Shown here one piece after another: positions 1 through 45,159 of a stretch of DNA of 45,159 nucleotides. Numbering within the stretch: position 1 is the first letter of the stretch; every line of letters begins with the position of its first letter. A program made the position numbers and the translations under genes. A model generated the notes under the pieces. That model saw only the letters and a program-made list of their open reading frames with translations, was not told the origin of the DNA and ran no database searches. The DNA lies in NCBI GenBank assembly GCA_003223325.1, contig QHYS01000075.1, forward strand, positions 1 to 45,159, read 5' to 3'. The stretch comes from Acidobacteriota bacterium. GTDB lineage: Bacteria > Acidobacteriota > Terriglobia > Acidiferrales > UBA7541.

Positions 1-70
1 GGGCCGCCCCGATTGCGCTGAGGCACTATGTTAAGATTTGCATTTGTGCGGCGCATTCTCGCCCACTAGT

Positions 71-145
71 GGCCCCGTGGTGCAACGGTTAGCACATCGG
101 CCCTTCAAGCCGGTAATACGGGTTCGATTCCCGTCGGGGCTACCA
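71..145 (+). tRNA. tRNA-Glu (anticodon UUC), atypical anticodon loop
   Basis: A full cloverleaf can be folded. The acceptor stem pairs 71-77 with 135-141 (its first pair is G-U), the D stem pairs GUGC with GCAC, the anticodon stem pairs 97-101 with 109-113, and the T stem pairs 118-122 with 130-134. The discriminator is A, followed by an encoded CCA at 143-145. The seven-base anticodon loop is CCUUCAA, which places UUC at 104-106. The variable loop has four bases (no base 47) and there is a U11-A24 pair; both are known glutamate identity features. Position 33, almost always U, is C here. Identity as tRNA-Glu is inferred from the anticodon and these features. Confidence 0.85.
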
Positions 146-152
146 ATCGCCT

Positions 153-518
153 TCAGAGATCGAGCTGAGAAAGAAGTGCATCGAGGTTTGATTCCTCCAC
201 CGTAAGGTCAAGCCCTTTGGCCTCGATCTCTTGCGCTTCGTCAAGTGCCTGAAAAAGCCGCAGTTTCGCAACGGCATACTCTTCGGTGCCGGAAAGTAAG
301 CGCCCTGCAGAACGTCCCCACTTATCCACTGCCGATTGCTTGACAAAGATTCGGAGCGGGAAGGCTTTCTGGCGGTCGCGGGAAACCATGTATACGTACT
401 CCGTCCCTGCGGAAAAACCGCGACGCGTCTTTTGCACTTCATAAAAATAGTATTGATAGACGTAGCCGCTGGCTGCCGAATAGGTCTTAACGCGCCGAAC
501 AGCCTCAGGGCGCCTCAT
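153..518 (-). CDS. small conserved hypothetical protein (121 aa)
   Basis: This is a 121-residue open frame with an ATG start, convergent with the tRNA-Glu gene. The N-terminal half is basic and rich in aromatic residues, with runs of Tyr and Val suggesting beta strands. The C-terminal half is helical and acidic. There is no signal peptide, membrane segment or catalytic motif that I recognise. The composition is protein-like and lacks the arginine/serine bias of shadow frames, which is why I call it a gene. Its ATG overlaps the stop of the last open frame of the upstream pseudogene as ATGA. Function unknown. Confidence 0.6.
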   Translation of the reverse strand: MRRPEAVRRVKTYSAASGYVYQYYFYEVQKTRRGFSAGTEYVYMVSRDRQKAFPLRIFVKQSAVDKWGRSAGRLLSGTEEYAVAKLRLFQALDEAQEIEAKGLDLTVEESNLDALLSQLDL

Positions 519-659
519 TGTGCGATTATTCCGGGCGGAAATAAAGATGTCAATTCTGTTCCAGGGTGAGTGAGCGAATCGCCCACACTTATGCGCGACT
601 CAATACGGATGAAGCGGGCTGACCTCGGACGCGAGCTGCTGCGGTGTTTCTGAGGGCTC

Positions 660-1061
660 CTGTGCAGCAATCCAGAGAAGAGGGAAAGAAAGGCTGCGGC
701 AATGAGAAACACGATCAGTCCAGCTTTTTGAGCGCTGACGCGTCTCGTACGGCCGGCTGAGCTCCGCCCTGCGGTTCAGGAGGATCTACCGTAATGCGAA
801 CTGCCGAGCCTTCGGAAACGTCGATGGCATTTGTATCGTGCTCCGTTTTGTAAGGAATTGTACCCCTGCCGCGCTGCGATTTAACTGAACCGCACTATCT
901 CTTAGAACTTCGATGCGCCCCCCTCCGGCGAGATCCATCTGGGCGCCGCCCGTTTGACCTACCGAGACAGACTCCCCGCTGAAAATCGTTGAACCCGGCG
1001 GCAGTGGGCATCGCCCATGGTCGCCGCTTGACTGGTTATGACCGTCCCGGCAACGAAAGAG
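660..1061 (-). pseudogene. FecR-like secreted/membrane protein remnant with at least three frameshifts
   Basis: No single frame is open, but successive pieces in different minus-strand frames read as one protein. Near 1060-1005 there is AGTVITSQAATMGDA. From about 1003 to 855 there is PGSTIFSGESVSVGQTGG followed by GGGRIEVLRDSAVQLNRS. From about 865 to 735 there is NAIDVSEGSAVRITVDPPEP. From about 730 to 660 there is a hydrophobic helix, AGLIVFLIAAAFLSLFSGLL. The order (a tag such as PGSTIFSGE, a beta-rich core, then a C-terminal membrane helix) resembles FecR-domain proteins of Acidobacteria. The N-terminus is missing: the remnant begins directly after the stop of the upstream epimerase gene. 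Family assignment is an inference from reading the sequence. Confidence 0.55.
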
Positions 1062-1063
1062 GG

Positions 1064-1993
1064 CTAACCCGCTCGCTTCAGTAGGGCTCGAAGCGCAGGC
1101 TCCAAATCTGGGCAGAGAAAACCATAGCCTAACCTTTGGAGTTTGGTGGGATAGACCCTTTGGCTTGCGAGGAGCAAGGAATCCGCCAGTTCACCTAAAG
1201 CCAGCCGCAAGGCGAACGAAGGCGTCGGGAAAATCGCGGGCCTGCGAAGCACCCGTCCCAGAGTCGCAGCAAACTTGGCATTTTGCACCGGATTGGGAGA
1301 GACGGAGTTTGCAGGACCGCTGAGAAGATTGGTCTCCAGCGCGAAGCGGATGATGCCGATGACCTCCTCCAAGGTAATCCAAGAGATCCATTGGCGGCCG
1401 GATCCAATTTTTCCCCCGACCCCGAGGCGAAACGGTAAGGCCATGCGCGGAAGGGCACCTCCCTGTTTAGCAAGAATGACGCCGAAACGCAAAATGACTA
1501 CGCGCGCACCTAAATCTGCCGCGCGGGCCGATTCTGTTTCCCAATCAGCCGCCAACTGCGCCAGAAAACCAGTTCCGGCGGGGCTGGATTCCGTCAGTTC
1601 TTCGTCACCACGATTTCCATAGAAGCCGATGGCTGACGCAGCGATGAATATTTGGGGAGGGCGGTGAAGTTGCCGCAGGGAGGCGACCAAGTGATGCGTC
1701 GCGGCCACTCGGCTTTCGCTCAGTTCACGTTTCCATGCTGCCGTCCAGCGATGCCCGGCAATTGACGCTCCGGCTAAGTGAATGATGGCATCGACCTCCT
1801 CCGCTCGGGTATTGAGGAGTCCGGATTGAGGATTCCAGAGTGCCCGAGGCAGCTCCTGGGAAGATGGGTTTTTGTGTTTGCGAAGTTTGGTTCCCGCGCG
1901 AAGCAATCGAGTCACCTCATGACCCTGACGACTCAGGCTATCCACAACGGCACATCCAACCAGGCCGGTTGACCCGGAGATCAATATTTTCAC
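1064..1993 (-). CDS. TIGR01777 family NAD(P)-dependent epimerase (YfcH/SDR39U1-like)
   Basis: This short-chain dehydrogenase/reductase-like protein of 309 residues has the nucleotide-binding GSTGLVG loop immediately after the start, followed by HLAGASIAGHRW and SAIGFYG, which are characteristic of the TIGR01777/YfcH group. The C-terminal part matches the DUF1731 region of that family. The frame is open further upstream, to 2089. I chose the GTG at 1993 because it starts right at the first Rossmann strand (VKILISG) and has GGAG seven bases upstream. The substrate of this family is unknown; a cytoplasmic NADP-dependent sugar-nucleotide or related epimerase is the usual guess. It ends just before a FecR-like pseudogene. 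Confidence 0.88.
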   Translation of the reverse strand: MKILISGSTGLVGCAVVDSLSRQGHEVTRLLRAGTKLRKHKNPSSQELPRALWNPQSGLLNTRAEEVDAIIHLAGASIAGHRWTAAWKRELSESRVAATHHLVASLRQLHRPPQIFIAASAIGFYGNRGDEELTESSPAGTGFLAQLAADWETESARAADLGARVVILRFGVILAKQGGALPRMALPFRLGVGGKIGSGRQWISWITLEEVIGIIRFALETNLLSGPANSVSPNPVQNAKFAATLGRVLRRPAIFPTPSFALRLALGELADSLLLASQRVYPTKLQRLGYGFLCPDLEPALRALLKRAG

Positions 1994-2199
1994 TGAGTGA
2001 CTCCGACTTCTCGAGTCCCGCTTAGGGACTCTCTGATCCATAGGCTTGGCAATCGAAAGAAAGGTATGGCCGAGGCGGCCTGCCGTCAAGTAATTACTGG
2101 TTGGTAGTTATAGTGATTCGAGGACTTTTCTACCGGACCTGGAGCGCGGCGGTTTGAAAATGAACCCCTGTCTCCTCCGGAAACGGATAGAATACGCTC

Positions 2200-2928
2200 A
2201 TGCGCGTGAGAGTGCTCTTCTTTGGGCAGCTTAAAGAAATCGTGGGCCGCAGCGAGGACTACGCGGAAATGGCCGACGGCGCACGCTTGGAAGATCTCTT
2301 CACAAGCTATGGCCAGCGCTATCCAAGGCTGGCCGGGTTTCGCCACTCCCTGGTTGCTTCCGTCAATCAGACCTTCGCTGACTGGGCGTCACCTCTGGCC
2401 ACGGGTGATGAGGTGGCGTTCCTGCCGCCGGTGAGTGGGGGTGCCGGAACCCCGGCGGTAGCGCGCGCAGAGGCCATCATCGAGCTTGTCCGGGAACGGA
2501 TTCAAACGGCGGAGCTCAGCGCCAAGTTGAAGGTTCCTGAGGACGGCGCGATTGTCATCTTTGAAGGAATCGTGCGCAACGAATCCAGTGGACGGAGTAC
2601 TTTGTACCTCGAATACGAAGCCTATGAGGCGATGGCGCTGAAGCAAATGCGCGTCATCGCCGCGGTAATGCGCAGTCGATTTGGCGCCGACGCTGTCGCC
2701 CTGGTTCACCGCTTGGGGCGCCTGGAGATCGGCGAGACAAGTGTTCTGATCGCTGTGACGTCGGCGCATCGCCGGGAGGCTTTTGAAGCATGTCGTTACG
2801 GCATTGATACGCTCAAGGGCACGGTCCCGATCTGGAAGAAAGAGTACTTTGAGGACGGCGCCGTTTGGGCCCCAGGGGAAGTTCCGCCGCTGCCATCCAA
2901 TTTGCCGAAAACGGAATCTATCAAGTGA
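2200..2928 (+). CDS. MoaD-MoaE fusion, molybdopterin synthase
   Basis: The 242-residue protein joins both subunits of molybdopterin synthase, which inserts two sulfurs into cyclic pyranopterin monophosphate to make molybdopterin. Residues 1-81 are the ubiquitin-like sulfur carrier MoaD, ending in PPVSGG (Gly80-Gly81). Residues from about 90 are MoaE, including FEGIVRNESSGR, the strand LYLEYEAYEAMA and the catalytic-lysine region GTVPIWKKE. In MoaD the Gly-Gly must be a free C-terminus to be thiocarboxylated, so processing after Gly81 is expected, as is known for the mycobacterial fusion MoaX. No other molybdenum cofactor genes lie nearby. Its stop overlaps the chosen GTG of the next gene as GTGA, suggesting translational coupling. 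Confidence 0.93.
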   Translation: MRVRVLFFGQLKEIVGRSEDYAEMADGARLEDLFTSYGQRYPRLAGFRHSLVASVNQTFADWASPLATGDEVAFLPPVSGGAGTPAVARAEAIIELVRERIQTAELSAKLKVPEDGAIVIFEGIVRNESSGRSTLYLEYEAYEAMALKQMRVIAAVMRSRFGADAVALVHRLGRLEIGETSVLIAVTSAHRREAFEACRYGIDTLKGTVPIWKKEYFEDGAVWAPGEVPPLPSNLPKTESIK

Positions 2929-3911
2929 GACGCCATCCTGGGCGTCAGCTCTTGTTGCCTATCTCTCGAACCAAGTACATAGGCCCGGCAGACATGGTTC
3001 TTTTGTGCCTGATGGCGGGGCCCTTTTTACCGTACATTACCCATTCTCACGCGCAAAACCGAGCTACCGAGCAGCGTTCTTCCATTCGCGTCGACGTGAG
3101 TCTGGTCAGCGTGATTACGAGCGTGCTGGACCAGAATAATCGACCGGTGCCAGATCTGCAGGGAGACCAATTTGAGATCTACGAAGAGGGCAAGTCGCAA
3201 AGGATAGAGGTCTTCGAGCCGGATACCCAGCAGCCTCTAGATCTAGCCCTGATGATCGATTCCAGCTTGAGCGAAATCAAGGAGCTACCGTTCGAGACAG
3301 AGGCTGCGGCGCATTTTATCGGGCAGGTTGTCCGACCCGAAGATCGCGTCGGAATCTTTGAATTTGCCGACACGGTGACACAGTTGGCCGGCTTTTCGGG
3401 TAACGTGGCGCAGTTGCAAGCAGCCGTGCGACGCGTGATCCCAGGCGATGGCACCGCACTTTACGACGCTGTATACCTTGGTTCCGATGCTTTGGCTAAA
3501 GCGCCGCCTGATCGCCGCAAAGTCTTGATTCTGATCACGGACGCCGGTGAAACCACCAGCCGCGCCGATTTTGAAACCGCCCGCCGCGCCGCATTGCGCG
3601 CCGAGGCGCTGCTTTACACGATTGTCATTCGTCCTGTGAAGAGCGAGAACGGCCGAAACACTGCCGGCGAACACGCCCTAGAGACTATTACCGATAGCAC
3701 CGGCGGAGCCATGTTCTACCCCGACGAGGTTTCGCAACTTGACGCCATATTCGATCGCATTAACCGGGAGCTTCGGACGCAATACCGGCTGGGATACTAC
3801 CCGCAGCCGAGGCCGCCGCAGGGGACTTATCGTTCGATTGAGGTCCGAGTCAAAGGGAACTATAAGGTGCGCTATCGGAAGTCCTACTATAGTGGCGGGC
3901 TTGCGAACTGA
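2925..3911 (+). CDS. secreted VWFA-related protein (acidobacterial VWFA family)
   Basis: The protein belongs to the VWFA-related domain family that is expanded in Acidobacteria. After an N-terminal hydrophobic export segment (MVLLCLMAGPFLPYITHSHA) comes a beta-rich part with VSVITSVLDQNNRPVPDL and FEIYEEGKSQRI. The von Willebrand A domain follows, with the metal-ion-dependent adhesion site DSSLS, then SGNVAQLQAAV, GDGTALYDAV and LILITDAGE. It ends with YRLGYYP and a KVRYRKSYY strand. The start is uncertain: GTG 2925 overlaps the moaDE stop, while ATG 2994 starts directly at the signal peptide. It probably acts in the periplasm or on the surface in protein-protein contacts; the exact role is unknown. 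Confidence 0.85.
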   Translation: MRRHPGRQLLLPISRTKYIGPADMVLLCLMAGPFLPYITHSHAQNRATEQRSSIRVDVSLVSVITSVLDQNNRPVPDLQGDQFEIYEEGKSQRIEVFEPDTQQPLDLALMIDSSLSEIKELPFETEAAAHFIGQVVRPEDRVGIFEFADTVTQLAGFSGNVAQLQAAVRRVIPGDGTALYDAVYLGSDALAKAPPDRRKVLILITDAGETTSRADFETARRAALRAEALLYTIVIRPVKSENGRNTAGEHALETITDSTGGAMFYPDEVSQLDAIFDRINRELRTQYRLGYYPQPRPPQGTYRSIEVRVKGNYKVRYRKSYYSGGLAN

Positions 3912-3931
3912 GGCCCGCAATCTCATTGCGA

Positions 3932-4765
3932 ATGGGCAATCAAGTCCTGGAAGTAGCTGTGGAGACGGCGACGGAAGCCGGCAACATCTTGCTTTGCGAG
4001 TTCGATCGCCCGGCAAAAATCAGCTACAAGGGGGAGGCGGATCTGGTTACGCAGGCCGATCGCCGCTCCGAGGAGGCGATTGTCGGCCGGCTGCGAACCT
4101 ACTTCCCCAAGCACGCTATCGTGGCGGAAGAGGGCAGCGGACAGAAGGGCGATGGGCGCCATCGCTGGATAGTTGATCCTCTTGATGGCACGACCAATTT
4201 TGCCCATGGCTACCCGTGCTTTGCAGTTTCGATTGGATTTGAGGAGGCTGGGGAGCTGCAGGTGGGAGTGATTTATCAGCCGATCACAAAAGAACTCTTC
4301 ACTGCCTCGAGAGGTGAAGGTGCCTATCTGAACGAGAAACGGATCCGAGTTTCCAGCATCGATCATCTCTCAACGAGTTTGTTGGCTACTGGATTCCCCA
4401 GCACCAAACGCGAGCGGAACCCGAACATTCACTACTATTGGAATTTTACATTACGCTCGCATGGAGTGCGCCGCGACGGTTCGGCGGCACTGGACCTAGC
4501 TTCCGTTGCCTGCGGCCGCTTTGATGGATTTTGGGAGTTCGGTTTGCACCCTTGGGACACGGCGGCCGGAGTCCTCCTGGTCCGCGAGGCGGGAGGGCTG
4601 GTGACCAACTTCTCGGGTGAGCCTTACCGCCCCGGCGATTATGAAACGCTGGCTTCGAATGGGCGTATCCACTCGGAGCTGCGTCAGGCAGGAGCAGAGG
4701 TACGGCAGCGAATTGTCGATGGCCTAGAGCTGCCCCCCAAACCGTCTGCTCCAGGCGCAGAATAA
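3932..4765 (+). CDS. suhB: inositol-1-monophosphatase family protein (SuhB-like)
   Basis: The 277-residue protein has the full Mg-dependent phosphatase signature of the inositol monophosphatase family: EEG after the first lobe, the metal-binding WIVDPLDGTTNFAHG motif, and the second signature HPWDTAAGVLLVREAGG. It would hydrolyse inositol phosphates or related sugar phosphates in the cytoplasm; SuhB homologues also act in rRNA antitermination. ATG 3932 is preferred over an in-frame TTG two codons upstream. It starts 20 bases after the VWFA gene, in the same direction, and may be co-transcribed. Length is normal for the family. Confidence 0.92.
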   Translation: MGNQVLEVAVETATEAGNILLCEFDRPAKISYKGEADLVTQADRRSEEAIVGRLRTYFPKHAIVAEEGSGQKGDGRHRWIVDPLDGTTNFAHGYPCFAVSIGFEEAGELQVGVIYQPITKELFTASRGEGAYLNEKRIRVSSIDHLSTSLLATGFPSTKRERNPNIHYYWNFTLRSHGVRRDGSAALDLASVACGRFDGFWEFGLHPWDTAAGVLLVREAGGLVTNFSGEPYRPGDYETLASNGRIHSELRQAGAEVRQRIVDGLELPPKPSAPGAE

Positions 4766-4904
4766 CTCTTGCGCCTCCGGATTGTTTCAGTTTGATTGAC
4801 GGGCTTTGTTCCAGAGTGTTACTCTCGCCACGTCTTAGCGCGTAAGCGGCCTCGAATGGCATCAACGGTTTGCAAACCGGTCCCGGAGTGCCATTATTGA
4901 AAAA

Positions 4905-5870
4905 ATGAGAAGCTTGCTTATGTCCCCGCCTCTCGGTCGTTGGGCAGCACTGCGTAACCGCTACCTCGCCCGTCCACGAACTAACTATCGCCTTATCCAT
5001 AGCGAATCGGTACGCGACTGTGATGCGGTACATCGGTTCCGCGGTGGTTTAGGGATTACTGCGCAGCGAATCTGGCTCAGTGACCTGTCGGAAGGGTTTC
5101 GCGGTTTCCGCATACTTCAGCTAAGCGATATTCACCACAGTTTGTTTGTGCCGCTCGACCAAGTCGCCGCGGTGGTGGAGGTCTCGAACAGACTGAAACC
5201 CGACCTGGTTGCGCTGACCGGTGATTTCGTCAGCTATTCCCGATCCTCGATCGAGCCGGTCGCGGAAATACTCGGCGGCCTTAGAGCGCGCGCAGGCGTC
5301 GTGGCCGTGCTCGGGAACCATGACTTCCGCGTAGGCGCGGACGCATTGGAGAGAGCTCTGCGGCGGCGGCGCATTCAAGTTCTACGGAATCGGCACCGGC
5401 TACTACAGCGGCGCGGGGCCAGGCTGTATCTGGCCGGCGTGGACGACTATGGCTACGGTGCGGATCTGGGAGAGGCCATGCGTGGCATCCCCGAGGACTC
5501 ACCCACCATTCTCCTCGCGCATAATCCCCGACTGGTCACGGCGGCAGCATGCCGCGGTATTGGTTTGGTACTGGCGGGACACACGCATGGTGGCCAAGTG
5601 AACTTGCCGTTGCTCGGCACGGTGTACGGACGGTCTCCCGAGAAAATGCGCTTCAAAATGGGCTGGGACCGGCTGGGTTGTACGCAAATTTACGTCAGCC
5701 GTGGAATTGGGACGATCGTCTTGCCGTTACGATGGCGCTGCCCCGCGGAGGTGCCTTTACTCGAGCTGCAGCCGCATCAGCGCGGCGAGAGTTCCTCATC
5801 CCTTTATTTTGTACAACGTAGTTACGGCATCCCGTGGACAACCTCGACTCTGGGGATCGCTGCTGATTGA
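4905..5870 (+). CDS. calcineurin-like metallophosphoesterase (YkuE/YaeI type)
   Basis: All metal-ligand motifs of calcineurin-like phosphoesterases are present: SDIHHS (Asp75, His77), LTGDFV, GNHDFR, LLAHNPR and GHTHGGQ. The last is typical of the YkuE/YaeI subgroup, which includes UDP-diacylglucosamine-type and membrane-lipid phosphoesterases. The phrase ITAQRIWLSDLSEGFRGFRI just before the first motif also matches that subgroup. The first 45 residues are arginine-rich and look unlike the family, so the true start may be further in. No clear membrane anchor is seen. Substrate unknown. A 139-base gap separates it from suhB. Confidence 0.87.
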   Translation: MRSLLMSPPLGRWAALRNRYLARPRTNYRLIHSESVRDCDAVHRFRGGLGITAQRIWLSDLSEGFRGFRILQLSDIHHSLFVPLDQVAAVVEVSNRLKPDLVALTGDFVSYSRSSIEPVAEILGGLRARAGVVAVLGNHDFRVGADALERALRRRRIQVLRNRHRLLQRRGARLYLAGVDDYGYGADLGEAMRGIPEDSPTILLAHNPRLVTAAACRGIGLVLAGHTHGGQVNLPLLGTVYGRSPEKMRFKMGWDRLGCTQIYVSRGIGTIVLPLRWRCPAEVPLLELQPHQRGESSSSLYFVQRSYGIPWTTSTLGIAAD

Positions 5871-5899
5871 CCTTCGGCCCTGTCCTTTATTAGGGCCTG

Positions 5900-5935
5900 C
5901 GGCCCGCGAAACCTAATGAAAGTCGCAGCGGGCCG
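5900..5935. terminator. GC-rich hairpin between convergent genes
   Basis: An eight-base-pair inverted repeat, CGGCCCGC (5900-5907) and GCGGGCCG (5928-5935), has a 20-base loop. It lies between the metallophosphoesterase and the convergent HEAT-like gene. There is no T tract on either side, so a factor-independent terminator is only a possibility. Confidence 0.3.
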
Positions 5936-6019
5936 GTAACAGGCTCTCGCGCTAACCCCTTTGTATTCAGCACGACGTCGGTTTTGAGTGCGGGAACTTT
6001 CGAGACACTCTTAGGCCTC

Positions 6020-6925
6020 TCATCCGGAACGATTCGGGCTCCGCTGAACCTGTAGGCGCATAGCCGCAGTGCGCAAGGTATCGGAGATGTTTCGGTTGGA
6101 GGCAAGTTTTTTTAGATCCGGCGCGGTTATATTCGGCAGCATATGGAGAGTGACATCCAATGGCGTCTTGGGATTGTTCATCAGATTTATGACCACGGTA
6201 TAGTTCCGGCGGAAATTCCTGCTCTTGGCAATGATGCGCAATACTTCATCTGTCAGGCTGGCCATTGACGAAAACGTCTCCACCTCACGATCCGTAAGTC
6301 TCGAAGATTGCAGCACGGCCCGCTGCACAACTTTGCACGGATCGCGAATCAGGACCATTCGCTCTTCTCGATTTCCCTTAAGCGCGAGCTGCACTCGCTC
6401 GACCACGCGCATGCCCGCGAGACGTTGCAGGAGCGTGGCACGCTGTTCGCTTGGGGCATCGATGTCAGCTACGGCCTGGGCGAATGTCGACTCACTTTCG
6501 GGCTTATCTGCCAGCAATTCCTCCAGCTGCTGACGCTGTTCCGCCGTAATCGAAGGAGATCCCACCAGAGCGGCGACGAGCGCGCGATTGGAGCTAAGCC
6601 GATCCAAATCCTGCATCAGTTCCTGAGCCGTGGAAGTGGGCAAAGCCCGCGCCGCGGAGGTCAGAAATTGAACCGGACAGCGCGGGCTTTTGATCAGAGC
6701 CGTGGCGATCGCAGGGTTATCAACGAGATTCCGTCCGCAATGACGAAATAGCTGCATTGCGGGGGCATCGCCAGCAAGCGCGGCCGCGAATGCGTCTGTG
6801 GGTTGGCCGAGCAGGGCGTTTTCAGCGCGTTCCCGGACTGCGTTATCGGCATCTTCCGAGAGCACAGTTAGCAATTCAGCACGTTCGGCCGGCGCCAGTC
6901 CGGCAGAACCCGAGCAGACGGCCAT
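6020..6925 (-). CDS. HEAT-like helical repeat protein of unknown function
   Basis: The protein of at least 301 residues is almost entirely alpha-helical, with repeated units that include proline or asparagine before conserved leucines (LVDNPAIATALI, LSSNRALVAAL, LMNNPKTPLDVTLHMLPN). This is the pattern of HEAT-like or DUF2336-like scaffolds. No catalytic motif is visible. The reading frame continues upstream with protein-like sequence (SSEIYEEVLSGRTTRERK) to an ATT at 6982 that would overlap the stop of the upstream gene, so the true N-terminus may be about 19 residues longer. It is probably co-transcribed with the RodZ-like gene upstream. Confidence 0.72.
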   Translation of the reverse strand: MAVCSGSAGLAPAERAELLTVLSEDADNAVRERAENALLGQPTDAFAAALAGDAPAMQLFRHCGRNLVDNPAIATALIKSPRCPVQFLTSAARALPTSTAQELMQDLDRLSSNRALVAALVGSPSITAEQRQQLEELLADKPESESTFAQAVADIDAPSEQRATLLQRLAGMRVVERVQLALKGNREERMVLIRDPCKVVQRAVLQSSRLTDREVETFSSMASLTDEVLRIIAKSRNFRRNYTVVINLMNNPKTPLDVTLHMLPNITAPDLKKLASNRNISDTLRTAAMRLQVQRSPNRSG

Positions 6926-6977
6926 CTTACGCTCACGTGTGGTGCGGCCGGAGAGTACTTCCTCGTATATCTCAGAG

Positions 6978-7820
6978 CTAATCGGCCCCTCCGCCCGTTG
7001 GTTTCAAATCGCTGCGAGTCAGAGTGACATTGCCGGGCTGTCCTGGCGGACCCAAAGGAGCAAGCGTTTGGCCATTCAGCTCCAATAGCAGAGCTCCCGC
7101 ATCTTTTGCGGAGATATCGATGGCTTCTTGCGCCGTGAACGTGCGACTCTGGCCAGCGATCATGCTACCCTCGAAGACTTTACTGCCGTCAGCAGATACG
7201 CTCACGGAGGTTTCCTTACCTGCTTCAACTTTGAGTTCGAGTCCTGGGAACCCAGTTCCAGACGGGCTGGGCGAGGCGGCCAGTGGGGCCGAAGTCGTGC
7301 TCGCCGCGTTCTCGGCGGAAGGGTTCGGTCTGGCTCCTTCCGGACGGGCGGCTACCGGAACGGCTGACGGAGCGCTATTGCGTTCCTTTGTGGCTTGGCC
7401 AATCGTTTTGTAACGCCCTGTCCAGCCTAGCCAGCCCGTTCCGAGCAAAATGATCACATAGAGTGTCCCAAGCCACATCGAACGGCCCGCTGTTGGCCTT
7501 GGGGGTGCCTGTGGCACCGGCGGCTTGGCCTCGATTTGAGCAGTCTGTTCGCTAAGGGCCAGATCATATTCCGCTAACAGATCGTCCTCATCGAGTCCAA
7601 GAAACCGAGCCACAGCGCGGATAAAACCTCGGTTGAAGATGCCTCCCGGGAGGATCCCCCACTGCTCGTTTTCGAGCGCCTCCAGAAAACGAGTGCCGAT
7701 GCGGGTCGCCGTGCAGATTTCATCGCGCGAGACGCCGCGCAATTCGCGCTCTCGCTTGAGACGTTCACCAAAACCAGATTTACTCATGCCAGGCGTCGCT
7801 CGCTCAGATTTCCCGGCCAT
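6978..7820 (-). CDS. RodZ-like HTH membrane protein with C-terminal DUF4115 domain
   Basis: Residues about 16-80 form an HTH_25/Cro-type helix-turn-helix (FGERLKRERELRGVSRDEI, then GIFNRGFIRAVARFLGLDED). A proline-rich linker follows, then one membrane helix (LGTLYVIILLGTGWLGW) near residue 120, an Ala/Ser/Pro-rich periplasmic linker, and a beta-rich DUF4115 domain ending in GQPGNVTLTRSDL. This is the architecture of RodZ, which links MreB to the cell wall, and of related membrane regulators. No mreB is in the window, so the exact role is open. The start may be ATG 7820 or the internal Met12 at 7787. It is divergent from the diguanylate cyclase gene. Confidence 0.82.
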   Translation of the reverse strand: MAGKSERATPGMSKSGFGERLKRERELRGVSRDEICTATRIGTRFLEALENEQWGILPGGIFNRGFIRAVARFLGLDEDDLLAEYDLALSEQTAQIEAKPPVPQAPPRPTAGRSMWLGTLYVIILLGTGWLGWTGRYKTIGQATKERNSAPSAVPVAARPEGARPNPSAENAASTTSAPLAASPSPSGTGFPGLELKVEAGKETSVSVSADGSKVFEGSMIAGQSRTFTAQEAIDISAKDAGALLLELNGQTLAPLGPPGQPGNVTLTRSDLKPTGGGAD

Positions 7821-7928
7821 ACTAGGCGGGGCAGACCAAACCTGTCAAACCTGCTGTAAGACCTCTCTTCGTAACAGAAACCAGAGGTCAGAGGAGAAAC
7901 CAATCGGAAACATTGGATAGAATGGGCA

Positions 7929-7958
7929 TTGCATGGCGTTTCCGCCGATGCCTATAAT
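7929..7958 (+). promoter_or_regulatory. probable sigma-70 promoter for the diguanylate cyclase gene
   Basis: TTGCAT (7929-7934) and TATAAT (7953-7958) are separated by 18 bases. The start codon lies 52 bases downstream of the -10 box. It sits in the intergenic region between the divergent RodZ-like and GAF-GGDEF genes. Confidence 0.6.
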
Positions 7959-8010
7959 TTACGGTCTGCTCCGCTGAAGTAGAGTTTCGTGCAAGGTTTC
8001 ATAGGCGAAA

Positions 8011-9108
8011 ATGTCGGAGAGCAAAGTCTTTACGGGCGTTGAACGCCGACGCAATCCCGGCCTTCATGCAGACGGAAGGGAAGCCGGCGAAGTGGCCGTT
8101 TTCCACGAACTCGGCAAGGCTCTCACCTCATCGCTGCAACTCGATCAAGTCTTGCGCACGATCATGGAGAAGATCGACGAATTTCTCCATCCGGACACCT
8201 GGTCCATGCTGCTCGTCGACGAAGTCAAACAGGAGCTCTATTTCGAGCTGGCGATCGGCAAGAACGCCCATGGCCTCAAGGATGTGCGCATCAAGATCGG
8301 CCAGGGCATCGCGGGATGGGTAGCGCAGAATCAGCAAGCCGTCATCGTTCCCGATGTAAGCAAAGACACGCGCTTCTTTGGGAAAGTCGACGAGAAAACG
8401 AAGATGGAAACGCGGTCTATTGTGGCCGTCCCGGTGCGTTTTCGAGACCATTGTCTGGGCGTAATTGAGCTCATCAACTGCATGGACATGGATGGCTTTC
8501 ACGATCGCGATTTGGCGCTTCTGGAGGCGCTAGCGGACTTCGCCGCAATTGCGTTGGAGAACGCTCGGCACGTGCAGCGCATTCATGAGCTCACCATCAC
8601 CGACGACTGCACCAATCTGTACAATGCGCGTCATCTCAACTTTATTCTGGAAACGGAAATCTATCGCTCGCAACGCTACGGGTATGAATTCTCCCTGGTT
8701 TTTTTGGATCTGGACCATTTCAAGGCCGTGAACGACACGCATGGCCATCTGGCTGGATCGAAGTTACTGGCCGAAATCGGTCAGGTGCTGCGCGATAACT
8801 GCCGCCTCATCGATTTCGCATTTCGGTATGGTGGCGATGAGTTTGTGATCTTGCTTCCCCAGACATCCAAAGAAAATGCCTGCGTGGTCGCCCGGCGGTT
8901 ACACAAATTGATCCGCGAATCTCATTGGCTCACGTCGGAAGCGCTGGACGTGCGGATCACGACGAGCGCTGGAGTGGCCTCTTATCCGACCGATTCCAGG
9001 ACGAAAGCGGAATTGCTGCACCTCGCTGATGAGGCAATGTATATGGTTAAGAACAGCAGCCGAGACAATGTCGCCGCCGCCAAACATGGCCTGCTAGCCA
9101 CCCCGTGA
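8011..9108 (+). CDS. GAF-GGDEF diguanylate cyclase
   Basis: The 365-residue soluble protein has an N-terminal GAF sensor domain (about residues 25-190, with GQGIAGWVAQNQ and VAVPVRF) and a C-terminal GGDEF domain. The active site is canonical: FLDLDHFKAVNDTHGH for metal and guanine contacts, and GGDEF at about residues 274-278. An RLID motif five residues upstream matches the RxxD inhibitory site, so product inhibition by cyclic di-GMP is likely. It makes c-di-GMP from two GTP molecules. The GAF ligand cannot be told from sequence. It has its own probable promoter and is divergent from the RodZ-like gene. Confidence 0.93.
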   Translation: MSESKVFTGVERRRNPGLHADGREAGEVAVFHELGKALTSSLQLDQVLRTIMEKIDEFLHPDTWSMLLVDEVKQELYFELAIGKNAHGLKDVRIKIGQGIAGWVAQNQQAVIVPDVSKDTRFFGKVDEKTKMETRSIVAVPVRFRDHCLGVIELINCMDMDGFHDRDLALLEALADFAAIALENARHVQRIHELTITDDCTNLYNARHLNFILETEIYRSQRYGYEFSLVFLDLDHFKAVNDTHGHLAGSKLLAEIGQVLRDNCRLIDFAFRYGGDEFVILLPQTSKENACVVARRLHKLIRESHWLTSEALDVRITTSAGVASYPTDSRTKAELLHLADEAMYMVKNSSRDNVAAAKHGLLATP

Positions 9109-9357
9109 ATCGCGAGTACCGTCGCCTTTGCGGATGCAGCTTCAGCAGTTTCAGAGATCGCCTTGATGGGAAGACACCAAGAATGCTAGTCTCGATATCG
9201 CATCGTGTTTGTACGTTCCCGTAATCTTCGCAAAGTTCGATCGCATCGCGCGGCGTCCCGCGCAAATCACCTTGCCGGCTCAAGTCTCTGGGTTCTGCGG
9301 GTCCGGATTGTTTCGAAAAACGAACTGCCGTATCGAAAACAAAAGGCTGAATGAGGG

Positions 9358-9386
9358 TTGTTCGGCGCAAACCTTCTCCCTATACT
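9358..9386 (+). promoter_or_regulatory. probable sigma-70 promoter for the LPS-export/core operon
   Basis: TTGTTC (9358-9363) and TATACT (9381-9386) have a 17-base spacer and lie 30 bases before the start of the LptC/LptA-like gene. The rest of the 307-base gap from 9109 shows no gene or RNA that I can support. Confidence 0.6.
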
Positions 9387-9415
9387 GAGCTTCCAAGATC
9401 GCGAGGCGCCATTCG

Positions 9416-11767
9416 ATGCGCACTACCGAAGCCGCGCGTTATGCACGTTGGTCGGCAGTTATCGCTATTGTGCTGGCTGTTCTCGTAGCTTGTGTCTACG
9501 GAGCACGCGATTGGCAATCACGGCAAGCGCGGAAAAACGTGCCAGCGGCTGTGCCATCGAGCGTGGAGCAGCGTTCTGCGGGCTTTACCTTCTCTAAGGT
9601 GGTGGGTGACCGTACGGAATTCACAGTGCGGGCCTCGCGCGCGACCCAATTCGTGGAAGGCGGCCGCAGCCTGCTGGAGGACGTATGGATCACCGCGTAC
9701 GGCGGTGCGGGTGAGCGCTTTGACAATCTGCACACGCGTACTTGCGACTATTTGAACGCGTCGGAAAACATTAGCTGCGCCGGGGATGTACAGATCGATC
9801 TGGACCGAGCCTCTGACCAGCAGGTCCCGGCCGGAAAGACCGAGCAAGCGGATGGCTCGCGACTGGTACAAGTCGCAACTAGCCACGTATCTTTTGATCA
9901 TGAGACGGGTTTAGCGACGACGGATCGCCCGGCGAGCTTTCGGTTTTCGCAAGGTGAAGGAACTGGGGTGGGTTTCCGGTATGAAGCGCAGCAAGGCGAA
10001 ATACAACTTCTCAGTGCCGTCGAGCTGGCATTGCATGGAGCGGATCCGGCCGACCGTGCCTCTCAGACGGCGGTGCAGGTGCTGAATCTTTCTGGAAGCA
10101 GCATGACCTTCGAACGAGATCAGCGTCTGATTCATCTACTCGGACCCGTGCACGCCCACCAAGCCAATTTTGACCTCGTTTGTGGCAAACTTGACGTTGA
10201 GTTGGACGAGCATATGTATGCTCGCCGTTTGATCGCCACAGAACAGCCGGAGCTGCGAAGCGATGGCCCCGCGCGTATATCTCTCAGAGCGGAGACCATT
10301 ACAGCGATGGTTTCGCCCACGCGAATCGAGGCGATTGTCGCCGAAGGCGGAGTGCACGCGATTGCGCAAAACCCAAACGGTGAGGATCAGTTACAAGCAG
10401 ATCGTGTGGGAGCGGAACTGTATCCGGTCTCCAATCAGCCGCGGCTTCTCGTCGCCACGGGACGGGTCAGTGCGCGCTCGATTCGAGCAGGGGCAGTAAG
10501 AAATCTGGAAACGTCGATGTTGCGCCTGGATTTCACTCCTTCCAAGAAGGGAGGCGAAGCGAGGCTGAAGCACGCCTTAACGCCTGCAGGCACTGCAGAG
10601 TTTCAGGATTCAGGGATGCTTTCTGGGAAGCCGATCCAGGAGCGGATGCGCCTAAGCGGCCAGCATTTGGAGGCGGATTTTACCGGCCTAAATGACTTAC
10701 GAGAGCTGCGCGGGTCGGAGGGAATCGAGTTCGAACGGCAGATTGGAGAAGCCTCACTGCAAAAGACCACTTCGAAGGAAATGGTGGTTCAGTTTGCGCC
10801 CGGCGGTGGATGGTCGATTGCAGACCAAACCGGTAACGTGCAACTGTCTGAAGACAATGAAACAGCTGAGGCGGAGCGCGCGCATTTCGAGCGCACCAGT
10901 GACGCGACTTTGCTGGAGGGATCTGTCGTACTCACCGATGCGACCTCCAGGACCACGGCACAGAGCGCTTTTTTCAATCAAACTACGAACGAACTCCACG
11001 CGATCGGGCGGGTGGCAACTGTCGAGAGCTCGAGCGGAGGCAGTCAATTCGTCAATTTTGCCCCCGGACCCGGCCGGGTCTTAGGAGAGCGGCTTGACGC
11101 CAACAGCAAAACAGGTCGAGCGGTATATTCCGGAAACGCCAGGCTTTGGCAGGGAGACTCCATTGTTGAAGGCGACATCATAGAACTCAATCGCCAGACT
11201 CACACGCTGATGGCGATCGGTAAGGTTCATGCAGTTTTTCCGCAAGCCCCTTCAGTTAGTCCCAGTCGATCAAACTCCCGCAAAGGACCGAGCAAACCCG
11301 AGTTCTGGCATGCCCAGGGCAATCGTCTAACCTACCAGAGCGATGAAAGTCGCGGGCGAATGGAAGAGAAAGTTCGCGCGCATTCCGAGGAAGGGTCGAT
11401 GACGGCGGACGTGGTCGACTTCTTCTTTGCTCTGGCTGGAAGTGCAGCGACTTCGGATGTGAGCGCGGCTGGAAAACCGGCCGGTGGGAGGACAAATGGG
11501 GTTGGGACAGGTCAGCAGCTGGTCCGCGCCTCGGCATTCGGCAGCGTCAAAGTCGAACAGCAAGGGCGCCAAGCTAAGGCCAGCCGCGCGGATTATACGG
11601 CTGAGGACGGCAGATTCGTACTTTCGGGCGGCACTCCAACGGTCTATGACGCTTCAGGAAACGCCACACAAGGGCGTCAATTGACCTTCTTTTTTGGCGA
11701 TGATAGCATTAACATCGATTCGGCGGAAGGTTTGCGAACGCTGACGCTGCACCAGGTCCAGAAATGA
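9416..11767 (+). CDS. LptC/LptA (OstA)-like LPS transport protein, oversized
   Basis: The 783-residue protein starts with a short cytoplasmic tail and one membrane helix (WSAVIAIVLAVLVACVYG), like LptC. An LptC-like stretch follows (FTFSKVVGDRTEFTVRASRA, LEDVWITAYG), then several OstA/LptA-type beta-jellyroll segments with repeated phrases on altered lipopolysaccharide scaffolds (LHLLGPVHAHQ-type strands, ARLWQGDSIVEGDIIELN, FVLSGGTPTVYDASGNATQG). It would form the periplasmic bridge that moves lipopolysaccharide from the LptBFG transporter to the outer membrane. LptC and LptA are about 190 residues each in E. coli, so this single protein likely covers both and extends the bridge. The lptB gene follows after six bases, which supports the role. 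Confidence 0.85.
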   Translation: MRTTEAARYARWSAVIAIVLAVLVACVYGARDWQSRQARKNVPAAVPSSVEQRSAGFTFSKVVGDRTEFTVRASRATQFVEGGRSLLEDVWITAYGGAGERFDNLHTRTCDYLNASENISCAGDVQIDLDRASDQQVPAGKTEQADGSRLVQVATSHVSFDHETGLATTDRPASFRFSQGEGTGVGFRYEAQQGEIQLLSAVELALHGADPADRASQTAVQVLNLSGSSMTFERDQRLIHLLGPVHAHQANFDLVCGKLDVELDEHMYARRLIATEQPELRSDGPARISLRAETITAMVSPTRIEAIVAEGGVHAIAQNPNGEDQLQADRVGAELYPVSNQPRLLVATGRVSARSIRAGAVRNLETSMLRLDFTPSKKGGEARLKHALTPAGTAEFQDSGMLSGKPIQERMRLSGQHLEADFTGLNDLRELRGSEGIEFERQIGEASLQKTTSKEMVVQFAPGGGWSIADQTGNVQLSEDNETAEAERAHFERTSDATLLEGSVVLTDATSRTTAQSAFFNQTTNELHAIGRVATVESSSGGSQFVNFAPGPGRVLGERLDANSKTGRAVYSGNARLWQGDSIVEGDIIELNRQTHTLMAIGKVHAVFPQAPSVSPSRSNSRKGPSKPEFWHAQGNRLTYQSDESRGRMEEKVRAHSEEGSMTADVVDFFFALAGSAATSDVSAAGKPAGGRTNGVGTGQQLVRASAFGSVKVEQQGRQAKASRADYTAEDGRFVLSGGTPTVYDASGNATQGRQLTFFFGDDSINIDSAEGLRTLTLHQVQK

Positions 11768-11773
11768 CGGGAT

Positions 11774-12499
11774 ATGTTCAAACTCCAGGCCGTCGACCTC
11801 TGCAAGTCTTACCGGGGACGGAAGGTTGTTAACGCCCTGGACCTGGAGGTCGGCCAGGGTGAGGTAGTCGGCCTGCTCGGTCCGAATGGTGCAGGAAAGA
11901 CCACGACGTTTTACATCCTCGTTGGTTTAGCCCGCCCGGACTCGGGGCGTGTCCTTCTTGACGGGGAAGATATCACTGATCTTCCGATGTATCTTCGGGC
12001 TCGGAGCGGTATCAGTTACCTTCCCCAAGAGCCTTCGGCCTTTCGCCAGCTGAGCGTCGAGGAAAATCTGCTGGCAGTTCTGGAGACCCTTCCCTTAAAG
12101 GCGGAGCAGCAGCGCGATCGTTTAGAAGAACTGCTGGCACAGATGGGGCTCGAAACGGTGAGACACAGTCGGGCTTATACGCTCTCTGGGGGAGAGCGGC
12201 GGCGGCTGGAAATCGCGCGTTCGCTGGTGCTGAACCCTTCCTTCATCCTTCTGGATGAACCGTTTTCGGGAATCGACCCATTGGCCGTGGTGGATATTCA
12301 AAAGATTATTATGGACTTGAGTCGAGCGCGGATTGGCATCCTCATCACCGATCATAATGTTCCGGAGACGCTGGCCGTGGCCGATCGCGCCTACATTCTG
12401 CACGGTGGTCGGATCCTCTGCGCCGGAACGCCCAGCGAACTCAGCACAGATGCTGAAGTGCGCCGCATCTATCTGGGCAATAATTTCCGCCTGAACTAA
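11774..12499 (+). CDS. lptB: LPS export ABC transporter ATP-binding protein LptB
   Basis: The 241-residue ATPase has Walker [10 protein letters not shown], the Q-loop in [12 protein letters not shown], the signature LSGGERRR, Walker [14 protein letters not shown] and the switch His in ITDHNV. The [14 protein letters not shown] stretch and the C-terminal YLGNNFRL are typical of LptB. It powers extraction of lipopolysaccharide from the inner membrane with LptF and LptG, which are not in this window. It lies directly after the LptC/LptA-like gene and five bases before rpoN, an order conserved in many Gram-negative bacteria. Confidence 0.96.
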
Positions 12500-12504
12500 C
12501 GTCC

Positions 12505-14007
12505 ATGAGTTGGCTCCAACCCAAACTCCATCTCAAGGTCGCGCAGAAGCAGATTCTGACGCCAGGCTTGGTCCAGATGGTGAGCGTGCTGGCTCTGAAC
12601 CGGTTAGAGCTACGCGAAATGATCAACCAGGAGATGGTGGCCAATCCGATGCTCGAAGAGATGACCGACGAGAGCCCGACGGCCGAGCAGGATTACACCG
12701 AAGAGGCCTTTATTAAAGCTGAAACAGAGAAGCTCCCGGAGACCGAACCCGCAAACCCTTTTGATGAATTCGACATCAATTCCTTTTTCAATCAATACTT
12801 GGACAGCGGCGGCGGGAATGGAAACGGCGAGTACGAAGTCATCGAGAAGCCCTCGTTCGAAAAATTCATCTCTTCCCCTCAGGGACTGACCGAGCACCTG
12901 AGCTGGCAATTAAGTGTGACGGTTTGCAATGAAACCGTGCGTGGAATTGCCGACATTATTATCGGGAATCTCGATGAAAACGGTTATCTCACGGCGTCCC
13001 TCGAGGAGATTGCCAAGAACGGCAGCTACTCACTGGAAGACGTGGAGGAAGCCTTAGCCACCGTTCAGGAGTTCGATCCGCTCGGCGTGGCCGCCCGCAA
13101 CCTGCGGGAATGCTTGCTCACACAACTTCGAACGCTCGATCCTCAGAACGCCCTCGCTCATCAGATCGTTTCCGAATGCATGCCCAAGCGGCCCATGGCG
13201 GCCACCGAAGAGGAGCAGCAGAGTTCGGAGAGCCCCTTGGCGAAGCTGCTGCAGGCGAACCAGCTCAAGGAAGTCGCGAGAGCCTTGAATCGTCCCATTG
13301 AGCTGGTCAAGCGCGCGATGGAAGTGATTCGCGGCCTCGATCCCCGCCCTGGGTTGCGCTACAACAAGACGCAGGCGCGGCTGGTCGAGCCCGATGTTTA
13401 CTTCCGCAAAATAGATGAAGGGTGGCATGTTTTTATGAACGAAGATGATGTGCCGCAGCTTCGGTTGAGCCATGTCTACCGAAGGCTTCTGGCCCGCGAC
13501 GCCGCTGATCGCGACGTGCGCAACTATGTCAAAGAGCGCTTCAGCGCCGCATTGCAGCTTATGAAGAGCATTGAACAGCGCAAGAACACGATCTTGCGCG
13601 TCTGCCAGTCGATCATCCAGCGCCAGGAGCAATTTCTGGAATATGGAGCGGATCATCTCAAGCCCATGATGATCAAGGAGGTGGCGGAGGAAGTTGGCGT
13701 GCATCCGTCCACCGTCAGCCGCGCCGTCTCCAGCAAGTATGCGCATACGCCTCAAGGTGTGATCGAATTGAGGTCGTTTTTCAGTGAATCCGTCAATGGC
13801 CCAGAGGGCGCGGGCATGTCTTTACAAACGCTGAAGCGTTTGGTGAAAAAGATGATCGACGAAGAAGATGGAGCTCATCCGCTTACCGATGATCAAATTG
13901 CCAAGAAGCTGGCCGGGGGCGGCATTCAAGTGACGCGCCGCACGGTGGCCAAATACCGTGAAGATCTGCGCATTCCCAGCACCCATCAGCGCCGCGTGAA
14001 GGCTTAG
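12505..14007 (+). CDS. rpoN: RNA polymerase sigma-54 factor RpoN
   Basis: The 500-residue protein has all three sigma-54 regions. Region I is Gln/Leu-rich (QKQILTPGLVQMVSVLALNRLEL). An acidic linker follows, then the core-binding domain. The C-terminal DNA-binding part has the helix-turn-helix VGVHPSTVSRAVSSKYAHTP and the RpoN box TRRTVAKYRE at about residues 477-486. It directs polymerase to -24/-12 promoters and needs AAA+ activators. It sits between lptB and rapZ; the hpf and ptsN genes often found here are absent. Confidence 0.97.
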   Translation: MSWLQPKLHLKVAQKQILTPGLVQMVSVLALNRLELREMINQEMVANPMLEEMTDESPTAEQDYTEEAFIKAETEKLPETEPANPFDEFDINSFFNQYLDSGGGNGNGEYEVIEKPSFEKFISSPQGLTEHLSWQLSVTVCNETVRGIADIIIGNLDENGYLTASLEEIAKNGSYSLEDVEEALATVQEFDPLGVAARNLRECLLTQLRTLDPQNALAHQIVSECMPKRPMAATEEEQQSSESPLAKLLQANQLKEVARALNRPIELVKRAMEVIRGLDPRPGLRYNKTQARLVEPDVYFRKIDEGWHVFMNEDDVPQLRLSHVYRRLLARDAADRDVRNYVKERFSAALQLMKSIEQRKNTILRVCQSIIQRQEQFLEYGADHLKPMMIKEVAEEVGVHPSTVSRAVSSKYAHTPQGVIELRSFFSESVNGPEGAGMSLQTLKRLVKKMIDEEDGAHPLTDDQIAKKLAGGGIQVTRRTVAKYREDLRIPSTHQRRVKA

Positions 14008-14018
14008 GCACGGCCAAC

Positions 14019-14903
14019 GTGAAACAGAGTGCCGCTTCGGACGGCCGCCAACTGGTGATTCTGACGGGGCTGAGCGGCTCAGGAAAAAGCACGGTTCTCA
14101 AGACCTTCGAAGACCTCGGCTATTACTGCGTGGACAACCTGCCTGTGGAATTGATCCCAACATTCAGCGAACTCAACTTTTACGGCAATTCCGAAGTGGA
14201 GCGCGCCGCGCTCTTGGTCGACGCCCGCGAGGGTAATCAGATCGAGCGGCTGCCGGCTCTGTATAAGCAGATTAGCCGGGACGTCCCCGCGAGTTTGGTA
14301 TTCATCGAAGCGTCTGATGAAGCGCTACTGCGCCGCTTCAGCGAAACGCGGCGCCCGCATCCGCTGGGTCACGATCGGCCTGTGCGCGAAGTCTTGAGCC
14401 GTGAGCGCCGTTTGATGGCGCCAATTCGGAAACTGGCTGACGTGGTCATCGACACGACGCGGTTTAATGTCCATGAACTGCGGCAGTTCATCGTCAATCG
14501 GTTTCAAAGCAGAAGCAAACGGCCGCTGATGGTTTCCCTGGTGAGCTTCGGATATCGCTACGGTTTGCCCCTAGACTCGGACCTGGTTTTCGATGTGCGC
14601 TTTCTGCCCAATCCGCATTTTATTCCCCGGCTGCGCAAGTTTTCTGGACGCAATCCCAAAGTGGCCCGCTATATCCGATCCTTCCCCCAGACGGGTGAAT
14701 TCCTCCGGCGCCTCGAGAGTCTGCTGACTTATCTGATTCCCCATTACATCCGCGAGGGCAAAAGTTATCTGACGATCGCCTTCGGGTGCACGGGAGGGCG
14801 TCATCGTTCCGTCATGCTGGCAGAGGCGGTGCGTCGCTCTTTGGCCACGCGGGGCTATACCACAAAGGTAGTCCATCGCGATCTTGACAAATGGGCGGCT
14901 TGA
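14019..14903 (+). CDS. rapZ: RNase adapter protein RapZ (YvcJ family)
   Basis: The 294-residue protein has a P-loop GLSGSGKST at residues 17-25, the family motif DNLPVELIP, LVDAREG, and the C-terminal hallmark AFGCTGGRHRSV followed by HRDL. RapZ in enterobacteria binds glucosamine-6-phosphate and steers RNase E to the sRNA GlmZ, controlling precursor supply for envelope sugars; in other phyla the target RNA is not known. The start is GTG, 12 bases after rpoN. Linkage with rpoN and the LPS-export genes is a common arrangement. Confidence 0.95.
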   Translation: MKQSAASDGRQLVILTGLSGSGKSTVLKTFEDLGYYCVDNLPVELIPTFSELNFYGNSEVERAALLVDAREGNQIERLPALYKQISRDVPASLVFIEASDEALLRRFSETRRPHPLGHDRPVREVLSRERRLMAPIRKLADVVIDTTRFNVHELRQFIVNRFQSRSKRPLMVSLVSFGYRYGLPLDSDLVFDVRFLPNPHFIPRLRKFSGRNPKVARYIRSFPQTGEFLRRLESLLTYLIPHYIREGKSYLTIAFGCTGGRHRSVMLAEAVRRSLATRGYTTKVVHRDLDKWAA

Positions 14904-14962
14904 CATTCTTTTTTGTGCTTCGTAACGTGGCCTTCGGACACGTAGATTGGAACGAGTGAGGA

Positions 14963-16315
14963 GTGAGAGCGGAAGAGCACACTCACGAGCTTTGGCGTTT
15001 GCTTCGCTACGCGCGGCCATACCGCGTGCGATTGTTTTTGGGCGTACTCGCACTGGCGTTGTTGGGTATGGCGGAGGGTGTAATCGCCTTGATGATTACG
15101 CCCCTGGTCGACCGTATCCTGAATCCATCGAGCGATGATCCTAACCTGCCGCTCGTGAAACTTCCCGGCAATCACGTCATTTATCTCAATTCCTTTCTGC
15201 CCGCCAGCATCCATTGGGGCTGGACAGTTTTCTCAATCGCCCTAGTCGTAATTTTCATCGTCAAGGCGATTGCGGAGTACTTTGGGGTCGTCGAGGTACA
15301 GTACGCGGGTCAGGCGGCGATTACCGATCTGCGCAATGAGGTCTACGAAAAGTTGGTACGTCAACCCATCGATTTTCTTCAGAGGCAACCTACGGGCCGG
15401 CTGATCTCCGCGGTCATTAATGATGTCGAGCGAGCGCGGATCACACTTTCGGAATCACTGGCTCTTTCTTTTCGCTACGTTTTCGCACTCTTCTTCCTTT
15501 TGATTGTGATGTTCGTCGTGAACTGGCAGATGGCGCTGGCCTCAGCAGTCTTACTGCCTGTTGTGCTCTTCCCGGTGCGGAAACTCGGCCAGCGGATTCG
15601 CAGATCGACAGAATCGAGCCAATCACATCTCGGTCAACTGAGCCAAATTCTCCAGGAGACGCTGAGCGGAAACCGGGTGGTGAAGGCGTTTGGCATGGAG
15701 CGCTTTGAGATCGCCAGGTTTCGGGAGCGAGCACGGTGGTTGTTGAATGAAAACATGCGCTGGATCCGCACTTTTGTAATCAGCGGGCCACTCATGGACG
15801 TTCTAAGCGCGGTGGTGATCGCGTTCGTTTTGCTTTACGCGCGCGAAGAGATCAAGCGTGGGTTGATGACCATGGGTACCTTCAGCACATTCGTCTACGC
15901 TTTGTTCAAGGCATACGAGCCGGTGAAAGGGATGGGCAGCGTCTACCAGCAGTTTGAGCAGACCCACGGCGCCACGACGCAGGTCTTCGCGTTTCTCGCC
16001 TTGCAAGAGGAGGTGCAGGACCATCGCGGAGCGCGCGTGCTTCCGCCATTCTCGCGCGAAATCGAATTCGATACCGTAAGTTTTGCATACGATCCCGCAG
16101 TGCCCATCCTTCGGGGCATCTCTTTGAAGGCGCGCGCGGGCGAGGTGGTGGCGATTGTGGGATCGAGCGGAGCGGGCAAGACGACCCTAGTCAACCTGCT
16201 GCCGCGTTTCCACGACGTTACCGGGGGATCCCTTCGTATCGACGACATCGACGTGCGCGACGCTACGTTGCGCTCGTTACGCGAGCAAATCGCTATTGTC
16301 AGCAGCCCAGCATGA
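14963..16315 (+). CDS. msbA: MsbA-like lipid A/lipid flippase, N-terminal part (membrane domain plus Walker A), truncated by deletion
   Basis: The 450-residue fragment contains six membrane helices of a type I ABC exporter half-molecule (about residues 20-310), the intracellular loop motifs [19 protein letters not shown], and the first part of the ATPase domain with Walker [10 protein letters not shown]. It then reads [11 protein letters not shown] and stops. MsbA proteins at this point continue with the Q-loop and about 24 residues leading to the helical subdomain. Only 14 bases separate the last conserved codon from the rest of the domain, so roughly 60 bases are missing and the frame shifts. 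The start is GTG 14963. It follows rapZ, and its product family flips lipid A-core across the inner membrane. Confidence 0.85.
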
Positions 16316-16767
16316 ACGAGGAGCGCGTATATGCAGCGGCTCGGGCCGCTCTTGCACATGACTTCATCGCCGCTATGCCCGAGGGATATCAGACCGTTTT
16401 GGGCGAGCGAGGCCAGCGGCTGAGCGGGGGTCAGCGCCAACGGCTCGCCATTGCCCGCGCTTTGCTCAAGGACTCGCCGATCCTGATTCTTGACGAGGCC
16501 ACTTCTGAACTTGACTCCGAGTCGGAGCTCTTGGTGCAGAAGGCGCTAGCGAACCTGATGACGGAACGCACCGTATTCGTCATTGCCCATCGGCTGTCGA
16601 CAATTCGCCGCGCCGATAAGATTGTAGTCCTGGACGATGGAATCATTTCCGAAATCGGTACGCACCAGGAGTTGCTCGCGCGCAGCGGCACCTACGCCCG
16701 GCTTTACGAACTGCAATTCATGGATAGCGACGCCGCGCCTTCCCCTGCGGGTCCTTTGGAATCGTGA
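16312..16767 (+). CDS. MsbA-like flippase, C-terminal ATPase part (signature, Walker B, H-loop)
   Basis: The 151-residue frame continues the preceding gene. [16 protein letters not shown] aligns with the MsbA helical subdomain, then come the signature [16 protein letters not shown], Walker [13 protein letters not shown] and the switch VIAHRLSTI. The ATG at 16312 overlaps the stop of the first part as ATGA, so coupled translation into two chains is formally possible. The glutamine loop that contacts the membrane domain is absent from both parts, so a working transporter is doubtful unless this is an assembly error. The stop overlaps the GTG of the yicC gene. Confidence 0.8.
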
Positions 16768-17702
16768 ACGGCAGGTCCGCGCCCGAAACCGTGCGTTCAA
16801 TGACGGGCTATGCTCAGGCTCGCTCGGAGCAGAACGGCTGGAGCCTGCGGGTGAGCCTGCGGAGCGTCAACCATCGCTTTCTCGACGTGCGCGTCCGCAT
16901 TCCGGAAGGATTCGAAGCTCTTGAGCCGCGGATGCGGCAACTGGTGCGCGAACGCGTTCATCGCGGACACGTGGATCTCACGTTGCATTTGGAGGTTTCC
17001 AGATCAGCCGGCCTACTGATCGATCGCAAACTCGCAGCAGGCTATTTGCTTGCCATCGAAGAGCTGCGGCAAGAGTTTAACCTGGCGCCGGAGCCGCACC
17101 TGGGGGCCTTACTGCGCCTCCCGGGAGTTGTTACCTCGGCGGCCTCGTCCGGCCCATTGCCGGCGATTTTCGAGGACGAGGAGTTGGAGCAGCTCGGAGC
17201 GCAAGTGTCCGCGTGCCTGGAGGAGGCTCTTCGCAGGCTCGACGAAATGCGCCAGGAGGAAGGGCGCTCCCTCGTTCGCGGCATGAGGGCTCTGGTAAAG
17301 AGCATTGGAGATGAGACGGCGCGGCTCGAAAAAATTTCTGAGCAAAGCCGTCTCGTCTACGCCCAGCGCCTTAACATACGACTGCAAGAATTGCTGGGGA
17401 CCCTCCCCCTCGATCCACTTCGAGTGGCGCAAGAGGCGGCCGTGCTCGCCGAAAGAGCTGATGTATCGGAAGAATTGGCACGGCTGCGCAGCCATGTGGA
17501 TCAATTCGACAGGTTGATCAGAGAGGCCGGCGAAATCGGGAAGAAACTGGACTTCCTGCTGCAGGAAATGCAGCGCGAGGCGAATACGCTGCTCTCAAAA
17601 ACGCCAGGGCTTGGACAGCAAGGACTCGACATGACGGAGTTGGGACTGCAGATCAAAGCGGATATCGAAAAGCTGCGCGAGCAGGTGCAGAACGTAGAAT
17701 AA
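16764..17702 (+). CDS. yicC: YicC family endoribonuclease
   Basis: The 312-residue protein begins with the family hallmark SMTGYAQA, then [12 protein letters not shown], and ends with the DUF1732 C-terminal motifs [15 protein letters not shown]-like sequence ([15 protein letters not shown]), [18 protein letters not shown] and [17 protein letters not shown]. coli YicC has been described as an endoribonuclease acting on small RNAs. The start GTG overlaps the stop of the preceding ABC ATPase frame as GTGA. The pairing of yicC immediately before gmk is widely conserved. Confidence 0.94.
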
Positions 17703-17704
17703 AA

Positions 17705-18328
17705 ATGGCCGGCTCAGCCCCGCGAGTGCTTATCGTTTCCGGTCCGTCGGGCTCGGGCAAATCCACGCTTGTGCAGAATCTGCACGGACTGCCGGGCCTG
17801 ATGTTCTCCATTTCATCCACGACGCGACCGCGCCGCCTAACAGAAAGCCCGGGGAAATGTTATGATTTCATCACGGACGCGGAATTCAAGCGCCGAGTCG
17901 ACTCCGGCGAATTTCTCGAGTACGCGCAAGTATTCGGGCGGCACTGGTACGGCACGCCGCGGAAACAAGTGGACGACGCACATCGTGCGGGGCTCGATCT
18001 GGTCTTGGAGATCGACGTACAGGGCGCACGGCAAGTGAAAGAAAAATTGCCGGACTCTATTGCCGTATTCATTGCCCCGCCGTCTAGACAGGATCTTGAG
18101 CGCAGGCTGCGTGCCCGCGGCCAGGATCCCGATGAGGCTATAACTCGCCGCCTGGAACGTGCGCGGCAGGAGATAGCGAGTTCGGCAGAATACGATTTTG
18201 TGGTCGTGAACGACGATCTCGAACGGGCCAGCGATGAACTGCGAGCCATTGCCCTGGCCTCCCGCTGCCGCCGGCGGGACAATGACGAACGGCTTGGCAA
18301 GATTCTCGAGTCCTTTGGAGGTCCCTAA
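17705..18328 (+). CDS. gmk: guanylate kinase
   Basis: The 207-residue enzyme transfers phosphate from ATP to GMP or dGMP. It has the P-loop GPSGSGKST, the GMP-binding stretch SISSTTRPRR and SGEFLEYAQVFGRHWYGTP, and the Walker-B-like strand LDLVLEIDVQGARQV. Length is normal. It starts two bases after yicC and is followed at once by rpoZ, the usual yicC-gmk-rpoZ-coaBC order. Confidence 0.97.
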   Translation: MAGSAPRVLIVSGPSGSGKSTLVQNLHGLPGLMFSISSTTRPRRLTESPGKCYDFITDAEFKRRVDSGEFLEYAQVFGRHWYGTPRKQVDDAHRAGLDLVLEIDVQGARQVKEKLPDSIAVFIAPPSRQDLERRLRARGQDPDEAITRRLERARQEIASSAEYDFVVVNDDLERASDELRAIALASRCRRRDNDERLGKILESFGGP

Positions 18329-18331
18329 CGC

Positions 18332-18553
18332 ATGGCCGTTCTGAATCAGGCTCCAGATAGCCAGTTCGCGTTCGTGGTGGTTGCGGGGAAGCGCGCGCGT
18401 CAATTGATGTCCGGCGCCGCGCCGCTGCTGACGAACCCTCGTTCTCATAAGGCCACCCGGGTAGCCATGGAAGAACTCAGCGCCGGCCAACTCGAATATC
18501 GCACCCCTGACTTGGATGGCGCGGAAAAGGACGGCAAGCGGCGGAAAGAATAG
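18332..18553 (+). CDS. rpoZ: RNA polymerase omega subunit
   Basis: The 73-residue protein has the omega features: FVVVAGKRARQL (the conserved alanine-x-arginine-alanine-arginine-like helix) and HKATRVAMEELSAGQLEY. Omega helps assemble the beta-prime subunit and forms part of a ppGpp site in proteobacteria. Its position between gmk and coaBC is conserved. It is short and lacks a long tail, as in many non-proteobacterial omegas. Confidence 0.92.
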   Translation: MAVLNQAPDSQFAFVVVAGKRARQLMSGAAPLLTNPRSHKATRVAMEELSAGQLEYRTPDLDGAEKDGKRRKE

Positions 18554-18565
18554 CGCCGCCCAGGG

Positions 18566-19795
18566 ATGCGTATCGCGCTCGGTGTTACCGGAGGAGTAGC
18601 GGCCTATAAAGCAGCCGAGCTGGTCCGGCGGCTCCAACAGGAGCGAATAGAAGTTCAGGTGGTGATGACGCGCAGCGCGCAGGAATTTGTTGCGCCGCTG
18701 ACGTTCGCAGCCTTGACCGGACAGAAAGTCGTTACGGAATTGTTCGGAACCGAGGCGCCCGCGAACGTAGAAAGCGCCATTGAGCATATCGCGATCGCAC
18801 AACGCATTGAGGCGCTGGTCATCGCACCGGCGACGGCCGACATCATCGCAAAACTAGCGCATGGCGTTGCGGACGACTTCCTCACTACCTTGTACCTGGC
18901 GACTACTGCACCCGTAATTGTGGCTCCCGCCATGAATGTGAATATGTGGGAGCACGCTGCGACGCGCGAAAATGTACACATACTGCGTGGGCGCGGTGTG
19001 CACGTGGTCGCACCGGACGAGGGATATCTGGCTTGCGGCATGACGGGCGCCGGGCGCCTCGCCGGATTGGAAGCGATCATCGACGCAGTACTGGAATCGC
19101 TGGGCATCCGGCGAGATTTAGATAACGAAACAGTGCTGGTGACGGCCGGCCCGACTTGTGAGGATCTGGACCCGGTCCGATTTCTGACCAATCGCTCTTC
19201 CGGCCGAATGGGTTACGCCGTGGCGGAGGCCGCAGCGCGTCGCGCGGCGCGCGTGGTCCTGATCAGTGGGCCAGTATCCTTAGAGGCACCGGTGGGGGTC
19301 GAGCGCATCAATGTTCGCACGACGGAGCAGATGCACCGCGCGGTTCTGGAGAATTTGGAGCGCGCCACAGTCGTTGTGATGGCTGCCGCGGTTGCCGATT
19401 ACCGGCCGGTCATGCCCTACCGAAGCAAGTTGAAACGGGGAACAGAGCGCCTGAACATTGAATTCGAGCCCACCGCGGACATTTTGGCTGACGTTTCGCG
19501 GCGCAGAGGGGAGCGGGTTTTGATCGGCTTTGCAGCCGAAAGCGAGCAGGTGGCCGAGCATGCCCGGCGCAAACTTAAGGAGAAGGCGGCAGATTTGATC
19601 GTGGCCAACGATGTAACCGCTCCGGGAGCCGGCTTTGACCATGACACAAACGTTGTTTCCATTTTCCGCAGCGATGGCTCCGAGCGGTCTCTGCCGAAGC
19701 TGACCAAAATTCAAGTGGCCCATCGCATTCTCGACGAAATCGTGGAGCTCCGCCGCTCCAGGCACGGCGTTGGCAGTTCCTCGGAAGCTCGCTGA
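18566..19795 (+). CDS. coaBC: bifunctional phosphopantothenoylcysteine decarboxylase / phosphopantothenate-cysteine ligase
   Basis: The 409-residue protein has two domains of coenzyme A synthesis. The CoaC flavoprotein part carries the N-terminal ALGVTGGVAAYKAAELVRRL, the active-site His in EHIAIAQ, the PAMNVNMW motif, and the substrate-recognition LACGMTGAGRLA. The CoaB part carries VTAGPTCEDLDPVRFLTNRSSGRMGYA, AAAVADYRP with the catalytic lysine region KLKRG, and IVANDVT. It converts 4'-phosphopantothenate to 4'-phosphopantetheine via phosphopantothenoylcysteine. It follows rpoZ in the same operon. Confidence 0.97.
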   Translation: MRIALGVTGGVAAYKAAELVRRLQQERIEVQVVMTRSAQEFVAPLTFAALTGQKVVTELFGTEAPANVESAIEHIAIAQRIEALVIAPATADIIAKLAHGVADDFLTTLYLATTAPVIVAPAMNVNMWEHAATRENVHILRGRGVHVVAPDEGYLACGMTGAGRLAGLEAIIDAVLESLGIRRDLDNETVLVTAGPTCEDLDPVRFLTNRSSGRMGYAVAEAAARRAARVVLISGPVSLEAPVGVERINVRTTEQMHRAVLENLERATVVVMAAAVADYRPVMPYRSKLKRGTERLNIEFEPTADILADVSRRRGERVLIGFAAESEQVAEHARRKLKEKAADLIVANDVTAPGAGFDHDTNVVSIFRSDGSERSLPKLTKIQVAHRILDEIVELRRSRHGVGSSSEAR

Positions 19796-19801
19796 GGCGT
19801 A

Positions 19802-20197
19802 ATGCAATTGGGATTTTCTCCTTCCAACAGAGAAAAACTGCGATCCTGGCTGCGCTATTACGAGGATTTAGGCATCGGGGCCTTCTATCGCGATCGTGCG
19901 CCATGGCGAGGCTCGATGGATGAAGCAGTGACGGAAACACACGAAAAAGAGACAGCTGAATCTGTCAAACCGAACCTTGCGCCGCCTGCACAGAGTCGCC
20001 CCTCCATTCCGAACGTATCTGTGGCGAACTGGCGGGCTGTACACGCTGCAAACTGCACCGCCGCCGGACGAACATCGTCTTCGGCGTCGGCAATCCGCAT
20101 GCCGAGTTGGTTTTTGTGGGAGAGGGGCCGGGACATGACGAGGACGTGCAAGGAATTCCTTTCGTTGGCCGCGCGGGCCAGTTGCTCACACAGATGA
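19802..20197 (+). CDS. type 4/5 Fe-S uracil-DNA glycosylase, N-terminal frame (frameshifted)
   Basis: The frame starts at ATG 19802, six bases after coaBC, and reads through a poorly conserved N-terminal linker ending SRPSIPNVSVA. After position 20025 the conserved sequence moves to another frame. There, GAACTGGCGGGC gives ELAGCTRCKLH, with the first two iron-sulfur cysteines, then NIVFGVGNPHAELVFVGEGPG. Adding one base between 20025 and 20026 restores a single gene from 19802 to 20571, so one base is missing. The remainder of this frame, to 20197, is a meaningless shadow. There is no slippery heptamer at the site. Confidence 0.75.
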   Translation: MQLGFSPSNREKLRSWLRYYEDLGIGAFYRDRAPWRGSMDEAVTETHEKETAESVKPNLAPPAQSRPSIPNVSVANWRAVHAANCTAAGRTSSSASAIRMPSWFLWERGRDMTRTCKEFLSLAARASCSHR

Positions 20198-20571
20198 TCA
20201 AGGCCATGGGCCTCAGCCGCGACGACGTATATATCGCGAACGTAGTGAAATGCCGCCCGCCCGAAAATCGCACGCCTGAAAAAGATGAGATTGCCACTTG
20301 TCTCCCATTTCTCTTACGCCAGCTTACGAACATCAATCCGAAGGTCATCGTCTGCCTCGGAAGCGTTGCGGCTCAGGCTCTGTTGAATACAAACAAATCC
20401 ATTTCGCATTTTCGGGGCCAGTGGATTGATTTTCGAGGCGCCAAATTGATAGCCACCTATCATCCCGCGTATCTCTTACGCAATCCCCACGCGAAGCCGG
20501 AAGTCTGGGCTGATCTGAAGAAGGTCATGGTTTTGCTCGGACTTACCCCGCACAAAGAAAAGCGCGCCTGA
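20107..20571 (+). CDS. udg: type 4/5 Fe-S uracil-DNA glycosylase, C-terminal part
   Basis: This frame carries the catalytic body of the family that removes uracil from DNA: VGEGPGHDEDVQGIPFVGRAG (motif 1), NVVKCRPPENRTPEKDE with a cluster cysteine and ATCLPFL with the next, VIVCLGSVAAQALL, and the ATYHPAYLLR motif. The homology begins upstream at 20026, where CTRC supplies the first two of four Fe-S cysteines. An internal start at 20107 would lose these, so the separated part is unlikely to be stable. It lies between coaBC and priA, consistent with a DNA-repair/replication neighbourhood. Confidence 0.85.
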   Translation: MVFVGEGPGHDEDVQGIPFVGRAGQLLTQMIKAMGLSRDDVYIANVVKCRPPENRTPEKDEIATCLPFLLRQLTNINPKVIVCLGSVAAQALLNTNKSISHFRGQWIDFRGAKLIATYHPAYLLRNPHAKPEVWADLKKVMVLLGLTPHKEKRA

Positions 20572-20632
20572 AAAGTCCTCGGGGAGAGCTGGTCGTTTTC
20601 GGTTGCTGTGGCTGCTAAACTAGGCCACTCCC

Positions 20633-23062
20633 ATGGTTCGCACTTGTGAAGTGGCTTTACCCCTCCCGCTGCGCACAACTTTCACCTACCGGGTCCCCGA
20701 GGCCCTCGATGAACCGATGGTAACCGGTGCGCGTGTTGTGGTGCCGTTCCGCAATCGAGCCATACTTGGGGTTGTACTCAAACGCGGCGAGTGTGCGAAT
20801 GGGGCCTCGCTCAAAAATGTCACAGAGCTCCTCGATCGCGTGCCCACGCTTTCGTCCTCCCTGGTAGAACTCGGGCGCTGGATCTCCAATTACTACTTGT
20901 CATCTATTGGCGAAACGCTTCGCGCCATGCTGCCGCCGGCTGTCGAGTTGCAGTTTGACCGCGAATGGCAGATTAGCGATGCGGGCCGCGCACGCTTGCA
21001 AGAGTTGCGATCATTGGCAGTGCCGAGTGAAGTTGAATCCGCGGACCGAACCCTTTTGCAGCTATTGGAAACCCGCGGAGGCGTTGTGTCCGATGGGATT
21101 CTCCGCAACATAAAGGGTAACTTGGCAGCAACGAGTCGCCTCCTGCGCAGGAAGGAACTGGTAGTACGTGGAGCAGGCAGACATCGCGCAGTGCGGATGC
21201 AGAAGATGATTGCCTGGAGAGATCAGGCTGTTCCTGCTCAGTCCGACCCTGTGGAGCATAGGGTTCATCGAGTCCTTGCCGAGAGCGCCGGGACTGTGGC
21301 GCTGGGATCCCTCTTGAAGGCGGCGGCGGTATCGCGGGCTGTGGTTCAGCGTCTGGTGAAGGAGGGCAAGTTAGTCGTATCGGAAGAGCCTTTGGTTCCT
21401 GAACAGGCGCCTTTCGCGATCGATCTGATTCCGCCTGTCAACCCACTGAATGCTGAACAAACTCATGTCGTGGAGGCTATCGAGGGCTGGTTGCGGGCGC
21501 GTACGTTCCATCCTGCACTACTGTATGGCGTGACGGGCAGCGGCAAGACAGAGGTGTACATTCGCGCCGTCGAAGCCACCCTGGCCCTCGGCCGCGCTGC
21601 GATCATTTTGGTTCCGGAAATTGCCCTGACCATATGGATTAGCAACATCTGCCGTGCGCGTTTCGGCAGCACGGTAGCCGTGCTGCACAGCGGCCTTTCC
21701 GACCAGGAACGCGCCCGGGAATGGTGGCGAGTGCGCCGCCAAGAAGTGCGCGTCGTGGTCGGGACGCGTTCCGCGGTTTTCGCACCCTTAGAGGGCATCG
21801 GATTGATCGTCATCGACGAGGAGCAGGAGTCAAGCTACAAGCAAGAAGAAGCGCCACGTTACCACGGACGCGACGTGGCCCTCATGCGGGCCAAGCTGGA
21901 AGGGGCAGTGGCCTTGCTCGGCTCGGCGACGCCTTCTCTGGAGAGCTATCAACGTGCACGGGAAGGTAAGTACGAGCTCCTTTACCTGCGATCGCGCGTG
22001 GAAAATCGGCCCATGGCAGCAGTGCAGATCGCGGATCTTCGCGAGGACTTCCGGCGCACTCATAAGACCACCCCTATTTCCCAGGATTTGCGAGAGGCGA
22101 TTGCGCGGGAACTTGCGGCGGGCAGACAATCCATCGTTCTGATCAATCGCCGTGGGTATTCGTGGTTCGTGCTCTGCCGGAGCTGTGGCGCCACGATTCT
22201 TTGTGAGAATTGCAGCATCGCCCTGACTTATCACAAAAAGCGTGAGCGCCTGACGTGCCACTATTGTGGCTTCGCTCGCCGGGTAGCGACTGCCTGTCCA
22301 AAGTGCAATTCCGAGCACATCTATTTTGTCGGCGCAGGCGCGGAGCAAGTGGAGGAACACCTGCGGACGCTTTTTCCGCAAGCTCGCATCGCCCGCCTTG
22401 ACCGCGATGCCGTGCGCAATAAGCGGGCCTTCGCTGAGGTGCTCAGCGCATTCGCGGCTGGCAACATGGACATTCTGGTGGGGACACAAATGGTTGCCAA
22501 AGGACACGACTTCCATGGGGTCACTCTGGTTGGAGTTGCTTCGGCTGACGCACAATTGGGTTTCCCCGATTTTCGGGCGGCGGAAAGAACCTTTCAGCTA
22601 CTGACCCAAGTGGCCGGACGTGCGGGCCGCGGTAGCTTGCCCGGACAAGTGATCGTGGAGAGCCATCATCCGGAGCATTATGCAATTCAGACGGCTGCCT
22701 CCCAGGACTATGTCTCATTTTTCGAAAAGGAGCTGCACTTTCGGCGATTGATGCATTACCCGCCATTTGTCGCGCTTTCGAGCGTCTTGGTCCGCGGCGC
22801 GAAACTGGAAAAGGCTATTCATTGGTCCCGGCAGATCGAAGCCTTCTTTGAATCCCAAAAAATATCGGAAATCAAGATACTGGGACCTGCGGCCGCTCCG
22901 CTCTCGCGTTTGAAAGGCGAATACCGCTTCCATTTCCTGCTGAAATCCAGCCGGAGAGCAGCCCTCAATAAGATTGTGAACAAATGCCTGGCCTTTTGCT
23001 CGGAGAAGGGAATCCCGGATCGCGCGATCCTGATCGATGTAGATCCGGTGAATCTGTTGTGA
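20633..23062 (+). CDS. priA: primosomal replication protein PriA (3'-5' DNA helicase)
   Basis: The 809-residue protein has the N-terminal 3'-fork-binding domain (CEVALPLPLRTTFTYRVPE, GARVVVPFRNR), a winged-helix region, and a superfamily 2 helicase core. The core has Walker A GVTGSGKTEVYIRA, the DEEQ box (VIDEEQESSYKQEEAPRYHGRD), GSATPSLES, and motifs V and VI (LVGTQMVAKGHDF, QVAGRAGRG). An eight-cysteine zinc-binding insert lies at 22180-22310 (CRSCGATILCENC and CHYC, CPKC). It restarts stalled forks by loading the replicative helicase. Two family motifs that normally read ISLTPQ are seen as LTIWISNI, a mild change. It closes the co-directional block. Confidence 0.96.
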   Translation: MVRTCEVALPLPLRTTFTYRVPEALDEPMVTGARVVVPFRNRAILGVVLKRGECANGASLKNVTELLDRVPTLSSSLVELGRWISNYYLSSIGETLRAMLPPAVELQFDREWQISDAGRARLQELRSLAVPSEVESADRTLLQLLETRGGVVSDGILRNIKGNLAATSRLLRRKELVVRGAGRHRAVRMQKMIAWRDQAVPAQSDPVEHRVHRVLAESAGTVALGSLLKAAAVSRAVVQRLVKEGKLVVSEEPLVPEQAPFAIDLIPPVNPLNAEQTHVVEAIEGWLRARTFHPALLYGVTGSGKTEVYIRAVEATLALGRAAIILVPEIALTIWISNICRARFGSTVAVLHSGLSDQERAREWWRVRRQEVRVVVGTRSAVFAPLEGIGLIVIDEEQESSYKQEEAPRYHGRDVALMRAKLEGAVALLGSATPSLESYQRAREGKYELLYLRSRVENRPMAAVQIADLREDFRRTHKTTPISQDLREAIARELAAGRQSIVLINRRGYSWFVLCRSCGATILCENCSIALTYHKKRERLTCHYCGFARRVATACPKCNSEHIYFVGAGAEQVEEHLRTLFPQARIARLDRDAVRNKRAFAEVLSAFAAGNMDILVGTQMVAKGHDFHGVTLVGVASADAQLGFPDFRAAERTFQLLTQVAGRAGRGSLPGQVIVESHHPEHYAIQTAASQDYVSFFEKELHFRRLMHYPPFVALSSVLVRGAKLEKAIHWSRQIEAFFESQKISEIKILGPAAAPLSRLKGEYRFHFLLKSSRRAALNKIVNKCLAFCSEKGIPDRAILIDVDPVNLL

Positions 23063-23071
23063 GGGGGGACC

Positions 23072-24049
23072 TCAGAGGACGAATGGTGCCGGCATGAAGC
23101 ACAGAATGAAAATCGTCCACGCCACGGCGGACAAGATACGCCGGGTCTGATCGAGCGGCTCCCAGCGATCGATCAGAGGCGGGTGGCGAAATCCAATGGC
23201 AACCAGCAAAACCGCCCAAACCAGCCAGCCAGCCCAAAACTTCACCGCCAAGGGCACGAGCAGCAGCGCCACGCCAAAAGACACGCGGCGATGCCACTCG
23301 CTCGCCACTGCGTAGAGAATGTGTCCGCCGTCCAGTTGCCCGGCCGGAAGGAGGTTAAGTGCCGTTGCAAAGAGCCCCACCCACGCGGCGCGTCCCACCG
23401 GATGCAGCAACAGATGGGCGTGAGGGACGCCGGGCCGAAGCGCGAGTTCCAGCAGCCGTTGGGCCAGCGGCTGGCCGAACACGAGGGCGGAAGATGCCTC
23501 GGCGGCTGGGATGACTTTCGAAAATAGGATAGCCACGGCGAGCGCAGGGACCGCAACCAAAAAGCCCACCAGTGGACCCGCCAGCGCCATGTCGAATAGA
23601 GCCCGGCGGTTAAAAATTGGCGAGCGGATTCGAATGAAGGCGCCCAGAGTACCGATTAAGGTGGGCGCCGGAATGAAATAAGGATAAGTCGCGTTGATAC
23701 GGTAGTGGTGGCAGGCGAAAAAATGGCCGAGTTCATGGGCAAGCAGAATGCCAAGCAGTGTCACCGCAAACGGGATGCCCGAGATGAAAAGCTGTGGTTC
23801 TGCGAAGGGCCGGAAGTAATCGGAGAAGAAACGATCGAATCCCGGCGGCTCATTAGCAGCGTAAGAGGTGGCGAACTGCGCTCCAGCGGCGAGTGTAGAG
23901 AACGCTGTGACAACAAAAAGACCGACGGCCACAACGAACGAACGGAGGGGACGAGGCTCCCGAGGCCAAACTAGGGCACGCGCCGGCGCCCATGGCCCGG
24001 GTTCCGGTCCTTGGAGTTCTAGGGGTATCGGTTCTGATTCATCTTGCAT
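23072..24049 (-). CDS. site-2 protease family (M50) intramembrane metalloprotease
   Basis: The 325-residue protein has about seven hydrophobic segments. The zinc site HELGH lies at residues 105-109 (ILLAHELGHFFACHHY), and the second ligand motif NLLPAGQLDGGH is in a later helix. A PAPTLIGTLGAFIRIRSP stretch between them matches the EGY1-like and FtsH-associated branch of M50 proteases rather than RseP, since no PDZ domain is present. It would cut membrane-spanning substrates within the inner membrane; the substrate is unknown. It converges with priA with a gap of only nine bases. Confidence 0.9.
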   Translation of the reverse strand: MQDESEPIPLELQGPEPGPWAPARALVWPREPRPLRSFVVAVGLFVVTAFSTLAAGAQFATSYAANEPPGFDRFFSDYFRPFAEPQLFISGIPFAVTLLGILLAHELGHFFACHHYRINATYPYFIPAPTLIGTLGAFIRIRSPIFNRRALFDMALAGPLVGFLVAVPALAVAILFSKVIPAAEASSALVFGQPLAQRLLELALRPGVPHAHLLLHPVGRAAWVGLFATALNLLPAGQLDGGHILYAVASEWHRRVSFGVALLLVPLAVKFWAGWLVWAVLLVAIGFRHPPLIDRWEPLDQTRRILSAVAWTIFILCFMPAPFVL

Positions 24050-24106
24050 AGGGATATGAGTTGGATGCAGCCGAACTGGAAAACGAGTGGGACGAGCCCT
24101 CGTGGT

Positions 24107-24373
24107 TTAGATCGATTGCAGCTCTTTGCCTGGCTTGAACCGAACGGCCTTACCCGGAGGAATATTAACCTCCTGACCGGTGCGAGGGTTACGGCCGATT
24201 CCCGTCTTGCGCGGCTTGACGTTGAAGACGCCGAAGCGGCGGAGTTCGATCCGGCGGCCGCGGCCCAAGGCACCCTTTATCGTTTCAAAGACCGTCTCCA
24301 CAGCCTGCTCGGCCTTAGTGCGCGTTACGTTCGTACGGGTGACAACTGCGTTCACGATGTCGAGCTTGATCAC
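24107..24373 (-). CDS. HU/IHF family DNA-binding protein
   Basis: The 88-residue protein has the family shape: helices KLDIVNAVVTRTNVTRTKAEQAVETVF, then IELRRFGVFNVKPRKTGIGRNPRTG (the beta-arm with GRNPRTG), and IPPGKAVRFKPGKEL. I chose GTG 24373 because it begins at the first helix and has GGAGG six bases upstream. The longer frame to 24595 runs through the promoter region. It bends DNA and organises the nucleoid; HU or IHF cannot be decided from this sequence alone. Confidence 0.93.
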   Translation of the reverse strand: MIKLDIVNAVVTRTNVTRTKAEQAVETVFETIKGALGRGRRIELRRFGVFNVKPRKTGIGRNPRTGQEVNIPPGKAVRFKPGKELQSI

Positions 24374-24407
24374 GCCACGCCTCCAGCCTGCAAAAAAAGG
24401 GAAGGCT

Positions 24408-24435
24408 ATGCTAACACTGGCATTTAGCTTGTCAA
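24408..24435 (-). promoter_or_regulatory. probable sigma-70 promoter of the HU-like gene
   Basis: On the minus strand there is a perfect TTGACA (24430-24435) and TAGCAT (24408-24413) with a 16-base spacer. They lie 35 bases upstream of the chosen GTG. The long A/T run at 24391-24397 lies in the leader. Confidence 0.65.
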
Positions 24436-24620
24436 GGCAAGGTCTCGACAAACCCGACAAACGTACGTCGCTTCTTGTGATAAAGGCTGATATGAAATAA
24501 ATCAGCCCTTCCAGTGGATTCGATGGCGCCCGGCCCCTGAAACTTTGGCATAGGGGTAGATCGATTGAATTACTCCGAATGCTCCGAATGCGCATGACAA
24601 CCCCTGATTATGGCAGTATG

Positions 24621-24857
24621 CTAGAATCCACTGTCCACGGGGCGGTGCATGCGGCGGTGAGGCAAGACCATCTCCCACAGTGGTATCCCCAAAATGAAGA
24701 AGGCCGCAATTTGAGCAGTGACCATCAATAGAGCGCCGGGCCCGAAGAAGATTCGCGCTGGCATGGTGACGGGAAAAATTAGGCGATTGCCATCCTCTCG
24801 GGCGGGACACTCCCGGGCCTTCTTCCGAAACCAGTTCAGAAGAGGTAGTTCGAACAC
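24621..24857 (-). CDS. possible small single-span membrane protein
   Basis: A 78-residue frame has a basic N-terminal part (NWFRKKARECPAREDGNR) and one hydrophobic helix (LLMVTAQIAAFFILGIPLW) near the C-terminus. GTG 24857 is a plausible start with AGGAG 11 bases upstream. I do not recognise the family, and codon bias is weak, so it could be chance. The neighbours are the HU-like gene and the response regulator, both on the same strand. Confidence 0.4.
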   Translation of the reverse strand: MFELPLLNWFRKKARECPAREDGNRLIFPVTMPARIFFGPGALLMVTAQIAAFFILGIPLWEMVLPHRRMHRPVDSGF

Positions 24858-25058
24858 GTTAATGGGGGCTCCTGTTAACGAGGCAGCCACCAGCAATGAA
24901 GCGGACTATCTATCGCACCGTCGGGCGTCAAGCTGGGGAGACAGCGGCAGCACTGCGATCTCTGAAGCTCTCGAACATCTCCTGGCGTCCGCGCTTGCGT
25001 GCCCGGCGCACGCGATTATCTACGCGTTGGCCGTAATTAATCACCAGGCACGTTGGGC

Positions 25059-25619
25059 CTACGCAATGAAGGGACCCATTTTATCAGGGACCTTAACATC
25101 AAATTCGCTATGGCAGTTGATGCAGGATATGTATTGGCGTTCCTTCTTGGCGAATCCGGGGCGCACGGAAACGTGGATGTTCTGCCTCACTTTGCAGTGT
25201 GGACACTCAATCGTCATCTCATTAGCCGTGATTCCGGCAACGCGCTGCAAAGTGGGGATCAAATCGGTCCCGGCTGCGGATTTGGGCACGAACCCATGTC
25301 CCCACAGCTTCATCCCGGCCTTGAATACCGGACCATCGTGGATTGTCAAGAACACTATCTTTGTGGAGGGCGCGATTCGCCGGATTTCGGTAGCGGCTGC
25401 GATACCATTCATGACAGGCATGTTGATGTCCAGCAGGACAATATCGGGCTTCAACTCGATAACTTTTTCGATGGCTTCTTTGCCGTTCTGGGCGTCCCCG
25501 CAGACTTGAAATTGAAAGGAATGCCAATCCAAGAGTTCGCGCAGGGTTGTTCGCGCGGCAGGATGGTCGTCCACAATAAGGATTTTCGGTGGCAATTCCG
25601 CTGCGTATCCCTTTTCCAT
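25059..25619 (-). CDS. response regulator with receiver domain and C-terminal zinc-ribbon output
   Basis: Residues 10-128 are a receiver domain: acidic pocket Asp17-Asp18 (LIVDDH), phospho-acceptor Asp64 (VLLDINMPVMNG), Thr91 and Lys113 (FVPKSAAG). The C-terminal part, residues 136-186, is not a DNA-binding helix-turn-helix. It has two CxxC pairs, Cys139/Cys142 (ECPHCKVRQ) and Cys166/Cys169 (SCINCHSEF), 24 residues apart, which is the pattern of a zinc ribbon, and ends VPDKMGPFIA. No histidine kinase lies nearby. The ribbon closely resembles the stand-alone protein at 26336-26518. I infer a metal-binding protein- or nucleic-acid-contact output; its target is unknown. Confidence 0.88.
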   Translation of the reverse strand: MEKGYAAELPPKILIVDDHPAARTTLRELLDWHSFQFQVCGDAQNGKEAIEKVIELKPDIVLLDINMPVMNGIAAATEIRRIAPSTKIVFLTIHDGPVFKAGMKLWGHGFVPKSAAGTDLIPTLQRVAGITANEMTIECPHCKVRQNIHVSVRPGFAKKERQYISCINCHSEFDVKVPDKMGPFIA

Positions 25620-26118
25620 CCCCGCCTCCCAACTCCATTTTCGTTACGGGCGTGCCAGAGTGCGAGCGGCGGGCGGTACAGGCGTGCTTTACTCGTCAGC
25701 CATTCTTTGGGGCCAATGCTGAGCGGGCGACGCGGGCGAGCCGCCTATCTATCGATTGAGGCAAAGATTGCGTAAAGAGGGTCAGCCCTGATCCTTGAAT
25801 CGCGCCGTGAGACCTCCGACGAGAATTGTTTTCCGACTGCCCTCTGAATTCGCGGCCACATCCCATTGGACCGAATTGGAACTGAGGCGAGACGGCAAAC
25901 CAGAAATCAGATCAAATTCCGCAATCAGAAAGACTCTGAAGCCAATTACCCAACGCAACGTTTCTGGATTGAAACCTAGAGTAAACCGATCTCTCAGTGT
26001 GGAGCGTCGAAGCCTAGCGACTATCGCGTCATGAAGATTACCTAATCGCGCCTCACGTTGGCAATGGCGGCTTCGCGGCGCTAGGCTGCACGTTCTTCCA
26101 TCCCAGTGCTCGCTGCAT

Positions 26119-26301
26119 GTGCTACGGCGACTTAATCTGTTCGAGACTCATGCCGATGCCGAAAAGTTCGCCGACGCCTTAAACCAACAGACCCCGTACG
26201 CCGGACGGAGTGCGTACTACCATGCCCGCAGCAAAGGTCTCTGCAGTGGACAACACGAAATCGTTCGCTTGGCCGAAGACAGCAAGGCAGCCAAAGCTTA
26301 G
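26119..26301 (+). CDS. possible small ORF, unknown
   Basis: A 60-residue frame with a GTG start has a balanced composition (LFETHADAEKFADALNQQTP) that looks amphipathic and helical. There is no recognised domain and no strong ribosome-binding site. It lies in the otherwise empty stretch 25620-26335, in which I see no other gene, RNA or clear repeat. Confidence 0.25.
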   Translation: MLRRLNLFETHADAEKFADALNQQTPYAGRSAYYHARSKGLCSGQHEIVRLAEDSKAAKA

Positions 26302-26335
26302 CGCCAAGGACAGAATCGCTGCTACAAGCTAAGTT

Positions 26336-26518
26336 TTAACCGGGGAATGGTCCAGCCACGATTTTATCTGGAACTGGAAGCATGACTTCAAACGGCGGCT
26401 GGCAGATCAGGCATTTAACGTACTGTGCGATTTGCGAAGCGCTTGGTCGTCCGATGATGTGAACTTTTTGACGAGTGTTACAGTGCGGACACTTTACTGT
26501 CATTATGGTCCCGCTCAT
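26336..26518 (-). CDS. stand-alone zinc-ribbon protein, paralogue of the response-regulator output domain
   Basis: The 60-residue protein starts MSGTIMTVKCPHC and carries two CxxC pairs, Cys10/Cys13 and Cys36/Cys39, 23 residues apart. It lines up with the last 51 residues of the response regulator 0.7 kb away: MTVKCPHCNTRQKVHI against MTIECPHCKVRQNIHV, and VPDKIVAGPFPG against VPDKMGPFIA. The start could also be Met6 at 26503 or as far upstream as 26575. Function unknown; the likeness suggests that it shares a binding partner with the regulator. Confidence 0.7.
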   Translation of the reverse strand: MSGTIMTVKCPHCNTRQKVHIIGRPSASQIAQYVKCLICQPPFEVMLPVPDKIVAGPFPG

Positions 26519-26643
26519 GCAAGTCGCCGTGCGGATTCGCGGAATATGCTGGTACTGATGGCGTGAGATCTCCACAAGCCAGGCTTTTTTGCGGTGACCA
26601 CCGGCCGCGTTTCAACTTCCGCTGCGGCCCTGATCGCAGCGAG

Positions 26644-28284
26644 TTATTGCCTCAACGCGAAAGCGAACAGCGAGCTGCCTGCAGCAACCGCTACGTATTG
26701 CTTGCCATTAATCGAGTAAGTCATCGGACCGGACACAACTGGCGCCCCGACAGTGAACTTCCACAGCAAATTGCCATTGCGGGCGTCAAGGGCAAAGAAA
26801 TAGGCTTCGCGGCCGCCCGTGAACAACAGATCCGAGGCCGTGGTGAGGATGCCGGCGTCGGTGACGTCGCTCATCTTGAATTGCCACTTCATATCGCCCG
26901 TGCGTGGATCAATGGCCCGGACAGCGCCGAAGCCTTCTTCTTCTTTCCGGTAATTGAAACCGCCTGCCACAACAGCCCCCGCTTTCGGACCGTTTCCCGT
27001 TCCCCCTCCGAACCTGAGACCCTCGACGTAGTCCACGTCTTGCTTAACGTAAAGGGTAGAGTAATTTGCCCAACTGGGTATGTAGAACAGTCCCGTGCGC
27101 GGACTATAGGAGGGTGAATACCAGTTCGTTCCACCCTGATTGCCTGGATAAATGAGTGTGCCTTCTCGGCTGGGAACTTTGCCGTGAACACGGATGGGTC
27201 TGCCATTTTGATCAAGACCGCTGGCCCAGCTCACGTCTACGAATGGTTTCCCGAGTAGGAATTTGCCTGTTGTGCGGTCGAGCACATAAAAGAAGCCATT
27301 TCGATTGGCCCACAGCATCACCTTGCGCGGAGAGCCCTGCCAATCCAGGTCCGCCAGTACGGGAATCTGCACCGAATCGTAATCAAATTCGTCGTGAGGG
27401 GTGAATTGGAAATACCATTTCAATTTGCCCGTATCTGCATCAAGGGCAACCACGGAACTGCTGTACAGGTTGTCGCCGCCGCGCTCGTCGCCGTTATAGT
27501 CCGACCCAGGATTCCCGATACCCCAATAGGTCAGATTAAGATCGGGATCGTATGAGCCCGTGAGCCACACCGGCGCGCCGACGTGTTCCCAGGAATCCTT
27601 GTCCCACGTATTATTAGCGGGCTCGCCAGGTTTAGGAATGGTGTAGAAGCGCCAGACCTCCTTTCCTGTTTTTGCCTCGAAAGCCGCAAGGAATCCACGA
27701 ATGCCATACTCACCCCCCGCCGTACCGATGATCACTTTGTCTTTGATGACAAGCGGGGCCAGCGTTAAGGCGTAGCCGGCCTCGGGTTTGGCGACAGCGA
27801 TGTTCCAAATCGGCCGTCCGCCCTTGGCATCAACGGCGATGAGATGTGCATCAATGGTTGCCATAAATAGTGTATCGCCGAGCATTGCTAAGCCGCGGTT
27901 CACGCGGCCGCAGCAGGGGCGTGCGAGGGGCGACGGCGTGTACGAATAAATCCAGAATTGCCGTCCTGTTGCCGCATCGAGGGCCACAATGTCATTCGGC
28001 GGCTGGACCGTGTATAAGACGCCGTCGACAACGAGCGCGGTCGCTTCGAATTTGGTATTCGATGCTTCTCCCGTTCGCGCCTGGAAAATCCACTGCGGTT
28101 CCAGATCTTTGACATTTGTGGGCGTAATCTGCGTCAGTTGGCTGTGACGCTGGCTGAAAAATGTTCCCGAATACGTCAGCCAGTTCTGAGACTCCTGATC
28201 TGCCCGAACAATCCGGTCAAAAGAAACCTGAGCCTGGAGCGAACCGGCGGCGATTAAGATCAGTACAAGCGTGCGTCGAATCAT
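26644..28284 (-). CDS. PQQ-dependent alcohol dehydrogenase, lanthanide type by signature
   Basis: The 546-residue secreted protein (signal MIRRTLVLILIAAGSLQA) is an eight-bladed beta-propeller quinoprotein with several W-motifs (AFEAKTGKEVWRF, ALDADTGKLKWYF, ALDARNGNLLWKF). The adjacent disulfide that sits over PQQ is Cys124-Cys125. Likely metal ligands are Glu192 and Asn258 (GIGNPG), and the catalytic base is Asp301. Asp303 follows in FDYDS; this second Asp is the extra ligand that marks lanthanide enzymes such as XoxF, where calcium enzymes have Ala. There is no C-terminal cytochrome domain. Its ATG overlaps the stop of the cytochrome gene as ATGA, so the two are coupled. It oxidises alcohols in the periplasm; the substrate is unknown. 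Confidence 0.92.
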   Translation of the reverse strand: MIRRTLVLILIAAGSLQAQVSFDRIVRADQESQNWLTYSGTFFSQRHSQLTQITPTNVKDLEPQWIFQARTGEASNTKFEATALVVDGVLYTVQPPNDIVALDAATGRQFWIYSYTPSPLARPCCGRVNRGLAMLGDTLFMATIDAHLIAVDAKGGRPIWNIAVAKPEAGYALTLAPLVIKDKVIIGTAGGEYGIRGFLAAFEAKTGKEVWRFYTIPKPGEPANNTWDKDSWEHVGAPVWLTGSYDPDLNLTYWGIGNPGSDYNGDERGGDNLYSSSVVALDADTGKLKWYFQFTPHDEFDYDSVQIPVLADLDWQGSPRKVMLWANRNGFFYVLDRTTGKFLLGKPFVDVSWASGLDQNGRPIRVHGKVPSREGTLIYPGNQGGTNWYSPSYSPRTGLFYIPSWANYSTLYVKQDVDYVEGLRFGGGTGNGPKAGAVVAGGFNYRKEEEGFGAVRAIDPRTGDMKWQFKMSDVTDAGILTTASDLLFTGGREAYFFALDARNGNLLWKFTVGAPVVSGPMTYSINGKQYVAVAAGSSLFAFALRQ

Positions 28285-29051
28285 GGGTTCACCTGCGCTT
28301 TCAGAGATGCCAGATAGCTGACCAGATCAGCCACGTCCTGGGAAGCTAGCTTGTCCTGATAGGAAGGCATCGGAGAATTGGTGACGAATGAGAATTCGCG
28401 CAGATTGGATTTCGATAAGGACACGAGTTGCTCTTTCGAATCCAAAAGTTGCACAGTAAACGTGTCCTGATTGAGAAGTCTTCCGGTAATCGTGGTTCCA
28501 TTTTGCGTTACCGCCCGAATAAATCTGTTATTCGGTCGCACCTCCGCCGGCGGTTCGAGTAGAGCACTTTGCAACTCCACGCTCCGACGGAGTCTGCCGA
28601 TCCCGCTGAGATCCGGGCCCAGCCTCGAACCGACGCCAGCGACGCGATGGCAACTGAGACATTCCCCTTTGCCTTCAAAAATGGCCTTGCCACGGCTAAC
28701 ATCGCCCGCAGGAATTGCGTTGGAAGCAGCCGAGGCGGCTATGCTTCGCAAATAAGCGACAATCGCCTTCGCCTGTTCTTGTGAAAGGTTGTTGGCAGGC
28801 ATCCCCGTAGCGGGAATGCCGTTCCTCATGATGCGTACAAGGTCACTATCAGAGGATGCCACGCGAAAATGACCATGGCCCAGATCGACCCCTTGCACCG
28901 CGTCACCCTCCGGGCCATGACAGGAGACGCAATTGTTGGTAAATAGTTGCCTGCCGATCTCCGCTTCGACTGGCGTGTACTGCTGCTGGGCAAGCAGTGA
29001 AGATGCCGCCGCTAGCAAGAACACAATCACAACAGGTATTCGGATTGGCCG
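28281..29051 (-). CDS. di-haem cytochrome c with Pirellula-type haem-binding domain
   Basis: The 256-residue protein has a signal peptide (VVIVFLLAAASSLLAQ) and two haem-attachment motifs, CVSCH and CLSCH. The second is in a domain with GRLRRSVELQSALLEPPAEV, TITGRLLNQDTFTVQLLDS and LASQDVADLVSYLASL, which matches the haem-binding domain TIGR02603. I chose the start at 29051, since it begins at the signal peptide; the open frame runs to 29129. It is most likely the electron acceptor for the PQQ dehydrogenase translated from the overlapping next gene, passing electrons to a terminal oxidase. Confidence 0.92.
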   Translation of the reverse strand, partial: RPIRIPVVIVFLLAAASSLLAQQQYTPVEAEIGRQLFTNNCVSCHGPEGDAVQGVDLGHGHFRVASSDSDLVRIMRNGIPATGMPANNLSQEQAKAIVAYLRSIAASAASNAIPAGDVSRGKAIFEGKGECLSCHRVAGVGSRLGPDLSGIGRLRRSVELQSALLEPPAEVRPNNRFIRAVTQNGTTITGRLLNQDTFTVQLLDSKEQLVSLSKSNLREFSFVTNSPMPSYQDKLASQDVADLVSYLASLKAQVNP

Positions 29052-29451
29052 CATGGCGATGCCCACCGTGTTTCTCCTGCCGCTGGTTGATTCCCTGGCC
29101 GTTGCTGACCAGGGAGAGGGCCGAACCATCAGAGACTGATCAGGGCGCTTCTACTCCCTGGGTAAACGAGAGTCAAGAAGATTTGCGACTGGCTGGCGCC
29201 TCGCCCAGTTGAGGATCCCGCCCTTCGAGTCATTGGGACCAGGAAGGTCGGCGAGGTGCGGGCGACGGATCGAATACAGATAAGAACGTTCCAACACTTT
29301 CTACGATGGTGCAGCTCTCGTTGCTGCAACGAGGCCGGATTCGTTTTCGCAGCCGCGTCATTTTCAACTCAACTGAAAGGAATCCGCCGGACGAAAAGCG
29401 TGCGTTTGAAGTCATTTTCAGAGTTATACTTCGCCAAATTACTTGAAACAG

Positions 29452-29547
29452 ATGGCGCTTCTACCGAGCCAACGCCTCGGCCCTTACGAAATCTTCTCTG
29501 TAATTGGCGCAGGCGGGACCTGGCAAACTGTCGCGCAGATCGGGTGA
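29452..29547 (+). pseudogene. N-terminal stub of a serine/threonine protein kinase
   Basis: The frame begins ATG at 29452 and reads MALLPSQRLGPYEIFSVIGA, then GGTW and a stop shortly after. This is the opening of the acidobacterial Ser/Thr kinase family, in which the glycine-rich loop follows LGPYEI. The rest of the kinase is absent from the downstream sequence. From 29052 to 29451 I find no other gene; TATACT at 29426-29431 may be a leftover promoter element. Confidence 0.6.
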
Positions 29548-29589
29548 ATGGATGCGGCCAATCCTGCATACTGCCGTTCCGGTTGCGGG

Positions 29590-29800
29590 CGTTGAAATGC
29601 CCGTGGCGAACGCCTCGGCTCTCTCCTCGGCTGGTGCGCCAACGTTGTCGGAAACTGACAGGGGCTTGCGTCCGCCAGCCGTGGTGATGTGCCATCACCC
29701 TGCCGTCAGCCGTGTAAGTGAGCAAGCCTGCAGGATTGTGGCCATATTGCTCTCTCACTTCACCTGTAGTCGTGGTCTCAATAGCGGACACCTTAGTCGG
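29590..29800 (-). pseudogene. lipocalin-like domain protein remnant, frameshifted
   Basis: One minus-strand frame reads SAIETTTTGEVREQYGHNP then AGLLTYTADGRVMA. After about 29690 the protein continues in another frame with ITTAGGRKPLSVSDNVGAPA and EERAEAFAT. Together these match the N-terminal half of the lipocalin-like domain family (the GLLTYTADGRMMA motif). A frameshift lies at the junction, and both ends are missing. It is antisense to and downstream of the kinase stub. Confidence 0.55.
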
Positions 29801-29968
29801 CCCTGATAGCGAGGTCTGTAGGAACCGCGCTGTGGAAAAGTGCAGTTCTAGGGAACATTCCTAATATCAAAAGTCTCAAACGGTGTTGTACTTTGCCCGA
29901 ACCCCCGGTGCACAAACGTCACTGACGTGCACGCGGGCTCTGCCATGGAAATTAGTCAAGGAGTGAAC

Positions 29969-30844
29969 ATGTTCCAGAGACGATTGCTTTACTGTGTCGC
30001 CACTCTGCTACTGGCGATCACATGCACCAACACCTTAGCCCAAGCCCAGACGAATTCCGACGAAGGGGGCAGTAATAATTGCGGAAATCTTCCCAACTAT
30101 GCTGCGCTCCACGCAGCACTGGCTTCCGCTCTGTCGGCGGAAAGCAGCGGGCTCAACAACCAAATGTGGGCAACCATTGTCGACCGCGATGGCAATGTAT
30201 GTGCGGTGGCGTTCTCCGGCATGAATCGGGGTGCGGAGTGGCCTGGCAGCCGGGTCATTTCGGCACAGAAGGCCAATACAGCCAACGCGTTCAGTCTCGA
30301 TTCTTCTTCGACTAGCAGCGGCAAGGGGCAGGCTGCGGGTTTGGCCCTCTCCACGGCAAACCTGTTCAGCGCCGTGCAGCCGGGAGGCAGCCTGTTTGGT
30401 CTTCAGGAAAGCAATCCAGTGGACACGAGCGTCGCGTACGCGGGACCGTCATCGAGTTACGGCACCGCGAACGATCCTATGGTGGGCAACAAAATTGGCG
30501 GCGTAAACGTGTTCGGCGGCGGGCTTGCACTGTACACCACGAATAAGGTGATTGTCGGCGGAGTGGGTGTAAGCGGCGACACCTCCTGCACAGACCACAA
30601 CGTTGCCTGGCGCGTCCGCCACAATTTGGGTCTCGACCACTTATTCGGGGTTGGCGGAGTCTCGGGCGATCCGAACCATCCAGACAACATCATTTATGAC
30701 ATTGTTGCCAATTCCGACGGCACTGGTGGTACGGGCCAAACCCCCGCAGGGTCTGGAGGCGTGGGGACAAGCCCGTCTGGCTTTGGCCATCCGAAGTGCT
30801 TGAATACGGGGAATAAGGCTGTGCTCCCGGTCGTGCAGCCGTAA
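29969..30844 (+). CDS. secreted HbpS/GlcG-like (DUF336) protein
   Basis: The 291-residue protein has a clear signal peptide (MFQRRLLYCVATLLLAITC, cut near AQA) and an AGGAGTG ribosome-binding site just before ATG 29969, which is why I did not use the longer frame to 29927. The core has MWATIVDRDGNVCAVAFSG, SRVISAQKANTANAF and GGGLALYTTNKVIVGGVGVSGD, which match the HbpS/GlcG fold, a haem- or cofactor-binding domain of extracellular sensors. The C-terminus is a Gly/Ser/Thr-rich tail. It is the only intact gene between 29.1 and 32.6 kb. Confidence 0.8.
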   Translation: MFQRRLLYCVATLLLAITCTNTLAQAQTNSDEGGSNNCGNLPNYAALHAALASALSAESSGLNNQMWATIVDRDGNVCAVAFSGMNRGAEWPGSRVISAQKANTANAFSLDSSSTSSGKGQAAGLALSTANLFSAVQPGGSLFGLQESNPVDTSVAYAGPSSSYGTANDPMVGNKIGGVNVFGGGLALYTTNKVIVGGVGVSGDTSCTDHNVAWRVRHNLGLDHLFGVGGVSGDPNHPDNIIYDIVANSDGTGGTGQTPAGSGGVGTSPSGFGHPKCLNTGNKAVLPVVQP

Positions 30845-31024
30845 GAAGAGGCAGGAATCGACAGCACAGGTCCGCCGAAGCCTCGAACGGGGACGCATCC
30901 TCAGCCTTGATGCAAAGCCAAAAGCCAGAGGGATCGTTCAGATCGGGACGGGTTTATGTTGGTCGAAGCCGAGCAAGGCAAGGGTTATGTCGTGGGCACG
31001 GGGCAAAGTGCTTCACTTGGCTTA

Positions 31025-31265
31025 TTAGTGGTGCGAGTCTTGCTTCCAGTCTGAACCCATCTTAACCCATACGTCCGTGCTGATGACTGTCCCCACGGGG
31101 TGTTGCCCGTCCAGCAGCGCATCGAATGTATCCTTGTAGGTTGCCACCGCCAGTACTGCCGTAGACGCGCACCTTCAGATCGGTACGCTCTCGCTGTTGA
31201 ACTTGTTGTTTTTGGTGTCGGCCATTTCCTTGAGCGACTCCGCCTTCGTGTCCCACCTCCCGTGA
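31025..31265 (-). pseudogene. DUF4440 (SnoaL-like) protein remnant with two frameshifts
   Basis: Three minus-strand frames give consecutive parts of a DUF4440 domain: [19 protein letters not shown] (about 31240-31190), DLKVRVYGST (about 31180-31150), and KDTFDALLDGQHPVGTVIST then DVWVKMGSDWK (about 31138-31040), ending at TAA 31025. The order and the strand motif VRVYG followed by TDVWVK are typical of the family. The N-terminal half is absent. Confidence 0.6.
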
Positions 31266-31268
31266 CTG

Positions 31269-32176
31269 TCACAGCCCATCCAGTACTCGAGCGAGCGAGA
31301 CTTGCAAGATTGCAAAAAACGCTCCGCGGGCCAGAGCGAGGTCAATAGGCAAGGCCGTTTCTTCGATGCTGTGTCCCAGGTTCTCACACAGCTTTGCCGC
31401 GTCCAGCGCGGCCTTCTTGCATTCTGGATCGAGTGGTGTTCCGCCCGGCGTCGCCGTTACGAGCGCGATGCGTAACCTCCCTGGTTCAGTGCCGATCTCT
31501 TTGCCGTTCCAACTTTCAAATTGCCTCGGTCCCAGCGGTACGCGCCCACGGGTCGGCTTAAAACCGAAGACGCCACAACAGGACGCTGGAATCCGGATCG
31601 AACCACCGCCATCGCTGCCGTGTGCCATCGGTAGAATTCGGCTGGCAACATCGCAGCCGAGCCGCCGGAGGAACCGCCGGAAGTCCGTTCCAGGTTCCAT
31701 GGATTATGTGTCTGGCAGAACAGAACGGACTCGGTGGTCGTCGTGAGCCCAAGCTCCGGCGAATTCGTCTTACCAAAGGTCACCAGTCCAGCATGTTTAT
31801 AACGCTCGACCAACGTGCTATCGAAATCAGCCACGCTGTCTTTCCAGATTCGGCTCCCTGCCGACGTGATTGTTCCAGCCAGATACTGGCCCAGATCTTT
31901 GAGTGCGTAGGGCACACCGCGAAATGGCCCCGTTCCCAGGCCTGCATTGATTTGTGCTTCTGCCCTGTCAAAGAACAGATGACAGAGTGCGTTCAACTGT
32001 GGGTTGAATGCGTCCACCCGTTGGCGCACAGCGTGAAGCAGCTCGAGCGGGCTGATCTTCTTTTTCGCAATTAAATCGGCCAAGCCCAGGCCGTCGTAAT
32101 TGGCGTAGTCGGCGGCCAGGCCTGAGAATTCACGAGATCTGTCGGCGGCCCGGGGCGAGGAAGTAGAGGTGCTCAT
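31269..32176 (-). pseudogene. amidase-signature hydrolase, frameshifted and internally deleted
   Basis: From ATG 32176 (with GGAGG just upstream) the frame reads an amidase N-terminus with the catalytic lysine in YALKDLGQ and the cis-serine motif [10 protein letters not shown]. Near 31653 the sequence moves to another frame, [20 protein letters not shown], with the nucleophile serine; one missing base explains the shift. After [13 protein letters not shown] the frame jumps to [14 protein letters not shown], so about 40 residues of the core are missing. It stops early at 31269. Intact relatives have about 470 residues. These proteins hydrolyse amides; this copy cannot be active. Confidence 0.8.
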
Positions 32177-32429
32177 TACAACCTCCAAAGGTGGCGGTCA
32201 AGCGACGGTTTGAGCAGATCGAGGGGACCCAACTGAGTGCCGCATGAATTCTCTGGCGAACGCAGACTCGATTGCTTCACAGAACCGCATCATACGCCTG
32301 ATACGCCGATCTCGTAGAGACCCGTGTGCGGAGTCAATTCGCCTGGCAGACGGCGCCCGGTGAGAGACTCTGGCCTGGGGCCGGGCACCCGGGGCTTTTC
32401 TGCCTTTGTAAAAACGTTTCTAGTCTCTT

Positions 32430-32447
32430 GCGACTCTTGCGAGTCGC
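32430..32447. repeat. perfect inverted repeat next to integrase remnant
   Basis: GCGACTC, a four-base spacer TTGC, then GAGTCGC. It lies 63 bases before the recombinase tail. The stretch 32189-32509 otherwise shows only another GC-rich hairpin-like sequence followed by TTTT near 32380-32400. It could be a terminator or a recombination-site arm; nothing decides between them. Confidence 0.35.
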
Positions 32448-32509
32448 ACGAATAAGTCGTCAGAGAAAATTCCTCTGTCCCAACTTTAAGATCTTACCCG
32501 TGCCGGGTA

Positions 32510-32640
32510 CCTCGCGGAATTGCAATGGCAATCACCGGGCATAAGACCGAGCATATCTTTGAACGCTACAACATCGTGAATACGGATGATGTCCGCGAGG
32601 CGCTGGTTAAGCTCGGTGAGTATGCTATTGGTCTGCGGAC
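32510..32640 (+). pseudogene. C-terminal tail of a tyrosine recombinase/integrase
   Basis: The frame reads PRGIAMAITGHKTEHIFERY then NIVNTDDVREALVKLGEYA. GHKT followed by RYNI is the end of the catalytic domain of phage- and transposon-type tyrosine recombinases, with the conserved His and the tyrosine nucleophile. Nothing upstream of about 32500 matches the rest of the protein, so only about 40 residues remain. The open frame continues to 32926 without further likeness. Confidence 0.65.
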
Positions 32641-32654
32641 GCCTTCTGGCCAAC

Positions 32655-32894
32655 ATGCCGACGAACATCAAACGATCCCATGCTTCAACAGATCCGAACC
32701 CAACAGAAGTTACTCCGTTCGGTCGTTACGGCGCAGGTCTCTTAACAGGACACCCGGTGGGATTGGTGATTGTCATCGGGCTGTTTGCGGTTGGCCTAGT
32801 GGGAATACCGGAAGCAAGGTGGTTTTTCGCCGGATCTCTCGTTCTAGGCGTCGTCCTGGGATTGCTCCTCTGGCTTCGTCGAGGGGCACCGTGA
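32655..32894 (+). CDS. small two-helix membrane protein
   Basis: The 79-residue protein has a polar N-terminus and two hydrophobic helices (PVGLVIVIGLFAVGLVGIP and FFAGSLVLGVVLGLLLWL) joined by a short EAR-containing turn, then a basic end. ATG 32655 is chosen because the upstream part of the frame is the antisense-like shadow of the recombinase tail. I do not recognise a characterised family. It stands alone among pseudogenes. Confidence 0.55.
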   Translation: MPTNIKRSHASTDPNPTEVTPFGRYGAGLLTGHPVGLVIVIGLFAVGLVGIPEARWFFAGSLVLGVVLGLLLWLRRGAP

Positions 32895-33067
32895 GGTTCA
32901 CCTTGGCCCTTCACCTCTCAGAGTAAAGGGCCGTCACGGTGCCCAATGAGCGGGTATTTATCGCAACACACGCGCGAAGCCCTCAAGCTGGTAGAGGCTT
33001 CATATTTGTCAACAACGGAAACCCAGGCGCTTCTTAGCTTCTCCAATAGATGTTTGGGCGAACCGAT

Positions 33068-34335
33068 CTAATCATGAAATTCGCCCCTCTTTCTTTCCGT
33101 TAAGCGGCCGAGGACATAGTTAGCAACCTGGGTTCCGAGTATTTGACCGTCGTCGCAAGCGGTACGGAAGTGAATGCCGGCAAAAACGCGGGCATCCTTG
33201 ATCTCATCGAGCGCGTCAGAGAAGCTCGCGAAGAAACGGACCACCCCGACCATCACATCGGAAGTCACGCTGAAAGACTTGTCACCGAAATAGTCCTCGA
33301 GCACCGTCGCTGCCGCGCTGCTGACACACGAATGGCCTGACGGGTATTCAGGGAAATTCGGTGTAATCAGCAGCGGCGTCCACCCCGGATCGGCTATCGT
33401 CGCGGGGTTTGCATCGGTTGCGGCCAATGGAATCGCGGTCACAGGCCGCCAGAAAACGTAGTGATATTTCGCCTCCCAGCAGCCGATACCTGCGTCCGCC
33501 ATAGCGACGTTGACCAAGGCCAAAAGCCGGGCGTTTTCCGACAACGAAGTGTGGCGCTCGCCAAGAGACACGGCGACCTGATCCCAGTAATAACTTGCAG
33601 TGCTCGAATTCCAAAACCGTGAAAAGACAGTCTGATCGGATGTGCGGCTCGGACTCGTCAAGCTTCCCGTGAGTTTAGTCTCATTGAAAACTGTTGTGTA
33701 GGTCGCGCTGGTCAATGCCGGAGGACCAGCGGGTCGAAATTGCGAAGGTGAGGCGATCACCCATGGAGTCATATAAGCGAACTGCGGCCCCGCTCCAGGC
33801 AGAAACCCGGGCGGGGTGGGACGCCACTCTCCAACAGCGGTCCCGCCCAGAAATGGCGGCGGCGCCGGGGTAAATCCGTCCGTGCTCCGCCACGCCCAGA
33901 TTGCGTCCGCGACTGTTTGCCCCCATTCGATTCCGCGGGCAATGGATACGCTGTCCTCAACATCATCGTGGCTCGAAATAGCAGCGAGCGAGGCGGCTCG
34001 CTCCGCATCGAAGCTGCTCTTCTGAGCGGGGATACAGGTTCACAAGAGCGGCATAAGCTGCTTGAACGGCTGCGGCACGGATGGATGCGCTGTGAGGAGC
34101 GGCGGGATTAACGTGGATTGGAGTGTAGCCGCTCGATGCCGTTGACTGCATCAAAGACAGAAGCTTGGACGATGGCGGCCACCCGACCCATGATTAGCGG
34201 CGAGGTCCCCGCGATGTGTGCAGCCGTGAACATGTTCTGGTTCCAGTCGGTAACCTCATCGGCCCACACAGTCACCGTGAAAATACTGGCGAAGACGGCA
34301 GCTACGAGCCAAGATTTGATGATCATCCTCATCAT
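33068..34335 (-). pseudogene. vanadium haloperoxidase/PAP2-like secreted protein with two frameshifts
   Basis: Three frames give one protein in order. From 34335 there is a signal peptide, then ADEVTDWNQNMFTAAHIAGT and AAIVQASVFDAVNGIER. From about 34135 there is YTPIHVNPAAPHSASIRAAA and QAAYAALVNLYP. From about 34015 down to 33068 there is a long open stretch with IARGIEWGQTVADAIWAWR, TPAPPPFLGGTAVGEWRPTP, YHYVFWRPVTAIP, FPEYPSGHSC and the last active-site region ARVFAGIHFRTACDDG. These match the vanadate-dependent haloperoxidase-related PAP2 family. Each junction is explained by one extra base or two missing bases. The catalytic C-terminal part is intact from 33772. Confidence 0.75.
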
Positions 34336-34622
34336 GTTCCCTCTCCTATCAGAGCCTCTTTTTTCACTTACGCTTCGTTTCTTGAGATTCTGGCCTAGCG
34401 CCGCCCCAGCCAGCCACGATAATTATAACAATGCTGCCGCGCATCCAACCCATCAATCCGACCAGAATCGCCGCGCCTTTTGACCATGAGGACTGGGTCC
34501 TTCCCGAACTACGCTCTACATCGGCCCCAACGAACGGCTGACGAGTAAGGCACGCCTGTACCGCGCGGCGCTAGCACTGGGCGACGCAGATTCAGAGAAT
34601 GGATTTGTTGGAGGTGGGACTG

Positions 34623-34961
34623 ATGGCGAAAGACTCGAACCGTGAAAATGCGATTTTTGATAAGGGCTACGATGCTGTGCGGACTATGGCAAAAGAGATG
34701 GTCGAAAATGGGGCAACACTTTCTGACATTCTTTTCCACGCGAACCAAGTGTGGCACGAGTTCAAGTTGGGGGCAGCCAAAGCAGGGCTTGGCAACGTTG
34801 CCACGACAGGAATGTACATGGACCAGTACAACGCGGATACCACAAACGAAATAATCCAGGCTGATAAACGGTATTCGAGCGGAATGGATGCTGCGAGGGT
34901 CAAGCAGTTCGTAGAGAATGAGGAGGAATTGTTGCGCGAGCCGATTCTCGTTCGGCGCTAG
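34623..34961 (+). CDS. unknown 112-residue protein, first gene of a three-gene cluster
   Basis: ATG 34623 follows GGAGGTGG with a short spacer, a better start than the upstream in-frame ATG at 34599. The protein is charged and mainly helical (KGYDAVRTMAKEMVENGATL, ADTTNEIIQADKRYSSGMDA, QFVENEEELLREP), with no signal peptide or membrane segment. I do not recognise it. A 267-residue frame on the other strand covers the same DNA, but its composition is less protein-like. Two further genes follow in the same direction, the last a kinase fragment. Confidence 0.5.
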   Translation: MAKDSNRENAIFDKGYDAVRTMAKEMVENGATLSDILFHANQVWHEFKLGAAKAGLGNVATTGMYMDQYNADTTNEIIQADKRYSSGMDAARVKQFVENEEELLREPILVRR

Positions 34962-35009
34962 TGACTCCGCGACCCTGTGCCGGGCCGGTGCTGCGAGTTT
35001 CCTGCCATA

Positions 35010-35240
35010 ATGCGGCAACAGGTAGCGGAACTCACCGACATCGTTCAAGCTACACTCCAGATTCGAGATGATCAAAGAATTTCGCAGAGGGCAAAAAGGG
35101 CATCGAAGTGGATTCGGGGGCGAGTAGGCAGCGGCTGGCACCGGGTCTCCGATAGCAAGCTCTTCAAAATTTGTGGCGGCGTGACAACGGTCGCATCCGT
35201 CATAACTCTTCTGAATCACTTTCTTCATTTCAGAAAGTAG
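35010..35240 (+). CDS. small protein with C-terminal membrane helix, second gene of the cluster
   Basis: The 76-residue frame starts at ATG 35010, with a helical, arginine-rich first half (AELTDIVQATLQIRDDQRIS, KRASKWIRGRV) and a hydrophobic end (KICGGVTTVASVITLLNHFL). This resembles a tail-anchored membrane protein. The family is unknown to me. It lies 48 bases after the first cluster gene and 31 bases before the kinase gene. Confidence 0.4.
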   Translation: MRQQVAELTDIVQATLQIRDDQRISQRAKRASKWIRGRVGSGWHRVSDSKLFKICGGVTTVASVITLLNHFLHFRK

Positions 35241-35271
35241 CGAACGCGCTGGGAGGAAATAAGAGGAGGTC

Positions 35272-36024
35272 GTGGCGAGGTCAGGGTGCAGCTGGCCCTC
35301 GGCGAAAGACATACGACCTCACGAATCGAGCCAATCAATAGATGCCTTCTATCGTACTCGGCACCACTTTAACTGGACCAAACACGAGACGTTCAAGACC
35401 ACGGATTTCCTGGGAGAAGGTGCGTTCGGCGAAGTCTATCGTGCGGTCGGGCAGACAACCGGGACTGTGGTCGCTGTTAAGCTGCTGCCGGTCGGCGTGC
35501 TCGCCTCCGCAGAATCTCAACGGGCTTTATTGAATGAAGTCAGGGCTTCGCAGCAGATCAGGCACCCTAATGTTGTTGAGATACTTCATGTGAATGAAGG
35601 CAGCTCATCCCAGATCGGTCCTTACGTCGTCATGGAATATGTATCAGGCAGCACGCTGGCAAAGCTGCTCAGGACTCAAGCGCAGTCTGGCGCACAGATT
35701 CCCCTCCCTCGGGCCATCGAAATGATGATCGATATCGCCCAAGGTGCGAGGGCAATCAATATTCGGGCTGCGCAGCAAAGGACTAAAGGACTAATTGTCA
35801 GCCGCTGGAATCGGGAGGATTACTTACGCGAAAGCTGGGAGCCAACCGAGGTGATTCTTAGGCCATATTCTTTTGTTGGCGGAAAGTTGGCGTGGACTTC
35901 CGAAATCAGGGGGGCCCAAGCCACCGAGTTCGTTGCAAGCTTGTTACAAGTACGGCTTGCGAAGTGGGCAGAAATTTCGCAAGATGTTATAGACAAAACA
36001 GTTGGGGCGTGGTCCAACCGGTAG
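35272..36024 (+). CDS. serine/threonine kinase fragment lacking the catalytic loop, running into tRNA-Asn
   Basis: Residues 35-165 are a protein-kinase N-lobe and hinge: glycine loop GEGAFGEVYRAV, VAVKLLP with the ATP-binding lysine, an EVRAS helix, HPNVVEI, YVVMEYVSGSTLAKLL, and RAIEMMIDIAQGARAIN. Kinases continue from here with the HRDxKPxN catalytic loop and DFG; both are missing. The remaining 80 residues (VSRWNREDYLRESWEPTEVI and on) are not kinase-like, and the frame ends inside the tRNA-Asn gene (36003-36078). A deletion that joined a kinase N-half to an unrelated end is the simplest reading. The GTG start is preceded by GAGGAGG with a spacer of only two bases, so the true start is uncertain. 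Confidence 0.65.
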   Translation: MARSGCSWPSAKDIRPHESSQSIDAFYRTRHHFNWTKHETFKTTDFLGEGAFGEVYRAVGQTTGTVVAVKLLPVGVLASAESQRALLNEVRASQQIRHPNVVEILHVNEGSSSQIGPYVVMEYVSGSTLAKLLRTQAQSGAQIPLPRAIEMMIDIAQGARAINIRAAQQRTKGLIVSRWNREDYLRESWEPTEVILRPYSFVGGKLAWTSEIRGAQATEFVASLLQVRLAKWAEISQDVIDKTVGAWSNR

Positions 36025-36078
36025 GACACTGCACTGTTAATGCAGATGGTGCTGGTTCGAATCCAGCCGCCCCAGCCA
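36003..36078 (+). tRNA. tRNA-Asn (anticodon GUU)
   Basis: The acceptor stem pairs UGGGGCG (36003-36009) with CGCCCCA (36068-36074), the D stem pairs GUCC with GGAC, and the anticodon stem pairs CUGCA with UGCAG. The loop CUGUUAA has anticodon GUU at 36036-36038. The T arm is GGUUCGAAUCC, the discriminator is G, and CCA is encoded at 36076-36078. The 5' end overlaps the last codons of the upstream kinase fragment. Confidence 0.97.
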
Positions 36079-36079
36079 T

Positions 36080-36469
36080 CTATTCGGTAGCACTGTCGCC
36101 GGGCTTCTCCACGGGATAACCGGCTACCGTCCAGTTGCGCCAGCCGCCATCCATGGAAATGACGTTGGTGTAGCCCATTTTCTGCAGGTTATCAGCGACC
36201 AAGGCGGAGCGGAATCCGCCTCCGCAATAGAGCACCAGGGGCGCTTGTTTATCGGGGAAAGCTTGCTCGATATCGCGTTCAATGATGCCCTTGCCCAGGT
36301 GCACGGCCCCTGGCAAATGCCCGTGAGCCCATTCATTATCTTCTCGCACGTCAATGAGCGTCACCTTTTCACGAGCGTCCAGGCGCCGTTTGATCTCGCG
36401 AAAATCCGCCTCCTTAATGCGCGACTTGGCATCGTCAACCAATCTCAAAAAGCCGGGAGAATGTCTCAT
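36080..36469 (-). CDS. rhodanese-like sulfurtransferase domain protein
   Basis: The 129-residue single-domain rhodanese has LIDVREDNEWAHGHLPGAVH and the active-site loop YCGGGFRS with Cys82, which would carry a persulfide. It ends GGWRNWTVAGYPVEK. No signal peptide is present, so it is cytoplasmic. Single-domain rhodaneses donate sulfur or handle thiols; the partner is unknown. It lies 47 bases after polA on the same strand, and its stop is one base from the tRNA-Asn gene on the other strand. Confidence 0.92.
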   Translation of the reverse strand: MRHSPGFLRLVDDAKSRIKEADFREIKRRLDAREKVTLIDVREDNEWAHGHLPGAVHLGKGIIERDIEQAFPDKQAPLVLYCGGGFRSALVADNLQKMGYTNVISMDGGWRNWTVAGYPVEKPGDSATE

Positions 36470-36516
36470 GGAATCGACCTTCCTGCGGCCAAAAAGAAGC
36501 GCCGCCAGTTGACCCG

Positions 36517-39123
36517 CTACCTCATGTCTCTCCAGTTTGCACCGGACTTCAGATCGACGACAAGAGGTACGCGAAGCGGGTAAACCCCTTCCATAGCAGG
36601 TCGTACGATGGCACCCAACTGAGTGAGTTCTTCAGGCGGCGCTTCGAATAGCAGTTCGTCGTGCACCTGCAGGATCATCCGGGATCGCAAATGGTGCGTC
36701 TCTAGTTCGCGGTGAATTTTAATCATAGCCAGCTTGATGAGGTCAGCGGCTGTTCCCTGCAACGGCGTATTCAGCGCGGTGCGCTCGGCGAGAGTTCGCA
36801 GGTTGAACTGCGGCGATGAAATCTCCGGAATCGGCCGGCGGCGGCCAAAAAGCGTGCGGGTAAAGCCTGAACGCCGCACTTCCTCGAGGGAGCGGTCCAG
36901 ATATTCCCTTACACCTCGATAACGGTCGAAATAGGCGGCAATAAACTTCGCGGCTTCTTTCTGATCGATTTGCAAGTTTTGCGCGAGTCCAAAGGGAGAA
37001 AGGCCATAGATGATGCCGAAGTTGATCACCTTTGCGGCGCGGCGATGCTCGGCGGTCTGCGCCAGGGCTCCGACCCCAAATACTTCCTGGGCGGTAAGCG
37101 AATGAATATCTTGACCGGTGCGAAAAGCTTCCACGAGGACCGGATCCTCAGAGAAATGCGCCAGGATACGGAGCTCAATCTGAGAGTAATCAGCGGAAAG
37201 CAAAGTCCAGCCCGGTTCAGCCACAAAGGCAGCGCGAATCTGCCGGCTGAGTTCGGTGCGCACCGGAATATTCTGCAGATTCGGTTCGGAAGAGCTAAGG
37301 CGACCGGTAGCCGCGCCGGTTTGGCTGAAACGAGTGTGCAGCCGCCCGGTATCAGGCTCAATCAGAGGCGGCAAGGCGTCGACGTAAGTGGACTTGAGCT
37401 TCGCGAGCTCGCGATATTCCAGTACCTTACGGGGCAGCTCGTGCAGCAGGGCCAGTTCTGTGAGAACGTCGGCAGCGGTCGAGCGCGCACGGGCCCGGCC
37501 GCGCTTGGCAGAAGGCGCAAGGTTGAGCTTGTCAAATAAGACTTCCGCGAGCTGGGGCGGCGAATTGATGTTGAATTCGACGCCGGCCAATTCCCAGATG
37601 ACCCGTTCGAGCGCACGAATCTCGCTTTCCATCGAAGCCGACATGGACGCGAGTGCGAAAGGATCGACGCGGATTCCGTGTCGTTCCATAGCCGCCAGCA
37701 CAGGCGCAAGAGGCAGATCGATTTGATCAAACACAGCGACCAACTCCTGGGCTGCGACCTCTTGACGGAGCAGAGGAGCCAGTCGCTGCAAGAAGTCGGC
37801 GCGCTCGCCGGCGGCGCCGGAGAGAGTCAGATTCAGGTGGCGCAGTACGATCTCGGCTAGGCCATGCTGCGCCGTGGTGGGCCGCAGAAGGTAGGAGTAG
37901 AGCATGACTGCGTCGGTCGTGCCCCGGAGAGGCCCGGCGAGCAGCTCGATGAGCTTGGGGTCATGTACGATTTTCGGCCGCTTGGGATCGGCGAGGAATG
38001 AGCACAGGGGCGCGATGATCGCGCCTTGGGGGTCGCAGCAGGCGGTGCGCCCGACACCAGGTGCAGGCGATAGTTCGAAACCGGCGACGCGGGCTCCGTA
38101 ACCTTCAATCTCGCGCGTGCCCGAATCCAGTGTGAGCCACACGGCGATAGGGCGATCCTGTGGCTGTGTGTCGAGAAATCCGCGAACGGCTGCGGGAGAA
38201 GTGAAGGCGTTATAATCGGTGTTGATGGCAGAGGTCGTAGTGGCCGCGGGCAATTCCTTCAATAGCGAAGTGAAGCCGAGTTCGGCGTAGAGGTTCCGCA
38301 GGGAGGCCCAATCCGGTTCGCGACGTGCGAGAGCATTCCAGTCCAATTCTACCGGGACGTCGTCTGAGATGCGGGCAAGCTGCTTGGAAAGAAGCACCTG
38401 TTCGCGGCAGTTGATGAGCGCCTCACGATAACGCTTATTTTCGACCTCGGACGCGTGCTCGAGGGCTGCTTCGACCGATCCAAAGCGGCGGATCAATTCG
38501 CGAGCTCCCTTATCGCCTATGCCTTTGGCGCCGGGAATGTTGTCGATGGAGTCTCCCATTAAGGCCATCACGTCGGCGACTTGTTCCGGGGGCACGCCCA
38601 TCACTTCCTCGACTTTCGCAGCATCCAGGATAACGTCGGGCTTGCCGGCGCCCTGGCCGGGGCGCAAGACGCGAACTCTGCCACCGACGAGTTGCATCAT
38701 GTCCTTGTCGCTGGTGACGATGTAAACGTCGACTTCGCGGCGCGCCGACTGGCGGGCGAGCGCGCCGATCACGTCATCGGCTTCATACCCAGCAACTTCG
38801 ATAATGGGCAGACGCATGGCTTCACATAGCCGTCGAACCGAAGGTATTTGAATAAAAAGCTCGTTGGGCATGGGCTGGCGCTGAGCTTTGTAATCGGTAA
38901 AGAGCTGGTCACGAAAGGTCGGGCCGGAGGGGTCGAAGACAACGGCCAAGTAATCCGGCGGAAGGTCCTTGGTGACGCGGCGCAGCATGTTAGAGAAGAG
39001 AAACGGGACCTTGGTGGGCATGCCATTGTGCTGAAAGGTCGTCGGCGTGGGCACATAGAATGCACGAAAGATGAAGCCCATGGCGTCGATCAGAAAGAGC
39101 TTTTTCGGGGATTGGGGGCTCAC
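36517..39123 (-). CDS. polA: DNA polymerase I
   Basis: The 868-residue protein has the N-terminal 5'-3' exonuclease domain (LFLIDAMGFIFRAFY, AVVFDPSGPTFRD, YEADDVIGALA, IVTSDKDMMQLV, GIGDKGARELI), a middle domain, and the family A polymerase motifs: LLSADYSQIELRIL (A), RRAAKVINFGIIYGLSPFG (B) and QVHDELLFE (C). The middle domain lacks the Asp-x-Glu of the 3'-5' exonuclease (it reads VWLTLDSGTREI) and the later Tyr/Asp motif, so proofreading is probably lost. GTG 39123 is chosen because the fold starts there; the open frame upstream to 39297 crosses the promoter. It fills gaps and removes primers during replication and repair. Confidence 0.96.
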   Translation of the reverse strand: MSPQSPKKLFLIDAMGFIFRAFYVPTPTTFQHNGMPTKVPFLFSNMLRRVTKDLPPDYLAVVFDPSGPTFRDQLFTDYKAQRQPMPNELFIQIPSVRRLCEAMRLPIIEVAGYEADDVIGALARQSARREVDVYIVTSDKDMMQLVGGRVRVLRPGQGAGKPDVILDAAKVEEVMGVPPEQVADVMALMGDSIDNIPGAKGIGDKGARELIRRFGSVEAALEHASEVENKRYREALINCREQVLLSKQLARISDDVPVELDWNALARREPDWASLRNLYAELGFTSLLKELPAATTTSAINTDYNAFTSPAAVRGFLDTQPQDRPIAVWLTLDSGTREIEGYGARVAGFELSPAPGVGRTACCDPQGAIIAPLCSFLADPKRPKIVHDPKLIELLAGPLRGTTDAVMLYSYLLRPTTAQHGLAEIVLRHLNLTLSGAAGERADFLQRLAPLLRQEVAAQELVAVFDQIDLPLAPVLAAMERHGIRVDPFALASMSASMESEIRALERVIWELAGVEFNINSPPQLAEVLFDKLNLAPSAKRGRARARSTAADVLTELALLHELPRKVLEYRELAKLKSTYVDALPPLIEPDTGRLHTRFSQTGAATGRLSSSEPNLQNIPVRTELSRQIRAAFVAEPGWTLLSADYSQIELRILAHFSEDPVLVEAFRTGQDIHSLTAQEVFGVGALAQTAEHRRAAKVINFGIIYGLSPFGLAQNLQIDQKEAAKFIAAYFDRYRGVREYLDRSLEEVRRSGFTRTLFGRRRPIPEISSPQFNLRTLAERTALNTPLQGTAADLIKLAMIKIHRELETHHLRSRMILQVHDELLFEAPPEELTQLGAIVRPAMEGVYPLRVPLVVDLKSGANWRDMR

Positions 39124-39129
39124 CGAAGG

Positions 39130-39156
39130 AGTATAGCAGAGGGAATTCGCGGCCAA
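39130..39156 (-). promoter_or_regulatory. possible polA promoter giving a leaderless transcript
   Basis: On the minus strand TATACT (39130-39135) lies six bases before the GTG of polA, with TTGGCC (39151-39156) 15 bases further upstream. A start site at the usual distance would fall on the GTG itself. No Shine-Dalgarno sequence is seen before this GTG. Confidence 0.4.
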
Positions 39157-39314
39157 CCGCTGCAGCACGAATCGCGGATTTTCGCGGCTTGTTTTGATTT
39201 CGGCATCTTTCGACGTGCCATCGGTCGGGTGAGGCCCCGTAGCGGCCGCTCCGTTCGGGTGTCGGCACGAGCATTGTGTTAAGTTAGCAGGCGACAAGAA
39301 GTCCTGGCCTGTGG

Positions 39315-41279
39315 ATGACTCCTTCTGTTAAAGCCTCTGCATCATCGACGCCTTCACCAAGCATGGCGGGTGTGTTTGGTCCGGGCGGAATGATCGAGAG
39401 ATGCATGCCGGCCGGCTACGAACATCGCCGTTCGCAGCTGAGCATGGCAGAGCTAGTGGAGGAAGCTTTTCATAAAAAGCGTCATCTGCTTGTGGAAGCC
39501 GGAACGGGCACCGGGAAGACGCTGGCCTATCTGATTCCCGCTATTCGCAGCGGGCGAAGAGTGGTGATTTCGACGGCCACGAAGTCGCTTCAGGAACAGC
39601 TTTTCACCAAGGATGTGCCCTTTGTGCAGAAGCATTTTGCGCCTGAACTGAAAGTGGCGGTGATGAAAGGCCGCTCGAATTTCCTTTGCCGGCATAAAGT
39701 TCACCAGATGGAAAGCCAGCCTATCCTGAAGGGCATCGAAGAACTGGATTGGTTCACGCAGATTCGCGATTGGGAACGCTTGACGGAGACTGGGGACCGG
39801 TCGGAGCTCTCCTTTTTGCCGGATGAGGGCGAGCTGTGGTCCAAGCTGGACGCCAGGCGCGAGACTTGCACCGGACAGAAATGCGTGCAGTTCGAAAGGT
39901 GTTTTATTACCGCGATGCATCGTCGCGCCGCGGACGCGGATTTGATCATCGTCAACCATCATCTTTTCTTCGCGGATCTGGCATTGCGCCGGGACGATTT
40001 TGGCAGCATATTGCCGGAGTATTCCGCGGTCATATTTGACGAAGCGCACGAGATCGAAGGCGTGGCCAGTGATTACTTCGGACGACAAATATCGAATTAC
40101 CGTTTTGAGGAACTGGCTCGAGATGCCGAGCAGGCCATGCGCATTAGTCAGCAGGGTAAGCCTCTGTTGCTGCGCCGCGTGACGCGATTGCGGGAAAAAG
40201 CGTACGAGTTTTTCAATTTATTGCCACCTCGGGAGGGGCGCTCGGCCTTGGGGCCAGACGCGCGCGCAGCCTTTTTAGAGGGATACAGATCATCTTATGA
40301 CGGCCTAATGGCGGCACTACAGGCGCTCGAAAGCGAAATAGCAGCGTTGCCCTCCAAACCGGAAGAGTTGCTGGTCATCGCGCGCCGAGCCGCCGAACAG
40401 CGCGTTGAGACTGCATTCCTATTCGAATCCAATGAAAAAAATTACGTGTATTGGCTGGAGCGGCGAGGCAAGGGCGTGTTTGTCGCCGCTACGCCGATTG
40501 ACGTCAGTTCCATTCTGCGCGAGCAGCTTTTCGATGCCTTCGATACGGTCGTAATGACTTCCGCAACTCTGGCCGTGAGCGGCCGTTTTGATTTTCTGAA
40601 GCAACGGCTCGGCATCCAGGCAGTGCATGAGAGTGTTCTGCCTCATGAATTCGACTATGGCCGGCAGGCCCTGCTCTATATTCCCGCGGGCTTGCCCGAC
40701 GTCCGCGATCCTGCGTTTGTGCAGAAAGCCGCGGAGGAAATCTCCCGGTTACTCAAATTGACGGACGGACGGGCATTTTGCCTGTTCACCAGTTATACCC
40801 AGATGAATCAAATCTTCGAACTAGTGCGGGCTCGAGTGCGATTCCCTCTGTTGCTTCAAGGGACGGCGCCCCGCATGGCCTTGTTGGAACGTTTCCGGAC
40901 CACTCCGGGTGCGGTGCTCTTCGCAACTTCAAGTTTCTGGCAAGGCGTGGATGTACCCGGCGAGCAGCTTTCCTGCGTAATTATCGACCGGCTGCCATTT
41001 GCAGTTCCCACCGATCCCGTCGTGGCTGCGCGTGTGCGCATGCTGACTGAGGAAGGCCGCAACGCTTTTGCTGAATATCAGATTCCCGAAGCGGTGCTGG
41101 CGCTAAAGCAGGGCTTCGGCCGGCTGATTCGCGCGCGAACCGACCGCGGTGTACTTGCCATCCTCGATAACCGCATCCAGCGCATGCAATATGGTAAGAT
41201 TTTTATCGAATCGCTGCCGGAGTACAGCCTCACCCGGGACATCGCTGAAGTTCAACGCTTCATGAAGGCGCCGAGCTAG
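39315..41279 (+). CDS. dinG: DinG/YoaA-type Fe-S ATP-dependent DNA helicase
   Basis: The 654-residue superfamily 2 helicase of the XPD/DinG type has Walker A EAGTGTGKTLAY, motif Ia ISTATKSLQEQL, the DEAH box (FDEAHEIEG), late motifs (VIIDRLPFAVPTDP, LKQGFGRLIRARTD), and four cysteines of the 4Fe-4S cluster at about residues 125, 185, 190 and 196. It unwinds 5'-overhang DNA, D-loops and R-loops in repair. It is divergent from polA across a 191-base gap, which fits a shared repair role. The N-terminal 15 residues are Ser/Pro-rich and may not be translated. Confidence 0.93.
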   Translation: MTPSVKASASSTPSPSMAGVFGPGGMIERCMPAGYEHRRSQLSMAELVEEAFHKKRHLLVEAGTGTGKTLAYLIPAIRSGRRVVISTATKSLQEQLFTKDVPFVQKHFAPELKVAVMKGRSNFLCRHKVHQMESQPILKGIEELDWFTQIRDWERLTETGDRSELSFLPDEGELWSKLDARRETCTGQKCVQFERCFITAMHRRAADADLIIVNHHLFFADLALRRDDFGSILPEYSAVIFDEAHEIEGVASDYFGRQISNYRFEELARDAEQAMRISQQGKPLLLRRVTRLREKAYEFFNLLPPREGRSALGPDARAAFLEGYRSSYDGLMAALQALESEIAALPSKPEELLVIARRAAEQRVETAFLFESNEKNYVYWLERRGKGVFVAATPIDVSSILREQLFDAFDTVVMTSATLAVSGRFDFLKQRLGIQAVHESVLPHEFDYGRQALLYIPAGLPDVRDPAFVQKAAEEISRLLKLTDGRAFCLFTSYTQMNQIFELVRARVRFPLLLQGTAPRMALLERFRTTPGAVLFATSSFWQGVDVPGEQLSCVIIDRLPFAVPTDPVVAARVRMLTEEGRNAFAEYQIPEAVLALKQGFGRLIRARTDRGVLAILDNRIQRMQYGKIFIESLPEYSLTRDIAEVQRFMKAPS

Positions 41280-41319
41280 GGCGAATACCCCGCCGGGCCA
41301 GCCGATCAGCCCAAAAACG

Positions 41320-41694
41320 ATGTTTGAAGTCAGCGTAGAAGAGACATTCTCTGCCGGACACGCCCTGCGGGGGTATCAGGGCAAGTGTGAGAATCCGCAC
41401 GGCCACAACTATCGCGTAAGTGTGAAAGTCGAAGGCGAACAGCTCGATTCCATAGGCCTCCTTTTTGATTTCGTGCACCTCAAGCGGATCCTGCGGGATC
41501 TCATCGCCGACATCGACCATAAGTTCTTGAACGATCAGGCCCCGTTCGATGCGATCAATCCTTCCGCTGAAAATATCGCCAAGTTTCTTTACGAGGAAGC
41601 TTCCAAAAAGATGCGCCAAATGCCCAATGCCCCTCGAATTAAGGCGATTAGGGTGTGGGAAACCGACGTGACTTCGGCAACCTATATGCCCTGA
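41320..41694 (+). CDS. queD: 6-carboxy-5,6,7,8-tetrahydropterin synthase (QueD)
   Basis: The 124-residue protein has the zinc and catalytic residues of the 6-pyruvoyl-tetrahydropterin synthase family: the first ligand His in FSAGHAL, then KCENPHGHNY with the nucleophile Cys and two His, LFDFVHLK, IDHKFLND and the glutamate in VWETDVTSATY. The Cys-x3-HGHNY arrangement marks QueD, which makes 6-carboxytetrahydropterin from dihydroneopterin triphosphate in the first committed step to preQ0 and queuosine. queE and queC follow. It begins 40 bases after dinG. Confidence 0.93.
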   Translation: MFEVSVEETFSAGHALRGYQGKCENPHGHNYRVSVKVEGEQLDSIGLLFDFVHLKRILRDLIADIDHKFLNDQAPFDAINPSAENIAKFLYEEASKKMRQMPNAPRIKAIRVWETDVTSATYMP

Positions 41695-41706
41695 TTGGAT
41701 CGTGAG

Positions 41707-41895
41707 ATGCGTCGCGCCTATTTGCTGATCGCGATTCCCGCGGCTTTGGTTGGCGTTGGTTACGTCATTGTTCTTCGCTATCTCGGCGTGCAAATTCGCG
41801 GCGGTCCTTTTCTGGGTTCGGCAGCCGCGGCCGTGGCCGCAATATTGACTGTGCGCCACTATCAGAAAAGCAAATCCCGGCGGAACCGCAATTGA
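41707..41895 (+). CDS. small membrane protein between queD and queE
   Basis: The 62-residue protein has two hydrophobic segments (AYLLIAIPAALVGVGYVIVL and FLGSAAAAVAAILTV) and a basic C-terminus (HYQKSKSRRNRN). ATG 41707 is preferred over TTG 41695. Its stop shares one base with the start of queE (TGATG), so it is part of the operon. I do not recognise the family; nothing in its sequence ties it to queuosine chemistry. Confidence 0.65.
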   Translation: MRRAYLLIAIPAALVGVGYVIVLRYLGVQIRGGPFLGSAAAAVAAILTVRHYQKSKSRRNRN

Positions 41896-42614
41896 TGATG
41901 CAAGTAACAGAAATCTTCCGCTCCATTCAAGGCGAAAGCACCTATGCCGGCCTTCCGTGTATTTTCGTGCGTCTCACGGGATGCAACCTCCGCTGCACCT
42001 GGTGCGATACAGCGTACGCGTTCTATGGCGGCACCAGAATGAGTCTTGACGACGTGCTCGGGCACATTCACGAACTGTCCGGCAGCCCTGCCTCTGCTTC
42101 CGATGGCCATACGCCTCCGGAGCTGACAAAGAGTAAGATTTTGATTGTGGAGCTCACTGGGGGCGAGCCCCTGCTCCAACCGGATGCGGTTGGGCTTGCG
42201 CAACGCCTGCTGGCCGAGAATTACACGGTGCTCGTGGAGACCAGCGGCGAGCGCTTTGTGGGCATCCTGCCCCAACAGGTTGTGAAAATCGTGGACGTGA
42301 AGTGCCCTGACTCGGGCGAAGCGGGCACATTTCTGCTCGATAATCTGAAGGCAGTGGACAGCAAGGACGAGATTAAATTCGTTATCGGCAGCCGCCGGGA
42401 TTACGAATTTGCCAGGAATTTTTCCGCCCGGCACGAGCTGGCGCGCCGCGTTCGGCAAGTCTTGTTCTCACCGGTTTTTCCTGACCCCAATGGCTCCTGG
42501 AGCGGGCTGGATGCTCGACTCCTCGCCGAATGGATTCTGGCCGACCGCCTGCCTGTGCGTCTCGGTTTGCAACTACACAAATTCATTTGGCATCCATCCA
42601 CACACGGCGTGTGA
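41895..42614 (+). CDS. queE: 7-carboxy-7-deazaguanine synthase (QueE), radical SAM
   Basis: The 239-residue enzyme begins with EIFRSIQGESTYAGLPC and has the radical SAM cysteines Cys30, Cys34 and Cys37 (GCNLRCTWCDT), the glycine-rich TGGEPLLQ, VETSGE and VKCPDSGEAG. It turns 6-carboxytetrahydropterin into 7-carboxy-7-deazaguanine. The start is ATG 41895; a second ATG follows directly. Translational coupling with the small membrane protein upstream is likely. Confidence 0.95.
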   Translation: MMQVTEIFRSIQGESTYAGLPCIFVRLTGCNLRCTWCDTAYAFYGGTRMSLDDVLGHIHELSGSPASASDGHTPPELTKSKILIVELTGGEPLLQPDAVGLAQRLLAENYTVLVETSGERFVGILPQQVVKIVDVKCPDSGEAGTFLLDNLKAVDSKDEIKFVIGSRRDYEFARNFSARHELARRVRQVLFSPVFPDPNGSWSGLDARLLAEWILADRLPVRLGLQLHKFIWHPSTHGV

Positions 42615-42632
42615 TTGGGGGCTTCGGATAAA

Positions 42633-43331
42633 ATGACGGCAAAATCCAAAGCGGTGGTTCTGGTGAGCGGTGGGATGGATTCGTGCGTAACCGCAGCCAT
42701 CGCGAGGACGTCACATCACTTGGCGGTCTTGCACGCCTGCTACGGGCAGCGTACCGAGCGGCGAGAGCGAGCGGCGTTCGAAGCGATTGCTGATTTCTTT
42801 GGGGTTCGCGAGCGCTTGGTAGTGCATCTGGATCACTTGAGGGAAATCGGCGGCTCCGCGCTCACGGATGAGAGCATGAGAGTGCCGGAGGGGGAGCCGC
42901 ACGCACCAGTAGCCGGAAATTCTATTCCCGTGACGTACGTTCCTTTTCGCAATGCTCACTTTCTTTCCGTAGCCGTGAGCTGGGCGGAGGTCATTGGAGC
43001 CAAGTCCATTTTTATTGGCGCAGTAGCGGAGGATAGTTCGGGTTATCCCGATTGCCGTCCCGAGTACTACCGCGTATTTGAGCAGCTGGCAAATGTCGGC
43101 ACGCGGCCGGAAACGCAGATCGCGATGATCACGCCGGTTATCGGAATGAGAAAAAGCGCGATCGTCCGGAAAGGGCTCGAGCTCGGCGCGCCGCTTGAGC
43201 TCACCTGGTCATGCTACCAGTATGAAGACGCTGCCTGCGGAGTGTGCGATAGTTGCCGGCTGAGATTACAGGCCTTTGCCGAAGCCGGGGTCCCCGATGC
43301 GATACCGTACCGGGTACCGGTTGCAAGATGA
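42633..43331 (+). CDS. queC: 7-cyano-7-deazaguanine synthase (QueC)
   Basis: The 232-residue protein has the pyrophosphate-binding loop SGGMDSC near the start, then YGQRTERRERAA, VPFRNAHFLS and DCRPEYYRVFEQLA, and ends with the zinc site CYQYEDAACGVCDSCRLR, which has four cysteines. It converts carboxydeazaguanine to preQ0 with ATP and ammonia. ATG 42633 is favoured because the conserved N-terminus starts there; an in-frame TTG lies six codons upstream. QueF and Tgt, needed for finished queuosine, are not in the window. Confidence 0.95.
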   Translation: MTAKSKAVVLVSGGMDSCVTAAIARTSHHLAVLHACYGQRTERRERAAFEAIADFFGVRERLVVHLDHLREIGGSALTDESMRVPEGEPHAPVAGNSIPVTYVPFRNAHFLSVAVSWAEVIGAKSIFIGAVAEDSSGYPDCRPEYYRVFEQLANVGTRPETQIAMITPVIGMRKSAIVRKGLELGAPLELTWSCYQYEDAACGVCDSCRLRLQAFAEAGVPDAIPYRVPVAR

Positions 43332-43348
43332 AGTAGTTAGGCGATAAT
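43321..43348 (+). promoter_or_regulatory. possible promoter of the TPR gene
   Basis: TTGCAA (43321-43326) and GATAAT (43343-43348) are 16 bases apart. They overlap the end of queC and lie 56 bases before the TPR start codon. Confidence 0.4.
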
Positions 43349-43403
43349 AGAAGAAAATTAGTGGCATGATCCGGCGTACCCGCCGGGAGGAGGAACTCGA
43401 TCT

Positions 43404-44573
43404 ATGAAGCAGCTAGAGAGAACCAGGATCGCACTAGTCCTCGTGTGCGCGCTATCCCTCGCGGCGGGAGTTGCAATCAGCGCGGCGGCACAAGAGAAAG
43501 AGAAGCCCGCAAAAATTCATGGCCAGGTCTTCGATGTGTCGGGCAATCCGTTCGGTGGCGGGGCCGTGGTCGTGTCCGTACGAAATAGCACTACGGGTCA
43601 AAGCCTGGACTTCCCCGTGGATTCCCAGGGTCGTTATCGCAGCGCCAACCTAGCGGCAGGCACTTACTCGATCGACGTCAAGGTGCAAGGCAAGTCGGCT
43701 TATTCGCAGATTGTGCAGCTCGCGGCCGGGCAGGATACCCAACAGGATTTCAATTTCAAGGAGCTGCAGAACCAGCAGACCGAACAGGCGGCAGAGGCGG
43801 CGAAGAAGAATGAGGAGGCCAAAGCCAAGTTTTCGGCCATGAAGCAGCATTTCGACGCGGGTAACGCGGCTTTGGAACAAGCCAAACAAACGCGGGCCCA
43901 AATGGACAAGATGCCTAAGGCTGAACAAGCGTCCGCGCAGAGCCAGCTCGATCAGACCGACTTGACGGCAGTCGCCGAATATAATGCCGCACTGGAACAA
44001 ACCAATGAAACCGATCCGAATCGCAACATCGTTCTGGCCAGACTAGGCGAGGCCTATGAGGTCGACAACAAATATTCCGATGCTGCAGCCGCCTATGCAA
44101 AGGCCGTCGCGCTGAAGCCGGACCCGAGCTATTACAACAACCTGGGTAATTCGCTGGCCAGGACCGGGAAAATCGATGACGCCTTGACCGCTTACCAGAA
44201 GGCCATCGAACTGGATCCCATGAATACGGCCATGTATTGGCGGAACTTCGCTATTGGGCTTTACAACAGCGGGCGGATCAAAGAATCGGTTGACCCGCTC
44301 AAGAAAGCCACGGGAGCTGATCCAAAGAACGCGCAAGCCTGGTATTTGTTGGGTGCGGCGCTCGTGAATACGATGGACTTCAAGCAAGAGGGAGACAAGA
44401 TGGTGCCCGTATTGCAGCCGGGAACCCAGGAAGCCTATCAAAAAGCGATCGAACTCGATCCGAATGGCTCTTGGGGTGCCCAGGCCAAACAAGGGCTGGA
44501 AGCACTTCAGGCGATGGGTTTGGGAATCGATACCAGGGTAAACACGCGATCAGCCAACCAGAAAAAGAAGTAA
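43404..44573 (+). CDS. secreted protein with carboxypeptidase-regulatory-like domain and TPR repeats
   Basis: The 389-residue protein has a signal peptide (IALVLVCALSLAAGVAISAAA). A beta-sandwich regulatory-like domain follows (KIHGQVFDVSGNPFGGGAVV, YRSANLAAGTYSIDVKVQGK). Next is an Ala/Glu/Lys/Gln-rich coiled stretch (residues about 120-190), then TPR units with classic spacing (NIVLARLGEAYEVDNKYSDA, YYNNLGNSLARTGKIDDALT, AYQKAIELDP). A strong GGGAGGAGG lies upstream of the start. It likely acts as a periplasmic or outer-membrane scaffold; the partner is unknown. This domain pairing is common in Acidobacteria. Confidence 0.88.
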   Translation: MKQLERTRIALVLVCALSLAAGVAISAAAQEKEKPAKIHGQVFDVSGNPFGGGAVVVSVRNSTTGQSLDFPVDSQGRYRSANLAAGTYSIDVKVQGKSAYSQIVQLAAGQDTQQDFNFKELQNQQTEQAAEAAKKNEEAKAKFSAMKQHFDAGNAALEQAKQTRAQMDKMPKAEQASAQSQLDQTDLTAVAEYNAALEQTNETDPNRNIVLARLGEAYEVDNKYSDAAAAYAKAVALKPDPSYYNNLGNSLARTGKIDDALTAYQKAIELDPMNTAMYWRNFAIGLYNSGRIKESVDPLKKATGADPKNAQAWYLLGAALVNTMDFKQEGDKMVPVLQPGTQEAYQKAIELDPNGSWGAQAKQGLEALQAMGLGIDTRVNTRSANQKKK

Positions 44574-44894
44574 AGCGTTCCTGAAACTCCAATTTAGCGC
44601 TTGGCACCCGCGCTTCGGTTCTCATTATGTGTGCGACGAGCGTGAGCTGTGGGTTGCTTGCCTTCTTCTCCACCCGGTTGGAGTCTGGTCGGCTAGGTAG
44701 CTTGGACGCCGTGCTCCTGCTCGGCTTGGCTGGGGCGATCACATTGCTAGAGTACTTGCCTTCGAAGGGCCCGCCTGAAATCCAGTCTCGCAGTCGCGCG
44801 ACGGCTTCTTTTGGAGCTATTGCCCGGCAAGTACTTTTTCGTGTCGCGATCTCTTCGCTATACTCCCTGCCCGGGGTGCAATTGAAAGTGGGAC

Positions 44895-45159
44895 TCAATT
44901 TTGAGCCGCGTGACGGTGAAGACCGCTCCAATAGGCATTCCAGTCGTCGTTGGCGCGTGTCACTCGGAGTGCGAGCATCTTAGCGGCATTATCGATTTTC
45001 CACCACGCACCTGAAGGCTTCAGGCGTGCTTGGATGAGATAACGGTGAGCGCTCTCAACCTCGCCCGAACCCATGGGTAGTCCGGATTGCAGTGCCGTTT
45101 GATAATCGAATTGGCCTGGCCGATTACGGATGTAGCGATGACAAGCACGTACGGGGCCG
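44895..45159 (-). mobile_element. C-terminal part of a DDE transposase (ISKra4-like), cut by the window edge
   Basis: The minus strand is open from 45158 down to TGA at 44895, 87 residues. It reads LPMGSGEVESAHRYLIQARL then PSGAWWKIDNAAKMLALRVT and DDWNAYW. The GSGEVES motif with the final acidic residue, and the HRYLIQ-RLK-GAWW-NA-MLALR series, match the C-terminus of ISKra4-type transposases. The rest lies outside the window. The left end of the element is probably within 44574-44894, where I see no gene and no repeat I can define. Confidence 0.7.

Follow-up and report, generated by a model that had tools for sequence, protein, structure and literature searches.

Among the described systems closest to the protein studied here is REC-TackOD1 (PF18551), in which a receiver carries a cysteine-rich, probably metal-binding output domain; it occurs in archaea and some bacteria, and its function is obscure (PMC5847659). 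In Caulobacter, the zinc finger of ZitP binds the polar protein PopZ, and its 43 residues suffice to direct a fluorescent protein to the poles of the cell (PMC5182065). The ribbon of FlgZ/HP0958 (DUF164) is thought to touch proteins or nucleic acids, and RpoN accumulation requires FlgZ (PMC3372290).

We compared these systems with a receiver-ribbon protein encoded in a 45,159-nucleotide stretch of DNA (hereafter, the window) from a soil acidobacterium. This phylum abounds in soils and has received little genetic study; the source genome is assembled in 377 contigs and is 98% complete. Like REC-TackOD1, the window protein has, behind its receiver, a C-terminal domain that is rich in cysteine and probably binds metal, but TackOD1 is ~200 aa long with 11 cysteines arranged in five CxxC motifs and an HxxC motif, whereas the window ribbon spans 52 aa with two CxxC motifs, indicating that the two domains are distinct. 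The ZitP finger, which belongs to the zinc_ribbon_5 superfamily, resembles the window ribbon in length and cysteine spacing and is likewise a small cytoplasmic module within a regulatory protein; however, it is N-terminal, in a membrane protein that also contains DUF3426, and ZitP has neither a receiver nor the GPFP tail. FlgZ/HP0958 also has two CxxC pairs, but its ribbon is of another family and is not attached to a receiver. Receivers of the stand-alone, CheY/Spo0F-like type in the source genome are at most 73% identical to the window receiver and lack a ribbon. The original prediction, made from the sequence of the window, that no characterised regulator has this exact layout nearly stands, given that REC-TackOD1 was known to have a cysteine-rich output, albeit a different domain. 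Metal-ribbon response regulators are known as a kind. Neither this ribbon nor its combinations, nor its confinement to a single acidobacterial family, turned up in the libraries or open-licence papers searched, and no publication on an acidobacterial GPF-tail ribbon was found among those papers.

The gene for the receiver-ribbon response regulator (25059..25619, minus strand; 186 aa) was delimited by its open reading frame and translation, and is supported by the match to PF00072, by paralogues and by dN/dS. It begins with an ATG, 5 nt ahead of which lies the ribosome-binding site GGGAGG (25625..25630, minus strand). The receiver domain occupies approximately residues 10-127 (25239..25592, minus strand), with the Pfam model Response_reg (PF00072) matching residues 13-121 well above its cut-off (E = 5.1e-24). 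The protein retains the full response-regulator residue set, namely the acidic pair Asp17/Asp18, the acceptor Asp64, Thr92 and Lys113; the original prediction had correctly named Asp64 and Lys113 as phosphorylation residues and had placed the conserved threonine at position 91 instead of 92. An AlphaFold2 model of the full protein (built on 48 aligned sequences from the window and loci; mean pLDDT 90) contained a complete receiver fold of five strands and five helices, with block-mean pLDDT of 91-98 in the receiver part, and upon structure comparison the predicted receiver matched CheY. By its fold and residues, the receiver-ribbon protein has the features of a two-component response regulator. 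We found no HATPase_c match on contigs C20, C94 and C163, which carry the three intact copies of the gene, indicating that none of these copies has a histidine kinase neighbour.

The C-terminal part of the protein (residues 135-186; 25062..25217, minus strand) was defined as a four-cysteine ribbon with a GPF tail on the basis of its CxxC pairs, a family alignment and four predicted strands. Its cysteines, C139/C142 and C166/C169, form the two CxxC pairs that had been predicted to take the place of a helix-turn-helix or an enzyme, and indeed no such C-terminal domain was detected with Pfam or NCBIfam, NarL-type models aligning to the receiver only. A known output domain in the C-terminal part was likewise rejected: the domain search proposed at the outset returned nothing over the Pfam or NCBIfam cut-offs, and no well-studied output domain matched. 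The best ribbon models both scored below their cut-offs (Zn_ribbon_4, PF13717: 25.1 versus 30.3 bits; MJ0042, TIGR02098: 20.1 versus 20.9 bits), as did weak matches to the Elf1, TFIIS and Brz ribbons. MJ0042/Zn_ribbon_4 domains also differ in being often N-terminal, as in a ribbon-FHA-like protein of the source genome; by eye, an N-terminal MJ0042-like ribbon is joined to an FHA-looking domain both in this protein (L007, 1138-1632, minus strand) and in one of a sister genome (contig C553 of G283; L020). Four such cysteines would be expected to bind zinc. In the full-length AlphaFold2 model the ribbon forms four strands and the tail is of low confidence, and a model of the ribbon on its own reached moderate confidence (pLDDT 71). 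Alignment of 22 ribbon members revealed four invariant cysteines, an invariant Gly-Pro in the tail and, after it, a nearly invariant Phe, yielding a signature of two CxxC pairs spaced by ~23 residues with a conserved GPF closing the sequence, which the window copy carries (E = 1.4e-26 against the family profile, the window sequence being among those from which the profile was built). The GPF(P) tail closes nearly all members; since it is conserved after the second CxxC and yet predicted at low confidence, it may be a flexible binding motif.

Ribbon profile searches (A2, then A5) were conducted in samples of the family (89 genomes), the class and the phylum. Matches were found in 21 of the 89 family genomes, a few of them weak or doubtful (e.g., L118, a cytochrome-like frame), and almost none in the class and phylum samples, where the few weak hits are probably unrelated ribbons (e.g., a transposase-like protein). 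The ribbon occurs as stand-alone frames of ~55-100 codons, C-terminal to a receiver, at the extreme C-terminus of a GGDEF protein in 10 genomes of another, related genus, and in one protein with a possible N-terminal helix-turn-helix (HTH_3, E = 0.0034, under the cut-off). The window itself holds a stand-alone ribbon gene (26336..26503, minus strand; 55 aa, MTVKCPHCNTRQ...DKIVAGPFPG), in the same orientation as the response-regulator gene and 0.7 kb upstream of it, which was recovered in the genome search (E = 4.9e-10) and by profile (E = 2.0e-23, this sequence being itself among the 13 that built the profile). In the GGDEF-ribbon proteins (L107-L115 and L125; AGPFPK end), the GGDEF motif and the ribbon were verified in 10 of 10, and the one protein scanned matched GGDEF with E = 4.2e-43; their N-terminal parts, judged by eye, appear membrane-like. 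These proteins, present in 10 genomes, are commoner than the REC-ribbon fusion and are perhaps the better system to study. Profile-profile alignment, an independent check on the family, paired ribbons of the REC/stand-alone type with those of the GGDEF type from end to end, the closing GPFP included (hhalign 98.3%, E = 1.7e-14). Judged from these sequences, the ribbon is a separate, mobile family, and it represents a small, concrete signalling module that is uncatalogued, the databases searched having no family for it.

The source genome contains three intact receiver-ribbon genes: the window copy and two others on contigs C94 and C163, which are 77-79% identical to the window protein over its length and keep all four cysteines. 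We calculated dN/dS by the Nei-Gojobori method for the three pairs, taking receiver and ribbon apart. For the receiver, dN/dS was 0.18 (window-C94), 0.17 (window-C163) and 0.14 (C94-C163); for the ribbon, it was 0.53, 0.15 and 0.10, respectively. Based on these values among the three intact copies, both halves are under purifying selection, the ribbon weakly so in the window-C94 pair. The receiver-ribbon layout is therefore more than chance, as indicated by the intact copies, the retained cysteines and dN/dS. Compared to its kin, the window copy has an in-frame 6-bp tandem duplication in the receiver (TTTCAA, giving residues FQFQ) and a deletion of 2 residues in the C-terminal tail. The source genome also carries a decayed receiver-ribbon copy at C94 19341-19739 and a truncated receiver on contig C18.

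Receivers close to the query are numerous in this genome (48 matches at E 1e-15, many of them stand-alone). The ribbon-fused receivers, which come from the two genomes of the genus that have them, grouped by maximum likelihood into a single clade nested among the stand-alone receivers, with support of 95/90 in one tree and 96/97 in another; given this one supported clade, the layout probably arose in a single fusion event. In the sister genome G283, which has contig sequence in common with MAG AA84 (QHYQ01, labelled Acidobacteria gp2), one locus (L017) has a stand-alone-type receiver that ends in a stop codon, a 43-nt spacer containing GGAGG, and a separate ribbon frame with an ATG of its own and one internal stop. 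This arrangement looks like the pre-fusion state. The remaining loci of the fused lineage in G283 are broken, by a change of frame in L021 and L019 and by truncation in L008, and as every such locus found there is broken, the system seems dispensable in that genome, though the broken loci may be assembly errors. Two further genomes of the genus, both incomplete, yielded no fusion, and in a wide survey with the whole protein, nearly all matches listed outside the sister acidobacterium spanned the receiver alone (L037 and L073 extend beyond it). Part of the history of the fusion is recorded in the unfused receiver and ribbon lying side by side, in the single fused clade and in the decayed copies.

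The closest solved structure to the ribbon, both by sequence profile (2nb9; E = 0.022, hhalign 93.5%) and by fold (Foldseek probability 0.97, TM 0.61/0.65; Z = 4.3, 2.6 Å over 46 residues; model pLDDT 71), was the ZitP zinc finger. As these matches are all weak (E = 0.022, E = 0.13, Z = 4.3) and confidence in the model of the ribbon on its own is moderate, we treat the likeness as a lead and not as membership. The second-best fold match, a LysW-like carrier protein, was rejected: LysW has a conserved, modified C-terminal Glu, and the last ribbon residue varies in the 22-member alignment.

The reading we favour, tentatively and at slightly less than even confidence, is that the protein is an orphan response regulator whose ribbon serves as a docking or targeting module under phospho-control, the product of fusing a receiver to a stand-alone ribbon. 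A stand-alone receiver would have been joined to a small, lineage-specific zinc-ribbon adaptor that elsewhere is still a separate gene; the ribbon and its GPF(P) tail would dock or target the protein, by analogy with the ZitP finger for PopZ; and phosphorylation of Asp64 would change the receiver and thereby set the timing of partner binding or the location of the protein. We infer Asp64 phosphorylation, the docking function and the phospho-control of the ribbon from the features described above, and control by phosphorylation of a metal-dependent contact, as originally proposed, is plausible. The ribbon fits an adaptor better than an effector because the same module sits on REC, an input domain, and on GGDEF, an output enzyme, and is also encoded by itself. 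Counting against docking are the weakness of the ZitP matches, the broken state of the sister loci, the two missing tail residues of the window copy and its ribbon dN/dS of 0.53 with C94; moreover, the ribbon shape is widespread and serves many functions. If docking is true, one ribbon partner would account for the receiver, cyclase and stand-alone forms together.

Alternatively, the ribbon could be a sensor, its cysteine pairs reading zinc or oxidants and tuning the attached signalling domain, like CZB in the cyclase DgcZ. We consider this unlikely: the attachment to GGDEF enzymes, which a C-terminal ribbon could regulate, is in its favour, but four-cysteine ribbons usually hold zinc structurally, and a sensor would leave the conserved GPFP tail without explanation. 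A zinc-binding domain on a GGDEF protein does sense zinc and hypochlorite, yet that domain, CZB, folds as a bundle of helices and carries three His and a single Cys, unlike a four-cysteine ribbon (PMC8846402). It is somewhat less likely still that nucleic acid or RNA polymerase is the target of the ribbon, making the protein an unusual regulator at the level of transcription or RNA. Receivers with an output domain mostly control transcription, and the weak Elf1, TFIIS and Brz matches, together with the relative bearing a possible N-terminal HTH_3, point in this direction; however, all four matches fall under curated cut-offs, no basic residue is invariant among the 22 ribbon members, and DNA contact is less natural for a ribbon whose GGDEF-linked forms seem, by eye, to be membrane proteins.

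The reading to which we give the least credence is that the fusion is a decaying, lineage-specific by-product of duplication, in which the ribbon is just a passenger and the receiver works alone, as its stand-alone paralogues do (e.g., in the role of phosphate sink or shuttle). The many stand-alone receiver paralogues, the broken copies in both genomes (the first C94 copy, the C18 truncation and all the sister loci) and the failure to find the fusion in the two other, incomplete genomes of the genus are in its favour. Against it, the ribbon codons are under purifying selection in two of the three pairs (dN/dS 0.10-0.15), each intact copy retains the four cysteines, and other genera have kept ribbons of this family. 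Extending the docking reading, free and fused ribbons might compete for one shared partner and so link the phosphorelay with c-di-GMP signalling in acidobacteria, the ribbon being an undescribed lineage-specific module borne by receivers, diguanylate cyclases, perhaps a DNA-binding protein, and also a free 55-aa protein; we regard this extension as improbable.

Finally, alignment and a genome-wide pattern search revealed a 33-bp leader motif ahead of the response-regulator gene (25676..25708, minus strand) that is common to the C94, C163 and C18 receiver copies. The motif has five copies in the genome (reversed control: 0), the others being at window 34529-34561 (plus strand), C18:4707-4739, C94:20915-20947 and C163:9174-9206, and it is possibly part of a shared promoter or leader. 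The copy at 34529-34561 precedes an unrelated 120-aa open reading frame (34599-34961). The source genome has a large c-di-GMP and receiver complement (50 PilZ matches and the 48 query-like receiver matches at E 1e-15). PilZ lies near two ribbon loci (contig C267 of G283, by Pfam; C163, by eye), but in a genome with 50 PilZ matches such proximity is weak evidence, and a PilZ-ribbon link was rejected. Elsewhere in the window, 24107-24595 (minus strand) encodes an HU/IHF-like DNA-binding protein, whose true start is probably internal since the domain begins at residue 77 of the longest open reading frame. A PQQ-type dehydrogenase gene (26644-28284, minus strand) scores above the TIGR03075 cut-off and reaches 554 bits against the "acido-empty-quinoprotein" model TIGR04528 (cut-off 650); it overlaps by 4 nt a cytochrome c gene (28281-29129, minus strand), with which it appears to form one operon.
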